A stretch of 47,563 bases of DNA from Phycisphaerales bacterium (GTDB lineage Bacteria; Planctomycetota; Phycisphaerae; Phycisphaerales; SM1A02). The stretch covers positions 1-47,563 of the forward strand of contig SIAD01000015.1 of assembly GCA_009691915.1 (NCBI GenBank), read 5' to 3'. The notes beneath the pieces are model-generated. The model ran no database searches. It was not told the origin of the DNA and saw only the letters and a program-made list of their open reading frames with translations. Shown here piece after piece: positions 1-47,563 of this stretch (positions are counted from its first letter, which is position 1; every line of letters begins with the position of its first letter). A program made the position numbers and the translations under genes.

Positions 1-580
1 TTCCACGGTTGAGCCGTGGGATTTCACAACAGGCCTGAAGATCCGCCTACGCACGCTTTAAGCCCAGTGATTCCGATTAACGCTCGAGCCCTCTGTATTA
101 CCGCGGCTGCTGGCACAGAGTTAGCCGGCTCTTCCTTTGAGGCTGGTCATGTATTCCTAACCTCTGACAGCAGTTTACACCCCAAAGGGCTTCATCCTGC
201 ACGCGGCATTACCCCGTCACGCTTTCGCGCATTGCGGAAGATTCGTTACTGCAGCCTCCCGTAGGAGTCCGAACAGTGTCTCAGTTTCGATGTGGCAGGC
301 CGTGCTCTCACACCTGCTACCCGTCTTAGGCTTGGTGAGCCATTACCCCACCAACTACCTGATAGGACATTCCCCGCTCCCGAGGCGGTAAACCTTTGAT
401 CTTGCGACCACATCGAGTATTACCCAGAATTTCTTCTGGCTATCCTCGACCTCGGGGTACATAGGAATGTATTCCTCACCCTTGCGCCGCTCAGTCAGCA
501 TTGCTGCTGCTTCGCTCGACTTGCATGTTTTAGCTATGCCGCCAGCGTTCAATCTGAGCCAGGATCAAACTCTTCAATTG
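1..580 (-). rRNA. rrs: 16S ribosomal RNA, 5' part (3' part lies outside the window)
   Basis: Read on the minus strand, the segment begins near 580 with CAATTGAAGAGTTTGATCC, the universal 5' end of bacterial 16S rRNA (27F primer site at about 554-573). It runs through the 519-region site (GCAGCCGCGGTAATAC in sense, near 95-112) to the window edge, so about 630 E. coli-equivalent positions are present. The span from the 5' end to the 519 site is near E. coli length. The sequence after GGCGGCATAGCTAAAACATG does not resemble the proteobacterial version and fits a planctomycete, but assignment by eye is weak. The 23S and 5S genes are not in view, so linkage of the operon cannot be judged. Open frames crossing this stretch are not genes. 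Confidence 0.97.
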
Positions 581-960
581 ATTTTTTCGGACTTGCGTCC
601 GAGACTTCTAAAGAAGGTTGCCTGGCGACCTGTCATGAATGACAGGTCGGTCGACTTCATCGGTCCGAACCAATGCCGGTCGCTGGCGCGACCGGTTTTT
701 CTAAACATCCTTGCCATGCCTGACACCTTGCGGTGCCTGGCAGGAAAGGTCTCTTCGGAATGACCATTCACTTGGACATCACAGAGGATGTTCAGATTCC
801 CCCGCTGTGGCGGGAGAAACTTTTTCCGCACTCCCGCAACCCTATGAAGGTTGAAGAAGGCGGCCACATCCTCGCGGCGATCCAACTGCTAAATTGTCAA
901 AGAACATCAAGAATAGCCCTGTAACCAAGGCGATTCAGGCCTGCTCCGTTTGAGCTGGGC
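581..960 (-). other. 16S rRNA leader with hairpins; no protein gene
   Basis: About 380 bases between the inferred rrn transcription start and the mature 16S 5' end. It holds a near-perfect inverted repeat at 627-648 (GACCTGTCAT / ATGACAGGTC) close to the mature end, and further hairpin-forming stretches near 660-700 and 715-750. Such stems are typical sites for precursor folding and RNase cleavage. No open frame here shows coding character or a ribosome binding site. The role in 16S maturation is inferred from position only. Confidence 0.6.
889..905 (-). promoter_or_regulatory. boxA-like antitermination site of the rRNA leader
   Basis: On the minus strand the sequence reads GTTCTTTGACAATTTAG, very close to the boxA core of rRNA leaders (TGCTCTTTAACA in E. 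coli). BoxA RNA is bound by NusB/NusE to prevent Rho termination of rRNA transcripts. It sits about 60 bases downstream of the predicted transcription start, a normal place for it. Confidence 0.75.
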
Positions 961-965
961 CGAGC

Positions 966-993
966 AGTCTACAGGGAGTCGAGGGCTTGTCAA
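966..993 (-). promoter_or_regulatory. sigma70-type promoter of the rRNA gene
   Basis: The minus strand shows -35 TTGACA (993-988), a 16-base spacer and -10 TAGACT (971-966), predicting a start near 959. The -35 is perfect and the -10 has the TAGNNT form seen repeatedly in this window. No A-tract UP element is obvious upstream. It lies downstream of comF on the same strand, so read-through from comF is also possible. Confidence 0.8.
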
Positions 994-1099
994 CCGATGA
1001 GCCTCAGTCGACACACCGTCCACAATTGGGTCGATTTGGCCCTGTTTCCCTGTGTTTGGCGACGCGGTCCTATCTCACAAGTTGAGTCCTGCCAGTTTC

Positions 1100-1822
1100 T
1101 TAGGCCACGGCGGCGACCGCGACGACAATCACCGATCCGACCCGTTCCTGCCTGAGTGCCGCGACGGCCTGTTCCGCGGTCGATCCGGTCGTCAGCACAT
1201 CATCGACGACGATGATCGCACCAGGAGTCTCCTGTCGAAGCCACTGTCGCCTTGGATGGATCCGCATGCTACGAGTGCGCCGCTCCCTACCCGAAAGGAG
1301 CGCCTGCGCAGGACCGGGGTCGTGTCGGAGGAGACGAAGCAGCGGAAGCCGCGTGGACCTTGAGAAACTCCGTGCGATCGCCCGCGCGTGGTCGATCCCG
1401 CGCTCGACGCGCCGAGCCAGCGGCATTGGAACCGATGTCACGGCCGCGCACCGCGCCACATCGCCGCGCGCACATGCCCTCGCGTACTGCTGCGCGAGGG
1501 CATGCCCAATGTCGTGTGCGAGACGAAGGTCTGCGCCGAACTTGATACGCAGCACTGCATCGCGCAGTGCTCCGCCATGCTGACCGAGGCGAATCGTTGC
1601 CGAACGCTCGAGGCGGATGCCCGCGCACCGTGCGCAGCAGATCAACGGTCCAAGGATCTCGCTGGCCCGGTCCGGCGCGAGTGGAGTCGACGCTCCACAG
1701 CGAAGGCACCACGCACCTAGTTCGTCAGGAACCGGCAGATCCACACTCGTCAGTGCGATCGTTCCAAACACTTGGCGTTCGGCGATCAACAGTGACTGGA
1801 AGAGTCGACGCGCGAAGTCCAC
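1100..1822 (-). CDS. comF: ComF-type phosphoribosyltransferase
   Basis: Protein of about 240 residues with the ComF architecture. An N-terminal zinc-finger region has two Cys pairs (WCLRC and CCARC, about residues 39-42 and 63-66). It is followed by a PRTase fold ending in the PRPP-binding loop VVDDVLTTGS (about 205-214). ComF proteins are linked to DNA uptake or salvage, but the substrate is generally unknown. The frame is open up to an ATG at 1960, which would overlap acnA by 70 bases with a basic, low-complexity extension. The only start codon between the acnA stop and the conserved region is GTG at 1822, where family similarity begins, with TAGCGT 8 bases before it, so I chose that. It is the last gene of the ABC permease-LemA-acnA run. 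Confidence 0.8.
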   Translation of the reverse strand: MDFARRLFQSLLIAERQVFGTIALTSVDLPVPDELGAWCLRCGASTPLAPDRASEILGPLICCARCAGIRLERSATIRLGQHGGALRDAVLRIKFGADLRLAHDIGHALAQQYARACARGDVARCAAVTSVPMPLARRVERGIDHARAIARSFSRSTRLPLLRLLRHDPGPAQALLSGRERRTRSMRIHPRRQWLRQETPGAIIVVDDVLTTGSTAEQAVAALRQERVGSVIVVAVAAVA

Positions 1823-1890
1823 GACCCGCGACGCTAACGCTGCGCCGAGATCCGCTCGGTTACATGCCGAAACTTCTACCGGTGCGCGGG

Positions 1891-4589
<2,699 letters not shown>

Positions 4590-4593
<4 letters not shown>

Positions 4594-4637
4594 GGCAGTA
4601 TCTCCTCAGGTCTTTCAGCCGCGCGCCGCGCGGGCAT
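4590..4637 (-). CDS. possible 15-codon leader peptide before acnA
   Basis: Minus-strand frame ATG CCC ... CCG TGA encodes [15 protein letters not shown]. Its TGA stop overlaps the GTG start of acnA (GTGA), and it contains the acnA Shine-Dalgarno. The ATG lies 3 bases after TAGAAT (4646-4641), a -10-like hexamer whose TAG is the stop of the preceding gene. It could be translated and couple to acnA, or be a chance frame in a GC-rich spacer. There is no independent evidence of translation. Confidence 0.2.
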
Positions 4638-4643
4638 CCGATT

Positions 4644-6050
4644 CTAGTGAGGCGTGGCGGGAGGAGCGGACACCGGTGGCACCGCGCGTTCGAACGACTC
4701 CGCCTTGAAGAAGTTGGCGCGGCGCATCAGCGCAAGCCCTGCAGCCATGCGCGTCGGAAACTGCACGATGCGGGTGTTATAGCCCGTGGCGACGCCGTTG
4801 AATTCATCGCGGGCAAGGGCGATCCGATGCTCACTCTCACTGAGTTCCTCCTGAAGCCGCATGAAGGCTTCTCCAGCTCGGAGGTCCGGGTAGTGTTCGA
4901 CGAGCGCGCGGATGACGGGCAGTGCTGGCTGTGCCCGTCCCGAGGCGGACCCGCGGTTCTCCAGAGCAGCCTGCGCCCGGAGAAATGCGATGTACTTCTG
5001 GATTGTCGCTTCGTAATCGCGCAATGCGGCGGCGCACCGGACGAGATTTCGGATCAGATCGGCACGGCGTTTGAGCTGGACATCGATGTTCGAGGAGGCG
5101 CGAACGACTCGATTGCGCAGATCGATTAGCTCGTTGTAGGTCGAGACAAACCACGCCCCGGCAAAGATCCCGAAGTAGCCGAGAAGTCCGCCGACAACTG
5201 TCCATGGAACACCTGGCGCGCCCGGACGATAAAAGAAGGTCGCTTCAACAAAAAAGAGTCCGAGCATGCACAGCGCGCCAAGGATCAGGAGTCCCCATCC
5301 CCATGCCCCGTGCCCCGACGCGACCGCGCCTTCCGTTCGCGTCGAGATGAGAAACATGCGTGCGCGTGCGCCGGAGGTGGCACTCCCGGGGCGCCCGCCG
5401 CTGGCGATCTCGCACGCCACCACATCAGCGCGCTCGCGTGCGTAGCCGACAACATAGAGAGGTACGCCAATGGTTATCCCCTCCTCCGAGAAGGTGCGAA
5501 TCCCGTCCGATCCGGGAACCATTGTCCGCGGCCCTTTGTCGTAATACAACGGAGCATCCTGGCCGACTCGCTCCTCGAATGTTGGCTGATTGTCGATCTG
5601 AGCGCCGTCGGTGTGGACGAGGATCCGTCCTGTTGGATCTTCAACTTCAAGGAGTGCCTCTTCAGATCCACTGGCCACCGTGCTCGCGCCGCTATAGGTC
5701 TCGGTGTGATGTGACACATTGCCCTTGGAGTCAGTTCGCCTCACCTGCCGGGTGCGCGTCCAGTGTTCTCTAACACCCCAGGAGTAGCGCACACAGGGCG
5801 CGCCACTGAGGAACCCAGTCACAGGTTGGGGCGAGGTAGCCACCCCCTTGATCTCAACATCCCCCACAAATACGCCGGCAATTGGCGTCGTTGGCATGGT
5901 GTGCAGGATCGCGCGCTTCCGGAACTGTCTGAGTCCCAGCCACAGGAACAGCAGCGCGAAGAACACGCTCGCCGCACCCACGACGAACGCAATCTCGTTC
6001 AGCGGTCCATCGGGTGCAAACTCCCCGCGCTGTCCGATCAACTCAGTCAC
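4644..6050 (-). CDS. membrane protein: GIDE-like domain fused to a LemA domain
   Basis: The 468-residue protein starts at GTG 6050, which overlaps the upstream permease stop as GTGA and has GGGGAC just before it. The frame extends further upstream, but only inside the permease gene. An N-terminal helix (about 14-36) precedes a soluble region (about 50-230) that resembles the GIDE / 'E3 ubiquitin ligase' family PF12483, with VGDVEIKGVA and LSGAPCVRYSW. No RING-type metal ligands are seen, so ubiquitin-ligase activity is not implied. Two further membrane helices follow (about 248-300). The C-terminal part (about 300-450) is LemA-like: YNELIDLRNRV, NIDVQLKRRADLI, and an end with GVATGYNTRI and FPTRMAAGL. 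LemA proteins are membrane proteins of unclear role. Coupling to an ABC-2 permease suggests a joint envelope function, but this is inference. Confidence 0.75.
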   Translation of the reverse strand: MTELIGQRGEFAPDGPLNEIAFVVGAASVFFALLFLWLGLRQFRKRAILHTMPTTPIAGVFVGDVEIKGVATSPQPVTGFLSGAPCVRYSWGVREHWTRTRQVRRTDSKGNVSHHTETYSGASTVASGSEEALLEVEDPTGRILVHTDGAQIDNQPTFEERVGQDAPLYYDKGPRTMVPGSDGIRTFSEEGITIGVPLYVVGYARERADVVACEIASGGRPGSATSGARARMFLISTRTEGAVASGHGAWGWGLLILGALCMLGLFFVEATFFYRPGAPGVPWTVVGGLLGYFGIFAGAWFVSTYNELIDLRNRVVRASSNIDVQLKRRADLIRNLVRCAAALRDYEATIQKYIAFLRAQAALENRGSASGRAQPALPVIRALVEHYPDLRAGEAFMRLQEELSESEHRIALARDEFNGVATGYNTRIVQFPTRMAAGLALMRRANFFKAESFERAVPPVSAPPATPH

Positions 6051-7849
6051 GATGTCCCCGAGAGGCGGCGGACGCGCATCATGAAGTTGACCTTGATGCT
6101 GGAGTGCAGCCCGTAGACGATGGCGCAGTACACGATCGCCGCGCCGAGTGACCCGCCAATCAGTGCCAGTCGACGACCTACAGGTGATTCGAGGCTTCCT
6201 TCGATCATTTCTGGATCGACCGCAGCAAGGACCAGATTGAGAGGAATGGCCGCATTGACTATCGCGCCAAAGTACGGCACCGAACTCGATGCCATGCCAC
6301 ACAGTCCTGTCGGGAGTGCGATCGCCAGCGCTACTCCGGTGGCCGCCACAACCGATCCGATGGTGCCCCTCGATCTGACCGACCAGTCAAGTCCGATCAT
6401 CACGCAAAGAGCCACGAAGCTCGACAGCACGATCGGCAAAGCAATCGCGGTCTCGGGAAGAATGAAGGGAACATTCACGGTCCCCGTGCCCACGGTCGCT
6501 GGCAGAAGCATCGAGGCACCAGAGCCGAACCCTCCCGTCAATACGAAGATGGCAGCCATGGCGAGAGTGATCGAGGGCACTGCGATCAACGGCAGGAGAT
6601 ACAGGACGAGCCCACGCAGCTTCCCCGAGATGTACGCCCCTGGCTGGATCGGCGTCGTCAGGAGAATGTCGAGTGACTTGTCCTCCCGTTCGCGGCTGAC
6701 GGCCGTCGCGCTCATGTTGAGCGCCGCAAGGACAACGATCAGTACTTCGGCACCGAGGATCGCCGCGAGCGCGAGGCGAGCCTGATCGAGGCTCAGCGTT
6801 CCGGAGCGCGTCAGCAGCAACACGCCCAGCGCAACCGACAGGGCTACTGCGACGAAGATCCAGCGTGCCGCACGGGTCGCCGCGGTCTGCCCACGCAGGT
6901 TGATCTCGCGCCATGCGACCGGGTTGTGGCCGACATGGTGAGGAGCGCGCCCGCTGGCCCCCTTCGCCCGCCGAGATGCGCCGACGAGTGCGACACCGAG
7001 CCATCTCACCCGCAGTGTGGAGTAGACGATGAAACCAAGCGAGAGCAGCGCGAAGGAGAGCAGCTGGGTCGCCACTGGCGCGCCGAACCATGCGCGCACC
7101 GGCCACCAATGACCCGTCCCGGCATACTCGCGGGGGATGTAGGTGTTGGGCTCGAGAAGTGCTTCCAGCGTGAGAAACGGGTTGACGGGTGTCATAGCGG
7201 TCGTGAAGACCGCCACGCTGCCGATGGCGATTGGCGCTCTGAGGGCTCGGTCGATGGCGAGAGTCGCAAACACATAGAGGAGGATCGCGGTGTAGAAGGT
7301 GAAGACGGCGCGTCTCCCCGCCGACCTGGTCGCGCTCAGTGTGATGGCGATTGACCCCATGAGAAGCGCACTGGCGGCAGCGATTGCGTAGCTCTCGATG
7401 ATCGCTGATCCAGGGACGCCGCCAAAGAGTTGCGTCACTGCGAAGAGTGGGAAAGTGCTGATGAGCAGTGCAAAGACGAAGAAGAGCCGACCGAAGAGAT
7501 TTCCGAGGACGATCTGGAGCGAACTCAGCGGGCTCGTGACGATCACATCCCAGGTCTGCGAATTGGATTCCTGCGCGATCGCGCCCCCGAGGAAGACCGG
7601 GGCGAGGATGCAGATCAGCGCCACCTGCCCGTAGCTGACGATCGCGAACGCCGATGCCCCTCTCTGCGCGAGGTCGCGGAGCGTCGCCCCTGATCCCAGC
7701 AGTGCGATCAGGAGAATGAGCACCATGACGGCGAGATATCCAGATCGAACAAGCAGGTGCCTAGTTCGCCTCGACCCCCCCTGCACGATCCGTACGGCGA
7801 TCGGATTGAGCGGCAGCACCCTCAGAAGTCGGTCAACCACGGGGGCCAT
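6047..7849 (-). CDS. ABC-2 type transporter permease
   Basis: About 600 residues, highly hydrophobic, with roughly a dozen predicted membrane helices in two similar halves. The first half has the ABC-2 pattern QESNSQTWDVIVTSPLS...LG and the second repeats it as REREDKSLDILLTTPIQPG...GKLRGL. That motif is characteristic of ABC-2 permeases of the Nat/Gld kind. No ATP-binding subunit is encoded nearby, so its partner must lie elsewhere. The start is one of GTG 7855, GTG 7852 or ATG 7849. None has a Shine-Dalgarno, but TAGAAT lies 3, 6 or 9 bases upstream respectively. It is translationally coupled to the GIDE-LemA gene. The exported substrate is unknown. Confidence 0.85.
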   Translation of the reverse strand: MAPVVDRLLRVLPLNPIAVRIVQGGSRRTRHLLVRSGYLAVMVLILLIALLGSGATLRDLAQRGASAFAIVSYGQVALICILAPVFLGGAIAQESNSQTWDVIVTSPLSSLQIVLGNLFGRLFFVFALLISTFPLFAVTQLFGGVPGSAIIESYAIAAASALLMGSIAITLSATRSAGRRAVFTFYTAILLYVFATLAIDRALRAPIAIGSVAVFTTAMTPVNPFLTLEALLEPNTYIPREYAGTGHWWPVRAWFGAPVATQLLSFALLSLGFIVYSTLRVRWLGVALVGASRRAKGASGRAPHHVGHNPVAWREINLRGQTAATRAARWIFVAVALSVALGVLLLTRSGTLSLDQARLALAAILGAEVLIVVLAALNMSATAVSREREDKSLDILLTTPIQPGAYISGKLRGLVLYLLPLIAVPSITLAMAAIFVLTGGFGSGASMLLPATVGTGTVNVPFILPETAIALPIVLSSFVALCVMIGLDWSVRSRGTIGSVVAATGVALAIALPTGLCGMASSSVPYFGAIVNAAIPLNLVLAAVDPEMIEGSLESPVGRRLALIGGSLGAAIVYCAIVYGLHSSIKVNFMMRVRRLSGTS

Positions 7850-7858
7850 CACCACGCG

Positions 7859-7864
7859 ATTCTA
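7859..7864 (-). promoter_or_regulatory. -10-like TAGAAT just before the ABC permease start
   Basis: TAGAAT on the minus strand ends 6 bases before GTG 7852 and 9 before ATG 7849. No convincing -35 is seen. The gene has no Shine-Dalgarno, so transcription may begin at or next to the start codon. It faces the divergent rny gene across a 160-base spacer in which I see no other element. Confidence 0.5.
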
Positions 7865-8018
7865 ACTGCGTCAATTGCGTGCCCGGAAGGCGAGGGCTAC
7901 GATGCCGCCGCCGCCGTGACATTCGACGGCGATTCTGACCGACTCGCAGGCGCCGTGCCTGGAGGCGGATGACCGGGATCTCCCCCGGCGGGCCCGCTCG
8001 GACCCGAATAGATCCAAC

Positions 8019-9608
8019 ATGACTGACCAGACTGGACTTGTAGAACTCACTTTCGTCGAGACGCTGATCATCGCGGCGGCGCTGCTGGTCGGCCTCGTGG
8101 GGGGCGGGTTGGTGATCGGGCTCCTCACCGGCCGAAGTCTGCGACGGGCCAAGGAGCTTGCCAACGAGATGATCCGCTCCGCCGAAGTAGTCGCCAGCGA
8201 CAAGGCAAAGGACATCCAGCTGACGGCCGAGCGCGACGCCGCTTCCCGACGCACCGAAGTCGACCGGGAGGTGAAGGCGGCCCTTCAGAGTGTGCAGGAG
8301 AGCCAGGTCCGAAGCCAGAAGGTGCAGGAGACGCTCGAGCGGAAGTTCGAACAGATCGAGCAGCGCGAGGAGCGCACCCGCCAACGAGAGGATGAGGCGA
8401 GGGGGAAGGTGGTGGAACTCGAGGCCGAACGCACCGCGGTCGCGCGAGAGCGCGAACAGGCATCGCGGCGGCTCTCGGAGATCGCCGGCCTCTCCCGCGA
8501 CGAAGCGCGCGAGATCTTCCTCGAAGATGTCCGCGCGAACAGCGCGCACGAAGCGGCCACGGTCGAGCAGAAGATCATTGCCGAGGCGGAGGCGAGAGCG
8601 ACCGAGCGATCCCGGGAGATCACACTCATGGCGATCCAGCGCTATGCCGCCGATGTGGTGAGCGAGTCCACGATCAAGACTGTCAAGATTCCCAGCGAAG
8701 ATATGAAGGGGCGAATCATTGGACGCGAGGGGCGCAATATCAAGGCGATCGAGAAACTCACCGGCGTCGACATCCTGGTCGATGACACGCCGGGCATCAT
8801 CAGCGTCTCTTGCTTTGATCGTGTGCGACAGGCGATCGCCGCCGAGACCCTGCAGCGACTTGTCGCCGATGGACGAGTGCATCCCACGCGGGTCGAAGAG
8901 GTCGTCGAGCAGGTCCGTCGCGACATCACCCAGCGCGTTGTCCAGGCAGGAACGGAGGCCGCGCTGGAGGCGGACATTCGAAACCTCAATCCGAAAATCA
9001 TTGAGGCGATGGGCAAGCTGTCGTTTCGAACGAGCTTTGGACAGAATGTGCTCAAACACTCGTTGGAGGTCGCGTTCCTCAGCCAGCTGATAGCCGACCA
9101 GCTCGGACTTGATGGCGCGATCGCGCGGCGCGCGGGCTTCCTACATGACATCGGCAAGGCGATGGACCATGAGTCAGAGGGCGGCCATCCCGCGATCGGC
9201 ATGGAGTTCGCCGCGCGTCACGGAGAGAAGAACCAGGCCGTCCTCAACGCGATCGGCGGACACCACAGCGACATTCCGAGTTCGACTCCGTACACACCGA
9301 TCGTGATGGCGGCTGACGCGCTCTCCGGCGCCAGACCGGGCGCGCGACGCGAGTCGATGGAGCTGTACATCAAGCGGCTCGAACAGCTGGAGGCGATCGC
9401 CTACGAGCAACCTAATGTCACCGAGGCCTTCGCCGTGCAGGCAGGACGGGAAGTAAGAGTGATCGTCAATGCGGGGAAGGTCGATGACGCTACGACCCAC
9501 ATGATCGCCTCGGCAATCGCCAGAAGAGTCGAGCAGGAGATGACATTCCCCGGCGAAATCAAGGTCTCAGTTCTGCGCGAAGTCCGAGCGGAAGCGACGG
9601 CGAGGTAG
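8019..9608 (+). CDS. rny: ribonuclease Y
   Basis: Membrane-anchored endoribonuclease that starts mRNA decay. The 529 residues follow the family order: one N-terminal membrane helix (about 15-37), a long charged coiled coil (about 40-205), a KH RNA-binding domain with GRIIGREGRNIKA (231-243), and an HD metal-dependent phosphodiesterase domain with H347 and the HD pair in FLHDIGK (H376, D377). Length and motif order are normal. The ATG start has no clear Shine-Dalgarno; AATAGATC lies just upstream and could be a -10. It heads a compact plus-strand group with the TM2 gene and rsmA. Confidence 0.97.
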   Translation: MTDQTGLVELTFVETLIIAAALLVGLVGGGLVIGLLTGRSLRRAKELANEMIRSAEVVASDKAKDIQLTAERDAASRRTEVDREVKAALQSVQESQVRSQKVQETLERKFEQIEQREERTRQREDEARGKVVELEAERTAVAREREQASRRLSEIAGLSRDEAREIFLEDVRANSAHEAATVEQKIIAEAEARATERSREITLMAIQRYAADVVSESTIKTVKIPSEDMKGRIIGREGRNIKAIEKLTGVDILVDDTPGIISVSCFDRVRQAIAAETLQRLVADGRVHPTRVEEVVEQVRRDITQRVVQAGTEAALEADIRNLNPKIIEAMGKLSFRTSFGQNVLKHSLEVAFLSQLIADQLGLDGAIARRAGFLHDIGKAMDHESEGGHPAIGMEFAARHGEKNQAVLNAIGGHHSDIPSSTPYTPIVMAADALSGARPGARRESMELYIKRLEQLEAIAYEQPNVTEAFAVQAGREVRVIVNAGKVDDATTHMIASAIARRVEQEMTFPGEIKVSVLREVRAEATAR

Positions 9609-9633
9609 GCTCGGCGCACTGAAGGAGGTTCTG

Positions 9634-10008
9634 GTGAGCGACGATCCCAATTCTGACCCGGCCCAAGGTGACGCTCCCCCGCGCTACAGTTCGGCTCCTA
9701 CGGGCGAAGTGCAGTTGAGCGCGCTCGAACTCGAGCAGGCCCGAACGAGGAAGATCACCGCCGGTGTATTGGCCATCGTCCTTGGATGCCTCGGGATTCA
9801 CAAGTTCTTTCTGGGCTACAACGGAGCCGGGTTGATCATGCTCGGCGTCACCATCGTCGGATTCGTCGCTTCGTTCTGCCTGTGTGTTCCCGGTCTTGGC
9901 GCATATGCCATGGCACTTGTTGGTTTGATCGAGGGAATCATCTATCTCTCCAAGCCCGATGACCAGTTCTATCGCGCGTACATGGCCGGTCGGCGTTCCT
10001 GGTTCTAG
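9634..10008 (+). CDS. TM2-domain membrane protein
   Basis: A 124-residue protein. About 40 polar N-terminal residues precede a TM2 domain, which is two membrane helices with the signature KITAGVLAIVLGCLGIHKFF...GYNGAG and a second helix ending before the C-terminal YMAGRRSWF. The GTG start is firm because GAAGGAGGT sits 6 bases upstream, one of the best ribosome binding sites in the window. It lies 25 bases after rny and 3 before rsmA, implying co-transcription. TM2 proteins have no well-defined bacterial function. Confidence 0.85.
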   Translation: MSDDPNSDPAQGDAPPRYSSAPTGEVQLSALELEQARTRKITAGVLAIVLGCLGIHKFFLGYNGAGLIMLGVTIVGFVASFCLCVPGLGAYAMALVGLIEGIIYLSKPDDQFYRAYMAGRRSWF

Positions 10009-10011
10009 GCG

Positions 10012-10857
10012 TTGCAGACGATTGCTGAGATTCGGGCGATGCTCGAGATGCGCGGTATCCGCCCGCGCCATCGTCTGGGGCAGAACTTCCTTCACGATCA
10101 GAACCAGATACGGCGGCTCGTCGCGCGCGCCGGAGTCGCCCGCGGCGACTTGGTGCTGGAGGTCGGACCCGGGACTGGCGCGCTCACCGAGGCACTCGTC
10201 GAAGCTGGTGCGACAGTCGTCGCGTGTGAGATCGACCCGGAGATGGTGGCAATCCTCTCCGAGCGCGTGGTCGCTCGCCATGCGGGCCAGGTACGGGTTG
10301 TCCTCGGCGACTGCCTCGACGGAAAGCACTCGCTCTCGGCCGCGCTGACTGAGGCGCTCGCGCGCGAGTTCACCGGTCGGCCGTTCCGTCTTGTTGCGAA
10401 TCTCCCCTACCAAGCCGCGACGCCGCTCATGATCCTGCTGCTCACAACGCGGCCCGACTGCACCGGCCAGTTCGTGACCATTCAACGCGAGGTCGCGGAC
10501 CGGATTGTTGCGACGCCCGGCTCGCGCGATTATGGTGCGATCTCGGTCTACGCCTTGCTCCTTGCCCGCTGCGAGATCTTTGGGGAGCTCGCGCCATCAT
10601 GCTTCTGGCCGGCCCCTGAAGTGACGAGCGCGATGCTCTCCATCGAGCGGAGGCCCGACGCGCCCGCCATGGACTTCCGCGCGCTTGGATTGTTCCTCCA
10701 CACGCTCTTCTCGAAGCGTCGCAAACAGATCGGGACGATCCTCGGCCGCGAAACCGTGTGGCCAGACGGTGTCCTCCCGGCAATGCGTCCCGAGCAACTC
10801 TCACCGAATCAGATCGTCGCGCTGATGATGGTCACCGCGGCGCGAACGACGCGTTGA
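10012..10857 (+). CDS. rsmA: 16S rRNA dimethyladenosine transferase RsmA/KsgA
   Basis: Dimethylates the two adjacent adenines near the 3' end of 16S rRNA, using SAM, late in 30S assembly. Visible motifs are RLGQNFLHD (21-29), the SAM-binding EVGPGTGALTE (50-60), acidic CEID, and catalytic NLPY (130-133), followed by the family's C-terminal helical part with FSKRRKQIGTIL. At 281 residues the length is normal. The TTG start is chosen because similarity extends to it (IAEIRAMLEMRGIRPRHRLGQN); an ATG at 10039 would cut a conserved helix. It overlaps the tail of convergent purQ by 26 bases. Confidence 0.95.
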   Translation: MQTIAEIRAMLEMRGIRPRHRLGQNFLHDQNQIRRLVARAGVARGDLVLEVGPGTGALTEALVEAGATVVACEIDPEMVAILSERVVARHAGQVRVVLGDCLDGKHSLSAALTEALAREFTGRPFRLVANLPYQAATPLMILLLTTRPDCTGQFVTIQREVADRIVATPGSRDYGAISVYALLLARCEIFGELAPSCFWPAPEVTSAMLSIERRPDAPAMDFRALGLFLHTLFSKRRKQIGTILGRETVWPDGVLPAMRPEQLSPNQIVALMMVTAARTTR

Positions 10858-11683
10858 CTTCCCGAGAAGCGCCGCGGCGGTCCTCGATGACCCACGCGAC
10901 CGCCCTCTTGAAGATCCGCAACCCAAGGGGCTCGTGACGGCGGACACTCGGGTCAAGTCGCGTCCATCTGGGATGCTGCGTCCATCGCGTGTAGCGCTCG
11001 GGATGCGGCATGAGCCCGAAGATCAGTCCCGAGGGATCACAAATCCCCGCGATGGCCTGTGCGGAGCCGTTGAAGTTCTCGTCACGGGAGTATCGGATCG
11101 CCACCTGGCCTGCTGCTTCGAGCCGTTCGATGACGGCACTCGGCGCAGAAAAGCACCCTTCGCCGTGGGCGCTCGGTAGAACATCGTCGGGAGGGTCGCA
11201 GGCGATCCCGCGTGTCCATACGCAGACCGTGTCGCGGGGAATCTCGACCCTGGTCCAACGGTCGGCGAATCTCCCGGTGACATTTGTCGCCAGCGCGACT
11301 GTCGGGCGCGCGGCGTCCGCAGGCCACGGGTCGCCAGCGTGCTCCGGTCCCGGCAAGAGTCCCGCCTGCACCGCAATCTGGAATCCGTTGCAGGGACAGA
11401 ACATCGGAACGCCTCGTTCGACGGCTTCGTGCAGCGCCCCATAGAGGGACTTCGCGACGAGTGCCCCCATGATCCGGCCGGCCGCGATGTCGTCGCCGAA
11501 ACTGAATCCACCCGGGAGTCCGATGAGGTCGTACCCGGCGATGCGCCCCGGCTCGCGCGCCAGGGTCCGCAGGAGTTCTGTAGTCGGATCCGCACCGGCC
11601 GCGGTGAATGCGTGGCCAAGTTCGAGATCGCAGTTGATCCCCGGCGCAGTAATGATGAGGGCTCGGGGTCGGGGGATGCTCAT
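10832..11683 (-). CDS. purQ: phosphoribosylformylglycinamidine synthase, glutaminase subunit
   Basis: Supplies ammonia from glutamine to PurL in step four of purine synthesis. The class-I glutaminase triad is visible: C98 in FCPCNGFQ, and H227 and E229 in LMPHPER. The N-terminal ITAPGINCDLE and LPGGFSFGDD are PurQ signatures. At 283 residues it is slightly longer than small PurQ proteins (about 230) and resembles the glutaminase domain of large PurL. It lies 24 bases downstream of purL in the same direction, so the two form a functional pair. Its last 26 bases overlap the 3' end of convergent rsmA, leaving no room for an intrinsic terminator between them. Confidence 0.95.
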   Translation of the reverse strand: MSIPRPRALIITAPGINCDLELGHAFTAAGADPTTELLRTLAREPGRIAGYDLIGLPGGFSFGDDIAAGRIMGALVAKSLYGALHEAVERGVPMFCPCNGFQIAVQAGLLPGPEHAGDPWPADAARPTVALATNVTGRFADRWTRVEIPRDTVCVWTRGIACDPPDDVLPSAHGEGCFSAPSAVIERLEAAGQVAIRYSRDENFNGSAQAIAGICDPSGLIFGLMPHPERYTRWTQHPRWTRLDPSVRRHEPLGLRIFKRAVAWVIEDRRGASREVNASFAPR

Positions 11684-11707
11684 GCGATCGACACTCTCGG
11701 GATCACG

Positions 11708-14700
11708 CTACCAACCAGCATCGCCCGAAGCCCACGCCGCGCGCAACGATTCCAAAGACTCGCTCGCCACCTCGTGGTCGCCGTGGCACGCCGAAAGTGC
11801 GCGTTCCGCCTGCGTGTGCCCGATTGTTGCATGGGGTACGCCGGACTGCGCGAGCACGGAGAGCAGTGCTGCGACATCCCCGTGTCGCACTTCGAGGATA
11901 TACCTCGATGGGTCTTCACCAAAGCTGATTGCGTAGGGATTGAATGGCTCGTCGTGCATCGCCTCTCCAGTTCGCGGGACCTTCGCAAGGTCGATGCGAG
12001 CGCCGACTCCGCCGGCGAATGCCATCTCGGCGAGCGCGACTAGGAGCCCTCCCTCGCTGCAGTCGTGCGCGCTCCGCACCAGGCCAGACGCGATCGCACG
12101 GGCGACTGCGGCTGCACACTGCGGTCCGACGACGAGGTCTACGACCGGCAGCGGGAGGGCGGCATCGTCGAGTCCGGACACGAGGGACCAGTGCGATCCG
12201 CCGAGTCGACCAGAAGTCGCTCCCACAAGGACGATCGAGTTTCCGGGCTGCTTGAGATCCATCGTGCATGCCTTCTCGATATTCCCGACGATCCCGAACC
12301 CACTGATGAGAAGTGTCGGTGGGATTTGGATCGTTCGACCATCGTCGGTGACGAACTGATTGTTGAGGCTGTCTTTGCCGGAAATGAAGGGTGCGCGGTA
12401 GGCCTTTGCGCCGTCGTAGCACGCCCAAGCCGCGCGAACCAGTGCACCGAGATTGCGCGGGTCCCTGCACGATGGCCAACAGAAATTGTCGAGGATCGCA
12501 ATGCGCGATGGATCCGCCCCGACGCACACGAGATTTCGCACGCACTCGTCGATGGCGGCGAGACCCATCACATACGGGTCGCGCGCAAGCGCTGTCGCTA
12601 GGCCGCAACCGATGGCGAGACCACGAGAACTCCCTGCAACGGGTGCGATGACTGCCGCATCGCCGGGTCCGCCTTCTCCCACACCGACGAGCGGCTTGAT
12701 GACCGATGCCCCCTGCACTTCATGGTCGTACTGGCGGATGATCCATGACTTCGAGGCGATGTTGGGGTGCGCGAGAAGCGCTCGGACTGCCTCGCCAATC
12801 GAACGGGACACCGTGGGTGGGGCGGGCGCGCGAGTGCTAATGTGTGACGTTCTGGCAACGGCCGCGGCCCACGCCGGATCCCAGACCGCATCTCGCACAG
12901 GGGTCGGGATTCCCGAGTGCATGAATGTCGTGTCGAGCCTGCCCACCTCGGTGCCATGCCACCGCAGGATGATGCTGTGGTCGGGCGTCCCGAACACGCC
13001 GAGTTCGCACATCTCGACGCTGTGGTCCGCGCAGATCGCGCGCAGGAGCGTGATGTTCGACTGAGGCACGGCGAGCGTCATTCGCTCCTGCGCCTCGCTG
13101 ATCCAGACTTCCGTCGGCGAGAGCCCGTCGTACTTCACCGGGGCCCGATCGAGGTGCACTTCGGCGCCGAGAGAAGCGCCCATCTCCCCCACCGCGCTTG
13201 AGAATCCACCCGCCCCACAGTCGGTCATTGCGTTGTAGAGGCATCCCGTCGGATGGTCGCGCGCGGCGAGTACCGCGTCGAGCGCTGACTTCTCGGTGAT
13301 CGCGTTGCCGATCTGCACGGCGTGACTGAATTCGTCGGCGTGCGTGTCGGTCAGCTCCGCGCTCGAAAAGGTCGCGCCGTGGATCCCGTCGCGGCCCGTG
13401 CGGCCGCCGATGGCAACTATGAGATCCCCATCCTTCACACGCCCATGCGTCCGAGTGCGCGGCATCAGACCCACGCACCCCGCAAACACGAGGGGATTCC
13501 CGATGTACCGTTCGTCAAACCAGACCGTGCCGTTGAGGGTCGGAATCCCCATTCGGTTTCCATAGTCGCGGATCCCTGCGACGACCTGCGATAGCACTCG
13601 TTTGGGGGCGAGGCAGCCCCGAGGGACATCGCTCGTGTCCGAGTGTGCCACGCAGAAGACATCGGTCGAGGCGATCGGTTTCGCTCCCAGCCCCGTCCCG
13701 ATCACATCGCGGATACATCCGCCAATTCCCGTTGCTGCGCCTCCGTAGGGCTCGATCGCACTCGGGTGATTGTGAGTTTCGACCTTGAAGCAGACCGCGT
13801 GTGTGTCGTCGAAGGCAATCACCCCTGAGTTGTCCACGAACACGGAAAGGCACCAGTCGATGGGTTCGGCTCCGGTCGTCACGCCCGGCCCGACGAGGAT
13901 CGGTGCCTCACCCATGAGTTCGTGCGTCGCTGCGGCGACCGTTGACTTGAGCAGACCTCCGATGAGCACAACGCCTCCATCCTCGGTGTCGTGCCATGGT
14001 CTCTCGTGGGTCCCGCAGCGCGACCCTGAGTACCGGATCCTCGACTTGAGAGTCTTGTGGACGCAATGTTCGCTCCAGGTCTGTGCCAGCGTCTCGAGTT
14101 CGATCTCCCGGGGCTCACGCCCGATCCGTCGGTACTCCGCCTGAATCGCCTTCATCTCCTCGCGCGAGAGAAAGAGGTGCGCCTCGCGCGAGAGTCGATC
14201 GAGTTCCTCGTCCTGAAGAGCCGAGATCGGAACCTCGCGGATGGCGGGCGTGTAGGAGTGACCATGCGGAAACGACTCGGGGTGATACGGGCCGTCGATG
14301 ATCGCGTGAATCACGCTGTTGGCCGCGTGCGCCTCCACAATCGCTCGTGCCTGACCGTTGGAAACTCCCAAGAAGTCGAATCGGGATCCAGTGCGCACGA
14401 TGACCTCTTCCCCGAGGGTCGCCTTGACGGTCATGCGCACGCTTTCCGCGGCAGGGTCCATCACACCCGGGAGCGGATGAACCTCGATGGTCGCGTCGAC
14501 CGGGGCGCACGGCTCATGTCCGGTGGTCGCACCAGTGTGTCGCCGCCAAGACCACACCTGTGTCACTGGGTCGCACAGCAACTCTCGGGCGAGTCGATTG
14601 CAGGTTCCCGTAGTGAGCGACCCCTCGATGAGATAGACGCTTGAATGCGAGACGCGCGCGGGTGCGAGGAGTCCCGCCGCGCGGGCTAGCGACGCGCCCT

Positions 14701-14770
14701 TTGGGTCGAGTGAGCCTGCGGCACCGCGCACCTCGAATCGGACGATCTCTCCCGCTGCCAGCGTCGTCAT
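11708..14770 (-). CDS. purL: phosphoribosylformylglycinamidine synthase, synthetase subunit with PurS-like N-terminus
   Basis: ATP-dependent conversion of FGAR to FGAM. At 1020 residues it is intermediate between small PurL (about 740) and the fused large form (about 1300). The N-terminal 165 residues contain two PurS-like units, one with SLDPKGASLARA and LLCDPVTQVW, the other with VHPLPGVMDPAAESV and a following segment. In large PurL the N-domain is structurally a PurS dimer. Then come the linker and catalytic core with WSEHCVHKT (H235 region), VETHNHPSAIEPYGG and HDCSEGGLLVALAEMAF. The glutaminase domain is absent because PurQ is separate, and no separate purS gene is seen. The start is ATG 14770, with TAGTAT 7 bases upstream; upstream frame extension lies inside the porin gene and is rejected. 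Confidence 0.95.
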   Translation of the reverse strand: MTTLAAGEIVRFEVRGAAGSLDPKGASLARAAGLLAPARVSHSSVYLIEGSLTTGTCNRLARELLCDPVTQVWSWRRHTGATTGHEPCAPVDATIEVHPLPGVMDPAAESVRMTVKATLGEEVIVRTGSRFDFLGVSNGQARAIVEAHAANSVIHAIIDGPYHPESFPHGHSYTPAIREVPISALQDEELDRLSREAHLFLSREEMKAIQAEYRRIGREPREIELETLAQTWSEHCVHKTLKSRIRYSGSRCGTHERPWHDTEDGGVVLIGGLLKSTVAAATHELMGEAPILVGPGVTTGAEPIDWCLSVFVDNSGVIAFDDTHAVCFKVETHNHPSAIEPYGGAATGIGGCIRDVIGTGLGAKPIASTDVFCVAHSDTSDVPRGCLAPKRVLSQVVAGIRDYGNRMGIPTLNGTVWFDERYIGNPLVFAGCVGLMPRTRTHGRVKDGDLIVAIGGRTGRDGIHGATFSSAELTDTHADEFSHAVQIGNAITEKSALDAVLAARDHPTGCLYNAMTDCGAGGFSSAVGEMGASLGAEVHLDRAPVKYDGLSPTEVWISEAQERMTLAVPQSNITLLRAICADHSVEMCELGVFGTPDHSIILRWHGTEVGRLDTTFMHSGIPTPVRDAVWDPAWAAAVARTSHISTRAPAPPTVSRSIGEAVRALLAHPNIASKSWIIRQYDHEVQGASVIKPLVGVGEGGPGDAAVIAPVAGSSRGLAIGCGLATALARDPYVMGLAAIDECVRNLVCVGADPSRIAILDNFCWPSCRDPRNLGALVRAAWACYDGAKAYRAPFISGKDSLNNQFVTDDGRTIQIPPTLLISGFGIVGNIEKACTMDLKQPGNSIVLVGATSGRLGGSHWSLVSGLDDAALPLPVVDLVVGPQCAAAVARAIASGLVRSAHDCSEGGLLVALAEMAFAGGVGARIDLAKVPRTGEAMHDEPFNPYAISFGEDPSRYILEVRHGDVAALLSVLAQSGVPHATIGHTQAERALSACHGDHEVASESLESLRAAWASGDAGW

Positions 14771-14777
14771 TGAGCCG

Positions 14778-14783
14778 ATACTA
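14778..14783 (-). promoter_or_regulatory. -10-like TAGTAT before purL
   Basis: TAGTAT ends 7 bases before the purL ATG in the 35-base gap after porin 1. There is no obvious Shine-Dalgarno at a good distance. This fits a leaderless start for purL, although no -35 is evident. Confidence 0.45.
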
Positions 14784-14805
14784 GCGATTCCGCCTGGGAA
14801 AACCG

Positions 14806-16461
14806 TCAGAACAGAAGCTGCATCTGCGCGCGGAGGACGAACTCGTCGGTCTGAGAGACGCGCCACCCTGTCGCCGGCACGGCGTACGAGGGATACACGG
14901 GTGTGATGCTCCAGCCCATATCCGCGGTGAACTTGACATCCTGTCCATCGATGTACCAGTTGGACCCGATCGTCACGAGATCCATGTGATGCTGCTCGAA
15001 GATGTAGTTCGCCAGGATCGTGTTCTGAACCACCGAGTTCCCGGAGTTTGAGGCGGTCGTGTGCATGTACTCGTAGCGGCCAAAGACTTCCCACTTGGGC
15101 GCGAGATAGTAGGAACCCTGCACCACGAATCCTAAAGCGTTCACATTTCCGGCCTCTCCGAATGTCTGCTGGTTGACATTGTTGACGAAGTAGGCGGCGT
15201 TCGAGTCAACATAGTTGTAGTACGCGCTTGCGAAGAGAGACGCGCCACCAAACTGCCAGGTGAAGTCTGTCGTGACTCCTAGCCAAGTGTTCTTGCTGTT
15301 GCCGGTCACGGATCCGGGTCCCTGGGTCAGAGAGAGAACTTTGGTCGGATCGGTCTGCTGCGCATTGATCGCCACGCCCCAGAGCCACCCGGGTTCCGTG
15401 CCATCGGGGCTCGTGAACTGGTCGAACTGCGACCAGCCGCCCTCGCCCTTCCAGTCGAACCGCGTCGTCATTCCCCAGATGACATTCTGCTGATACCACG
15501 GAGAATTGAGCGGCTGCGAACCAACAACCTGGGCGGGACCGACGATGTTGTCCATCCCGCCATCGTTGAGCGAGAATCGCCAGCGCGCTTCATTAGTCAG
15601 CCACTCGAGTTCGACGCCTTGCGTGTAGCCCATTCCATAGTGAAGCGAAACCAGTGAGCGGTCCACCGCCATCTGGTACTGCTCGAGCACCAGGAACTCA
15701 CGGCCGTACGGGGCGCGATACTGACCCATGCGAACTGACCAGTCGTCGGTCATGTTGATCCGTACCCAAGCATCAAGCAACTGGATGCCGCCCGATGTGG
15801 AACCGGTCACGAACGACGGCAGCGGCGTGTTGAGCGTGATCGGCGACTGATTCTGAGCAACTTGGATGCCGGAGTTCTGATTCTGTGTGAAGACCCCCTT
15901 CACCATGTACTGAATGTCGGGACTGATGACATGGCCCTGGGCCCAGAGCTCGACATTCTGAAGGTCGAACCCGTACCGCGTCGGAACAGGATCCCAGGTG
16001 ACTCTGGCGTTCGGGTCGATCTGTGATGGGCTGACATACTGGCCCTTCTGCGCGCTCATCACAAATCGAGTCTGAACAAGCCCGCCAACCTCCAACCGAA
16101 ATCGGTTGTCCGCGCTGGCGAGGAAGAACCCGTTGTCCCAGCCTGCGGTCGCGCCGGATCCTTGCAGCGATGTACGCGTCGCGCTGTCGGTGAGGATGTC
16201 CTCGACGAGTTCGCGCACTTCGGCGGCTCGCTCTTCGGTCAGCCATTGATCGCCCGCCTGAGCCTTCAGTTCAACGACTTGACCCTGAAGGTCGGTGTTG
16301 CGCTTCTCAAGGGCTTCCAGCCGTCGAGCCATATCGTCAATCTGACGACTGGTCGCGTCCTGAGTGACCTGTGGCGCCACCGCGCTTCCCGGCACGACCG
16401 CCTGCCCAAGAATCGATCCGCTGACGATCGCGGCTGCGATTGACGACGAGGCAAGGATCAT
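14806..16461 (-). CDS. outer-membrane porin with N-terminal coiled coil (porin 1)
   Basis: The 551-residue protein has a hydrophobic N-terminal segment (MILASSSIAAAIVSGS) that lacks the usual positive residues but is probably a signal peptide. A coiled coil follows (about 38-70, DMARRLEALEKRNTD), then a conserved block WLTEERAAEVRELVEDIL (about 74-91), then alternating aromatic beta-strands ending in terminal Phe (AQMQLLF), the signature of a Bam-inserted beta-barrel. It resembles the OprP/OprO phosphate-selective porin group. Substrate selectivity cannot be read. It shares the WLTEERAAE...SLQG.GAT block with porin 2 upstream, so the two are tandem paralogues. An in-frame stop just upstream fixes ATG 16461. 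Confidence 0.85.
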   Translation of the reverse strand: MILASSSIAAAIVSGSILGQAVVPGSAVAPQVTQDATSRQIDDMARRLEALEKRNTDLQGQVVELKAQAGDQWLTEERAAEVRELVEDILTDSATRTSLQGSGATAGWDNGFFLASADNRFRLEVGGLVQTRFVMSAQKGQYVSPSQIDPNARVTWDPVPTRYGFDLQNVELWAQGHVISPDIQYMVKGVFTQNQNSGIQVAQNQSPITLNTPLPSFVTGSTSGGIQLLDAWVRINMTDDWSVRMGQYRAPYGREFLVLEQYQMAVDRSLVSLHYGMGYTQGVELEWLTNEARWRFSLNDGGMDNIVGPAQVVGSQPLNSPWYQQNVIWGMTTRFDWKGEGGWSQFDQFTSPDGTEPGWLWGVAINAQQTDPTKVLSLTQGPGSVTGNSKNTWLGVTTDFTWQFGGASLFASAYYNYVDSNAAYFVNNVNQQTFGEAGNVNALGFVVQGSYYLAPKWEVFGRYEYMHTTASNSGNSVVQNTILANYIFEQHHMDLVTIGSNWYIDGQDVKFTADMGWSITPVYPSYAVPATGWRVSQTDEFVLRAQMQLLF

Positions 16462-16470
16462 CTGTCGAGA

Positions 16471-16476
16471 AGTCTA
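16471..16476 (-). promoter_or_regulatory. -10-like TAGACT before porin 1
   Basis: TAGACT, identical to the rrn -10, ends 9 bases before the porin 1 ATG. It lies downstream of the porin 2 terminator, so porin 1 needs its own promoter, and this is the best candidate. No -35 matches well. Confidence 0.45.
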
Positions 16477-16516
16477 GCATCACGCTTGGCGGACGCCACA
16501 TCCCATGTAGTTGCAA

Positions 16517-16548
16517 TGAAAAAGGGCCGACCCTTTCGGATCGGCCCC
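16517..16548 (-). terminator. intrinsic terminator of porin 2
   Basis: In the minus-strand RNA a 10-bp stem, GGGCCGAUCC / GGGUCGGCCC, closes a GAAA tetraloop (positions 16547-16524) and is followed at once by five U. The stem is complete when one G-U pair is counted. It lies about 75 bases after the porin 2 stop, so it should separate porin 2 from porin 1. Confidence 0.9.
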
Positions 16549-16619
16549 TTGCGTCTCTATCAGGTCGGGCGGAGATCGCTCCGTCCGACAGTCAAATCCT
16601 GGTCAAACCTGGTTCTAGA

Positions 16620-18062
16620 TCAGAACGCCAACTGGAGTTGGGTGATGATGTTGAACTGGTCCTTGGCGGCCGTGTTGTTGTCGGGCAGGTAGCCGGCACC
16701 AGTGAGGTTTATATTACCTCCTACATCAGTCAGCGAGATGCCGAACTGCGTCGTCCACTTGACATTGGATCCGGCATAGACATTCACGCCGAAGGTGACG
16801 AAGTTGTTGACATCGGTCACAACCGTGCCGGTGGTGGGGTTCACCGCGCCATTTTTCACATCCACCCACTCCCAGCGGCCGAAGCCCTCGAGAGTGTCGG
16901 TGAAGCGGTAGCCACCCTGCAAGACCATGCCGTAACTGTTGTACTTGGTGACAGGTCCGGCCGGTGTGTTCTCGGCGCCGTAGTTGGCGCCGACTAATGC
17001 CGCGCTGACGCTCATGCCACCAGACTTGTAGGTCGCATCAAGAGTCCAATCGAGAGCCCCAGTGGTTGTGGGCTGAGCACCAGCGGCGGGGACGGAGGCG
17101 CCGTAAACCGGCGAACTAACAGACGGATACCAAGCACCCGTCGCGGTTCCGCCACGGTTGTTGTAGTACTGAGCTGCAGCACCGACCATGAAGCCGGCCT
17201 CGTCGCTCTTCGCGGAACTCTCGGAGTCAAACTGGCCCCAAGCACCCATCGCCTTGAACTCAAAGCGTCCGGCAAGGGAGATGCTGTTGTTCCCATCTCC
17301 CGCCCAGTTACCGTTCTGAACGCGAGGGCCGTTGTTGTACGAACCGGTCGCGCGGAACTGGTCGCTCAGATAACTCGCCGCCACACCCTGGGTGTAGCCA
17401 CCCGAGAAGTAGTAGTCGACAACCGAACGCTCAGCCGTGAGCTGGGCGCCGTCATTGCGAAGCGACTCAGCCATGAATGGGGACTTGAACTGTCCGATCT
17501 TCACACTGAAACCGTTGCCGAAGTCCTTGGCACCCCAGGCATCCTGAAGCACCATGGCGCTAGCGACCGGCGTATAAGGATCGACCGTCGATCCATAGTT
17601 GAATCGGGCCGAATAGGTCCAGCTCGGATCAACGACATTGCCGGAGAAGGCCATTCCTGTGCGGCGGTTCTCGAAACCCCAGGTCGTGTTGGACACCTGA
17701 GCAGTACCGGCACTGTTGGCAGCCTGATGGTTGTAGGTGAAGCGGGCCTGTGCGAGGAAGCTGGCGTTCAGCTTGAAGTTTCCGTCGGCACTTGAGACGA
17801 AGAACCCGTTGTTGTAGCCCGAGGTCGCCGCCGTGCCCTGAAGGCTGGTGCGGGTCTCGGAATCGGCCAGAACATCCTTGACGAGGGACTTGATCTCGGC
17901 GGCGCGCTCCTCGGTGAGCCACTTGTCGCCATTCTGGGACTTGAGGGTGGCAACCTCGGCCTTGAGCTGAGCGATCTCGCTCATGGCATCGGTTCCCTGA
18001 GCGGACACGCCTGTGATGGCGAGACCACTCGCGAGAATTCCAACATACTTGGTGAGAGTCAT
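16620..18062 (-). CDS. outer-membrane porin (porin 2)
   Basis: A 480-residue porin with a clear signal peptide (MTLTKYVGILASGLAITGVSAQG), a short coiled coil (about 28-43), the conserved block WLTEERAAEIKSLVKDVL (about 49-66), and a beta-barrel ending in Phe (IITQLQLAF). It has its own promoter, a leader of about 150 bases with AGGAG 10 bases upstream of the ATG, and a strong terminator. This suggests a highly expressed single-gene unit, as expected for a major outer-membrane protein. It is a paralogue of porin 1, with closest similarity in the N-terminal 100 residues. The transported solute is unknown. Confidence 0.88.
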   Translation of the reverse strand: MTLTKYVGILASGLAITGVSAQGTDAMSEIAQLKAEVATLKSQNGDKWLTEERAAEIKSLVKDVLADSETRTSLQGTAATSGYNNGFFVSSADGNFKLNASFLAQARFTYNHQAANSAGTAQVSNTTWGFENRRTGMAFSGNVVDPSWTYSARFNYGSTVDPYTPVASAMVLQDAWGAKDFGNGFSVKIGQFKSPFMAESLRNDGAQLTAERSVVDYYFSGGYTQGVAASYLSDQFRATGSYNNGPRVQNGNWAGDGNNSISLAGRFEFKAMGAWGQFDSESSAKSDEAGFMVGAAAQYYNNRGGTATGAWYPSVSSPVYGASVPAAGAQPTTTGALDWTLDATYKSGGMSVSAALVGANYGAENTPAGPVTKYNSYGMVLQGGYRFTDTLEGFGRWEWVDVKNGAVNPTTGTVVTDVNNFVTFGVNVYAGSNVKWTTQFGISLTDVGGNINLTGAGYLPDNNTAAKDQFNIITQLQLAF

Positions 18063-18220
18063 TATTCCTGTGCTCCTGTATTGGGTTTCACCGTTCTTGA
18101 TTCGAGACGCGATTGGTGAACCTTGGTTGACATCCAGGAACGGCTGCCCCCGCCACGATGACGAGGACCGACCTGGACTTTTCAGGTATCGACCATTTCT
18201 GGGCGAAATCTGAAAGCGCG

Positions 18221-18250
18221 ACTATAGGGGGGTCCCACGGATCTGTCCAA
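18221..18250 (-). promoter_or_regulatory. sigma70-like promoter of porin 2
   Basis: Minus strand: TTGGAC (18250-18245), an 18-base spacer, then TATAGT (18226-18221). This predicts a start near 18214 and an untranslated leader of about 150 bases. It is the best match in the 292-base gap between holA and porin 2. Confidence 0.6.
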
Positions 18251-18260
18251 CCGTTGAGCT

Positions 18261-18317
18261 GGCAGCCATGGGCAGGCTGCCATGTTTTGCCAAAAAAACG
18301 CTTGCGGCAGGGCAAAA
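18261..18317. other. two inverted repeats between holA and the porin 2 promoter
   Basis: GGCAGCC / GGCTGCC (18261-18281, 7-base loop) and TTTTGCC / GGCAAAA (18285-18317, 19-base loop) lie back to back just upstream of the porin 2 -35 and downstream of holA. They might end holA transcription or bind a regulator of the porin. A clear U-tract after either stem in the holA direction is lacking, so the function is open. Confidence 0.4.
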
Positions 18318-18354
18318 ACACGGTTATTGGCCCGAAAATTGACGCCATTGTGCA

Positions 18355-19356
18355 TTACTTGTCACTCATCGACCCCGCCAATTCGACGCAGATACCCACG
18401 AGGGCCCGCTCTGAATCTGGTGCGCTGCCAGACTTCATTCGGAAGTCGCCTTGGATCGCAGCGTGGAGAGACGCAGCAGCTCTGGCCACTCCGAGCCGCC
18501 TAGCGCGGGAGAGGATTACGCCTGTCGAGGCGCCCCAGAGGCGCAGTTCCTTGGATATCTGTCCGTCACTTGCGCCGGATTGCGCAAGGCATGCAGCCGC
18601 GTGGATCTTGCGCGCCAAGTCGATCGCCGACCAGCTGATCATCACCTCGGGAGCCCGTGACACCCGCAGAAGGTCCACTACTTTTGCCGCTGTTTCCCTC
18701 GGAATTCCCGTCAGAATGGCTTCCTGGATCTCCCATGCCTGCTCCTCGCGACTGGCACCGACAAGGTCTATAACCGTGCCCCGATCGATTGCGGCTCTCC
18801 CGGATACCCCGACCGCCACGGCGAGTTTCCCGAGTTCCGAGTCGAGCCGCGCCAGATCAGTTCCGACCATATCCACCAGAATCGCCGCGGCCGCCGAGTC
18901 GATTGGAACTCTGTGCTGCTTCTCGCTTCGCCCGATGCACCACTTGACGGCTTCGGCTGGACCAGGCGCCTCGCACTTGAGCGCAATCCCGACCTTCGCC
19001 ACCAACTTGTCGAAGTTTCCAGGTCGCCAATTCTGCGTTCGCAGTAATAAAGTGGCCTCCTTCATAGGGGCGTCGGCGTACCGCTCCATTGCGCGCCGGC
19101 GCTCCTCGACCGCGAAGAACGCATCGGCGCTGTCGAGAGTCACGAGTTTGTGCGATGCCATCAGTCCGTATGAGCGAAGTTCATCGAGCACGACTGCCAA
19201 CTGAGCCGTAGTGCCATCGAAGGTGAACTCGTCAACGGCGCCGTGCTTCTCCTCGAGTGCCTCCCGAAGCCGACGCGTCCACTCAAGGCGCAGGAACGAG
19301 TCCTTCCCGTGGAGGAGCACGATCCGATGCTCTGCGCGTGGGCCGTGCGCGGTCAC
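18355..19356 (-). CDS. holA: DNA polymerase III subunit delta (clamp loader)
   Basis: Delta opens the beta sliding clamp within the clamp-loader complex. At 333 residues the length matches HolA (E. coli 343). The order fits the family: N-terminal RIVLLHGKDSFL with a degenerate P-loop-like fold, RTQNWRPGNFDKLV in the middle, VPIDSAAAAILVDMVGTDLARLDSELGKLA (H/DnaA-like helices), then the C-terminal collar domain. The frame remains open much further upstream, but there it is antisense to clpP. GTG 19356 is chosen because similarity begins a few residues later and TACGAT ends 6 bases before it; GTG 19392 is the alternative. It is divergent from clpP1 with about 55 bases between starts. Confidence 0.85.
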   Translation of the reverse strand: MTAHGPRAEHRIVLLHGKDSFLRLEWTRRLREALEEKHGAVDEFTFDGTTAQLAVVLDELRSYGLMASHKLVTLDSADAFFAVEERRRAMERYADAPMKEATLLLRTQNWRPGNFDKLVAKVGIALKCEAPGPAEAVKWCIGRSEKQHRVPIDSAAAAILVDMVGTDLARLDSELGKLAVAVGVSGRAAIDRGTVIDLVGASREEQAWEIQEAILTGIPRETAAKVVDLLRVSRAPEVMISWSAIDLARKIHAAACLAQSGASDGQISKELRLWGASTGVILSRARRLGVARAAASLHAAIQGDFRMKSGSAPDSERALVGICVELAGSMSDK

Positions 19357-19362
19357 AGCGGC

Positions 19363-19368
19363 ATCGTA
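19363..19368 (-). promoter_or_regulatory. -10-like TACGAT before holA
   Basis: TACGAT ends 6 bases before GTG 19356. There is no Shine-Dalgarno. It helps choose the start of holA and fits the leaderless pattern. Confidence 0.45.
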
Positions 19369-19394
19369 CGGCGCACCGCGATGGGCATTCACCC

Positions 19395-19400
19395 TATCCT
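19395..19400 (+). promoter_or_regulatory. -10-like TATCCT before clpP1
   Basis: TATCCT ends 10 bases before ATG 19411 in the short divergent region shared with holA. No -35 is evident. It favours ATG 19411 over ATG 19381. Confidence 0.3.
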
Positions 19401-19410
19401 TGCGCCCCCT

Positions 19411-20085
19411 ATGCAGACTCCAACCGATCCGTACGGCCTCGGCGCGCTGGGCGAGATGCCCGCAACGGGGGAGACGCTTTCCGCCGCGGGAGTTCCCATC
19501 AGCCCGAGGCTGTCCTCGAACTACCAGCGCACACGCGAGATGACCATTGACGAGCTGCTGCTTGAGAATCGCGTGGTGTTCCTCGTGGGAGAGATCAATC
19601 ATGCCTCGTCCGCACGAGTGATGATGCAGATGCTGTGGCTCGAGAGCCAGAAGCGCGGACAGGACATCAACTTCTATATCAACAGCCCCGGGGGTGCGGT
19701 GGATGACACGCTGGCGATCTACGACACGATGCAATTCATCAGCAGCGAGGTCGCGACAACCTGCATCGGACGCGCCTACTCGGGCGGCGCGGTGCTCCTC
19801 TGCAGCGGCCATCCCGGAAAGCGGACGATTCTGCCGCACGCGAAGGTGATGATCCATCAGCCCTATGGCGGGGTAACCGGTCAGACCACGGACATCCAGA
19901 TTCAAGCCGACCAGATCATCAAGACCAAGCGACTTCTCAACGAGATCATCGCACGACACTGCAAGCAGACCTTCGAGCAGGTGGCCAAGGACGGCGAACG
20001 CGACAAGTACTTCGACGCGCCTGAAGCGAAGGCGTACGGGCTCGTCGACGAGGTTGCCTCGTTCCCCGACAAGAGCAAGAAGTAG
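19411..20085 (+). CDS. clpP: ATP-dependent Clp protease proteolytic subunit, first paralogue
   Basis: Serine peptidase subunit that forms tetradecamers with Clp ATPases. The 224 residues from ATG 19411 (or 234 from ATG 19381) include a 40-residue N-terminal extension. The triad is complete with family spacing: S124 in RAYSGGAV, H149 in VMIHQPYGG, D198 in GERDKYFDAPEA. The serine context YSGGA differs from the usual AASMGA, while the glycine handle loop QPYGG is normal. First of three tandem clpP genes; no clpX or other Clp ATPase is in view. Confidence 0.92.
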   Translation: MQTPTDPYGLGALGEMPATGETLSAAGVPISPRLSSNYQRTREMTIDELLLENRVVFLVGEINHASSARVMMQMLWLESQKRGQDINFYINSPGGAVDDTLAIYDTMQFISSEVATTCIGRAYSGGAVLLCSGHPGKRTILPHAKVMIHQPYGGVTGQTTDIQIQADQIIKTKRLLNEIIARHCKQTFEQVAKDGERDKYFDAPEAKAYGLVDEVASFPDKSKK

Positions 20086-20117
20086 ATCCGGACGCGCAGC
20101 GACCATTTCTGCCTGTG

Positions 20118-20756
20118 ATGCCAATGACCCTGCTCGAAGACGACCCGATCCTGGTGCCCCATGTGATTGACTCGACCGGTCGCACGGAGCGCGAGTACGA
20201 CATCGTCTCGCGATTGCTGGCTGACCGCATCGTGATGTGCTCGGGGGAAGTCGAGTCGGAGATGGCTAATGCGATCGTGGCGCAGCTGCTGTATCTGGCG
20301 CACACCGATTCGACCGCGCCCGCGAGCATCTACATCAATGGCGAGGGTGGCAGCGTCAGCGACGGACTGGCGATCATCGACACGATGCGCGTGATGCCGT
20401 ATCCGCTGGCAACCTACATCGTCGGCAGCGCGCCAAGCATGATGAGCGTGATCGCCTGCTGCGGCACGAAGGGACAACGATTCGCGCTGCCGCACGCGTG
20501 GAACCTGATGCATCAGGGGCGGTACCTCGACTTGATCGAGGGCCAGGCCACTGATCTCGAAATCGAGGCGCGACACATGCTGCGCCTTGAGGAGCAATGC
20601 AACCTGCTCTATTCCGAGGCGACTGGCAAGAGTGTCGAGCAGATCGGCCGCGACTGCGACCGTGACCTGTGGCTCAACGCTCCCGAGATGCTCGCCTACG
20701 GCCTCATCGACCGGGTCATTGACCGACTGCCCGTCCCCGCACTCTGCAAGTATTGA
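20118..20756 (+). CDS. ClpP-family peptidase, second paralogue
   Basis: A 212-residue ClpP. S107 lies in GSAPSMMSV (usual AASMG), H132 in [10 protein letters not shown], and an Asp at about 183 in [12 protein letters not shown]. The triad therefore looks complete, but the residue after the Ser and the glycine-rich handle loop (QPxGG) are altered, with GRYLD in its place. The ATG at 20118 follows a GTG. It is 32 bases after clpP1 and 29 before clpP3, so the three are probably co-transcribed. It shares [16 protein letters not shown] with the third paralogue, so these two arose from a later duplication than the split from the first. Confidence 0.9.
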
Positions 20757-20785
20757 ACCTAAGGATTGAACCCAAGGACCGAACC
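20752..20785 (+). repeat. short direct repeats in the clpP2-clpP3 junction
   Basis: ATTGAACCTAAGG and ATTGAACCCAAGG follow one another, then a partial third copy ACCGAACC. They span the clpP2 stop and the clpP3 ribosome binding site, and each full copy carries AAGG(A). The second AAGGA lies 8 bases before the clpP3 ATG. Probably a local duplication. Confidence 0.5.
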
Positions 20786-21388
20786 ATGAGCATCATCCCC
20801 ATCGTCATCGAAAAAACTGGCCGCGGCGAGCGCGCGTATGACATCTATTCCCGCCTCCTCAACGACCGAGTCATCTTCGTCGGCGGGCAGGTCTCCGACG
20901 CGATGGCCAACCTGGTCGTCGCCCAGCTGCTCTTTCTGGCCAATGACAATCCAAAAGCGGAACTGTCGCTGTATGTGAACTGCCCCGGCGGCAGCGTGAC
21001 CGCAGGGCTGGGAATCGTGGACACCATTCGATTCATCCCCTGCCCTGTGGCGACCTACATCATCGGACAGGCCGCAAGCATGGGCAGCGTCATCGCGTGC
21101 TGTGGAACCAAGGGGCGACGGTTCGCGCTGCCCAACGCCGAGAACCTGATGCACCAGCCACTCCTTGGCGGCGTGCTGGAAGGGCAGGCCACGGATCTCG
21201 AGATCGAGGCTAGGCACATCCTCAGACTGCGCGACCAGATCTACGGAATCTACGCGGCGCAGACGGGTCAAACACGAGAACGCATCGCCGACGACTGTGA
21301 GCGGAACAAGTGGCTCAGCGCACCCGAGATGCTGTCGTACGGACTCGTCGACGGAGTGCTCGACAAGCTCCAGCCGAAGCCAGCGTGA
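20786..21388 (+). CDS. ClpP-family peptidase, third paralogue, with Asn in place of the catalytic Asp
   Basis: A 200-residue ClpP with the canonical nucleophile context GQAASMGSV (S98) and H123 in [10 protein letters not shown], 25 residues later as expected. At the third triad position the sequence is [11 protein letters not shown], so N174 stands where ClpP has Asp (ERD.(F/W)LSAPE). Listeria ClpP1 has the same Asp-to-Asn change, is poorly active alone, and works in a mixed complex with ClpP2. By analogy this subunit may act in a heteromer with its neighbours. ATG 20786 has AAGGA 8 bases upstream. Its last 74 bases overlap the convergent secreted-protein gene. Confidence 0.9.
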
Positions 21389-21890
21389 ACCCGGCGGCGC
21401 CGGGGGCGGGGATCGATTGTGGCGCGCTCGGAGAGCCGAACACCCACGCATCGTGGGCGCCGCTGAAGAGCGCACGGTCGGTCGCGCCGAACATCGCCCA
21501 CTCCCAGGACCCGCTGTCGCGCACCCAGAAGTGCCAGTAGTTCTTGATCGGCCAGAGGTCGCCGGTTCCGTAGTCGCTGTCGCCGTCGATTGACACGCCA
21601 GTGAGAAGGATCCCCCACGAGTAGGTGTCGTACTGGAGCGAGAGATTGCCGAGGGCGGCATCGATGTCGACCAGAGTGTTCCAACTCGAATACGCCGAGC
21701 CATCCCAGTGGATGTTGAAGAGATATCCATCGCCGTCCTCCTGGTCGATCTGCACAGACGCGGCGCTGGGACCGGTGCCGATCTCATAAGTGGCGATGAG
21801 CGCGCCGTGCGATGCCCCGGCAATCGATGCGGAGACTGAACTGGCGAACACTGCCGAGCGAACGCTCACGACGAATGTTGGAAGGGACAT
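21315..21890 (-). CDS. secreted protein with PEP-CTERM-like sorting tail
   Basis: A 191-residue protein that I cannot assign to a family. It has a signal-peptide-like N-terminus ([21 protein letters not shown]), a central domain rich in Trp, Tyr and Asp ([31 protein letters not shown]), and a C-terminal tail [15 protein letters not shown]...RRR. That tail has the order of exosortase-type signals common in planctomycetes: a Pro-rich motif, a hydrophobic stretch and an Arg cluster. ATG 21890 is supported by AAGGA 7 bases upstream. The 3' end overlaps clpP3 by 74 bases tail to tail, so the sorting tail lies antisense to the clpP3 C-terminus. It may be anchored at the cell surface; no exosortase is in view. 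Confidence 0.65.
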
Positions 21891-22023
21891 GGGTTTTCCT
21901 TGGGATGGGCCCTGGCGGCATTCACGGTGACGCGATCGCTGCGGGATTGCACCGCAATCCTCCAACTCGAAACGCATCGGCGAACTTCACCGACCAACGG
22001 AGTCTAACCACGCGCGACACCAC

Positions 22024-22029
22024 TAGGAT
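22024..22029 (+). promoter_or_regulatory. -10-like TAGGAT before moxR
   Basis: TAGGAT ends exactly 6 bases before the ATG of the MoxR gene, predicting transcription from about the start codon. No -35 is obvious. Confidence 0.5.
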
Positions 22030-22035
22030 GCCACC

Positions 22036-23049
22036 ATGGCGGAGTCGCAGAACGCAACGATTGAGCAGCACGCGGTCCGCTTCCAGAGAGATTTCAATCG
22101 GGTGCGCACAGAAGTTCAGAAGGCTGTCGTGGGCCACAAGGAAGTCGTTGATGGGGTCCTCGTAGCGCTCTTCGCCAACGGCCACGCGCTCATCGAGGGA
22201 GTGCCGGGCTTGGGCAAGACCCTGCTGGTTCGATCGCTCTCTCAGGCGCTGTCGCTAAATTTCAATCGCATCCAATTCACGCCTGACCTCATGCCGGCGG
22301 ATGTCACAGGCACGACGATCGTCGTCGAGAGTGCCACTGGCAGGGACTTTCAGTTCCGCAAGGGTCCGGTGTTCACGCAGATTCTCTTGGCCGACGAAAT
22401 CAATCGCGCGACGCCGAAGACTCAGTCGTCGCTGCTGGAAGCGATGCAGGAGCGAAGTGTCACGGTCGGCGGCGTGACCCATGTGCTGGACAAGCCGTTC
22501 CTAGTGATGGCGACTCAGAACCCGATCGAGCAGGAAGGGACTTATCCCCTGCCCGAGGCGCAGCTCGATCGGTTCTTCTTCAAGCTTCAGGTCGGGTACT
22601 CGACGCGCGAGGACCTCGCCGAGATTCTGAATCGGACGACGGCCGGCGACCCTCCGGCGATCGAGCGGGTTCTCGATGGGCCGACGACACTCTCCCATCA
22701 GAAGCTCGTTCGCCATGTGCGCATTGCGCCGCATGTGCAGGACTACGCGGTGCGGCTCGTGCTCTCGACCCATCCCCAGGGACAGTTCGCGACACCGCTG
22801 ACCAATCGGTACCTGCGGTTCGGCGCGAGCCCGCGCGCGGCGCAGACTCTAGCGCTTGGTGCCAAGGTGCACGCGCTGCTGGATGGACGGGGCAGTGTCT
22901 CGGTCGACGACATAAAGAAGTGCGCTCTTCCTGCGCTGCGGCATCGCGTCCTCCTGAACTTCGAAGGGGAGGCCGAAGGAGTCAACCCTGATTCCATCAT
23001 CCAGAACGCCCTCGAGACCCTCCCCGCCGACGCCCGAGTCCCGGTCTAG
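22036..23049 (+). CDS. MoxR-family AAA+ ATPase
   Basis: A 337-residue AAA+ chaperone-like ATPase. Walker A is GVPGLGKT (55-62), Walker B ILLADE (116-121) followed by INRATPKTQSSLLEAMQE, sensor 1 MATQNP (158-163), and the arginine-finger region PEAQLDRFFF (173-182). MoxR proteins usually sit beside DUF58, VWA or transglutaminase genes and help assemble metal or envelope complexes. None of these partners follows here; the next gene is a degenerate HATPase protein. The ATG has TAGGAT 6 bases upstream. Confidence 0.93.
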   Translation: MAESQNATIEQHAVRFQRDFNRVRTEVQKAVVGHKEVVDGVLVALFANGHALIEGVPGLGKTLLVRSLSQALSLNFNRIQFTPDLMPADVTGTTIVVESATGRDFQFRKGPVFTQILLADEINRATPKTQSSLLEAMQERSVTVGGVTHVLDKPFLVMATQNPIEQEGTYPLPEAQLDRFFFKLQVGYSTREDLAEILNRTTAGDPPAIERVLDGPTTLSHQKLVRHVRIAPHVQDYAVRLVLSTHPQGQFATPLTNRYLRFGASPRAAQTLALGAKVHALLDGRGSVSVDDIKKCALPALRHRVLLNFEGEAEGVNPDSIIQNALETLPADARVPV

Positions 23050-23128
23050 GAGATTCTGTCGTTTCTTCCATGAGTCGCTTGCCGAGGGGGGAGTGATATT
23101 GGACCTTCCTTCCAGAAGGAGGAGGCAC

Positions 23129-23776
23129 ATGGAAGCACGGGATCTGGGAAGCGCAGCAGGGTCACACACCGTTCGGGTTGTCGGATGGGCGTCGCGGATG
23201 CGTTTGGGAACGCGGGAGGAGGGAGGCGATCAGGGATTCTGCGCCGACCTCGATGCGGACCCGAGCGAACGCGTGTCCTGCGTGGGACGCGCTGGCGAGT
23301 GTCGAGATTTCGCCGACCGCGCCGACGCCGCATCGAATGTGGCGCGCGAAGTGCTTGGGGTCGTGAGGTCGATGCTCTCGCGAACCGAAGCTGCGGATGC
23401 CAGAATTCGTGTCGAAATCGATCCGATGGCGGCGATCCTCCCTGGTGGGCCGGTTGGGACGATCCTCTATGGGATGCTCAGGCGCGCAGTCGATGCACGG
23501 GCGCGCGCCTCGGCGCACGGCGATTACGGCGCAGAATCCGCGGAGATCGCGCTCTGTGTGCGATTGGATGGGGGCTGGTTGCGGCTTCATGTGCTCGACT
23601 CGGTTGGGGAGTGGTCTGGCGAGATTGCGACCGCGGCGATGGGGCTTTCGTCGGCGACCGCCCAATCTCTGGGGGGTGCGCTCGAGATTTCGAGTGTCCC
23701 CTTTGGACCGGGAACGCTGCTTTCTGCTGCAATCCCAGCATCCCGACTCGCGTATAATGCAGAGGACGCGGCCTGA
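23129..23776 (+). CDS. degenerate histidine-kinase-type ATPase (HATPase-like) protein
   Basis: A 215-residue protein. The start at ATG 23129 is firm because AAGGAGGAGG lies just upstream; the frame opens 12 codons earlier. The C-terminal half resembles a GHKL/HATPase_c domain: GTILYGMLRRAVDA at the N-box position, then VRLDGGWLRLHVLDSVGE (G1-like), then GLSSATAQSLGGALEIS and PFGPGTLLSAAIP (G2 and end of fold). The N-box Asn that binds Mg-ATP is replaced (LRRAVDA versus the usual L.NA..A). No His phosphorylation motif or membrane helix is evident. It could be an inactive sensor-kinase relative or an anti-sigma-like protein. Confidence 0.6.
   Translation: MEARDLGSAAGSHTVRVVGWASRMRLGTREEGGDQGFCADLDADPSERVSCVGRAGECRDFADRADAASNVAREVLGVVRSMLSRTEAADARIRVEIDPMAAILPGGPVGTILYGMLRRAVDARARASAHGDYGAESAEIALCVRLDGGWLRLHVLDSVGEWSGEIATAAMGLSSATAQSLGGALEISSVPFGPGTLLSAAIPASRLAYNAEDAA
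23753..23758 (+). promoter_or_regulatory. -10 TATAAT for the FG-GAP protein gene
   Basis: A perfect TATAAT lies within the last codons of the HATPase gene, about 55 bases before the FG-GAP start. No good -35 is seen. It suggests a separate promoter for the downstream gene, whose leader carries AAAGGAAG just before ATGATG. Confidence 0.45.
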
Positions 23777-23813
23777 ACCGACGCTTCGATCAAGGCGTAT
23801 CCAAAGGAAGATG

Positions 23814-26408
23814 ATGTCAATCAATCGACTCTCGGTGGTGGTGGCACTCGCGCTCGTCGCGAGCTCTCAATCGTTCGCACAGCAAGCGAAGGATCGTTCT
23901 ATCGCTGCGGGGCGAGAGGCGAGCGCTGGCCGGGACTCGCGAGGCGGTCAGTCCAGTCTTGGTGTCGGTGCCGATGCGGCGGGTTGGCAGGTTCCTGCTG
24001 ACATTCTGCGGGCGGTCCCGGCAACGGCCAGTGATGGATACGGCAGTGCCTGCGCGATGAACGAGACCGGCACCATTCTTGTGGTCGGCGCATCCGATAC
24101 CACGGTGGGTGGTGCGGCCGCGGTGGGTGCGATCCATATCTACACACTGAACAACGCCGGAGACTGGACGCACATCCAGAAGATTGAGCGCCCCGCTGCC
24201 TACAGCGCGAACCTCGCGTCAGTCACGGCGCCATCCCTCTCGTTATTCGGTTGGTCTGTGGCCATCAGCGGCGACACGATTGTCGTTGGTGCTCCCATCG
24301 TTTCACCGCCGGGGGGCCAGGCGTTCGAGGGTCGTGTGTATGTGTTCCAACGAAGCGCACCCGCCCCGGATGGCGACGGACTCTGGGGTTTCGAAGTGAC
24401 CGCCGGCGAAGAGGGCGAGCAACTGACATTCCGCGCGGCGAACACGATCCTCAAGCCATCCGATCCCGAGATAATCGGGTACTTCGGCGGGTCGGTGGCG
24501 GTTGATGTCGTCGCTGCCAATGACACCCGCATCGCCGTAGGCAGTCCGTTCCGAGGCGCTGCGAACCAGGGAGGCGTCTATCTCTTCGAAGGATCAGGGA
24601 CCGCATTCACGCAGAAGCCGATCCTTCTCAACGATGATGTCGTCGGTCAGGACAACTTCGGCACAAAACTGGCTATTGACGGATCGCTGCTGGTCGTCGG
24701 CGCGCAGCTGGCCGACTCAGACGATCTCATCAACGCTGGATCCGCGTATATCTATCGACGCGCAGGCAATGGGGTCTGGCCGGCCGCTCCGGAAGCGACC
24801 CTGCTTCCAGAGAACGCCGCGAAGGATGATGGCTTCGGGAGTTCTGTGTCGATTGTGGGCTCGACTGTCGCCGTTGGGGCTCCAGGCACCGATCGTGCTG
24901 ATTCCGACGGGACCACAAGCACCAACAACGGATCCGCGTACCTCTACCGGCACAACGGACTGCAGTGGGTTCAGGAGGCGGAGGTGTTCGCGCGCGAGGC
25001 CAATGGCAGCAACGCCTTCGGATTCTCCGTGGCTCTGGCCGATGGCGGCGACCAACTGTTCGTCGGCGCTCCCGGATACGAAACGACCCTCGTGAATGCG
25101 GGAGCGGGATTCTGGTTTCAGCGAGGTGTCGGAGACTGGCCGCTGGAGATCGTTGATCTCTGGACGCCAAATGCGGGAACGAGCCAAGCGGTCGGAGAAC
25201 AGACCGCCGTGAGCCGCGATGGACTGAAGGCGGTCCTTGGAAGCAGGAACAACGCGACACCGACTCTGATCGTCAACCGCATGTTCGCGTGGGAGTACAG
25301 CGCGGATGCACTGCCGGTCCCCGCGCCCGAAGGCACACCTGCGACTCCTGCTGCGCCTGGCGCCGGCGGCCACCCGCCCGGAACGACAACCACGCAAACT
25401 CCGCCAGGCGGCATCACGCCGACGCCTGGCACATTCGGCGGCAGTAGCGCTGCGACTCCCGCGATGCCGACGATCGAAGAGTGGGGAGTGGTGCGAGCAT
25501 CCGTGATCGCGGTCGACCGCGCGAACTCGCGCCTCATGATCATCTTCACCGATGGCAATGGGCAGTTGGAGACCAACGGAAAGTCAAAGCACTTCCTGGC
25601 ATCCTTCGACCCAACCTGGGAAGTGCTCGGGCTCGGCGATGTGAACGGCGATGGCTCTTCGGACATCCTCTTCCATGTCCCTGCAACACGGAAAGTGAAG
25701 GCGATGATCCGCGTCGGCAAGACGATCCAGGATATTGTGACGATCGGCACGACTACGGTCGGCGATCGATTCATGGGAATCAGCGACTGGATCAATGGTG
25801 GATTTGACGGCCCCGCATTCCTTCGAGCCGACGGCACGAGCGCCGTCTTTTGGGTCGTTCAGGGTGGCGCGGTGTCGAGCAACATCGACTGGACGCTTGG
25901 TGAAGGGGACTGGACCTTCCGGATGGCGCAGATGACCGCAGATGAGAATCCCGACCTACTGGTGCGCGACGCGACGGATGGACGGATGTTCCAAGTCCAG
26001 CCCAGCAGCGCTGGCGCGACGCTGAAGGAGATCAAGGCGCCTGACGCGAGCTACACCTTTGCCTCTGCGCAGGATCTCGACCGGGACGGGTCCACCGACT
26101 TCATGTGGGAGGACGATGGCGGAGTACTCCAACTCCAGTTCTTCAACTCCGATGGCAGCCTGCGATTCGGCACGGCCTGGGACTCGGGACTTGGAGGATG
26201 GCGCATCGACCCGGCTGCGAACTTTGCGCAGGGTGGCAATGGCGTCCTGTTTTCCAAGAGCGACGGAACCGTGCTGGTTCTCACCATCCGGTTCGAGCCG
26301 TACGACACGCTGCCGGCCGGGCGGGGAGCGATCCGCGTCGACTACGCGCGCGTCATTGGCGAGTTTGACGCGGGCTACCAGATCCTCGGTCCCGCCGACG
26401 AGCCCTGA
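23814..26408 (+). CDS. large secreted FG-GAP / beta-propeller protein
   Basis: About 864 residues from ATG 23814 (ATG 23811 is adjacent), with AAGGA upstream. A signal peptide (INRLSVVVALALVASSQSFAQQ) leads to six or more integrin-like FG-GAP repeats (about 65-490). These read as FGWSVAISGDTIVVGAP, FGGSVAV...IAVGSP, FGTKLAIDGSLLVVGA, FGSSVSIVGSTVAVGAP and FGFSVALADGG, each ending in a YxY/F strand. A Pro/Thr/Gly-rich linker (about 495-555) precedes a second propeller-like half with VCBS/FG-GAP calcium motifs (GDVNGDGSSDILF, QDLDRDGSTDFMW). The fold suggests an extracellular binding or display protein; the ligand is unknown. The open frame extending back to 23397 runs inside the HATPase gene and is not used. 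Confidence 0.85.
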   Translation: MSINRLSVVVALALVASSQSFAQQAKDRSIAAGREASAGRDSRGGQSSLGVGADAAGWQVPADILRAVPATASDGYGSACAMNETGTILVVGASDTTVGGAAAVGAIHIYTLNNAGDWTHIQKIERPAAYSANLASVTAPSLSLFGWSVAISGDTIVVGAPIVSPPGGQAFEGRVYVFQRSAPAPDGDGLWGFEVTAGEEGEQLTFRAANTILKPSDPEIIGYFGGSVAVDVVAANDTRIAVGSPFRGAANQGGVYLFEGSGTAFTQKPILLNDDVVGQDNFGTKLAIDGSLLVVGAQLADSDDLINAGSAYIYRRAGNGVWPAAPEATLLPENAAKDDGFGSSVSIVGSTVAVGAPGTDRADSDGTTSTNNGSAYLYRHNGLQWVQEAEVFAREANGSNAFGFSVALADGGDQLFVGAPGYETTLVNAGAGFWFQRGVGDWPLEIVDLWTPNAGTSQAVGEQTAVSRDGLKAVLGSRNNATPTLIVNRMFAWEYSADALPVPAPEGTPATPAAPGAGGHPPGTTTTQTPPGGITPTPGTFGGSSAATPAMPTIEEWGVVRASVIAVDRANSRLMIIFTDGNGQLETNGKSKHFLASFDPTWEVLGLGDVNGDGSSDILFHVPATRKVKAMIRVGKTIQDIVTIGTTTVGDRFMGISDWINGGFDGPAFLRADGTSAVFWVVQGGAVSSNIDWTLGEGDWTFRMAQMTADENPDLLVRDATDGRMFQVQPSSAGATLKEIKAPDASYTFASAQDLDRDGSTDFMWEDDGGVLQLQFFNSDGSLRFGTAWDSGLGGWRIDPAANFAQGGNGVLFSKSDGTVLVLTIRFEPYDTLPAGRGAIRVDYARVIGEFDAGYQILGPADEP

Positions 26409-26465
26409 TCGCTCTCTGGGAGCCCACGAAGTCCGGGTTAACGCGCTCTGAGGAGAGTGGACTTG

Positions 26466-26471
26466 TAGCAT
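26466..26471 (+). promoter_or_regulatory. -10-like TAGCAT at the head of the polysaccharide operon
   Basis: TAGCAT ends 6 bases before GTG 26478 and 9 before ATG 26481 of the first gene of the operon. A weak AAAGG also precedes the ATG, so both readings are possible. Confidence 0.4.
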
Positions 26472-26480
26472 CGAAAGGTG

Positions 26481-27980
26481 ATGGATTGGCCGCTGCGCGA
26501 TGGAGCGATCGTGGCACTGGTGTGCGCTGCGGTGTCGTGGATACTTGTTCGGATCACGCGGCGGATTGCCGCACGGCGCGGGTGGACGGCCCCGGTTCGA
26601 GCGGATCGTTGGCATTCCGAGGCCACCGCCCTCTTCGGCGGAGTGGGGATCATCGGGGGTCTCCTGATTGGAATCGGATTTGGCCGCGGTCTGTTCGAGG
26701 GATTCCGTGACGCGACCAGCGCCAACGGCGACCTCGCCCTCGCCGTAGTCGCCGGAGCCGTGTTGAGCGCGGGGATCGGGCTCTTGGATGACATCGTTCA
26801 CTTCCGAGCCGCGACGAAACTCGCTGCGCAGGTTGGATGCGCCTGCGCATTCCTGTGGGCGTGCGGTGGCGTCGAGATCATCGGGAACCCCGCCGTCGAC
26901 ACCGCCGTGGGCGTCGTGTGGATCGTGGCGATGATGAACGCCGTCAACATGCTCGACAACATGGATGGTGTCGCGGCAAGTGCGTCGACGATTGCGCTTC
27001 TGGGGATCGGTGTGGCATCCTCCGTGGCGGCGCCTGGTTCGTTTGTCGCGGTCGTGGCGCTTGCTGGGGCAGGGGCGACTGCAGGATTTCTCGCGCAAAA
27101 CCTGCCGCGTGCGAAGGTCTTCATGGGAGACAGCGGATCCCTGATGCTTGGATTCCTGATCGCGGCGCTGGCCTTGGTGTGGGCGAGGCCCATTGACCCG
27201 GGCAGCGGCACGCTGTCCATGGCGCAGGGGTGGATGGCGACCGCGCTTGCGGCCGTTGGCTTCGGCTTCGCGCCGCTCACTGACCTGGTGGTCGTCTCGA
27301 TCACTCGAGTGAGGAAAGGACAGAGTCCGATGACCGGTGGGCGCGATCACACGACGCACCGACTCGCTCAGAGAGGATGGACGGGGCGCGGAATCGTCGC
27401 GGCGGTCGCGACGACGAGCGCGATTGCGGCTACGGTGGCGACACTGTCGGCGTTGGGAACGGTCGCAATGGCGGTGGCCCTCGGGGTGCTTGTCCTCGGG
27501 CTCCTTGGGTTGGCGGGGAGTCTGATGCGCATGGCAATTGGCATGGACAATGCCGCGCGTCTCGCGCGCGCCGACACGGCGCACCGTCGAGAGGCCTACG
27601 AGCCGTTCGTCAAAGTGGCCATAGATGTCGCGCTCATCGCGGCGGCGATGAACCTTGGGTATCTCGTACGCTGGGAGTGGACGATTCCTCCTGAACTCAC
27701 CAACTCGGTCGGCTGGAGCCTGCCGGTGGTGATCGCCTGCTGCGTGAGCGCCAACTCCTTGGCCGGAACCTACTGGAGGCGGTGGCGCCGCGCTTCGTGG
27801 CGCGAGGTCGGAGTCTCGCTGGCGGCGACCCTTGCGGGCAGTGCGCTCTCAGTTGTCGCAGTCGCCGCGCTCTGGAGCCCGGAACGACTCTTCTCGCGCG
27901 TGGCGATGGCACTCTTTGTCGTCGCGTATCCCGTGTTGTCGCTGGTGGTCATGGGTACCTTTCGCGCACGATGGCGCTGA
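26481..27980 (+). CDS. GT4 glycan-phosphate transferase fused to a CapD-like membrane domain
   Basis: A 499-residue polytopic membrane protein. The first 350 residues are a MraY/WecA-type polyprenyl-phosphate sugar-1-phosphate transferase: GLLDD (about 100-104), NAVNMLDNMDG (about 153-163), VFMGDSGSLMLGF (about 213-225) and GGRDHTTHRL (about 286-295). It would start a lipid-linked glycan. From about 370 on there are four more helices like the N-terminal membrane domain of CapD/FlaA1-type enzymes (VAIDVALIAAAMNLGYLVRW, TYWRRWRRASWREVG), but the dehydratase domain that normally follows is missing. A separate SDR gene begins 10 bases before this stop. ATG 26481 and GTG 26478 are both possible starts. 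Confidence 0.85.
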   Translation: MDWPLRDGAIVALVCAAVSWILVRITRRIAARRGWTAPVRADRWHSEATALFGGVGIIGGLLIGIGFGRGLFEGFRDATSANGDLALAVVAGAVLSAGIGLLDDIVHFRAATKLAAQVGCACAFLWACGGVEIIGNPAVDTAVGVVWIVAMMNAVNMLDNMDGVAASASTIALLGIGVASSVAAPGSFVAVVALAGAGATAGFLAQNLPRAKVFMGDSGSLMLGFLIAALALVWARPIDPGSGTLSMAQGWMATALAAVGFGFAPLTDLVVVSITRVRKGQSPMTGGRDHTTHRLAQRGWTGRGIVAAVATTSAIAATVATLSALGTVAMAVALGVLVLGLLGLAGSLMRMAIGMDNAARLARADTAHRREAYEPFVKVAIDVALIAAAMNLGYLVRWEWTIPPELTNSVGWSLPVVIACCVSANSLAGTYWRRWRRASWREVGVSLAATLAGSALSVVAVAALWSPERLFSRVAMALFVVAYPVLSLVVMGTFRARWR

Positions 27981-28930
27981 AATCTCTGGTAACTGGTGGC
28001 GCGGGGTTCATCGGCAGCCATCTGTGTGAGGCACTTGTGGCGCGCGGAGACGAGGTCGTCGCGCTTGACAACCTGTCCACCGGCGCGCGCGCCAATCTGG
28101 AGACGATCGCCGATCATCCGCGGTTCCAGTTGATTGAGGGGGACATCCTCAACGAACGGACGGTCGAAGGGGCCGTAGCGGGCATGGACCGGGTCTATCA
28201 CCTCGCCGCTGCGGTCGGCGTGAAACTGGTCATGGAGCGGGCGATCTCGACAATTGTCACGAACACGCGCGGAACGGAGAATGTTCTAGAGGCGTGCGCG
28301 GCGACGAAGGCCCGCGTACTCATCGCCAGCAGCTCCGAGGTGTATGGAAAGATGGGGGAATCGCAGGCGCGACCGCTGGCTGAAGACGATGACTGGCGTC
28401 TTGGCTCGACGAGCACGAGGCGATGGTCCTATGCCTGCACCAAGGCGATCGACGAGTTCCTTGCGCTCGCCTATCGCGATGAACGGGGGCTCGAGGTGGT
28501 GATCGTCCGGCTGTTCAACACGGTCGGATCTAGACAGAGCGCCAACTACGGGATGGTTCTACCCGCGTTCGTGAAGGCCGCGCGCGAGGGGCGCGACCTC
28601 GTTGTGCACGGCGACGGGACGCAGACGCGGTGCTTCAACTATGTGACAGACACGGTCGAGGCGATCCTGCGGCTGATGGAGGCGCCAGCTGCAGTCGGTC
28701 AGGTCGTAAATGTTGGGGGCGACCGGGAACTCAGCATCAATGATCTCGCCTCGCGGGTCATTGCGAGGGCGCGGGCCTCGGTCAAGGTTCGGCACATTCC
28801 CTACGCGACAGCGTACGGACGCGGATTCGAGGACATGGAACGGCGGACGCCCGACCTATCGAAACTGCGTCGGCTGATCGGCGAGACGCGCTGCCGGACG
28901 ATCGATGAGATCATTGGCCAGGTGTGGTGA
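27971..28930 (+). CDS. NAD-dependent sugar epimerase/dehydratase (extended SDR)
   Basis: A 319-residue enzyme with N-terminal TGGAGFIGSH (about 8-17) binding NAD(P), acidic ALDNLSTG, SSSEVYG (about 120-126), and catalytic Y154xxxK158 in SYACTKA. The later RLFNTVGSRQ and GDGTQTRCFNYVTD are typical of UDP-glucuronate decarboxylase / UDP-glucose epimerase relatives acting on nucleotide sugars. The exact reaction cannot be told. Its ATG lies inside the end of the GT4 gene, so translation is coupled. It presumably makes or modifies a precursor for the polysaccharide handled by the operon. Confidence 0.88.
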   Translation: MALKSLVTGGAGFIGSHLCEALVARGDEVVALDNLSTGARANLETIADHPRFQLIEGDILNERTVEGAVAGMDRVYHLAAAVGVKLVMERAISTIVTNTRGTENVLEACAATKARVLIASSSEVYGKMGESQARPLAEDDDWRLGSTSTRRWSYACTKAIDEFLALAYRDERGLEVVIVRLFNTVGSRQSANYGMVLPAFVKAAREGRDLVVHGDGTQTRCFNYVTDTVEAILRLMEAPAAVGQVVNVGGDRELSINDLASRVIARARASVKVRHIPYATAYGRGFEDMERRTPDLSKLRRLIGETRCRTIDEIIGQVW

Positions 28931-29002
28931 GTTGGAGGCGGAGGCAATGGCGTTACCGCTAGGATGCCACCGCGCCGCACGCCCGTGGAGGCGACAAATC
29001 CC

Positions 29003-31708
29003 ATGAACACTCTTGTTGCTGCACTCGTCATTGCACTGTTGGGGCCGGATGTCGAGTCGAAGCCAATAGCCCCTCCCCCGCCCGAGCCACAGGCTGCCGC
29101 GACGGTGCCGGCTGCCGCGACGGTGCCGGCTGCCGCGACGGTGCCGGCTGCCGCGACGGTGCCGGCTGCCGCGACGGTCCCAGCACCGCCGATCCCGGAG
29201 GTGGATGCGTTCGGATACGACGCATTCCAGTCGTCCTCTGGGGCGATCACAGGCGGGCCGATCGATGACCAGTATCTCCTGAGCCCCCGCGACGAGGTCG
29301 TGATTTCGATCTGGGGGGCCATGAGTGAAACGCTGAACCTTGTGGTGAGCGATCAGGGGTTTCTAGAACTTCCAGAAGACGCCGGACGAATCCAGACCAA
29401 CGGAGTGACCCTGCGGGAGTTGCAGCCACTGGTCGTTCGGGCGTTGTCGCAGATCTACGCGGGGTACATCAATTCGTTGGATGAGTCCAAGTCCACTGCC
29501 TTCGTCGATGTCCGCCTTGGAAAGATCCAACCGCTCCTTGTGTATGTGGTTGGCGAAGTCAACAAGCCCGGGGCCCACGCGGTGAGTGCGGCGGTAGCGA
29601 ATGTCATCAATGTGCTCACCAATGCTGGAGGCGTTCGGGCGACGGGAACGCTGCGTGAAGTAAAGATCCGCCGAAACGACGGCAAGGTCGATACCGTCGA
29701 CCTCTACCGCTTCCTCCAAACCGGCGAGATCGACTTCAAGGAGATCCGGCTCCAGCCCGGCGACTATGTCATCGTGCCGCTCAAGAACAAGTCAGTGAGG
29801 GTGAGCGGCGAGGTGCGTCGACCGACGAGCTACGAGCTTGTGGGGAGCGAGGGCATGCGAGAACTTCTGGCGCTGGCGGGCGGAACGACGCCTGACGCGT
29901 ACCTCAAGCAGGCGCAGTTGCGACGGATCATCCCAAGTGTCGGTGAGACATTCCTCGACCTTGACCTTGAGGCGATCCTCGGCAAGCCCGAAGGAAACTT
30001 CCCGCTCGCCGACAAGGATCTCCTGACGATCGGGAAGAGCGTCCAGGTGAGGAAGCCGATAGTGTCGATCCGCGGTGAGGGGATCACGAGGCCGGGAACT
30101 TACGAGTGGACCCCAGGAATGCAGCTCTCGGGCCTGATTGCCAAGGGTGAAGGGCTCCGTGAGCATGCGTACCTCGAGCGCGCTGATCTCATCCGCACCG
30201 AGGATGACTTCACGAAGAGTCTGACAATTTTCCCGCTTGCCGGGCTCTATGAGAAGGACCCGTCGGGAGATATCGTCCGCACGGCGACCAGCGAACTTGA
30301 CTTCCCTCTGCGCGAGATGGATGAGGTTCTAGTCCAGTCAGGTTGGGGGATGGGCGGCAATGACAAGAGCGTGACGCTGAGCGGACATGTCAAGGAAACG
30401 GGATCGACAGTGCTCGCCACGGGAATGACCTTGTACGACCTGATCTTCACGCGCGGCGGCTTCCAGGACTCCGCCTTCGCCAATGGCACATACATGGATC
30501 TTGCGCATATCACGCGAAGAGTCCCGGGCACGATCCGTACACGGCTCATCGCCTTTGACCTCGGCGCTCTCCTCAGAAAGGATGCGAGCACAAACATGCC
30601 GCTTGAGGACGGCGACGAAGTACGGGTCTACTCGTTCGAGGACTTGACGACCGCGGCAACAGTGCGAGTCGAAGGGCTTGTGCGCAAGGGAGGAACATTC
30701 CCGTTCTCGCAGGGGATCACTTTGGAGGATCTCGTAGTGATGGCTGGAGGGCTCGTCCCGCAGGCGGTCAGACCCGAGGCGGTGATCGCACGGCGGACCG
30801 GTGGCGGAACAGAGTCTGACCTGACGGCGACCATCGTGGTGGCGATTGGTCCGTCGGGCACCACGAGTCCAATGCGAACGCCGCTCTTCGTCGATGACCG
30901 AGTCACAGTCCGCCATCAGGTCGGATGGGATCCCCTGTCGGTGGCGACACTCGGAGGTCAAGTCATCTACCCGGGCAGCTACCCGCTCAGCCGCACGGGG
31001 ACACGGATCTCGGAACTCGTAACGCTTGGGGGTGGACTTGCGGTCAATGCGTATCCCCTGGGAGCTGTGCTGCGACGAGGCGCAGATCTTGGCCTCATCA
31101 ATGAGTCAGAACAGTCCGAGGCGACGATATTGACGATCGACCTGCCAGCGGCACTCGCTTCGCCAGCAGGACCAGAAGACCTGCTCCTGCTCGATGGTGA
31201 CCGCCTCTTCATTCCAGAGAACCCCGGCTCAGTGGGGGTAACCGGCGCTGTGAAGCGCCCACTTGTCCTCCAATTCCGCGAGGGGATGCTCCTCTCCGAT
31301 GCCATTGCCCTCTGCGGCGGTCTGCTGATCAAAGCCGACCTGACCAGAGTGACGGTGCAGGCGCCCAGCGGCGCAACGCGACTTGTCGGCGAGGACGAGA
31401 ATCCTGTCCTCGTAGCTGGCAGCGTCGTCGAAGTACCTCTGCAGCGCGAGAGTGAACGGATGCGAACGGTCGAGATCAAGGGATCGGTCGCCAAGCCCGC
31501 GATCGTCCAGTTCACGGACGACGCAACGCTCGGGTACTACATCGCGCTCTGCGGCGGATTCACGGCGCAGGCGGACCTCGACAAGATCGTCGTGATTCAC
31601 CCGGACGGTCTGCTGGTGGCGAGTGAGAAGGGCGTGGCGTTCAATCCGATCGTGCCGCCAGGCAGCATCGTCGTCGTGACGGCCCGTCCCACCTCCGAGG
31701 CGAAGTGA
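29003..31708 (+). CDS. polysaccharide export protein with multiple SLBB domains
   Basis: A 901-residue protein starting at ATG 29003, which has GGAGG about 12 bases upstream; an earlier ATG at 28964 gives no signal peptide. A short hydrophobic leader (MNTLVAALVIALLG) is followed by a Pro/Ala repeat. Next comes a Poly_export (Wza-type) domain with LLSPRDEVVISIWG (about 88-101). About eight SLBB-like units follow, each opening with a V.V.G.V..PG.Y strand: VVGEVNKPGAH, VSGEVRRPTSY, IRGEGITRPGTY, LSGHVKETGS, VEGLVRKGGT, LGGQVIYPGSY, VTGAVKRP and IKGSVAKPA. Wza has only two. It likely forms an outer-membrane or periplasm-spanning export channel. Its stop overlaps the start of the Wzz-like gene (TGATG). 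Confidence 0.88.
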   Translation: MNTLVAALVIALLGPDVESKPIAPPPPEPQAAATVPAAATVPAAATVPAAATVPAAATVPAPPIPEVDAFGYDAFQSSSGAITGGPIDDQYLLSPRDEVVISIWGAMSETLNLVVSDQGFLELPEDAGRIQTNGVTLRELQPLVVRALSQIYAGYINSLDESKSTAFVDVRLGKIQPLLVYVVGEVNKPGAHAVSAAVANVINVLTNAGGVRATGTLREVKIRRNDGKVDTVDLYRFLQTGEIDFKEIRLQPGDYVIVPLKNKSVRVSGEVRRPTSYELVGSEGMRELLALAGGTTPDAYLKQAQLRRIIPSVGETFLDLDLEAILGKPEGNFPLADKDLLTIGKSVQVRKPIVSIRGEGITRPGTYEWTPGMQLSGLIAKGEGLREHAYLERADLIRTEDDFTKSLTIFPLAGLYEKDPSGDIVRTATSELDFPLREMDEVLVQSGWGMGGNDKSVTLSGHVKETGSTVLATGMTLYDLIFTRGGFQDSAFANGTYMDLAHITRRVPGTIRTRLIAFDLGALLRKDASTNMPLEDGDEVRVYSFEDLTTAATVRVEGLVRKGGTFPFSQGITLEDLVVMAGGLVPQAVRPEAVIARRTGGGTESDLTATIVVAIGPSGTTSPMRTPLFVDDRVTVRHQVGWDPLSVATLGGQVIYPGSYPLSRTGTRISELVTLGGGLAVNAYPLGAVLRRGADLGLINESEQSEATILTIDLPAALASPAGPEDLLLLDGDRLFIPENPGSVGVTGAVKRPLVLQFREGMLLSDAIALCGGLLIKADLTRVTVQAPSGATRLVGEDENPVLVAGSVVEVPLQRESERMRTVEIKGSVAKPAIVQFTDDATLGYYIALCGGFTAQADLDKIVVIHPDGLLVASEKGVAFNPIVPPGSIVVVTARPTSEAK
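29093..29182 (+). repeat. five tandem 18-bp repeats encoding AAATVP
   Basis: The unit GCTGCCGCGACGGTGCCG is repeated four times perfectly, and a fifth copy differs only in its last bases. In frame it adds an Ala-Ala-Thr-Val-Pro linker just after the signal segment of the SLBB protein. The near-identity of copies suggests a recently expanded array that may vary in copy number between strains. Confidence 0.9.
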
Positions 31709-32790
31709 TGGAGACGACTCAGCCGCCGCCCGATTCCGATGACACCCTGCGCGAACCAGACCCCATCCGACTTCTGGCACTCGTCAATGTGCTGCTGAAA
31801 CACCGTTGGTGGATCGTGGGGCTGACTGTGCTTGCCCTCACCCTCGGTGTGGTGTTTGCGCTGGTCGCTTCGGAGAGTTGGACCTCGACCGCGAAGTTCC
31901 TCCCGACGCAGTCCGCGGGGATCATTGGTCGCATGAGTGAGATGGTCGGCGGTGCATCGATTGAGAGTCATACCGATGGCGCATCCTCGTCCGATTACTA
32001 CATCGCGCTCGTGCAGAGTCAGGCGTTCCTTTCGACGCTCGCCGCCCATCCCTTCGACGATGGGCCTACCGGGAAGCGGCCACTGTTTGAGATCATGGAG
32101 GCAATCGGCAAGACGCCCCGCGAACAGACACTCAGGGCCGCAGAGTCGCTATCGAAGTCCGTGACGATCGTGGCATCGAAGACGACTTGTGCGCCCAACG
32201 CGCCTCGACTCGTCACCCTGAGCGTCGTGGCGGGTTCGCCCACGCTTGCCGCCGCCATTGCACAGGAGGTTCTCGCCCAGATTCAGAAGCACAATTTCGA
32301 TGTGCGCGGCTCAAAGGCAAAGCAGAACCGCGAGTTTGTCGCCGGTCAGCTCAAGGGGGCTGACGAACTCCTACAGAAGGCCACCGACGCTCTTGCCCTG
32401 TTCTCGTCGCGGAACCGAAAGATAGCGACGCCAAGCCTTCACGCTGAGCATGACAAACTCTCGCGAGCCGTGCGAGTACAGGAAGAGGTCTTCGTCACGC
32501 TCATGAAACAGTTCGAACTTGCCAAGATTGAAGAGCAGGAGAGCCGGGAGGCCATCGAGATCATCCAACCGCCCGAGCCCCCACTGACTCGGACGAGCCC
32601 GAAGCGCACACAGACCGTGCTGCTGGCGGGTTTCCTCGGAGTGTTTGAGTCCTGCGTCGGGGTGATCGTGATCGAGCGAATCCGCAGTGCAGACCCCCAT
32701 TCCGAGGATGCGAAGGAGTTCAGGTCTCAGGTCGGTCGGACGGTGGATGACCTGCGCCGACTGGTGCTTCTTGGCCCGCGGGCGAAGTAG
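31708..32790 (+). CDS. Wzz-like chain-length / polysaccharide co-polymerase protein
   Basis: A 360-residue inner-membrane protein with a helix at about 34-54 after a short cytoplasmic N-terminus (DPIRLLALVNVLLKHRWW), a large periplasmic part with coiled-coil character, and a second helix (about 309-328) preceded by PPEPPLTRTSPKR, the PxxP region typical of Wzz proteins. It lacks a fused tyrosine kinase. It overlaps the SLBB gene by one base, so the pair would form a Wzc/Wzz-Wza-type export machine. The last 50 bases overlap a decayed pyrE on the other strand. Confidence 0.85.
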   Translation: METTQPPPDSDDTLREPDPIRLLALVNVLLKHRWWIVGLTVLALTLGVVFALVASESWTSTAKFLPTQSAGIIGRMSEMVGGASIESHTDGASSSDYYIALVQSQAFLSTLAAHPFDDGPTGKRPLFEIMEAIGKTPREQTLRAAESLSKSVTIVASKTTCAPNAPRLVTLSVVAGSPTLAAAIAQEVLAQIQKHNFDVRGSKAKQNREFVAGQLKGADELLQKATDALALFSSRNRKIATPSLHAEHDKLSRAVRVQEEVFVTLMKQFELAKIEEQESREAIEIIQPPEPPLTRTSPKRTQTVLLAGFLGVFESCVGVIVIERIRSADPHSEDAKEFRSQVGRTVDDLRRLVLLGPRAK

Positions 32791-33048
32791 CTTCGGCACG
32801 GGATTCCGCTGGCGATGCTGGCTGAACTCACCAGCGGGATCCCACCGAGCTCCGCGCCTGCGAGGCGGGTTGTGCCTGCCGGAATGCGCACCGCAAACAT
32901 CTCGCCGAGTGCCTTGAGGACATCAGGCTGCGTGCTGAACAGATACTTGTCGAGGTAGTAGGAACTCGTGCGCCCGCTGCGGAGCGTGAAAGGACCCACG
33001 AAGCAGTGCCACCGAAGAAATGCGTTGCGCGACGGCCGCTGTGTTCAT
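32740..33048 (-). pseudogene. pyrE: decayed orotate phosphoribosyltransferase (pyrE remnant)
   Basis: Read on the minus strand from ATG 33048, the start MNTAAVAQRISSVALLRG continues in the next frame as FTLRSGRTSSYYLDKYLF...AGAELGGIPL, the classic PyrE N-terminal half. One extra base in the TTT at about 32989-32991 explains the first frame change. After SGIP (about 32800) a second shift is needed to reach RPRAKKH, like the RKxAKxHG of PyrE. The PRPP-loop half of the enzyme is missing. The second match lies inside the 3' end of the Wzz gene and could be chance. A working pyrE must be elsewhere if the cell makes pyrimidines. A sequencing error alone would not explain the truncation. Confidence 0.7.
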
Positions 33049-33054
33049 GATTCG

Positions 33055-33060
33055 ATCCTA
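33055..33060 (-). promoter_or_regulatory. -10-like TAGGAT before the pyrE remnant
   Basis: TAGGAT ends 6 bases before ATG 33048, and its TAG is the stop codon of the LPG-synthase-type gene. It shows the same geometry as moxR. Confidence 0.4.
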
Positions 33061-33978
33061 CTGCGCGCGAGCCGGAGTGGCCTTGACCCGCGCAAAGGTG
33101 CGCAACTCCTGCAGACACCGCGGGAGTGACACCAGCCCGAGCGGCACGACGATGACAAGGTCTACCGCGCGGTTGATGAGATCGGCCGCAAGTCCCATGT
33201 CCGTCGGCCACGCAGCGAGCGCGGGCCCGGCCAACCCAATCGCCCACTCGCGAATCCCCAGGCCGCTCCCGACAAACGGAACCATTCCCGCAAGGAGTCC
33301 GATGCACGCCGCGGTGGCGGCGCCCTCCAGTGAGAGTTCGACCCCGACGAGCGAAAAGACTGCCCAGTAACGGACGATCCACGCAAGCGCATCCAGCCAC
33401 CGCCAGAATGCTGCCTCCGCATAGGCCTTCCACCAAGGGTCACCCCGAACGACACACGCGAGGCCGAGGAGAATGGGTGCTCCGAGCATCACTGAGCCGA
33501 TCTGCCGCGAGCCCAGCCACCCGACGCACACGGCCGAAAGTGCGAGCCACACGATGGACCACCCGCAGATCGCTGCGGCTTCGACGACGGCCAGCACCGA
33601 GCGCCGCACCGGAATCCCGCACACCGCCTGCTGGTACGCGATCCTCCCCACCAGTCCGGGGCGCAGCGGTGCGTAATTGAGAAGCGTCGATGCCGCCACG
33701 AGCCGCTGCATCTGGAGGAACCCGACGATTCCATGCCGACGCATCAGCGCATAGAAGAGGCCGCCCGACAGAACGACATTGGCGAGCGCGGCCACAAGTG
33801 CGGCCGCGACGCACTGCCACGCCGGCTGTGCGAGCGCGGTCTTCAGGTGCTCGATCGCCGGTGCGCTGCGGACGATCGCCGCGAGCGCAGCCACGACTAG
33901 CAGGATGCCGAGTATGAACCCGAGAATCCGTACGAATCGCCTGTGAGGCGCGCTAGCGGATGAGCCCGTGGCTCTCAT
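33058..33978 (-). CDS. lysylphosphatidylglycerol-synthase-type integral membrane protein
   Basis: A 306-residue protein with about eight membrane helices and the pattern of the LPG synthase TM / UPF0104 family. It has the helix with LLNYAPLRPGLVGRIAYQQAVCGIPVRRS (about 99-127), and near the C-terminus MVPFVGSGLGIREWAIG followed by a helix pair. Members move or flip lipids, or are the membrane part of MprF; the lysyl-transferase domain is absent here. Its ATG overlaps the stop of the upstream gene (ATGA), so the two are translationally coupled. The substrate is unknown. Confidence 0.72.
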   Translation of the reverse strand: MRATGSSASAPHRRFVRILGFILGILLVVAALAAIVRSAPAIEHLKTALAQPAWQCVAAALVAALANVVLSGGLFYALMRRHGIVGFLQMQRLVAASTLLNYAPLRPGLVGRIAYQQAVCGIPVRRSVLAVVEAAAICGWSIVWLALSAVCVGWLGSRQIGSVMLGAPILLGLACVVRGDPWWKAYAEAAFWRWLDALAWIVRYWAVFSLVGVELSLEGAATAACIGLLAGMVPFVGSGLGIREWAIGLAGPALAAWPTDMGLAADLINRAVDLVIVVPLGLVSLPRCLQELRTFARVKATPARAQ

Positions 33979-36503
33979 TTTTGACTGCCGGATCCGCCCG
34001 AACCCTCCTTGCCCACCTGATTCGCGGCGTCCCGAGTTCCGCCGACCGACTCCTGCTTCGCGCCTCGCATTTTCTCCTCGGCGCGCGCCGCCTCTCGCAG
34101 AAACCTCGCCTGGACAACAAGTGCCGCGAACATCCCAAACTCGTCGCCGCTGCGCACCGCCGCCGCCAGCTGGGGGTCATCCGTCGTTTTGCAGTAGTTC
34201 AGGAGATACGAGGCGCGCACATCCCCTGAGGTCGTGGCTCGAACTTGGGTCAGGACTCCCGACATCTCCGCGAGTCCGGTCGGCGTAGTCATCACGACCC
34301 ACGACTGCGCGTCCACAGGAAGTTTTCCATAGCCCTCTGAGATCGCCTGCCAGGCCGGCTGGATCGACTCTTCGGCGATGAGCTTGTCTCTGAGCGCGAA
34401 GGCCAGGAGCACGAGGTTCACCATGTCCTCGTCGGTGGCAGCGCTCGATGCGGACGCGATCGCTGCAGCGACCCATTCGGGAGTCACGCGAACTCCCTCG
34501 ATTTCCACGCCTTGAGGGTCGGGTTCGACCCCGAATGGACCGACCTTGAAAAGTCCGACTCCTCCCACGAAGTTCGCGGCCCCACGGAACTCGACAATGG
34601 CTCCGCCCACTGGCCTAAGCGCGGCCCGGTACCCCACGCCGGTCCATCCAAAGTTCCACCTCATTGACATCGACTCGCCTGGACTCAATTCGATCGCGCG
34701 ATCGAACGGGATAATGTCGGGAGTCATCCGATCGATGACCAGCGCTCCAGGCATGAGGACTCGCGGCTGGAGGAGAACATGCTCCTTGATAGGCCCCTGC
34801 GGCGTGACCGCCAGCGTCATGTGGCTCACATTCCTCAGCGTCAGCGTGTACCAGATCGGATCGAACGGCTTCGTCGTGCGGTGTTCCGGATCGACTGCCA
34901 GAGTCATCACTGGAAGCTCATGTGTGAGGTACCGTTCCATCAGCGAAGGGATCGAGGCCACTACGCCATCGAGCCGAGCGACGAACTCCGACGGCGGGAG
35001 CGGCTGGCCGATGATGGATCGGAGTTCATGCGCTGCCAGAAGACCGATGACGGTGCCTCGTTGCGCCACGGCCAACGCGAGATACTGACGAGCCGCGCCC
35101 TTCGGGTCGCCGGCGACTGCAAGGGCCTTGGCCGCTCCAAACAGGATCGCCGGCGACTGGGAGCGGACCTTTGCAAATCGATCACGCGCTTCGGGACCAA
35201 GGCCGGAATTGAGCGCGCTCCACGCCTCGAACTGCTCTGCCGTGTCATCACCTCGGCCCAGGTTCTTCGCTTCAGTTAGGGCTTGATCGATAGTCTTCTT
35301 GTCGCCGCCAAGAAGCGCTGCGGTGGTCGCGGCGTCGAGAAGGTCGGCGTAGTTTCTGGCGGCTGCACCGAGATCGTCCTGGGTTGCGAGCCCGCGGGTC
35401 TGCCGTTGCTGCTTGAGTCGCGCCTCGGACTGCTGCCTATCCACCACGGTCGATACGACCTCGGTGACGGCACGGGCCCGGTCCGCGTCTTGCGTGACCG
35501 TACGCAAGGTCGCCTCAATCGTCTTGAGCAGCGTCGACACCGGACCATGAACTGTCGCCGCCTCCTCGGTTGTCAGCCCTGGATTCATGGCTGCCACAAG
35601 ATCTGCGAACGCATTCCGATTGTCTGAAAGACGGCGGTCGACGACGCGAAGCGCGTCCTGCACCCGACCCGCTCCCCAAAGTGCCAGTGCCAACTCTCCG
35701 GTCATCAGGTCGATCACTTCGATGTACGCATCCTGCGCCTTGGCGCAGTCGAGTGCAAGGCCGCATACTCGGACAGCCGCGTCAGAGGCGCCCTCCTGCA
35801 TGAGCTGCGCGCTGAGGCGGCTCCACAACCGCGCCTCGGTTGGGTTGGCCATGGCGGCAGTAACGAGGAGCTCGCACTCGGCGACCGGATCATTGACGCG
35901 CTGGGCAATGAATCCCGCCGCAGTCTCCGCAGCAGCCGGGAACGCCGGAGAAAGCACCAGTGCCCTCTCAAGGTTTCTTGCGAATGCGTCGGTATCGCCG
36001 ATTCGCGCTTGCAGGAGGGCGAGGTCGTATGTGAGTCGCGAACCCACGGCCGTACCAACGACTTTGAGTGCCTCTGGTGTTGTGAACGCCTCATACGCTT
36101 TGACTCGATCGGGGGCGGTCTCGCGTCGCTCAATCTCGCCTACAACCCTGCGGAGACGCATCACTTCGTCCTCGGGACAGAGCGTGGAGAGCCGAGCTAT
36201 CGCCTCCCGTGACACCTCGTCGGCCTTCGGAAGCATCGGCGCGGCAAGCGAGCTGATTGCCAACACCATCCGCCAGCGCTCAGGATTATCGGGGCACATG
36301 AGCGCGGATCGTCGGCTCATGTAGATGGCTGCCTCGATCTCGATAGGGAGGATGTCGGTGGGCGACAACATCATGACCGCCTCTCGGAGGATCGCGTCGG
36401 CGAACCTGACTCTGCCACCTTCTGCGGCAGTCAGGGCAGGCGGCGTCGGAGGTGCAGTGCCTTGCGGTGCCCACAGGCACGCCATCACGACATTCGCCAG
36501 CAT
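33975..36503 (-). CDS. large exported alpha-helical repeat (TPR-like) protein, function unknown
   Basis: An 842-residue protein starting at ATG 36503, six bases after TACACT. The frame extends 20 codons further, but toward the divergent promoter. The N-terminus is short and hydrophobic (MLANVVMACLWAPQG), suggesting export. Residues about 30-580 are Ala-rich helices with TPR-like spacing (LERALVLSPAFPAAAETAAGF, LWGAGRVQDALRVVDRRL, LLGGDKKTIDQALTEAKNLGRG). A beta-rich part follows (about 590-690: YTLTLRNVSHMTLAV, GAIVEFRGAANFVGG), and then more helices. The C-terminal 30 residues are charged and low complexity. I do not recognise a family. Coupling to a lipid-flippase-like protein suggests envelope work. 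Confidence 0.6.
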   Translation of the reverse strand: MLANVVMACLWAPQGTAPPTPPALTAAEGGRVRFADAILREAVMMLSPTDILPIEIEAAIYMSRRSALMCPDNPERWRMVLAISSLAAPMLPKADEVSREAIARLSTLCPEDEVMRLRRVVGEIERRETAPDRVKAYEAFTTPEALKVVGTAVGSRLTYDLALLQARIGDTDAFARNLERALVLSPAFPAAAETAAGFIAQRVNDPVAECELLVTAAMANPTEARLWSRLSAQLMQEGASDAAVRVCGLALDCAKAQDAYIEVIDLMTGELALALWGAGRVQDALRVVDRRLSDNRNAFADLVAAMNPGLTTEEAATVHGPVSTLLKTIEATLRTVTQDADRARAVTEVVSTVVDRQQSEARLKQQRQTRGLATQDDLGAAARNYADLLDAATTAALLGGDKKTIDQALTEAKNLGRGDDTAEQFEAWSALNSGLGPEARDRFAKVRSQSPAILFGAAKALAVAGDPKGAARQYLALAVAQRGTVIGLLAAHELRSIIGQPLPPSEFVARLDGVVASIPSLMERYLTHELPVMTLAVDPEHRTTKPFDPIWYTLTLRNVSHMTLAVTPQGPIKEHVLLQPRVLMPGALVIDRMTPDIIPFDRAIELSPGESMSMRWNFGWTGVGYRAALRPVGGAIVEFRGAANFVGGVGLFKVGPFGVEPDPQGVEIEGVRVTPEWVAAAIASASSAATDEDMVNLVLLAFALRDKLIAEESIQPAWQAISEGYGKLPVDAQSWVVMTTPTGLAEMSGVLTQVRATTSGDVRASYLLNYCKTTDDPQLAAAVRSGDEFGMFAALVVQARFLREAARAEEKMRGAKQESVGGTRDAANQVGKEGSGGSGSQK

Positions 36504-36509
36504 CCCCAA

Positions 36510-36515
36510 AGTGTA
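36510..36515 (-). promoter_or_regulatory. -10-like TACACT before the TPR-like gene
   Basis: TACACT ends 6 bases before ATG 36503. The spacer reads TTGGGG, too close to the ATG to act as a Shine-Dalgarno. It supports ATG 36503 as the start. Confidence 0.45.
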
Positions 36516-36524
36516 GCCCGCCGC

Positions 36525-36530
36525 TACTAT
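36525..36530 (+). promoter_or_regulatory. -10-like TACTAT before the secreted repeat protein
   Basis: TACTAT ends 11 bases before ATG 36542, back to back with the divergent TACACT. No Shine-Dalgarno is evident. Confidence 0.35.
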
Positions 36531-36541
36531 GACTGGTTCGA

Positions 36542-37510
36542 ATGGCCCCGCAGAAACTGCCAATCTGTGCCGTCTTTGCTGCGCTAGTCGCCTCGACGAC
36601 GGCAGCTCAGACGGGCGTCACGCTCTCCGATCGGTCGCTCAAGTCCCCGACCATGGACGCGAGCTCGAAGCAGGAAGCGGCGGCGTTCGTTCAGGCCGCC
36701 GCGACACTCCTGCGTAGCGATGACCCATCCCAAGTTCGCAAAGGTCGGGAGATGTACGTGAAGACCTTTGCCCGTCCGGAGATCAGCCCCGCCTACCGGA
36801 CTGCCTTCGCGGCGATCGCGCTCCCGAGTCTGAAGGAAGTCGTGGCCACAGAAGGTGCGTTGCAGGGCATCAATGCGATCGAGTCAATCAAGGTTTTCAA
36901 CAGCCCTGACGCGCTGACAGCCCTGACCGAGCAGGCCTCGCCAATGAAGCAGAAGTCCCCGTCATTGCGGCTGGTCGCGACCAGTGGCCTCGCGCCGGCG
37001 ATCAGGAGTACTGACCTGAATACCGCTCAAGCAGACTCAATTGTCAAGGCGATCGCCAGTTACATCGACAAGGAGACTGACTGGATGGTGCTCGCCTACG
37101 AGATCCAGGCGCTTGAAGTCATGTCGACTTCTGCGCGGACCTCGCGAGAGGGACAGGGAACCGCGCGCGTCCTCGAGGCCAGTGCGATCAATGCCCTCGT
37201 CGCGAAGATCCGCAAGGGAACTGCGGCACCAGAGATGATCCAGGTCGTCAACCGATCGCTTGCGCTGGTTCTCTCCGACCAGCTCGGCGCGTCCGATGCG
37301 ACAGCCATGGCAGCATTCAAGAAGTCGCTGGAGCCCACCTTCTCGGCATTGGAGTATCTCGGCAAGTCGCCGCCAGCCGAGGGTGATCCCGCGCTGTTTA
37401 CTCAGGCCGCTCGGCTTGCAGACACGCTGCAGAAGACTCGACTGGACTCTAAGCCTGGAGCGCCCCGGGATCGCGGCGCCGGCACTGCGAAGGCTCCGGG
37501 TACACGCTAG
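36542..37510 (+). CDS. secreted helical-repeat protein, function unknown
   Basis: A 322-residue protein with a signal peptide (KLPICAVFAALVASTTAAQ) and an Ala-rich all-helical body resembling HEAT/ARM repeats (SLKEVVATEGALQGINAIESIKVF; LRLVATSGLAPAI). The tail is basic and Pro/Gly-rich (SKPGAPRDRGAGTAKAPG). No catalytic motif is seen. It is divergent from the TPR-like gene with only 38 bases between starts, and 33 bases ahead of oppA. A periplasmic scaffold role is possible but unsupported. Confidence 0.6.
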   Translation: MAPQKLPICAVFAALVASTTAAQTGVTLSDRSLKSPTMDASSKQEAAAFVQAAATLLRSDDPSQVRKGREMYVKTFARPEISPAYRTAFAAIALPSLKEVVATEGALQGINAIESIKVFNSPDALTALTEQASPMKQKSPSLRLVATSGLAPAIRSTDLNTAQADSIVKAIASYIDKETDWMVLAYEIQALEVMSTSARTSREGQGTARVLEASAINALVAKIRKGTAAPEMIQVVNRSLALVLSDQLGASDATAMAAFKKSLEPTFSALEYLGKSPPAEGDPALFTQAARLADTLQKTRLDSKPGAPRDRGAGTAKAPGTR

Positions 37511-37543
37511 AGGAACTCCGGCTCCACCGGTGGATTCGACGCC

Positions 37544-39448
37544 GTGCGTACTCTGCGCACGATGCGATGGATCGCGGTTTCGGCACTCGTCGTTGCCCTT
37601 CTTCTGGCGATCACTACCTGTGATCGCTCCGCCGAGCGCGCGGAGATCGTCTTCTCCAGTGCCGATGTCTTCACACTTGATGCCCAGCGCATGAGTTACA
37701 TGCAGGACCTTCGCGTCGCACGGGCCATTTACGAAGGTCTGTGCTCGGCGGATGCCGACACTAATGAACCGACTCCCGGAGTCGCCACGCGATGGGAGGT
37801 CTCGCCCGACGGACTCTCCTGGACATTTCATCTTCGAAGCGACGCTCAGTGGTCCACGGGCGACGCGCTGACGAGCCATGACTTCAAAGAGTCATGGCGA
37901 CGGCTCCTGCTTCCCGACATCGCTGCCGACTACGCCGGCCTCCTCTTTGCGGTCCGTGGCGCACAGGAGTTCTTCTCTTGGCGCACACACGCGCTTGCCG
38001 AGTACGCGAAGGGTCCTCAGCGCAACTCGGTGCAGGCGCAGGCACTCTGGAAGGAAACGACGCGGAAGTTCGACGAACTCGTCGGCATCTCGACACCGGA
38101 CCTCCACACACTCGTCGTTCATCTCAATGCCCCTGTTCCATACTGGACCGATCTCTGCGCGTTTCCGACACTTGGCCCGCTTCATCAGCCGACGCTTGAA
38201 CAGTTCATGCGGATCGACCCCGACTCAGCCCAAGTCTCATGGGACCCGGGTTGGACAAAGCCCGGGACGATCGTCACCAACGGCCCGCTACAGCTGGTTG
38301 AATGGAAGTACAAGCGGGGAATGAGACTCGAGCCCAACCCGCGCTATCGGGGGGATCACGCGGTGCCGGGTCAGAGCATCTCGATCGTGCCGATCGAGGA
38401 CGCGAACACCGCAGTCCTCGCCTACGAATCGGGGGCGATCGACTGGGTGAGCGACCTCACTGCGGACTTTCGCGCCGACCTGGCGGAGGCATCGCGACGA
38501 TGGCTCGATCGGCATCGTGATCAGTATGAAAGGCTCATTGAGAGTGGTCTTTCCGTCGACGACGCACTCGCGTCGCTACCCGAGCCCGATCGATCGCTGG
38601 GCGAGCGACGCGATGTTCACGCCTTGAGCGCGTTCGGAACGGATTTCTGGAGTTTCAATTGCCGCAGCACACTGGCCGATGGCCGACCGAATCCATTTTC
38701 AGACCGACGGGTCCGTCGCGCCTTCGCGCTCGCCATCGACAAGCAGACACTCACATCGCGGGTGACCCGCCTGAACGAACCGGTCGCCACCACGCTCGTG
38801 CCGCGGGGATCGATACCCGGATACACCTCCCCGACGGGCTTGTCCTACGACCTCGCGATGGCGCGCGCCGAATTCGCGGCGGCAGGATGGATCGACCGCA
38901 CTGGGGATGGACTCGTGGAAGACACCTCCGGCGAACCCTTCCCGGTCGTGGACATGCTCTACATGACAGGGAATCCGCGAGTCAAGAATATCGCCATCGC
39001 GCTCGCGGCGATGTGGCGCGACGGGCTCGGCGTGCAGTGCGAACTGCGATCAAAGGATGGAAAGTTCGCCAAGGAGGATCTCAGGCGCGGCAACTTCATG
39101 GTTGGCCGAGGCGGGTGGTACGGGGACTACGCCGATCCGACGACATTTCTCGACCTTTCCAAGACTGGCAACGGCAACAACGACCGGGGGTTTTCGTCCG
39201 CCGCGTTTGACACGCTGCTCGAGTCCGCCGCCGTCGAGGTCGATGAGGCGCGGCGCATGGCGATTCTCTCGGAGGCTGAGCGGATGCTTGTCGAGGACGA
39301 GATGCCGATCCTCCCGCTGTGTCAGTATGTCACGCTCTATATGTATGACCCGGCCGAGGTGCGTGGACTCGCCCGACATCCGAGGCTGAGCCAGCCGCTG
39401 TGGCGGCTTCACCGCCGCGTAGATTCGCCTGTCGGAGCGGCACCTTGA
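37544..39448 (+). CDS. peptide ABC transporter substrate-binding protein (OppA-like, SBP family 5)
   Basis: A 634-residue periplasmic binding protein. The N-terminus (MRWIAVSALVVALLLAITTC) is a signal peptide; the Cys could be lipidated, though the preceding Thr is not ideal. Family features are FTLDAQRMSYMQDLRVARAIYEGL, PDGLSWTFHLRSDAQWSTGD and FSDRRVRRAFALAIDK, with WYGDYADPTTFLDL near the C-terminal lobe. These fit oligopeptide-binding proteins. It starts at GTG 37544 or, for a cleaner signal peptide, at ATG 37562. The TGA stop overlaps the TTG start of the permease. The substrate peptide is unknown. Confidence 0.9.
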   Translation: MRTLRTMRWIAVSALVVALLLAITTCDRSAERAEIVFSSADVFTLDAQRMSYMQDLRVARAIYEGLCSADADTNEPTPGVATRWEVSPDGLSWTFHLRSDAQWSTGDALTSHDFKESWRRLLLPDIAADYAGLLFAVRGAQEFFSWRTHALAEYAKGPQRNSVQAQALWKETTRKFDELVGISTPDLHTLVVHLNAPVPYWTDLCAFPTLGPLHQPTLEQFMRIDPDSAQVSWDPGWTKPGTIVTNGPLQLVEWKYKRGMRLEPNPRYRGDHAVPGQSISIVPIEDANTAVLAYESGAIDWVSDLTADFRADLAEASRRWLDRHRDQYERLIESGLSVDDALASLPEPDRSLGERRDVHALSAFGTDFWSFNCRSTLADGRPNPFSDRRVRRAFALAIDKQTLTSRVTRLNEPVATTLVPRGSIPGYTSPTGLSYDLAMARAEFAAAGWIDRTGDGLVEDTSGEPFPVVDMLYMTGNPRVKNIAIALAAMWRDGLGVQCELRSKDGKFAKEDLRRGNFMVGRGGWYGDYADPTTFLDLSKTGNGNNDRGFSSAAFDTLLESAAVEVDEARRMAILSEAERMLVEDEMPILPLCQYVTLYMYDPAEVRGLARHPRLSQPLWRLHRRVDSPVGAAP

Positions 39449-40416
39449 TCGCACTCGTCATCCGCAGGCTCCTGCAATTGCCGCTGGTTCTGGCCACCGT
39501 CCTTGCGGTCACCTTCGCGCTTGTCTGGCTGATTCCCGGCAATCCGATGGAGAACGAGGGTCGACAGCCGCCGCCGGAGATTGCCGCGGCCATGGCCCGG
39601 CAGTACGCGCTGGACAGTCCCGTCTCCTTCTTCGGCAGCTATCTCGCACGAGTGTCCGGCGCTGGGTGGGTCCTCGGTTGGCACGATCGTCCATTCGATC
39701 TGGGACCAAGCCTGCGCCATCCGGACTGGACCGTCAACGAAATCATCGCCGCAGGTTTTCCAGTCTCCGCCAGCCTCGGGCTTGGCGCGATGGCGATCGC
39801 GCTGGTCATCGGCACCGTTGCGGGACTCATCGGCGGACTGCGACCCGGATCATGGGCAGACGCCGCGACACAAGGGGTCGCGCTCGTCGGAATCAGTCTG
39901 CCTTCATTCGTGGTCGGAAGCCTCTTCCTTGTGTTGTTCGCGGCGAAACTGCGGATGTTCCCGATCGCTGGGTGGGGAAGCCTGTCGCACGCGATCCTGC
40001 CGATGGTTGTGCTCTCACTGCCCTTTGCGGCGTACATCGCGCGACTCCTGCGCTTCGGTCTCGTGGAGCAGATGTCGACCGACCATCTGCGCACCGCGCG
40101 GGCCAAGGGGCTCTCCCGTGCTCAGGCGGCATGGCGTCACGCGCTCAAGAACGCATTCCTTCCCGTGCTCTCTTACTTGGGGCCGGCGACTGCCGCGGCG
40201 ATGACCGGGTCGTTCGTCGTCGAGAAAGTGTTCGCGATTCCTGGTCTCGGCCGTCACTTCGTCGAGGCGGTCCTAGGCAAGGACATCACGCTCGTCATGG
40301 GAGTGGTGCTGGTCTACGCCACCCTGCTCGTTGTTCTCAATCTCGCCGTAGACCTGCTCTATGCATGGATCGACCCGCGGATCGAACTGGCGGGTTCGGC
40401 GCAACCACGGAGGTAG
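39445..40416 (+). CDS. oligopeptide ABC transporter permease (OppB-like)
   Basis: A 323-residue membrane protein of the BPD_transp_1 type. It has an N-terminal helix with IRRLLQLPLVLATVLAVTFAL and the conserved LIPGNP. Five further helices follow, with the EAA loop in the cytoplasm at DHLRTARAKGLSRAQAAWRHALKNA, where it contacts the ATPase. The end has ATLLVVLNLAVDLLYAWIDPR, a hallmark of OppB/DppB. The TTG start overlaps the OppA stop (TTGA). OppC and the OppD/F ATPases do not follow; the next gene is a lipoprotein, so partners must be encoded elsewhere. Confidence 0.93.
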   Translation: MIALVIRRLLQLPLVLATVLAVTFALVWLIPGNPMENEGRQPPPEIAAAMARQYALDSPVSFFGSYLARVSGAGWVLGWHDRPFDLGPSLRHPDWTVNEIIAAGFPVSASLGLGAMAIALVIGTVAGLIGGLRPGSWADAATQGVALVGISLPSFVVGSLFLVLFAAKLRMFPIAGWGSLSHAILPMVVLSLPFAAYIARLLRFGLVEQMSTDHLRTARAKGLSRAQAAWRHALKNAFLPVLSYLGPATAAAMTGSFVVEKVFAIPGLGRHFVEAVLGKDITLVMGVVLVYATLLVVLNLAVDLLYAWIDPRIELAGSAQPRR

Positions 40417-40419
40417 ACT
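40414..40419 (+). promoter_or_regulatory. -10-like TAGACT before the lipoprotein gene
   Basis: TAGACT ends 7 bases before ATG 40427, and its first three bases are the stop codon of oppB. No Shine-Dalgarno is placed for this ATG; GGAGG lies further upstream, inside the oppB end. Confidence 0.45.
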
Positions 40420-40426
40420 TCACTCA

Positions 40427-41173
40427 ATGTCCCGAGAATTCACCGGTGCGCGCCTCGTGACTTGTGCCATCACCGCCGGGACTCTCATGATGACCGGCTG
40501 CATGGGCGCTCTCTCGGCCGAGGGTACGAACCGTCTTGAGATCGAACCCCGCCAGTACACCACGGCGTTCGATGCCGCGGCAGGCGCGGCCCGCCAGTTG
40601 GGATACGAGATCGAGGTTGTTGATCGTTCCAATGGAATCATCGAGACACGGCCACGCCATGCTGGTAGTGCTGCCGAGCCATGGCGGATCGACAATGACG
40701 GCCCCAGCGAGGTTGGGGCTAACACGGTCGCCCATCGGCGTCGCAAGATCCGCATCGAGTTCACCCCCGTTGGCGCGACGCTCGATCAAGCCGAGCCAGA
40801 CCCTGTACTCCGCGGGCCAGCGATTCCCGGCAGCACCTTCGCGCAGGAGCGATTCGATCTTCAGACCTGCACGACCCTGATTGAAATGCGCGTGTGGGTC
40901 TACCTCGAACGATCGTTCCGCGAGGGAGTAAAGCCGAGTTCCTACTCCGGTTCTCTGGCGTCGTATTGGTCGAATCCGCTGAGCGTGGCCCCCGCGGGTA
41001 ATCCTGACGGCCCAATCCGCGATAATGCGCAATGGACCCCCGTGGGACGGGATCCGGCCTACGAGCGAACCCTCGCCGGGAAAGTGGCAGCGGCGCTTGC
41101 CGCCGCTCGGGGTGTCGAAAGGGCGGTCGAACCCGCCAAGGATCCGCCACCGGCACCGCCGCCAGTCGGATAA
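40427..41173 (+). CDS. predicted lipoprotein of unknown function
   Basis: A 248-residue protein with a signal peptide ending in a lipobox (LMMTGC, Cys at about 25), so it is probably lipid-anchored. The body starts with LEIEPRQYTTAFDAAAGAARQLGYEIEVVDR and contains GIIETRPR, a pattern seen in small outer-membrane lipoproteins that adopt an alpha/beta fold. The C-terminus is Pro-rich (EPAKDPPPAPPPVG). I do not recognise a named family. It follows oppB by 10 bases but may be transcribed from its own TAGACT. Confidence 0.65.
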   Translation: MSREFTGARLVTCAITAGTLMMTGCMGALSAEGTNRLEIEPRQYTTAFDAAAGAARQLGYEIEVVDRSNGIIETRPRHAGSAAEPWRIDNDGPSEVGANTVAHRRRKIRIEFTPVGATLDQAEPDPVLRGPAIPGSTFAQERFDLQTCTTLIEMRVWVYLERSFREGVKPSSYSGSLASYWSNPLSVAPAGNPDGPIRDNAQWTPVGRDPAYERTLAGKVAAALAAARGVERAVEPAKDPPPAPPPVG

Positions 41174-41271
41174 CCGCGCTCTCCGTACCTCCATCTTTTT
41201 TCTTCACCAATTGACTTTTTTGCTGCTGACCGCACCTTAGATAGGTCAAGGACTTGTTCCGAGACACCCAA

Positions 41272-43200
41272 ATGAAGGATCCACGAACCGTGAACTCCCG
41301 GCCTGCTCTTGTCCATCGAGCGGCTTCTTTCGCCATCGGCTCTCTGGTCGCATTCAGCCAAGTCGCCGTCGCTGGCACGGGAGATCAAGTGCAGGTCCCG
41401 GCAACCCCCACGGACTTCTTGATGCCGGGGACGCAGCCCAACGTCGACAGCATTGCGTTTGAGCCTGTCCAACATTCGAACAACTGTTCATACTGCCACG
41501 GCGGTTATGACGAAATCGGCTCGCCATTCGACACCTGGGTGGCGAGCATGATGGCGCAGTCAGCGCGCGATCCTGTCTGGCACGCGGCGCTGACAATCGC
41601 CAACCGGGATGTCGCCAGCGTCGGTGAACTCTGCATCCGCTGCCATGCACCGGGAGCCTGGCTGGCCGGCCACGGCGCGACCGGAGACCTGACGCAGTTC
41701 GCATCCGAAGACTTTGACGGCATCAACTGCCACTTCTGTCATCGCACGGCGAATCCGGTTGCGGGGCCGTTGAGTGCTGTCGGCTATCCCAACAACTCTG
41801 ACCTCACTCCCGATCCGGAAGTCCTCGATCCGCTGATCGCCGCCGGAGATCTCCCCGCGCCTCGTCAGGGGAACGCGACCTTCGTCGTCGATCCTCACGA
41901 TGTGCGCCGCGGACCGTTCAGCGATGTGCCGATGAACTTCCATGGCGAACCCGAACTCATCTACTCGCCGTACCACTCGGACTCGTCGCAATGCGGAACC
42001 TGCCACGATGTGAGCAACCCCGCCTACTCGACAGGACCCGATGGTCTCCTCCACCTCAATCCGCTTGGCGCAGAGCATCCCTCGATGAATCCCGAAGACA
42101 TGTTTCCCGAGCAGCGCACTTACTCGGAGTGGCTCAACAGCACCTTTGCGACCACGGGAGTCTCCTTCCCCGACAACCGCTTCGGCGGCAACCACGCTAC
42201 GGGGGTCATGAAGACCTGTCAGGATTGCCATATGCCCGACCAACTGGCTGGCGGCTGCGTGTTCTACGACGGGAATCCCAAGACGGAACGACCCGATGTC
42301 CCGCAGCACTCGTTCCTCGGATCCAACACCTGGGTGATCCGCGCGATCGCAACCCAGATGGGTGACGACGCGGAGTTCTTCGGCCTGACACCGAGCCGAG
42401 TCGATGCCTCGGTTGCGCGCAATGTCCAGATGCTGAAGGACGCTTCGGACATGGAGTTGTCGCAGTCGGGCAGCCAGGTTCAGGTCACCATCATCAACCA
42501 GACCGGCCACAAACTACCGACTGGATATCCCGAGGGCCGGCAGGCGTGGGTCAATGTGAGGTTCTTTGATGGTTCGGGAACCCTGATCTCGGAGATCGGC
42601 GGCTACGACTATGTCACCGCGACGCTCGACACCACTGGGACCAAGATCTACCACACTCGGCAGGTCATCAGCGAGGATATTGCCGCAGCGACGCATCTTC
42701 CTGCGGGATCGCTCTCGCATCTCGCGCTCTCCAACCTCGTCGAGTTCGACAATCGCATCCCGCCACGAGGCTTCACCAACGCGGCGTTTGAAGCCGTTGG
42801 ATCCGAACCGGTCGGCTACTCCTATCCGGATGGGCAGTACTGGGACACGACCAGTTACACGATCCCCGCAGGTGCAGCGAGCGCCACGGCGAACTTCTAC
42901 TACCAGACCTCGACGCGCGAGTACATGGAGTTTCTGCGCGACAACACAAATGATGGCACCGGCCCGACGGCGTACTCCCTGTGGGTGCAGCACGGCCGTA
43001 GCGCTCCGGTCGTGATGGACTCTGCAACGATCCCACTTTCAGCATCGAATCCCGCCGATCTTAATGCGGATGGTCAGGTAAACGGCCTCGACATGACGAT
43101 CCTGTTCGCCAACTGGGGCGGTTCTGGGCAGGGGGACATCGATGGCAGTGGTCTAGTCGACGCCGTCGACCTCACCTCGCTCTTGGCAAACTGGAACTGA
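41272..43200 (+). CDS. multihaem cytochrome c-like protein with dockerin-type C-terminus
   Basis: 642 residues from ATG 41272 (a TTG at 41254 would add 6). The signal peptide ends near AFSQVAVAG. Five CXXCH haem sites are seen: CSYCH, CIRCH, CHFCH, CGTCH and CQDCH, at about 72, 121, 153, 241 and 316. They are confined to the first half, as in multihaem cytochrome families around hydroxylamine or nitrite enzymes. A beta-sandwich region follows (about 410-590, VQVTIINQTGHKLPTGYPEGR). The C-terminus carries two Ca-binding dockerin-like repeats, DLNADGQVNGLDMT and DIDGSGLVDAVDLTSLLANWN. The extracellular electron-transfer role is inferred. The partner of the dockerin is not in view. Confidence 0.85.
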   Translation: MKDPRTVNSRPALVHRAASFAIGSLVAFSQVAVAGTGDQVQVPATPTDFLMPGTQPNVDSIAFEPVQHSNNCSYCHGGYDEIGSPFDTWVASMMAQSARDPVWHAALTIANRDVASVGELCIRCHAPGAWLAGHGATGDLTQFASEDFDGINCHFCHRTANPVAGPLSAVGYPNNSDLTPDPEVLDPLIAAGDLPAPRQGNATFVVDPHDVRRGPFSDVPMNFHGEPELIYSPYHSDSSQCGTCHDVSNPAYSTGPDGLLHLNPLGAEHPSMNPEDMFPEQRTYSEWLNSTFATTGVSFPDNRFGGNHATGVMKTCQDCHMPDQLAGGCVFYDGNPKTERPDVPQHSFLGSNTWVIRAIATQMGDDAEFFGLTPSRVDASVARNVQMLKDASDMELSQSGSQVQVTIINQTGHKLPTGYPEGRQAWVNVRFFDGSGTLISEIGGYDYVTATLDTTGTKIYHTRQVISEDIAAATHLPAGSLSHLALSNLVEFDNRIPPRGFTNAAFEAVGSEPVGYSYPDGQYWDTTSYTIPAGAASATANFYYQTSTREYMEFLRDNTNDGTGPTAYSLWVQHGRSAPVVMDSATIPLSASNPADLNADGQVNGLDMTILFANWGGSGQGDIDGSGLVDAVDLTSLLANWN

Positions 43201-43224
43201 GTCCGTCGCGCCCGGCGCACGAAC

Positions 43225-43860
43225 TCAGACGGCACCAAGCGGCTTGGGCAGCGGGTCGGGATAGGTCTCGCTGTAGTCGTCCATCGCTGCCGTGACCACC
43301 TGCGCCGCGCGGTCGAAACCGTAGACATCGCGGATCGTGCTCGCATTGGCTTCGCCGATCCTCAATTTGTAGGTTGAGAAGTAATGCTGGAGCCGCTCGA
43401 TGACCACGGGCGGAATGTCGGCAAGGTCGCGCGCGGCATCCCACACGGGATCGCCTGTGAGCACGGCGATGATCTTGTCGTCCGCTTCCCCCGAGTCGAG
43501 CATCTGAAGCCCGCCCACGACACGCACATCGATGACGATGTCGCTCTTGTCGATGGGGCGCTCGGAGAGGACGCAGATGTCCAGCGGGTCGCCGTCGGCT
43601 CGCTTCGCATGCGGGCTCAGCGCCGCGACGCGCGAGCCGCACAGCGTGCGGGGAATGAACCCGTACAGCATCGGCGGAGTCGAACTGGTGCGCTGGGGCC
43701 GGTCCACCCGCAGGTAGCCGGAGACCTTGTCGACTTCATACTTCACGAGATCGAACGGAGTGATTTCTATGAAGGCCTGAACGATCCCCGGAGGATCCGA
43801 GCCGCATCGCAGGCCATGCCAGGGGTGGGGACGGTTGAGGTGGTATCGGATGGGCTCCAT
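43225..43860 (-). CDS. ppa: inorganic pyrophosphatase (family I)
   Basis: Hydrolyses pyrophosphate to phosphate, driving biosynthesis. The 211 residues have the family I signatures [32 protein letters not shown] (the Asp cluster binding Mg) and [10 protein letters not shown]. An insertion between GFIP and GDPLD is somewhat longer than in E. coli. It lies 14 bases after the tricorn gene and could be co-transcribed with it, but TAGGCT upstream suggests its own promoter. The convergent cytochrome gene ends 24 bases away, and no terminator is seen between them. Confidence 0.94.
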
Positions 43861-43871
43861 GATGATGGGAG

Positions 43872-43877
43872 AGCCTA
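43872..43877 (-). promoter_or_regulatory. -10-like TAGGCT before ppa
   Basis: TAGGCT ends 11 bases before ATG 43860, and its TAG is the stop codon of the tricorn gene. No Shine-Dalgarno is present. Confidence 0.35.
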
Positions 43878-46800
43878 GCGGGCTGCGGCTACCGGCTTCG
43901 GCCCGAGTGTGCCGACAAGATTCTCGACCGCAGCTCTCAGCTGGCGATCGTTCGAAGATGCCTCATCCTGAGGGGTCTGCTCTACGAGGATGTCAGGGAC
44001 TGCGCCGTGCAGTTCCATGTCGGTGCCGTCGGGGAGATACCAGCCGCGAGTCGGCATTCTAATGGTGGTTCCGTCGAGAAGCGATGCGGAACCAGTCGAA
44101 ATCACCCCTCCGTAGGTGGGCATTCCGACTAGGGTTCCGCGGCGCAGGGTCTTGAACGCGTGCGCGACGATCTCGGCATTCGAGAAACTCTTCTCGTTGC
44201 AGAGCATGTTGACCGGTCCGGCGAACCGTTGAATGAACAGACGATCCTGGGGATAGCCGTCGTGGTGGGTCGGGTCCGACCCGCGCGGCACGGTGTACGC
44301 ATGCACGGGAGCGCAGATCGACGCGAGGAGTCGGTCGGCCGTCCAGCCACCTCCGTTGTTACGGACATCGATCACGAGTCCTTCCTTGCCATCGCAGGCT
44401 GCGTAGAGATCGCGCTCGAACTCGTCGAGTGATTCCTGCCCCATCCCCTCGATGTGGACATAGCCGAGTCGGCCGCCAGACCACTCGTCGACAAGCCGCG
44501 CGTTGCGCTCCTGGGTGGCGCGATATCCGAGTCGGCTGATCGCGCCATCGCTCACGGGGATGATGGCAGTCTCAAATGAGAGGACACCGCGGTCGGGAGT
44601 CGCTCGCTCGACGGAGAAGACAACCTCACGACCGAGTGTTCCCTCCATCCGCGACGAGAGCGTGTCGGAGGGGAGAATCGGTGTGAAGTCGACCGCCGTG
44701 ATGACATCGCCCTCCCGAAGCGCAGTCTTGGCGATGGCTGCGGGCGACTCGGGGGTGATCTTGTCGATGCGCAGTCCCGTCGGCGTCGAGCTGACTTCGA
44801 CGCCGATTCGGCCCTGCGGCAGGACGGTTCTTCCGGGAGTTGCCGGACTCCGAATCCCGAGATGGCTCGCGTTGAGTTCCCCGAGGAGGCGGTTGGCGAC
44901 ATGGTCGAACTCCGATGCCGTGCGCGCGTGGGTCGCAAGTTCTCCGTAGCGCGCGCCCAGCGACTCCCAGTCGAGTCCCTTCATCGAGGGGTGGTAGAAG
45001 TTCTCGCCCATCAGTCGGACTGCCTCGGCAAATTTTTCTTCGACGAGCGCCGCGCGGTCGACGGCGATCGAGGCATCGACTTCGATTGTGTTGCTGGTGT
45101 CTGACTTGCTCGAGCCATCCCCCGATGACGCCGTCGACCCGCCGCCGGTGGTCGGGGTCAGCTGCCCCTTCCCGGAGCTGAGCGTAATCAGCTTGTCGCC
45201 AGTGAGGGTGATCCCCTGCACGCTCACGCGGGGTCCTAGTTTTTTCTGCCCGGTTCCATCCCAGCCGATGACGAAGAGCCCGCCGTCGGACGGGTCGGTG
45301 CCTGTGCCGATGCCTGTGAAGTAGAGCTTGTCGCCGGCGGGGGCGATCTGGAGATTCCCTTCATTGCCGGGAAGCTGCGTCACGCGACGAACTCTGCGAT
45401 AGGCGTCGCCAAGTGCGAGGGTCGGCGCGGTGGCAGGCGCGTCGTCCATCTCGGCCTTCTCTGACTTCTCCGGTTTCTCGGCGGTCTCGGTCTTGTCCGC
45501 GGTCTCGGTTGAACTGTCCTTGGCACTGGAAGCGCCCAGCGGCTTGCGCTTCTTGACCGTCTCAGTCGCATCCTTGAAGTACTTCTCGAGCTCGAACTTG
45601 GCCATGCCGTCGAGCGACTTGTCGAGAAAGACACACCAGACATCCTGTTCTTCGTTGGTCCGCTCTGAGACAAAGGCGAGGATCCGACCGTCCGCGGACC
45701 ATCGCGGGGAGTGGTCGTTGTCCGGATGGCGGGTTACATTGACCGCCGGTGCTGAGTGGTCTGCGGGAACCACAAAGATGTCGCTGTTGAAATCGCGGTC
45801 GGTCATCGTGTAGGCGAACCATCGTCCGTCGGGACTCCAGCGCAGTTCGGTGTCGGGACTCCATCCTTCAGCGACGGTATGAACCTCCTTGGTCGCGAGG
45901 TCCATGGACATGATCGTGCCCCGCCCACGGCGGAACGCTAGGCGCTTGCCGTCGGACGACGGCGTTGGCTGACGGTCATTGAATGGCCCTTCGACCAGCG
46001 ACTTCGTCTCGAAGCGGATCGCCTGGCTCCACCGCTCACTCTTGGGAGGCGCCTTCGCCTTGGGACGCGCCTTCGGCTTGGATTCTTCAGGCGCAGGCGC
46101 TGCGGCTGGTGGTTCGACAGGTGCGGGCGCGTCAATCACAGGTTCTGCTGGTGGCGGCTCGAGCACCTTCGCCGTGTCCGCAACTTCCGCGCGGGTCGTC
46201 GCGACCGAAGCGACCATGATCGACTCGCCGCCGTCCTGATCGCTGGTGAAGTACAGCGTCTCCCCATCGGGACTCCACGCAATCTCGTGTTCGCGTGCGA
46301 TCGCGGAGGTCACTCGGCGCGCGGCAATCTTTCCCTCAATCGGTTTGATCCATAGATCACCAAACGCCACGATGGCGGCGCTCTTGCCATCTGGGTTGAG
46401 GGCTACCTCGGTCGCCGCGGAGGAGAGCGCACGAACCTCCTGCTGATCGATGGTGTCGTCAGGCGCAGTGAACGAAAGCGCCACAGGTTGCGCGCCCGCC
46501 ACATCGAGATCGAGTCGGTAGAGCCTGTCCCAGACGGTGAAAAATGCGCGGCGTCCGTCGCCACTCACCGACAAGTCCTTCACATCTGCGTTCTCGAACC
46601 CAGTGAGTCTGCGCGCGGGCGCGAATGGCTTCGCATCCTGAACAAAGACATTGACTGTCGCGAGATCACGATCTGAGAGGAAGAGGAAGGAATTGTCGTT
46701 CCGCCAGCGACCCCACCCGTCGTTCCCGTCGTGCTCTGTGAGCCGCTGGAACTGGGCATCCGGGTTCGCTTTGGGGTCATACAGCCAGACATCGCAGTCG

Positions 46801-47387
46801 TCGCTGCCGCGATAGCCGCGACGGGCCCAGTCGCTTCCGCCCCGTTCGAAGAGGTAGCGCGATCCATCAGGCGATGGCACCGCCCCAATTCCGAACGCAT
46901 CGTGTCGGCGAATCGGTTCGCCGCCCGAGAGCGGCACGAAGTACGGGCGCGCCGCCCTGAAGAAGTTGTACTCGGGAGTGCCGAAGAACTCGAGTGCCGT
47001 CTCGCCGGTGGGAGTCTTGCCGAATCCCGAAAGCGAGAGTGCCTCGTCAGTGTTGGTCACGCGCTTCAGCGACTGGCCGTTCGAGTCGATCAGGTAGAGA
47101 TTGCGCCCACCGTCGCGCGTGCTCTCGAAGGCGATCATCGATCCGTCGGGACTCCACGCGCTGCGTGCCTCGTCCGCCGGATGGCTTGTCAGGCGCGTTG
47201 CGGCGCCGCCCGTTCCCGGAGCCTTCCAGAGATCGCCGCGCCAGGTGAAGGTGACCCACTGTCCATCGGGACTCGCGGCGGGAAGTCGAGGTAGGTCGAT
47301 TTCGGAAGCGAATGCAAACGATGCGAATTGAAGAGTGACGCCGAGGCAGATCATCCGACAAGCACGGCAAGAGAGGCTCTTCTTCAT
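43875..47387 (-). CDS. tricorn protease-like S41 peptidase
   Basis: A 1170-residue exported peptidase. The signal peptide ([27 protein letters not shown]) leads to PD40/WD40-like propeller repeats (about 30-690: [65 protein letters not shown]). Two low-complexity inserts interrupt it: Pro/Ala/Lys-rich at about 430-470, and Glu/Lys/Ser/Thr-rich at about 615-650. The catalytic half has an S41 N-terminal cap, ELNASHLGI with the candidate His, and a PDZ domain ([19 protein letters not shown]...). The core has [25 protein letters not shown] and the nucleophile region [16 protein letters not shown] (about 1064-1079). It likely degrades peptides in the periplasm. Confidence 0.93.
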
Positions 47388-47393
47388 GCCACC

Positions 47394-47399
47394 ACTTTA
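47394..47399 (-). promoter_or_regulatory. -10-like TAAAGT before the tricorn gene
   Basis: TAAAGT ends exactly 6 bases before ATG 47387; the spacer is GGTGGC. No Shine-Dalgarno or clear -35 is seen. Confidence 0.45.
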
Positions 47400-47423
47400 A
47401 CCCATATTCAATGCGAATCACTG

Positions 47424-47563
47424 CTACTGGGACGATGTCGACACAACAGGTTGCGCGCCTCTTTCGCTGCACAGCACGACGAGAAGATTGGCGATCAACG
47501 ATGCTTTTTGCGCGCTGGTCATTTCGACTGTCTTTTTTTCTTCCAATCTTGCAAGCGCCAACT
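47424..47563 (-). CDS. possible C-terminal end of a gene cut by the window edge
   Basis: Minus-strand frame with no stop until TAG at 47426-47424. It ends ...LARLEEKKTVEMTSAQKASLIANLLVVLCSERGAQPVVSTSSQ. The composition (Lys/Glu helix, then a hydrophobic helix) is coding-like, but only 45 codons are visible. No family can be assigned. Confidence 0.3.
   Translation of the reverse strand, partial: LALARLEEKKTVEMTSAQKASLIANLLVVLCSERGAQPVVSTSSQ

Follow-up and report, generated by a model that had tools for sequence, protein, structure and literature searches.

A tandem clpP locus of Phycisphaerales with a conserved Ser-His-Asn subunit likely encodes a heteromeric Clp core

We found that three tandem clpP genes of a Phycisphaerales bacterium likely encode a heteromeric Clp core, one subunit of which has Asn in place of the catalytic Asp. 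Within the family of this bacterium the Asn is the rule, and wherever it occurs among the ClpP sequences that we compared it is accompanied by Glu at position 138 (171 and 138 are E. coli ClpP numbers throughout). The window, that is, the whole stretch of 47,563 nucleotides that was analysed, carries the three genes (A, B and C) intact and head to tail on its + strand, with spacers of 29 (A-B) and 29 (B-C) bases. The original prediction of three tandem clpP genes, the third with Asn, was borne out by the open reading frames, the PF00574 matches and the triads. With PF00574 scores of 225 (A), 191 (B) and 227 (C) bits against a cut-off of 20.2, all three belong to the ClpP serine protease family. 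The features are as follows.

18355..19260, - strand: holA (DNA polymerase III delta), TIGR01128, 115 bits; divergent neighbour of clpP
19411..20085, + strand: gene A (clpP1 type), by PF00574 and alignment; Ser124 at 19780-19782, His149 at 19855-19857, Asp198 at 20002-20004, Gln at position 138 at 19903-19905
20115..20756, + strand: gene B (a lineage-specific duplicate of C), by PF00574, B profile and tree; Ser at 20436-20438, His at 20511-20513, Asp at 20664-20666, Glu138 at 20565-20567, Arg in place of Leu125 at 20520-20522
20786..21388, + strand: gene C (clpP2 type, Asn triad), by PF00574 and alignment; Ser98 at 21077-21079, His123 at 21152-21154, Asn174 at 21305-21307, Glu at position 138 at 21206-21208

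Alignment gave the same triads as had been read from the sequence at the outset: S124/H149/D198 in A, S107/H132/D183 in B and S98/H123/N174 in C. The B residues are counted from ATG 20118; each is one higher from GTG 20115, for which ATG 20118 and 20124 are alternative starts. N174 of C (codon AAC) falls in the column of E. coli Asp171, so that A and B have the Ser-His-Asp triad of the PF00574 family and C does not. Ser-His-Asn members are already known, Listeria ClpP1 being one according to the available text of PMC5361862. Two further peculiarities pointed out earlier are likewise present: the unusual YSGGA around the Ser of A, which lies in GRAYSGGA, and the missing QPxGG handle of B, which reads HQGRYLD where A has HQPYGG. 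In addition, B has NGEGG where A and C have N[SC]PGG.

As for the surroundings, holA lies near clpP in 35 of 56 fetched loci of the window's family, and its product had no match in a Pfam profile search. A scan of the locus for promoters and terminators returned nothing exceeding chance. Downstream of clpP, a MoxR-type AAA ATPase is encoded at 22036-23049 (+), and 16 of the 56 family loci have related genes in the flank that was fetched. The window also contains two adjoining Porin_O_P proteins (14806-18062, -), polysaccharide export genes (26478-32790, +; glycosyl transferase family 4, epimerase, SLBB/Poly_export and Wzz) and a Tricorn-like protein with PD40 repeats, Tricorn_C1, PDZ and Peptidase_S41 domains (43875-47387, -).

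Conservation of N174 among orthologues was the check proposed originally, and Asp in close relatives would have refuted the original reading; the Asn proves to be conserved. In clpP loci fetched from 61 genomes of the window's family, all 56 full A genes have Asp, and 54 of 56 full-length C genes have Asn (2 have Asp), so Asn174 is not a chance substitution. Only 5 B genes were found in this sample. Thus, A and C are the usual pair of the family, with Asn as the ordinary state of C, and B is an added, unusual gene. In a scan of a named collection, C has Asn in 17/17 planctomycete records, and the remaining 63 loci, from other phyla, have Asp. The closest named records are MAGs of Phycisphaerae and further Planctomycetota. 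Among other families of the order, Asn is found in f2 (3/3), f3 (1/1) and f4 (5/5); however, the related families f5 (7/7) and f6 (12/12) use the same kind of genes with Asp. Additional genomes agree, with Asn in two of f2 (G061, G066), Asp in one of f5 (G064) and Asn in G449 of f7, a family of the same class. Outside the class, 38/38 distinct rows of canonical-type ClpP have Asp, and Asn occurs in 3/20 rows of the second paralogue, the ASA type. We also built a tree of C- and B-type sequences (118 rows) with the N/D column removed; several of its deep branches are below SH-aLRT 95. If the outgroup roots it, three N/D changes are needed: Asn arose once, at the base of the class, and Asp came back twice (f5 plus f6; g26 C plus B).

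Two observations belong with this history. First, loci of genus g26 (L035, L036, L181, L183-L186, L194-L196, L198, L199) have full Ser-His-Asp triads in all three clpP genes; their C has reverted to Asp together with His138, and their B has Phe138. The g26 C genes group with B (SH-aLRT 87 in the 118-row tree), and 7 of their 11 departures from the C consensus are a B consensus residue. The C-terminal part of g26 C is about equally close to B and to other C genes. Gene conversion of g26 C by B was therefore considered, but these signs are suggestive only. Second, eight genomes of the window's own genus lack any clpP match. We read these as assembly breaks and not as loss of clpP, because the adjacent holA is missing (G042, G226, G248, G365), partial (G272) or at a contig end (G302, G285 and G309, the last on a contig of 8793 bases).

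The most telling feature of the Asn is its coupling with position 138. The 520 aligned rows, including parts of the listed loci (59 from one listing, 30 plus 40 from another), were reduced to 460 distinct cores by removing 55 duplicate cores and 5 rows gapped at 97, 138 or 171. Glu138 is present in 132/132 Asn171 cores and in 18/328 Asp171 cores; 17 of the latter are B and one is an f6 C gene. Among the Phycisphaerae C rows, which include some genomes fetched twice, column 138 tracks the N/D state best of all columns: 102/102 Asn rows have Glu138, and the 31 Asp rows have Gln (17), His (13) or Glu (1). After thinning to 267 rows, the information shared between column 138 and the N/D state is 0.73 bits out of at most 0.84, against 0.34 for the next column. 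The other sources of Asn, planctomycete ASA-type paralogues and a Listeria-ClpP1-like Bacillota type, always have Glu138, and Listeria ClpP1 itself (4jcq) shows both residues in the alignment. Across 398 genomes of the class, NF011089, tried as a marker of the Listeria type, had no match above its cut-off, and sub-cut-off loci were used. Conversely, Glu138 has gone where Asp returned, namely in the C genes of f5, f6 and g26, which took Gln or His, and in L329, L263 and L240, with one f6 gene as the exception. The ASA-type Asn forms one clade, within which the latter three loci are the Asp returns (Thr138, His138 and Gln138, respectively). In the open-access literature that we searched, we found no statement of a 171-138 coupling and nothing on Phycisphaerae ClpP. 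The Bacillota Listeria-ClpP1-like subunits (L330-L334, L367, L368) and the planctomycete Asn-type ASA paralogues (loci such as L246, L275, L405) form one group (98/98), which suggests a shared or transferred origin.

Strong by count, the coupling falls short of phylogenetic significance because N/D transitions are few (two gains of Asn and several losses): for the sign tests, the supported branches of the 267-row tree provide 4 independent pairs (p = 0.125) and a 74-row tree provides 3 (p = 0.25), every differing pair going in the expected direction. This scarcity, together with the occurrence of Asp-Glu combinations, is what could be said for a neutral lineage change in which the Asn has no functional meaning and Glu138 was inherited along with it. 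We regard such an explanation as very improbable, considering that not one of the 132 distinct Asn cores, drawn from two distinct ClpP types, lacks Glu, that Glu was lost at nearly every return of Asp, giving way to Gln or His in the C genes of f5/f6 and g26, and that residues 171 and 138 form a known contact (available text of PMC12383707 and PMC12493191).

The nature of that contact suggests how a Ser-His-Asn triad might work. In E. coli ClpP, Asp171 bonds His122 and, on the adjacent monomer, His138, as described in excerpts of PMC12383707. For the N. meningitidis pair His145-Asp178, which we equate with 138/171 from its location and description, excerpts of PMC12493191 and PMC9035409 describe a contact within the ring and a switch of activity with pH, protonation turning ClpP off. 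In the Asn subunit, the Asn171 amide would bond the neighbour's Glu138 and the Asn oxygen would face His122; Glu138 would thus supply the missing negative charge and complete the triad in trans. If so, C should cut poorly unless the handle helices of the finished ring are ordered. The same would account for the behaviour of Listeria ClpP1, in which, according to the accessible part of PMC5361862, N172 selects an inactive heptamer when the protein is alone and is aligned in the heterocomplex. Against this reading, the N172D mutant described there, which keeps the Glu, is more active and tetradecameric, and in B all 17 distinct cores of genera g1, g17 and g45 combine Asp171 with Glu138. Asp plus Glu is thus tolerated, and the partnership of Glu138 with Asn is not strict. 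Single-chain models of C and B have the ClpP fold (pLDDT 86.5 and 83.0), with ClpP as the best PDB match (TM 0.86 and 0.81 by query length). Their handles are of lower confidence, with pLDDT blocks of 72 and 71 in C and 57 and 78 in B, and as monomers the models are uninformative about the ring.

If intra-ring here too, the contact also bears on which subunits could share a ring. The pairs of A (Asp-Gln) and C (Asn-Glu) would each be self-compatible, and in a ring containing both A and C an Asp would be placed opposite a Glu; the pair would therefore favour homomeric rings and fits stacked homomeric rings as in Listeria. Tentatively, and with less than even confidence, one may go further and see in Asn-Glu a second wiring of the active site (Ser97-His122-Asn171...Glu138') that forms an intra-ring code together with Asp-Gln/His, B joining such a core with a mixed code and, through Arg125, a new cleavage preference. 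Such a ClpP would not be crippled; its cutting would be turned on only with an ordered ring and handle helices, and the two-pair code would favour homomeric rings in cells with several ClpPs. The self-compatibility of A and C might also be taken to mean that A, B and C each form a homomeric protease of their own, B and C serving under different conditions. This we consider improbable: the pair argues for rings, and not for whole barrels, of a single subunit; Listeria, Mycobacterium and Streptomyces, with two ClpPs each, stack unlike rings as far as the available sources describe them; and A has no docking region.

The N-terminal region, which docks the unfoldase in other species (available parts of PMC9823225 and PMC5361862), differs sharply between the genes. 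C keeps the canonical E8, R12, E14, R15, D18, S21 and R22 in 74/74 non-g26 rows, A replaces the canonical residues, with M17 in 83/83 rows, and B keeps most of the region; these row counts include some genomes fetched twice. As C keeps the docking region, it is the likely docking subunit that carries the Asn, the reverse of the arrangement in Listeria. The columns of the hydrophobic pocket, which we take to be residues 62, 90, 92, 112, 114 and 189 of E. coli ClpP, were inspected as well; the docking argument is based on the N-terminal region.

The partners of such a core are encoded elsewhere in the genome. The assembly (2.27 Mb, 34 contigs, 95.9% complete) yielded no full ClpP gene besides A, B and C, and a fourth match is partial and weak (24.6 bits, in a 601-residue frame). 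A related oddity was seen in genome G042, where L094:2390-3913 encodes a protein of 500-odd residues with a CLP_protease domain (79.6 bits) and an N-terminal half that looks coiled-coil-like by eye; 7 other genomes of the family sample have similar matches. No Clp ATPase adjoins the clpP genes, just as the original prediction had noted for ClpX and ClpA. The three Clp ATPases found are all on other contigs: ClpX on C18 (zinc finger, an RIGF loop read by eye, 588 bits to NF003745), a ClpC-like protein with a UVR motif on C7 and a ClpB-like protein on C9. Taken together, these data lead us to favour, with somewhat better than even confidence, a Clp core built from different subunits. C would dock unfoldases through its N-terminal region and cut with its trans-completed Ser-His-Asn triad; A, with a full triad and no docking region, would be the main cutter in a ring stacked on C; ClpX and the ClpC-like ATPase would feed substrates to the core. 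B is a later duplicate of C.

Gene B is rare. A B profile run against 400 genomes of the order gave 27 matches of at least 358 bits, all others listed having at most 327; the carriers belong to genera g1 (11), g17 (3), g26 (10) and g45 (3). B is present in 11/11 g1 genomes with any clpP match and in 3/15 g45 genomes with clpP matches. In the tree, B is one clade (99) nested in the C genes of the window's family (96), next to g26 C (87), so it is a later, lineage-specific duplicate of C with a single origin and with Asp restored. On the A-gene tree its presence and absence need 6 changes, at least 3 of them forced by starred branches, and B was therefore lost or moved several times. Within g1, B has dN/dS of at most 0.141 across 21 pairs, indicating purifying selection, compared with at most 0.070 for A and 0.080 for C; dS is saturated in many of these pairs and infinite in some.

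Besides Asp171, B has Gly-Arg for Pro124-Leu125 (QGR) in 24/24 distinct cores. Each of its 29 aligned rows replaces Lys146 by Glu and Met149 by Cys, and B of g1, g17 and g45 also has Gly for Ser65 and Pro for Ala96. In E. coli ClpP, substrate is bound by the Leu125 backbone, and the oxyanion hole is made by Gly68 and Met98 (excerpts of PMC12383707). The Gly-Arg replacement would alter the substrate-binding edge, and most likely B brings a cleavage preference of its own or takes the place of C in a part of the particles. Such remodelling of oxyanion and binding edge might instead indicate a non-cutting structural or regulatory subunit resembling ClpR, consistent with NG[QVEA]GG for NSPGG, AP for AA before the Ser and QGR for QPL in g1, g17 and g45, and with the low-confidence handle block (pLDDT 57) of the B model. 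We find this rather unlikely, because none of the 29 aligned B rows has lost Ser, His or Asp, and NSPGG and AASM are intact in the g26 copies; B thus differs from ClpR-like subunits, which lose triad residues, and even C keeps Ser and His. It is conceivable, if doubtful, that all three proteins enter one particle, the three-component core suggested originally, for instance with B mixed into the C ring. The genes are tandem, co-directional and closely spaced, B and C share the docking region, and Glu138 of B would fit Asn171 of a C neighbour. However, Asp171 of B would face Glu138 if its other neighbour were B or C, and most relatives lack B altogether.

Like Listeria monocytogenes ClpP1/ClpP2, the locus pairs a ClpP type whose catalytic Asp is replaced by Asn with a full-triad partner, and ClpP1 (4jcq) and gene C both combine Asn171 with Glu138. 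The parallel with Listeria ClpP1 that had been drawn from the Asn therefore holds for this residue but not for docking: in the available text of PMC5361862 the N-terminal chaperone motif is missing from the Asn subunit, whereas here the Asn-bearing C keeps it and the Asp-bearing A lacks it. Nor does the earlier picture of a mixed ClpP1/ClpP2 ring agree with that text, which describes two stacked homoheptameric rings. The accessible parts of two papers differ on whether ClpX docks on Listeria ClpP1, a legend in PMC9035409 having it on either ring and PMC5361862 not. Moreover, it is the ASA-type paralogue found in other planctomycetes with which Listeria ClpP1 groups (98/98), and not gene C.

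Actinobacterial ClpP1P2 is similar in having two adjacent clpP genes and a docking subunit that cuts little (excerpts of PMC9765437 and PMC4416901): in Streptomyces ClpP1 cuts and ClpP2 docks (PMC9765437), and in M. tuberculosis chaperones dock on ClpP2 (PMC4416901). However, both Streptomyces triads are Ser-His-Asp (PMC9765437), and in the actinobacterial systems the reduced activity is not encoded in the triad and a third tandem gene of type B is lacking. In the mixed core of Pseudomonas plecoglossicida ClpP1P2, too, one subunit has a substitution at the third triad position, but there the triad is Ser-His-Pro, with Pro in the subunit without the docking region (available text of PMC12900304). 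Thus, the locus represents a variant of the known multi-subunit Clp core, and its wider interest lies in the 171-138 pairing. Listeria ClpP1, with its truncated triad, has hitherto been treated as an odd case; in the lineage studied here Asn is the normal state, and its occurrence in the putative docking subunit separates two traits that are joined in Listeria. The constant Glu138 offers a concrete handle on how a Ser-His-Asn ClpP works and why it needs assembly, and the Asn-Glu pairing suggests how mixed Clp machines may be wired.
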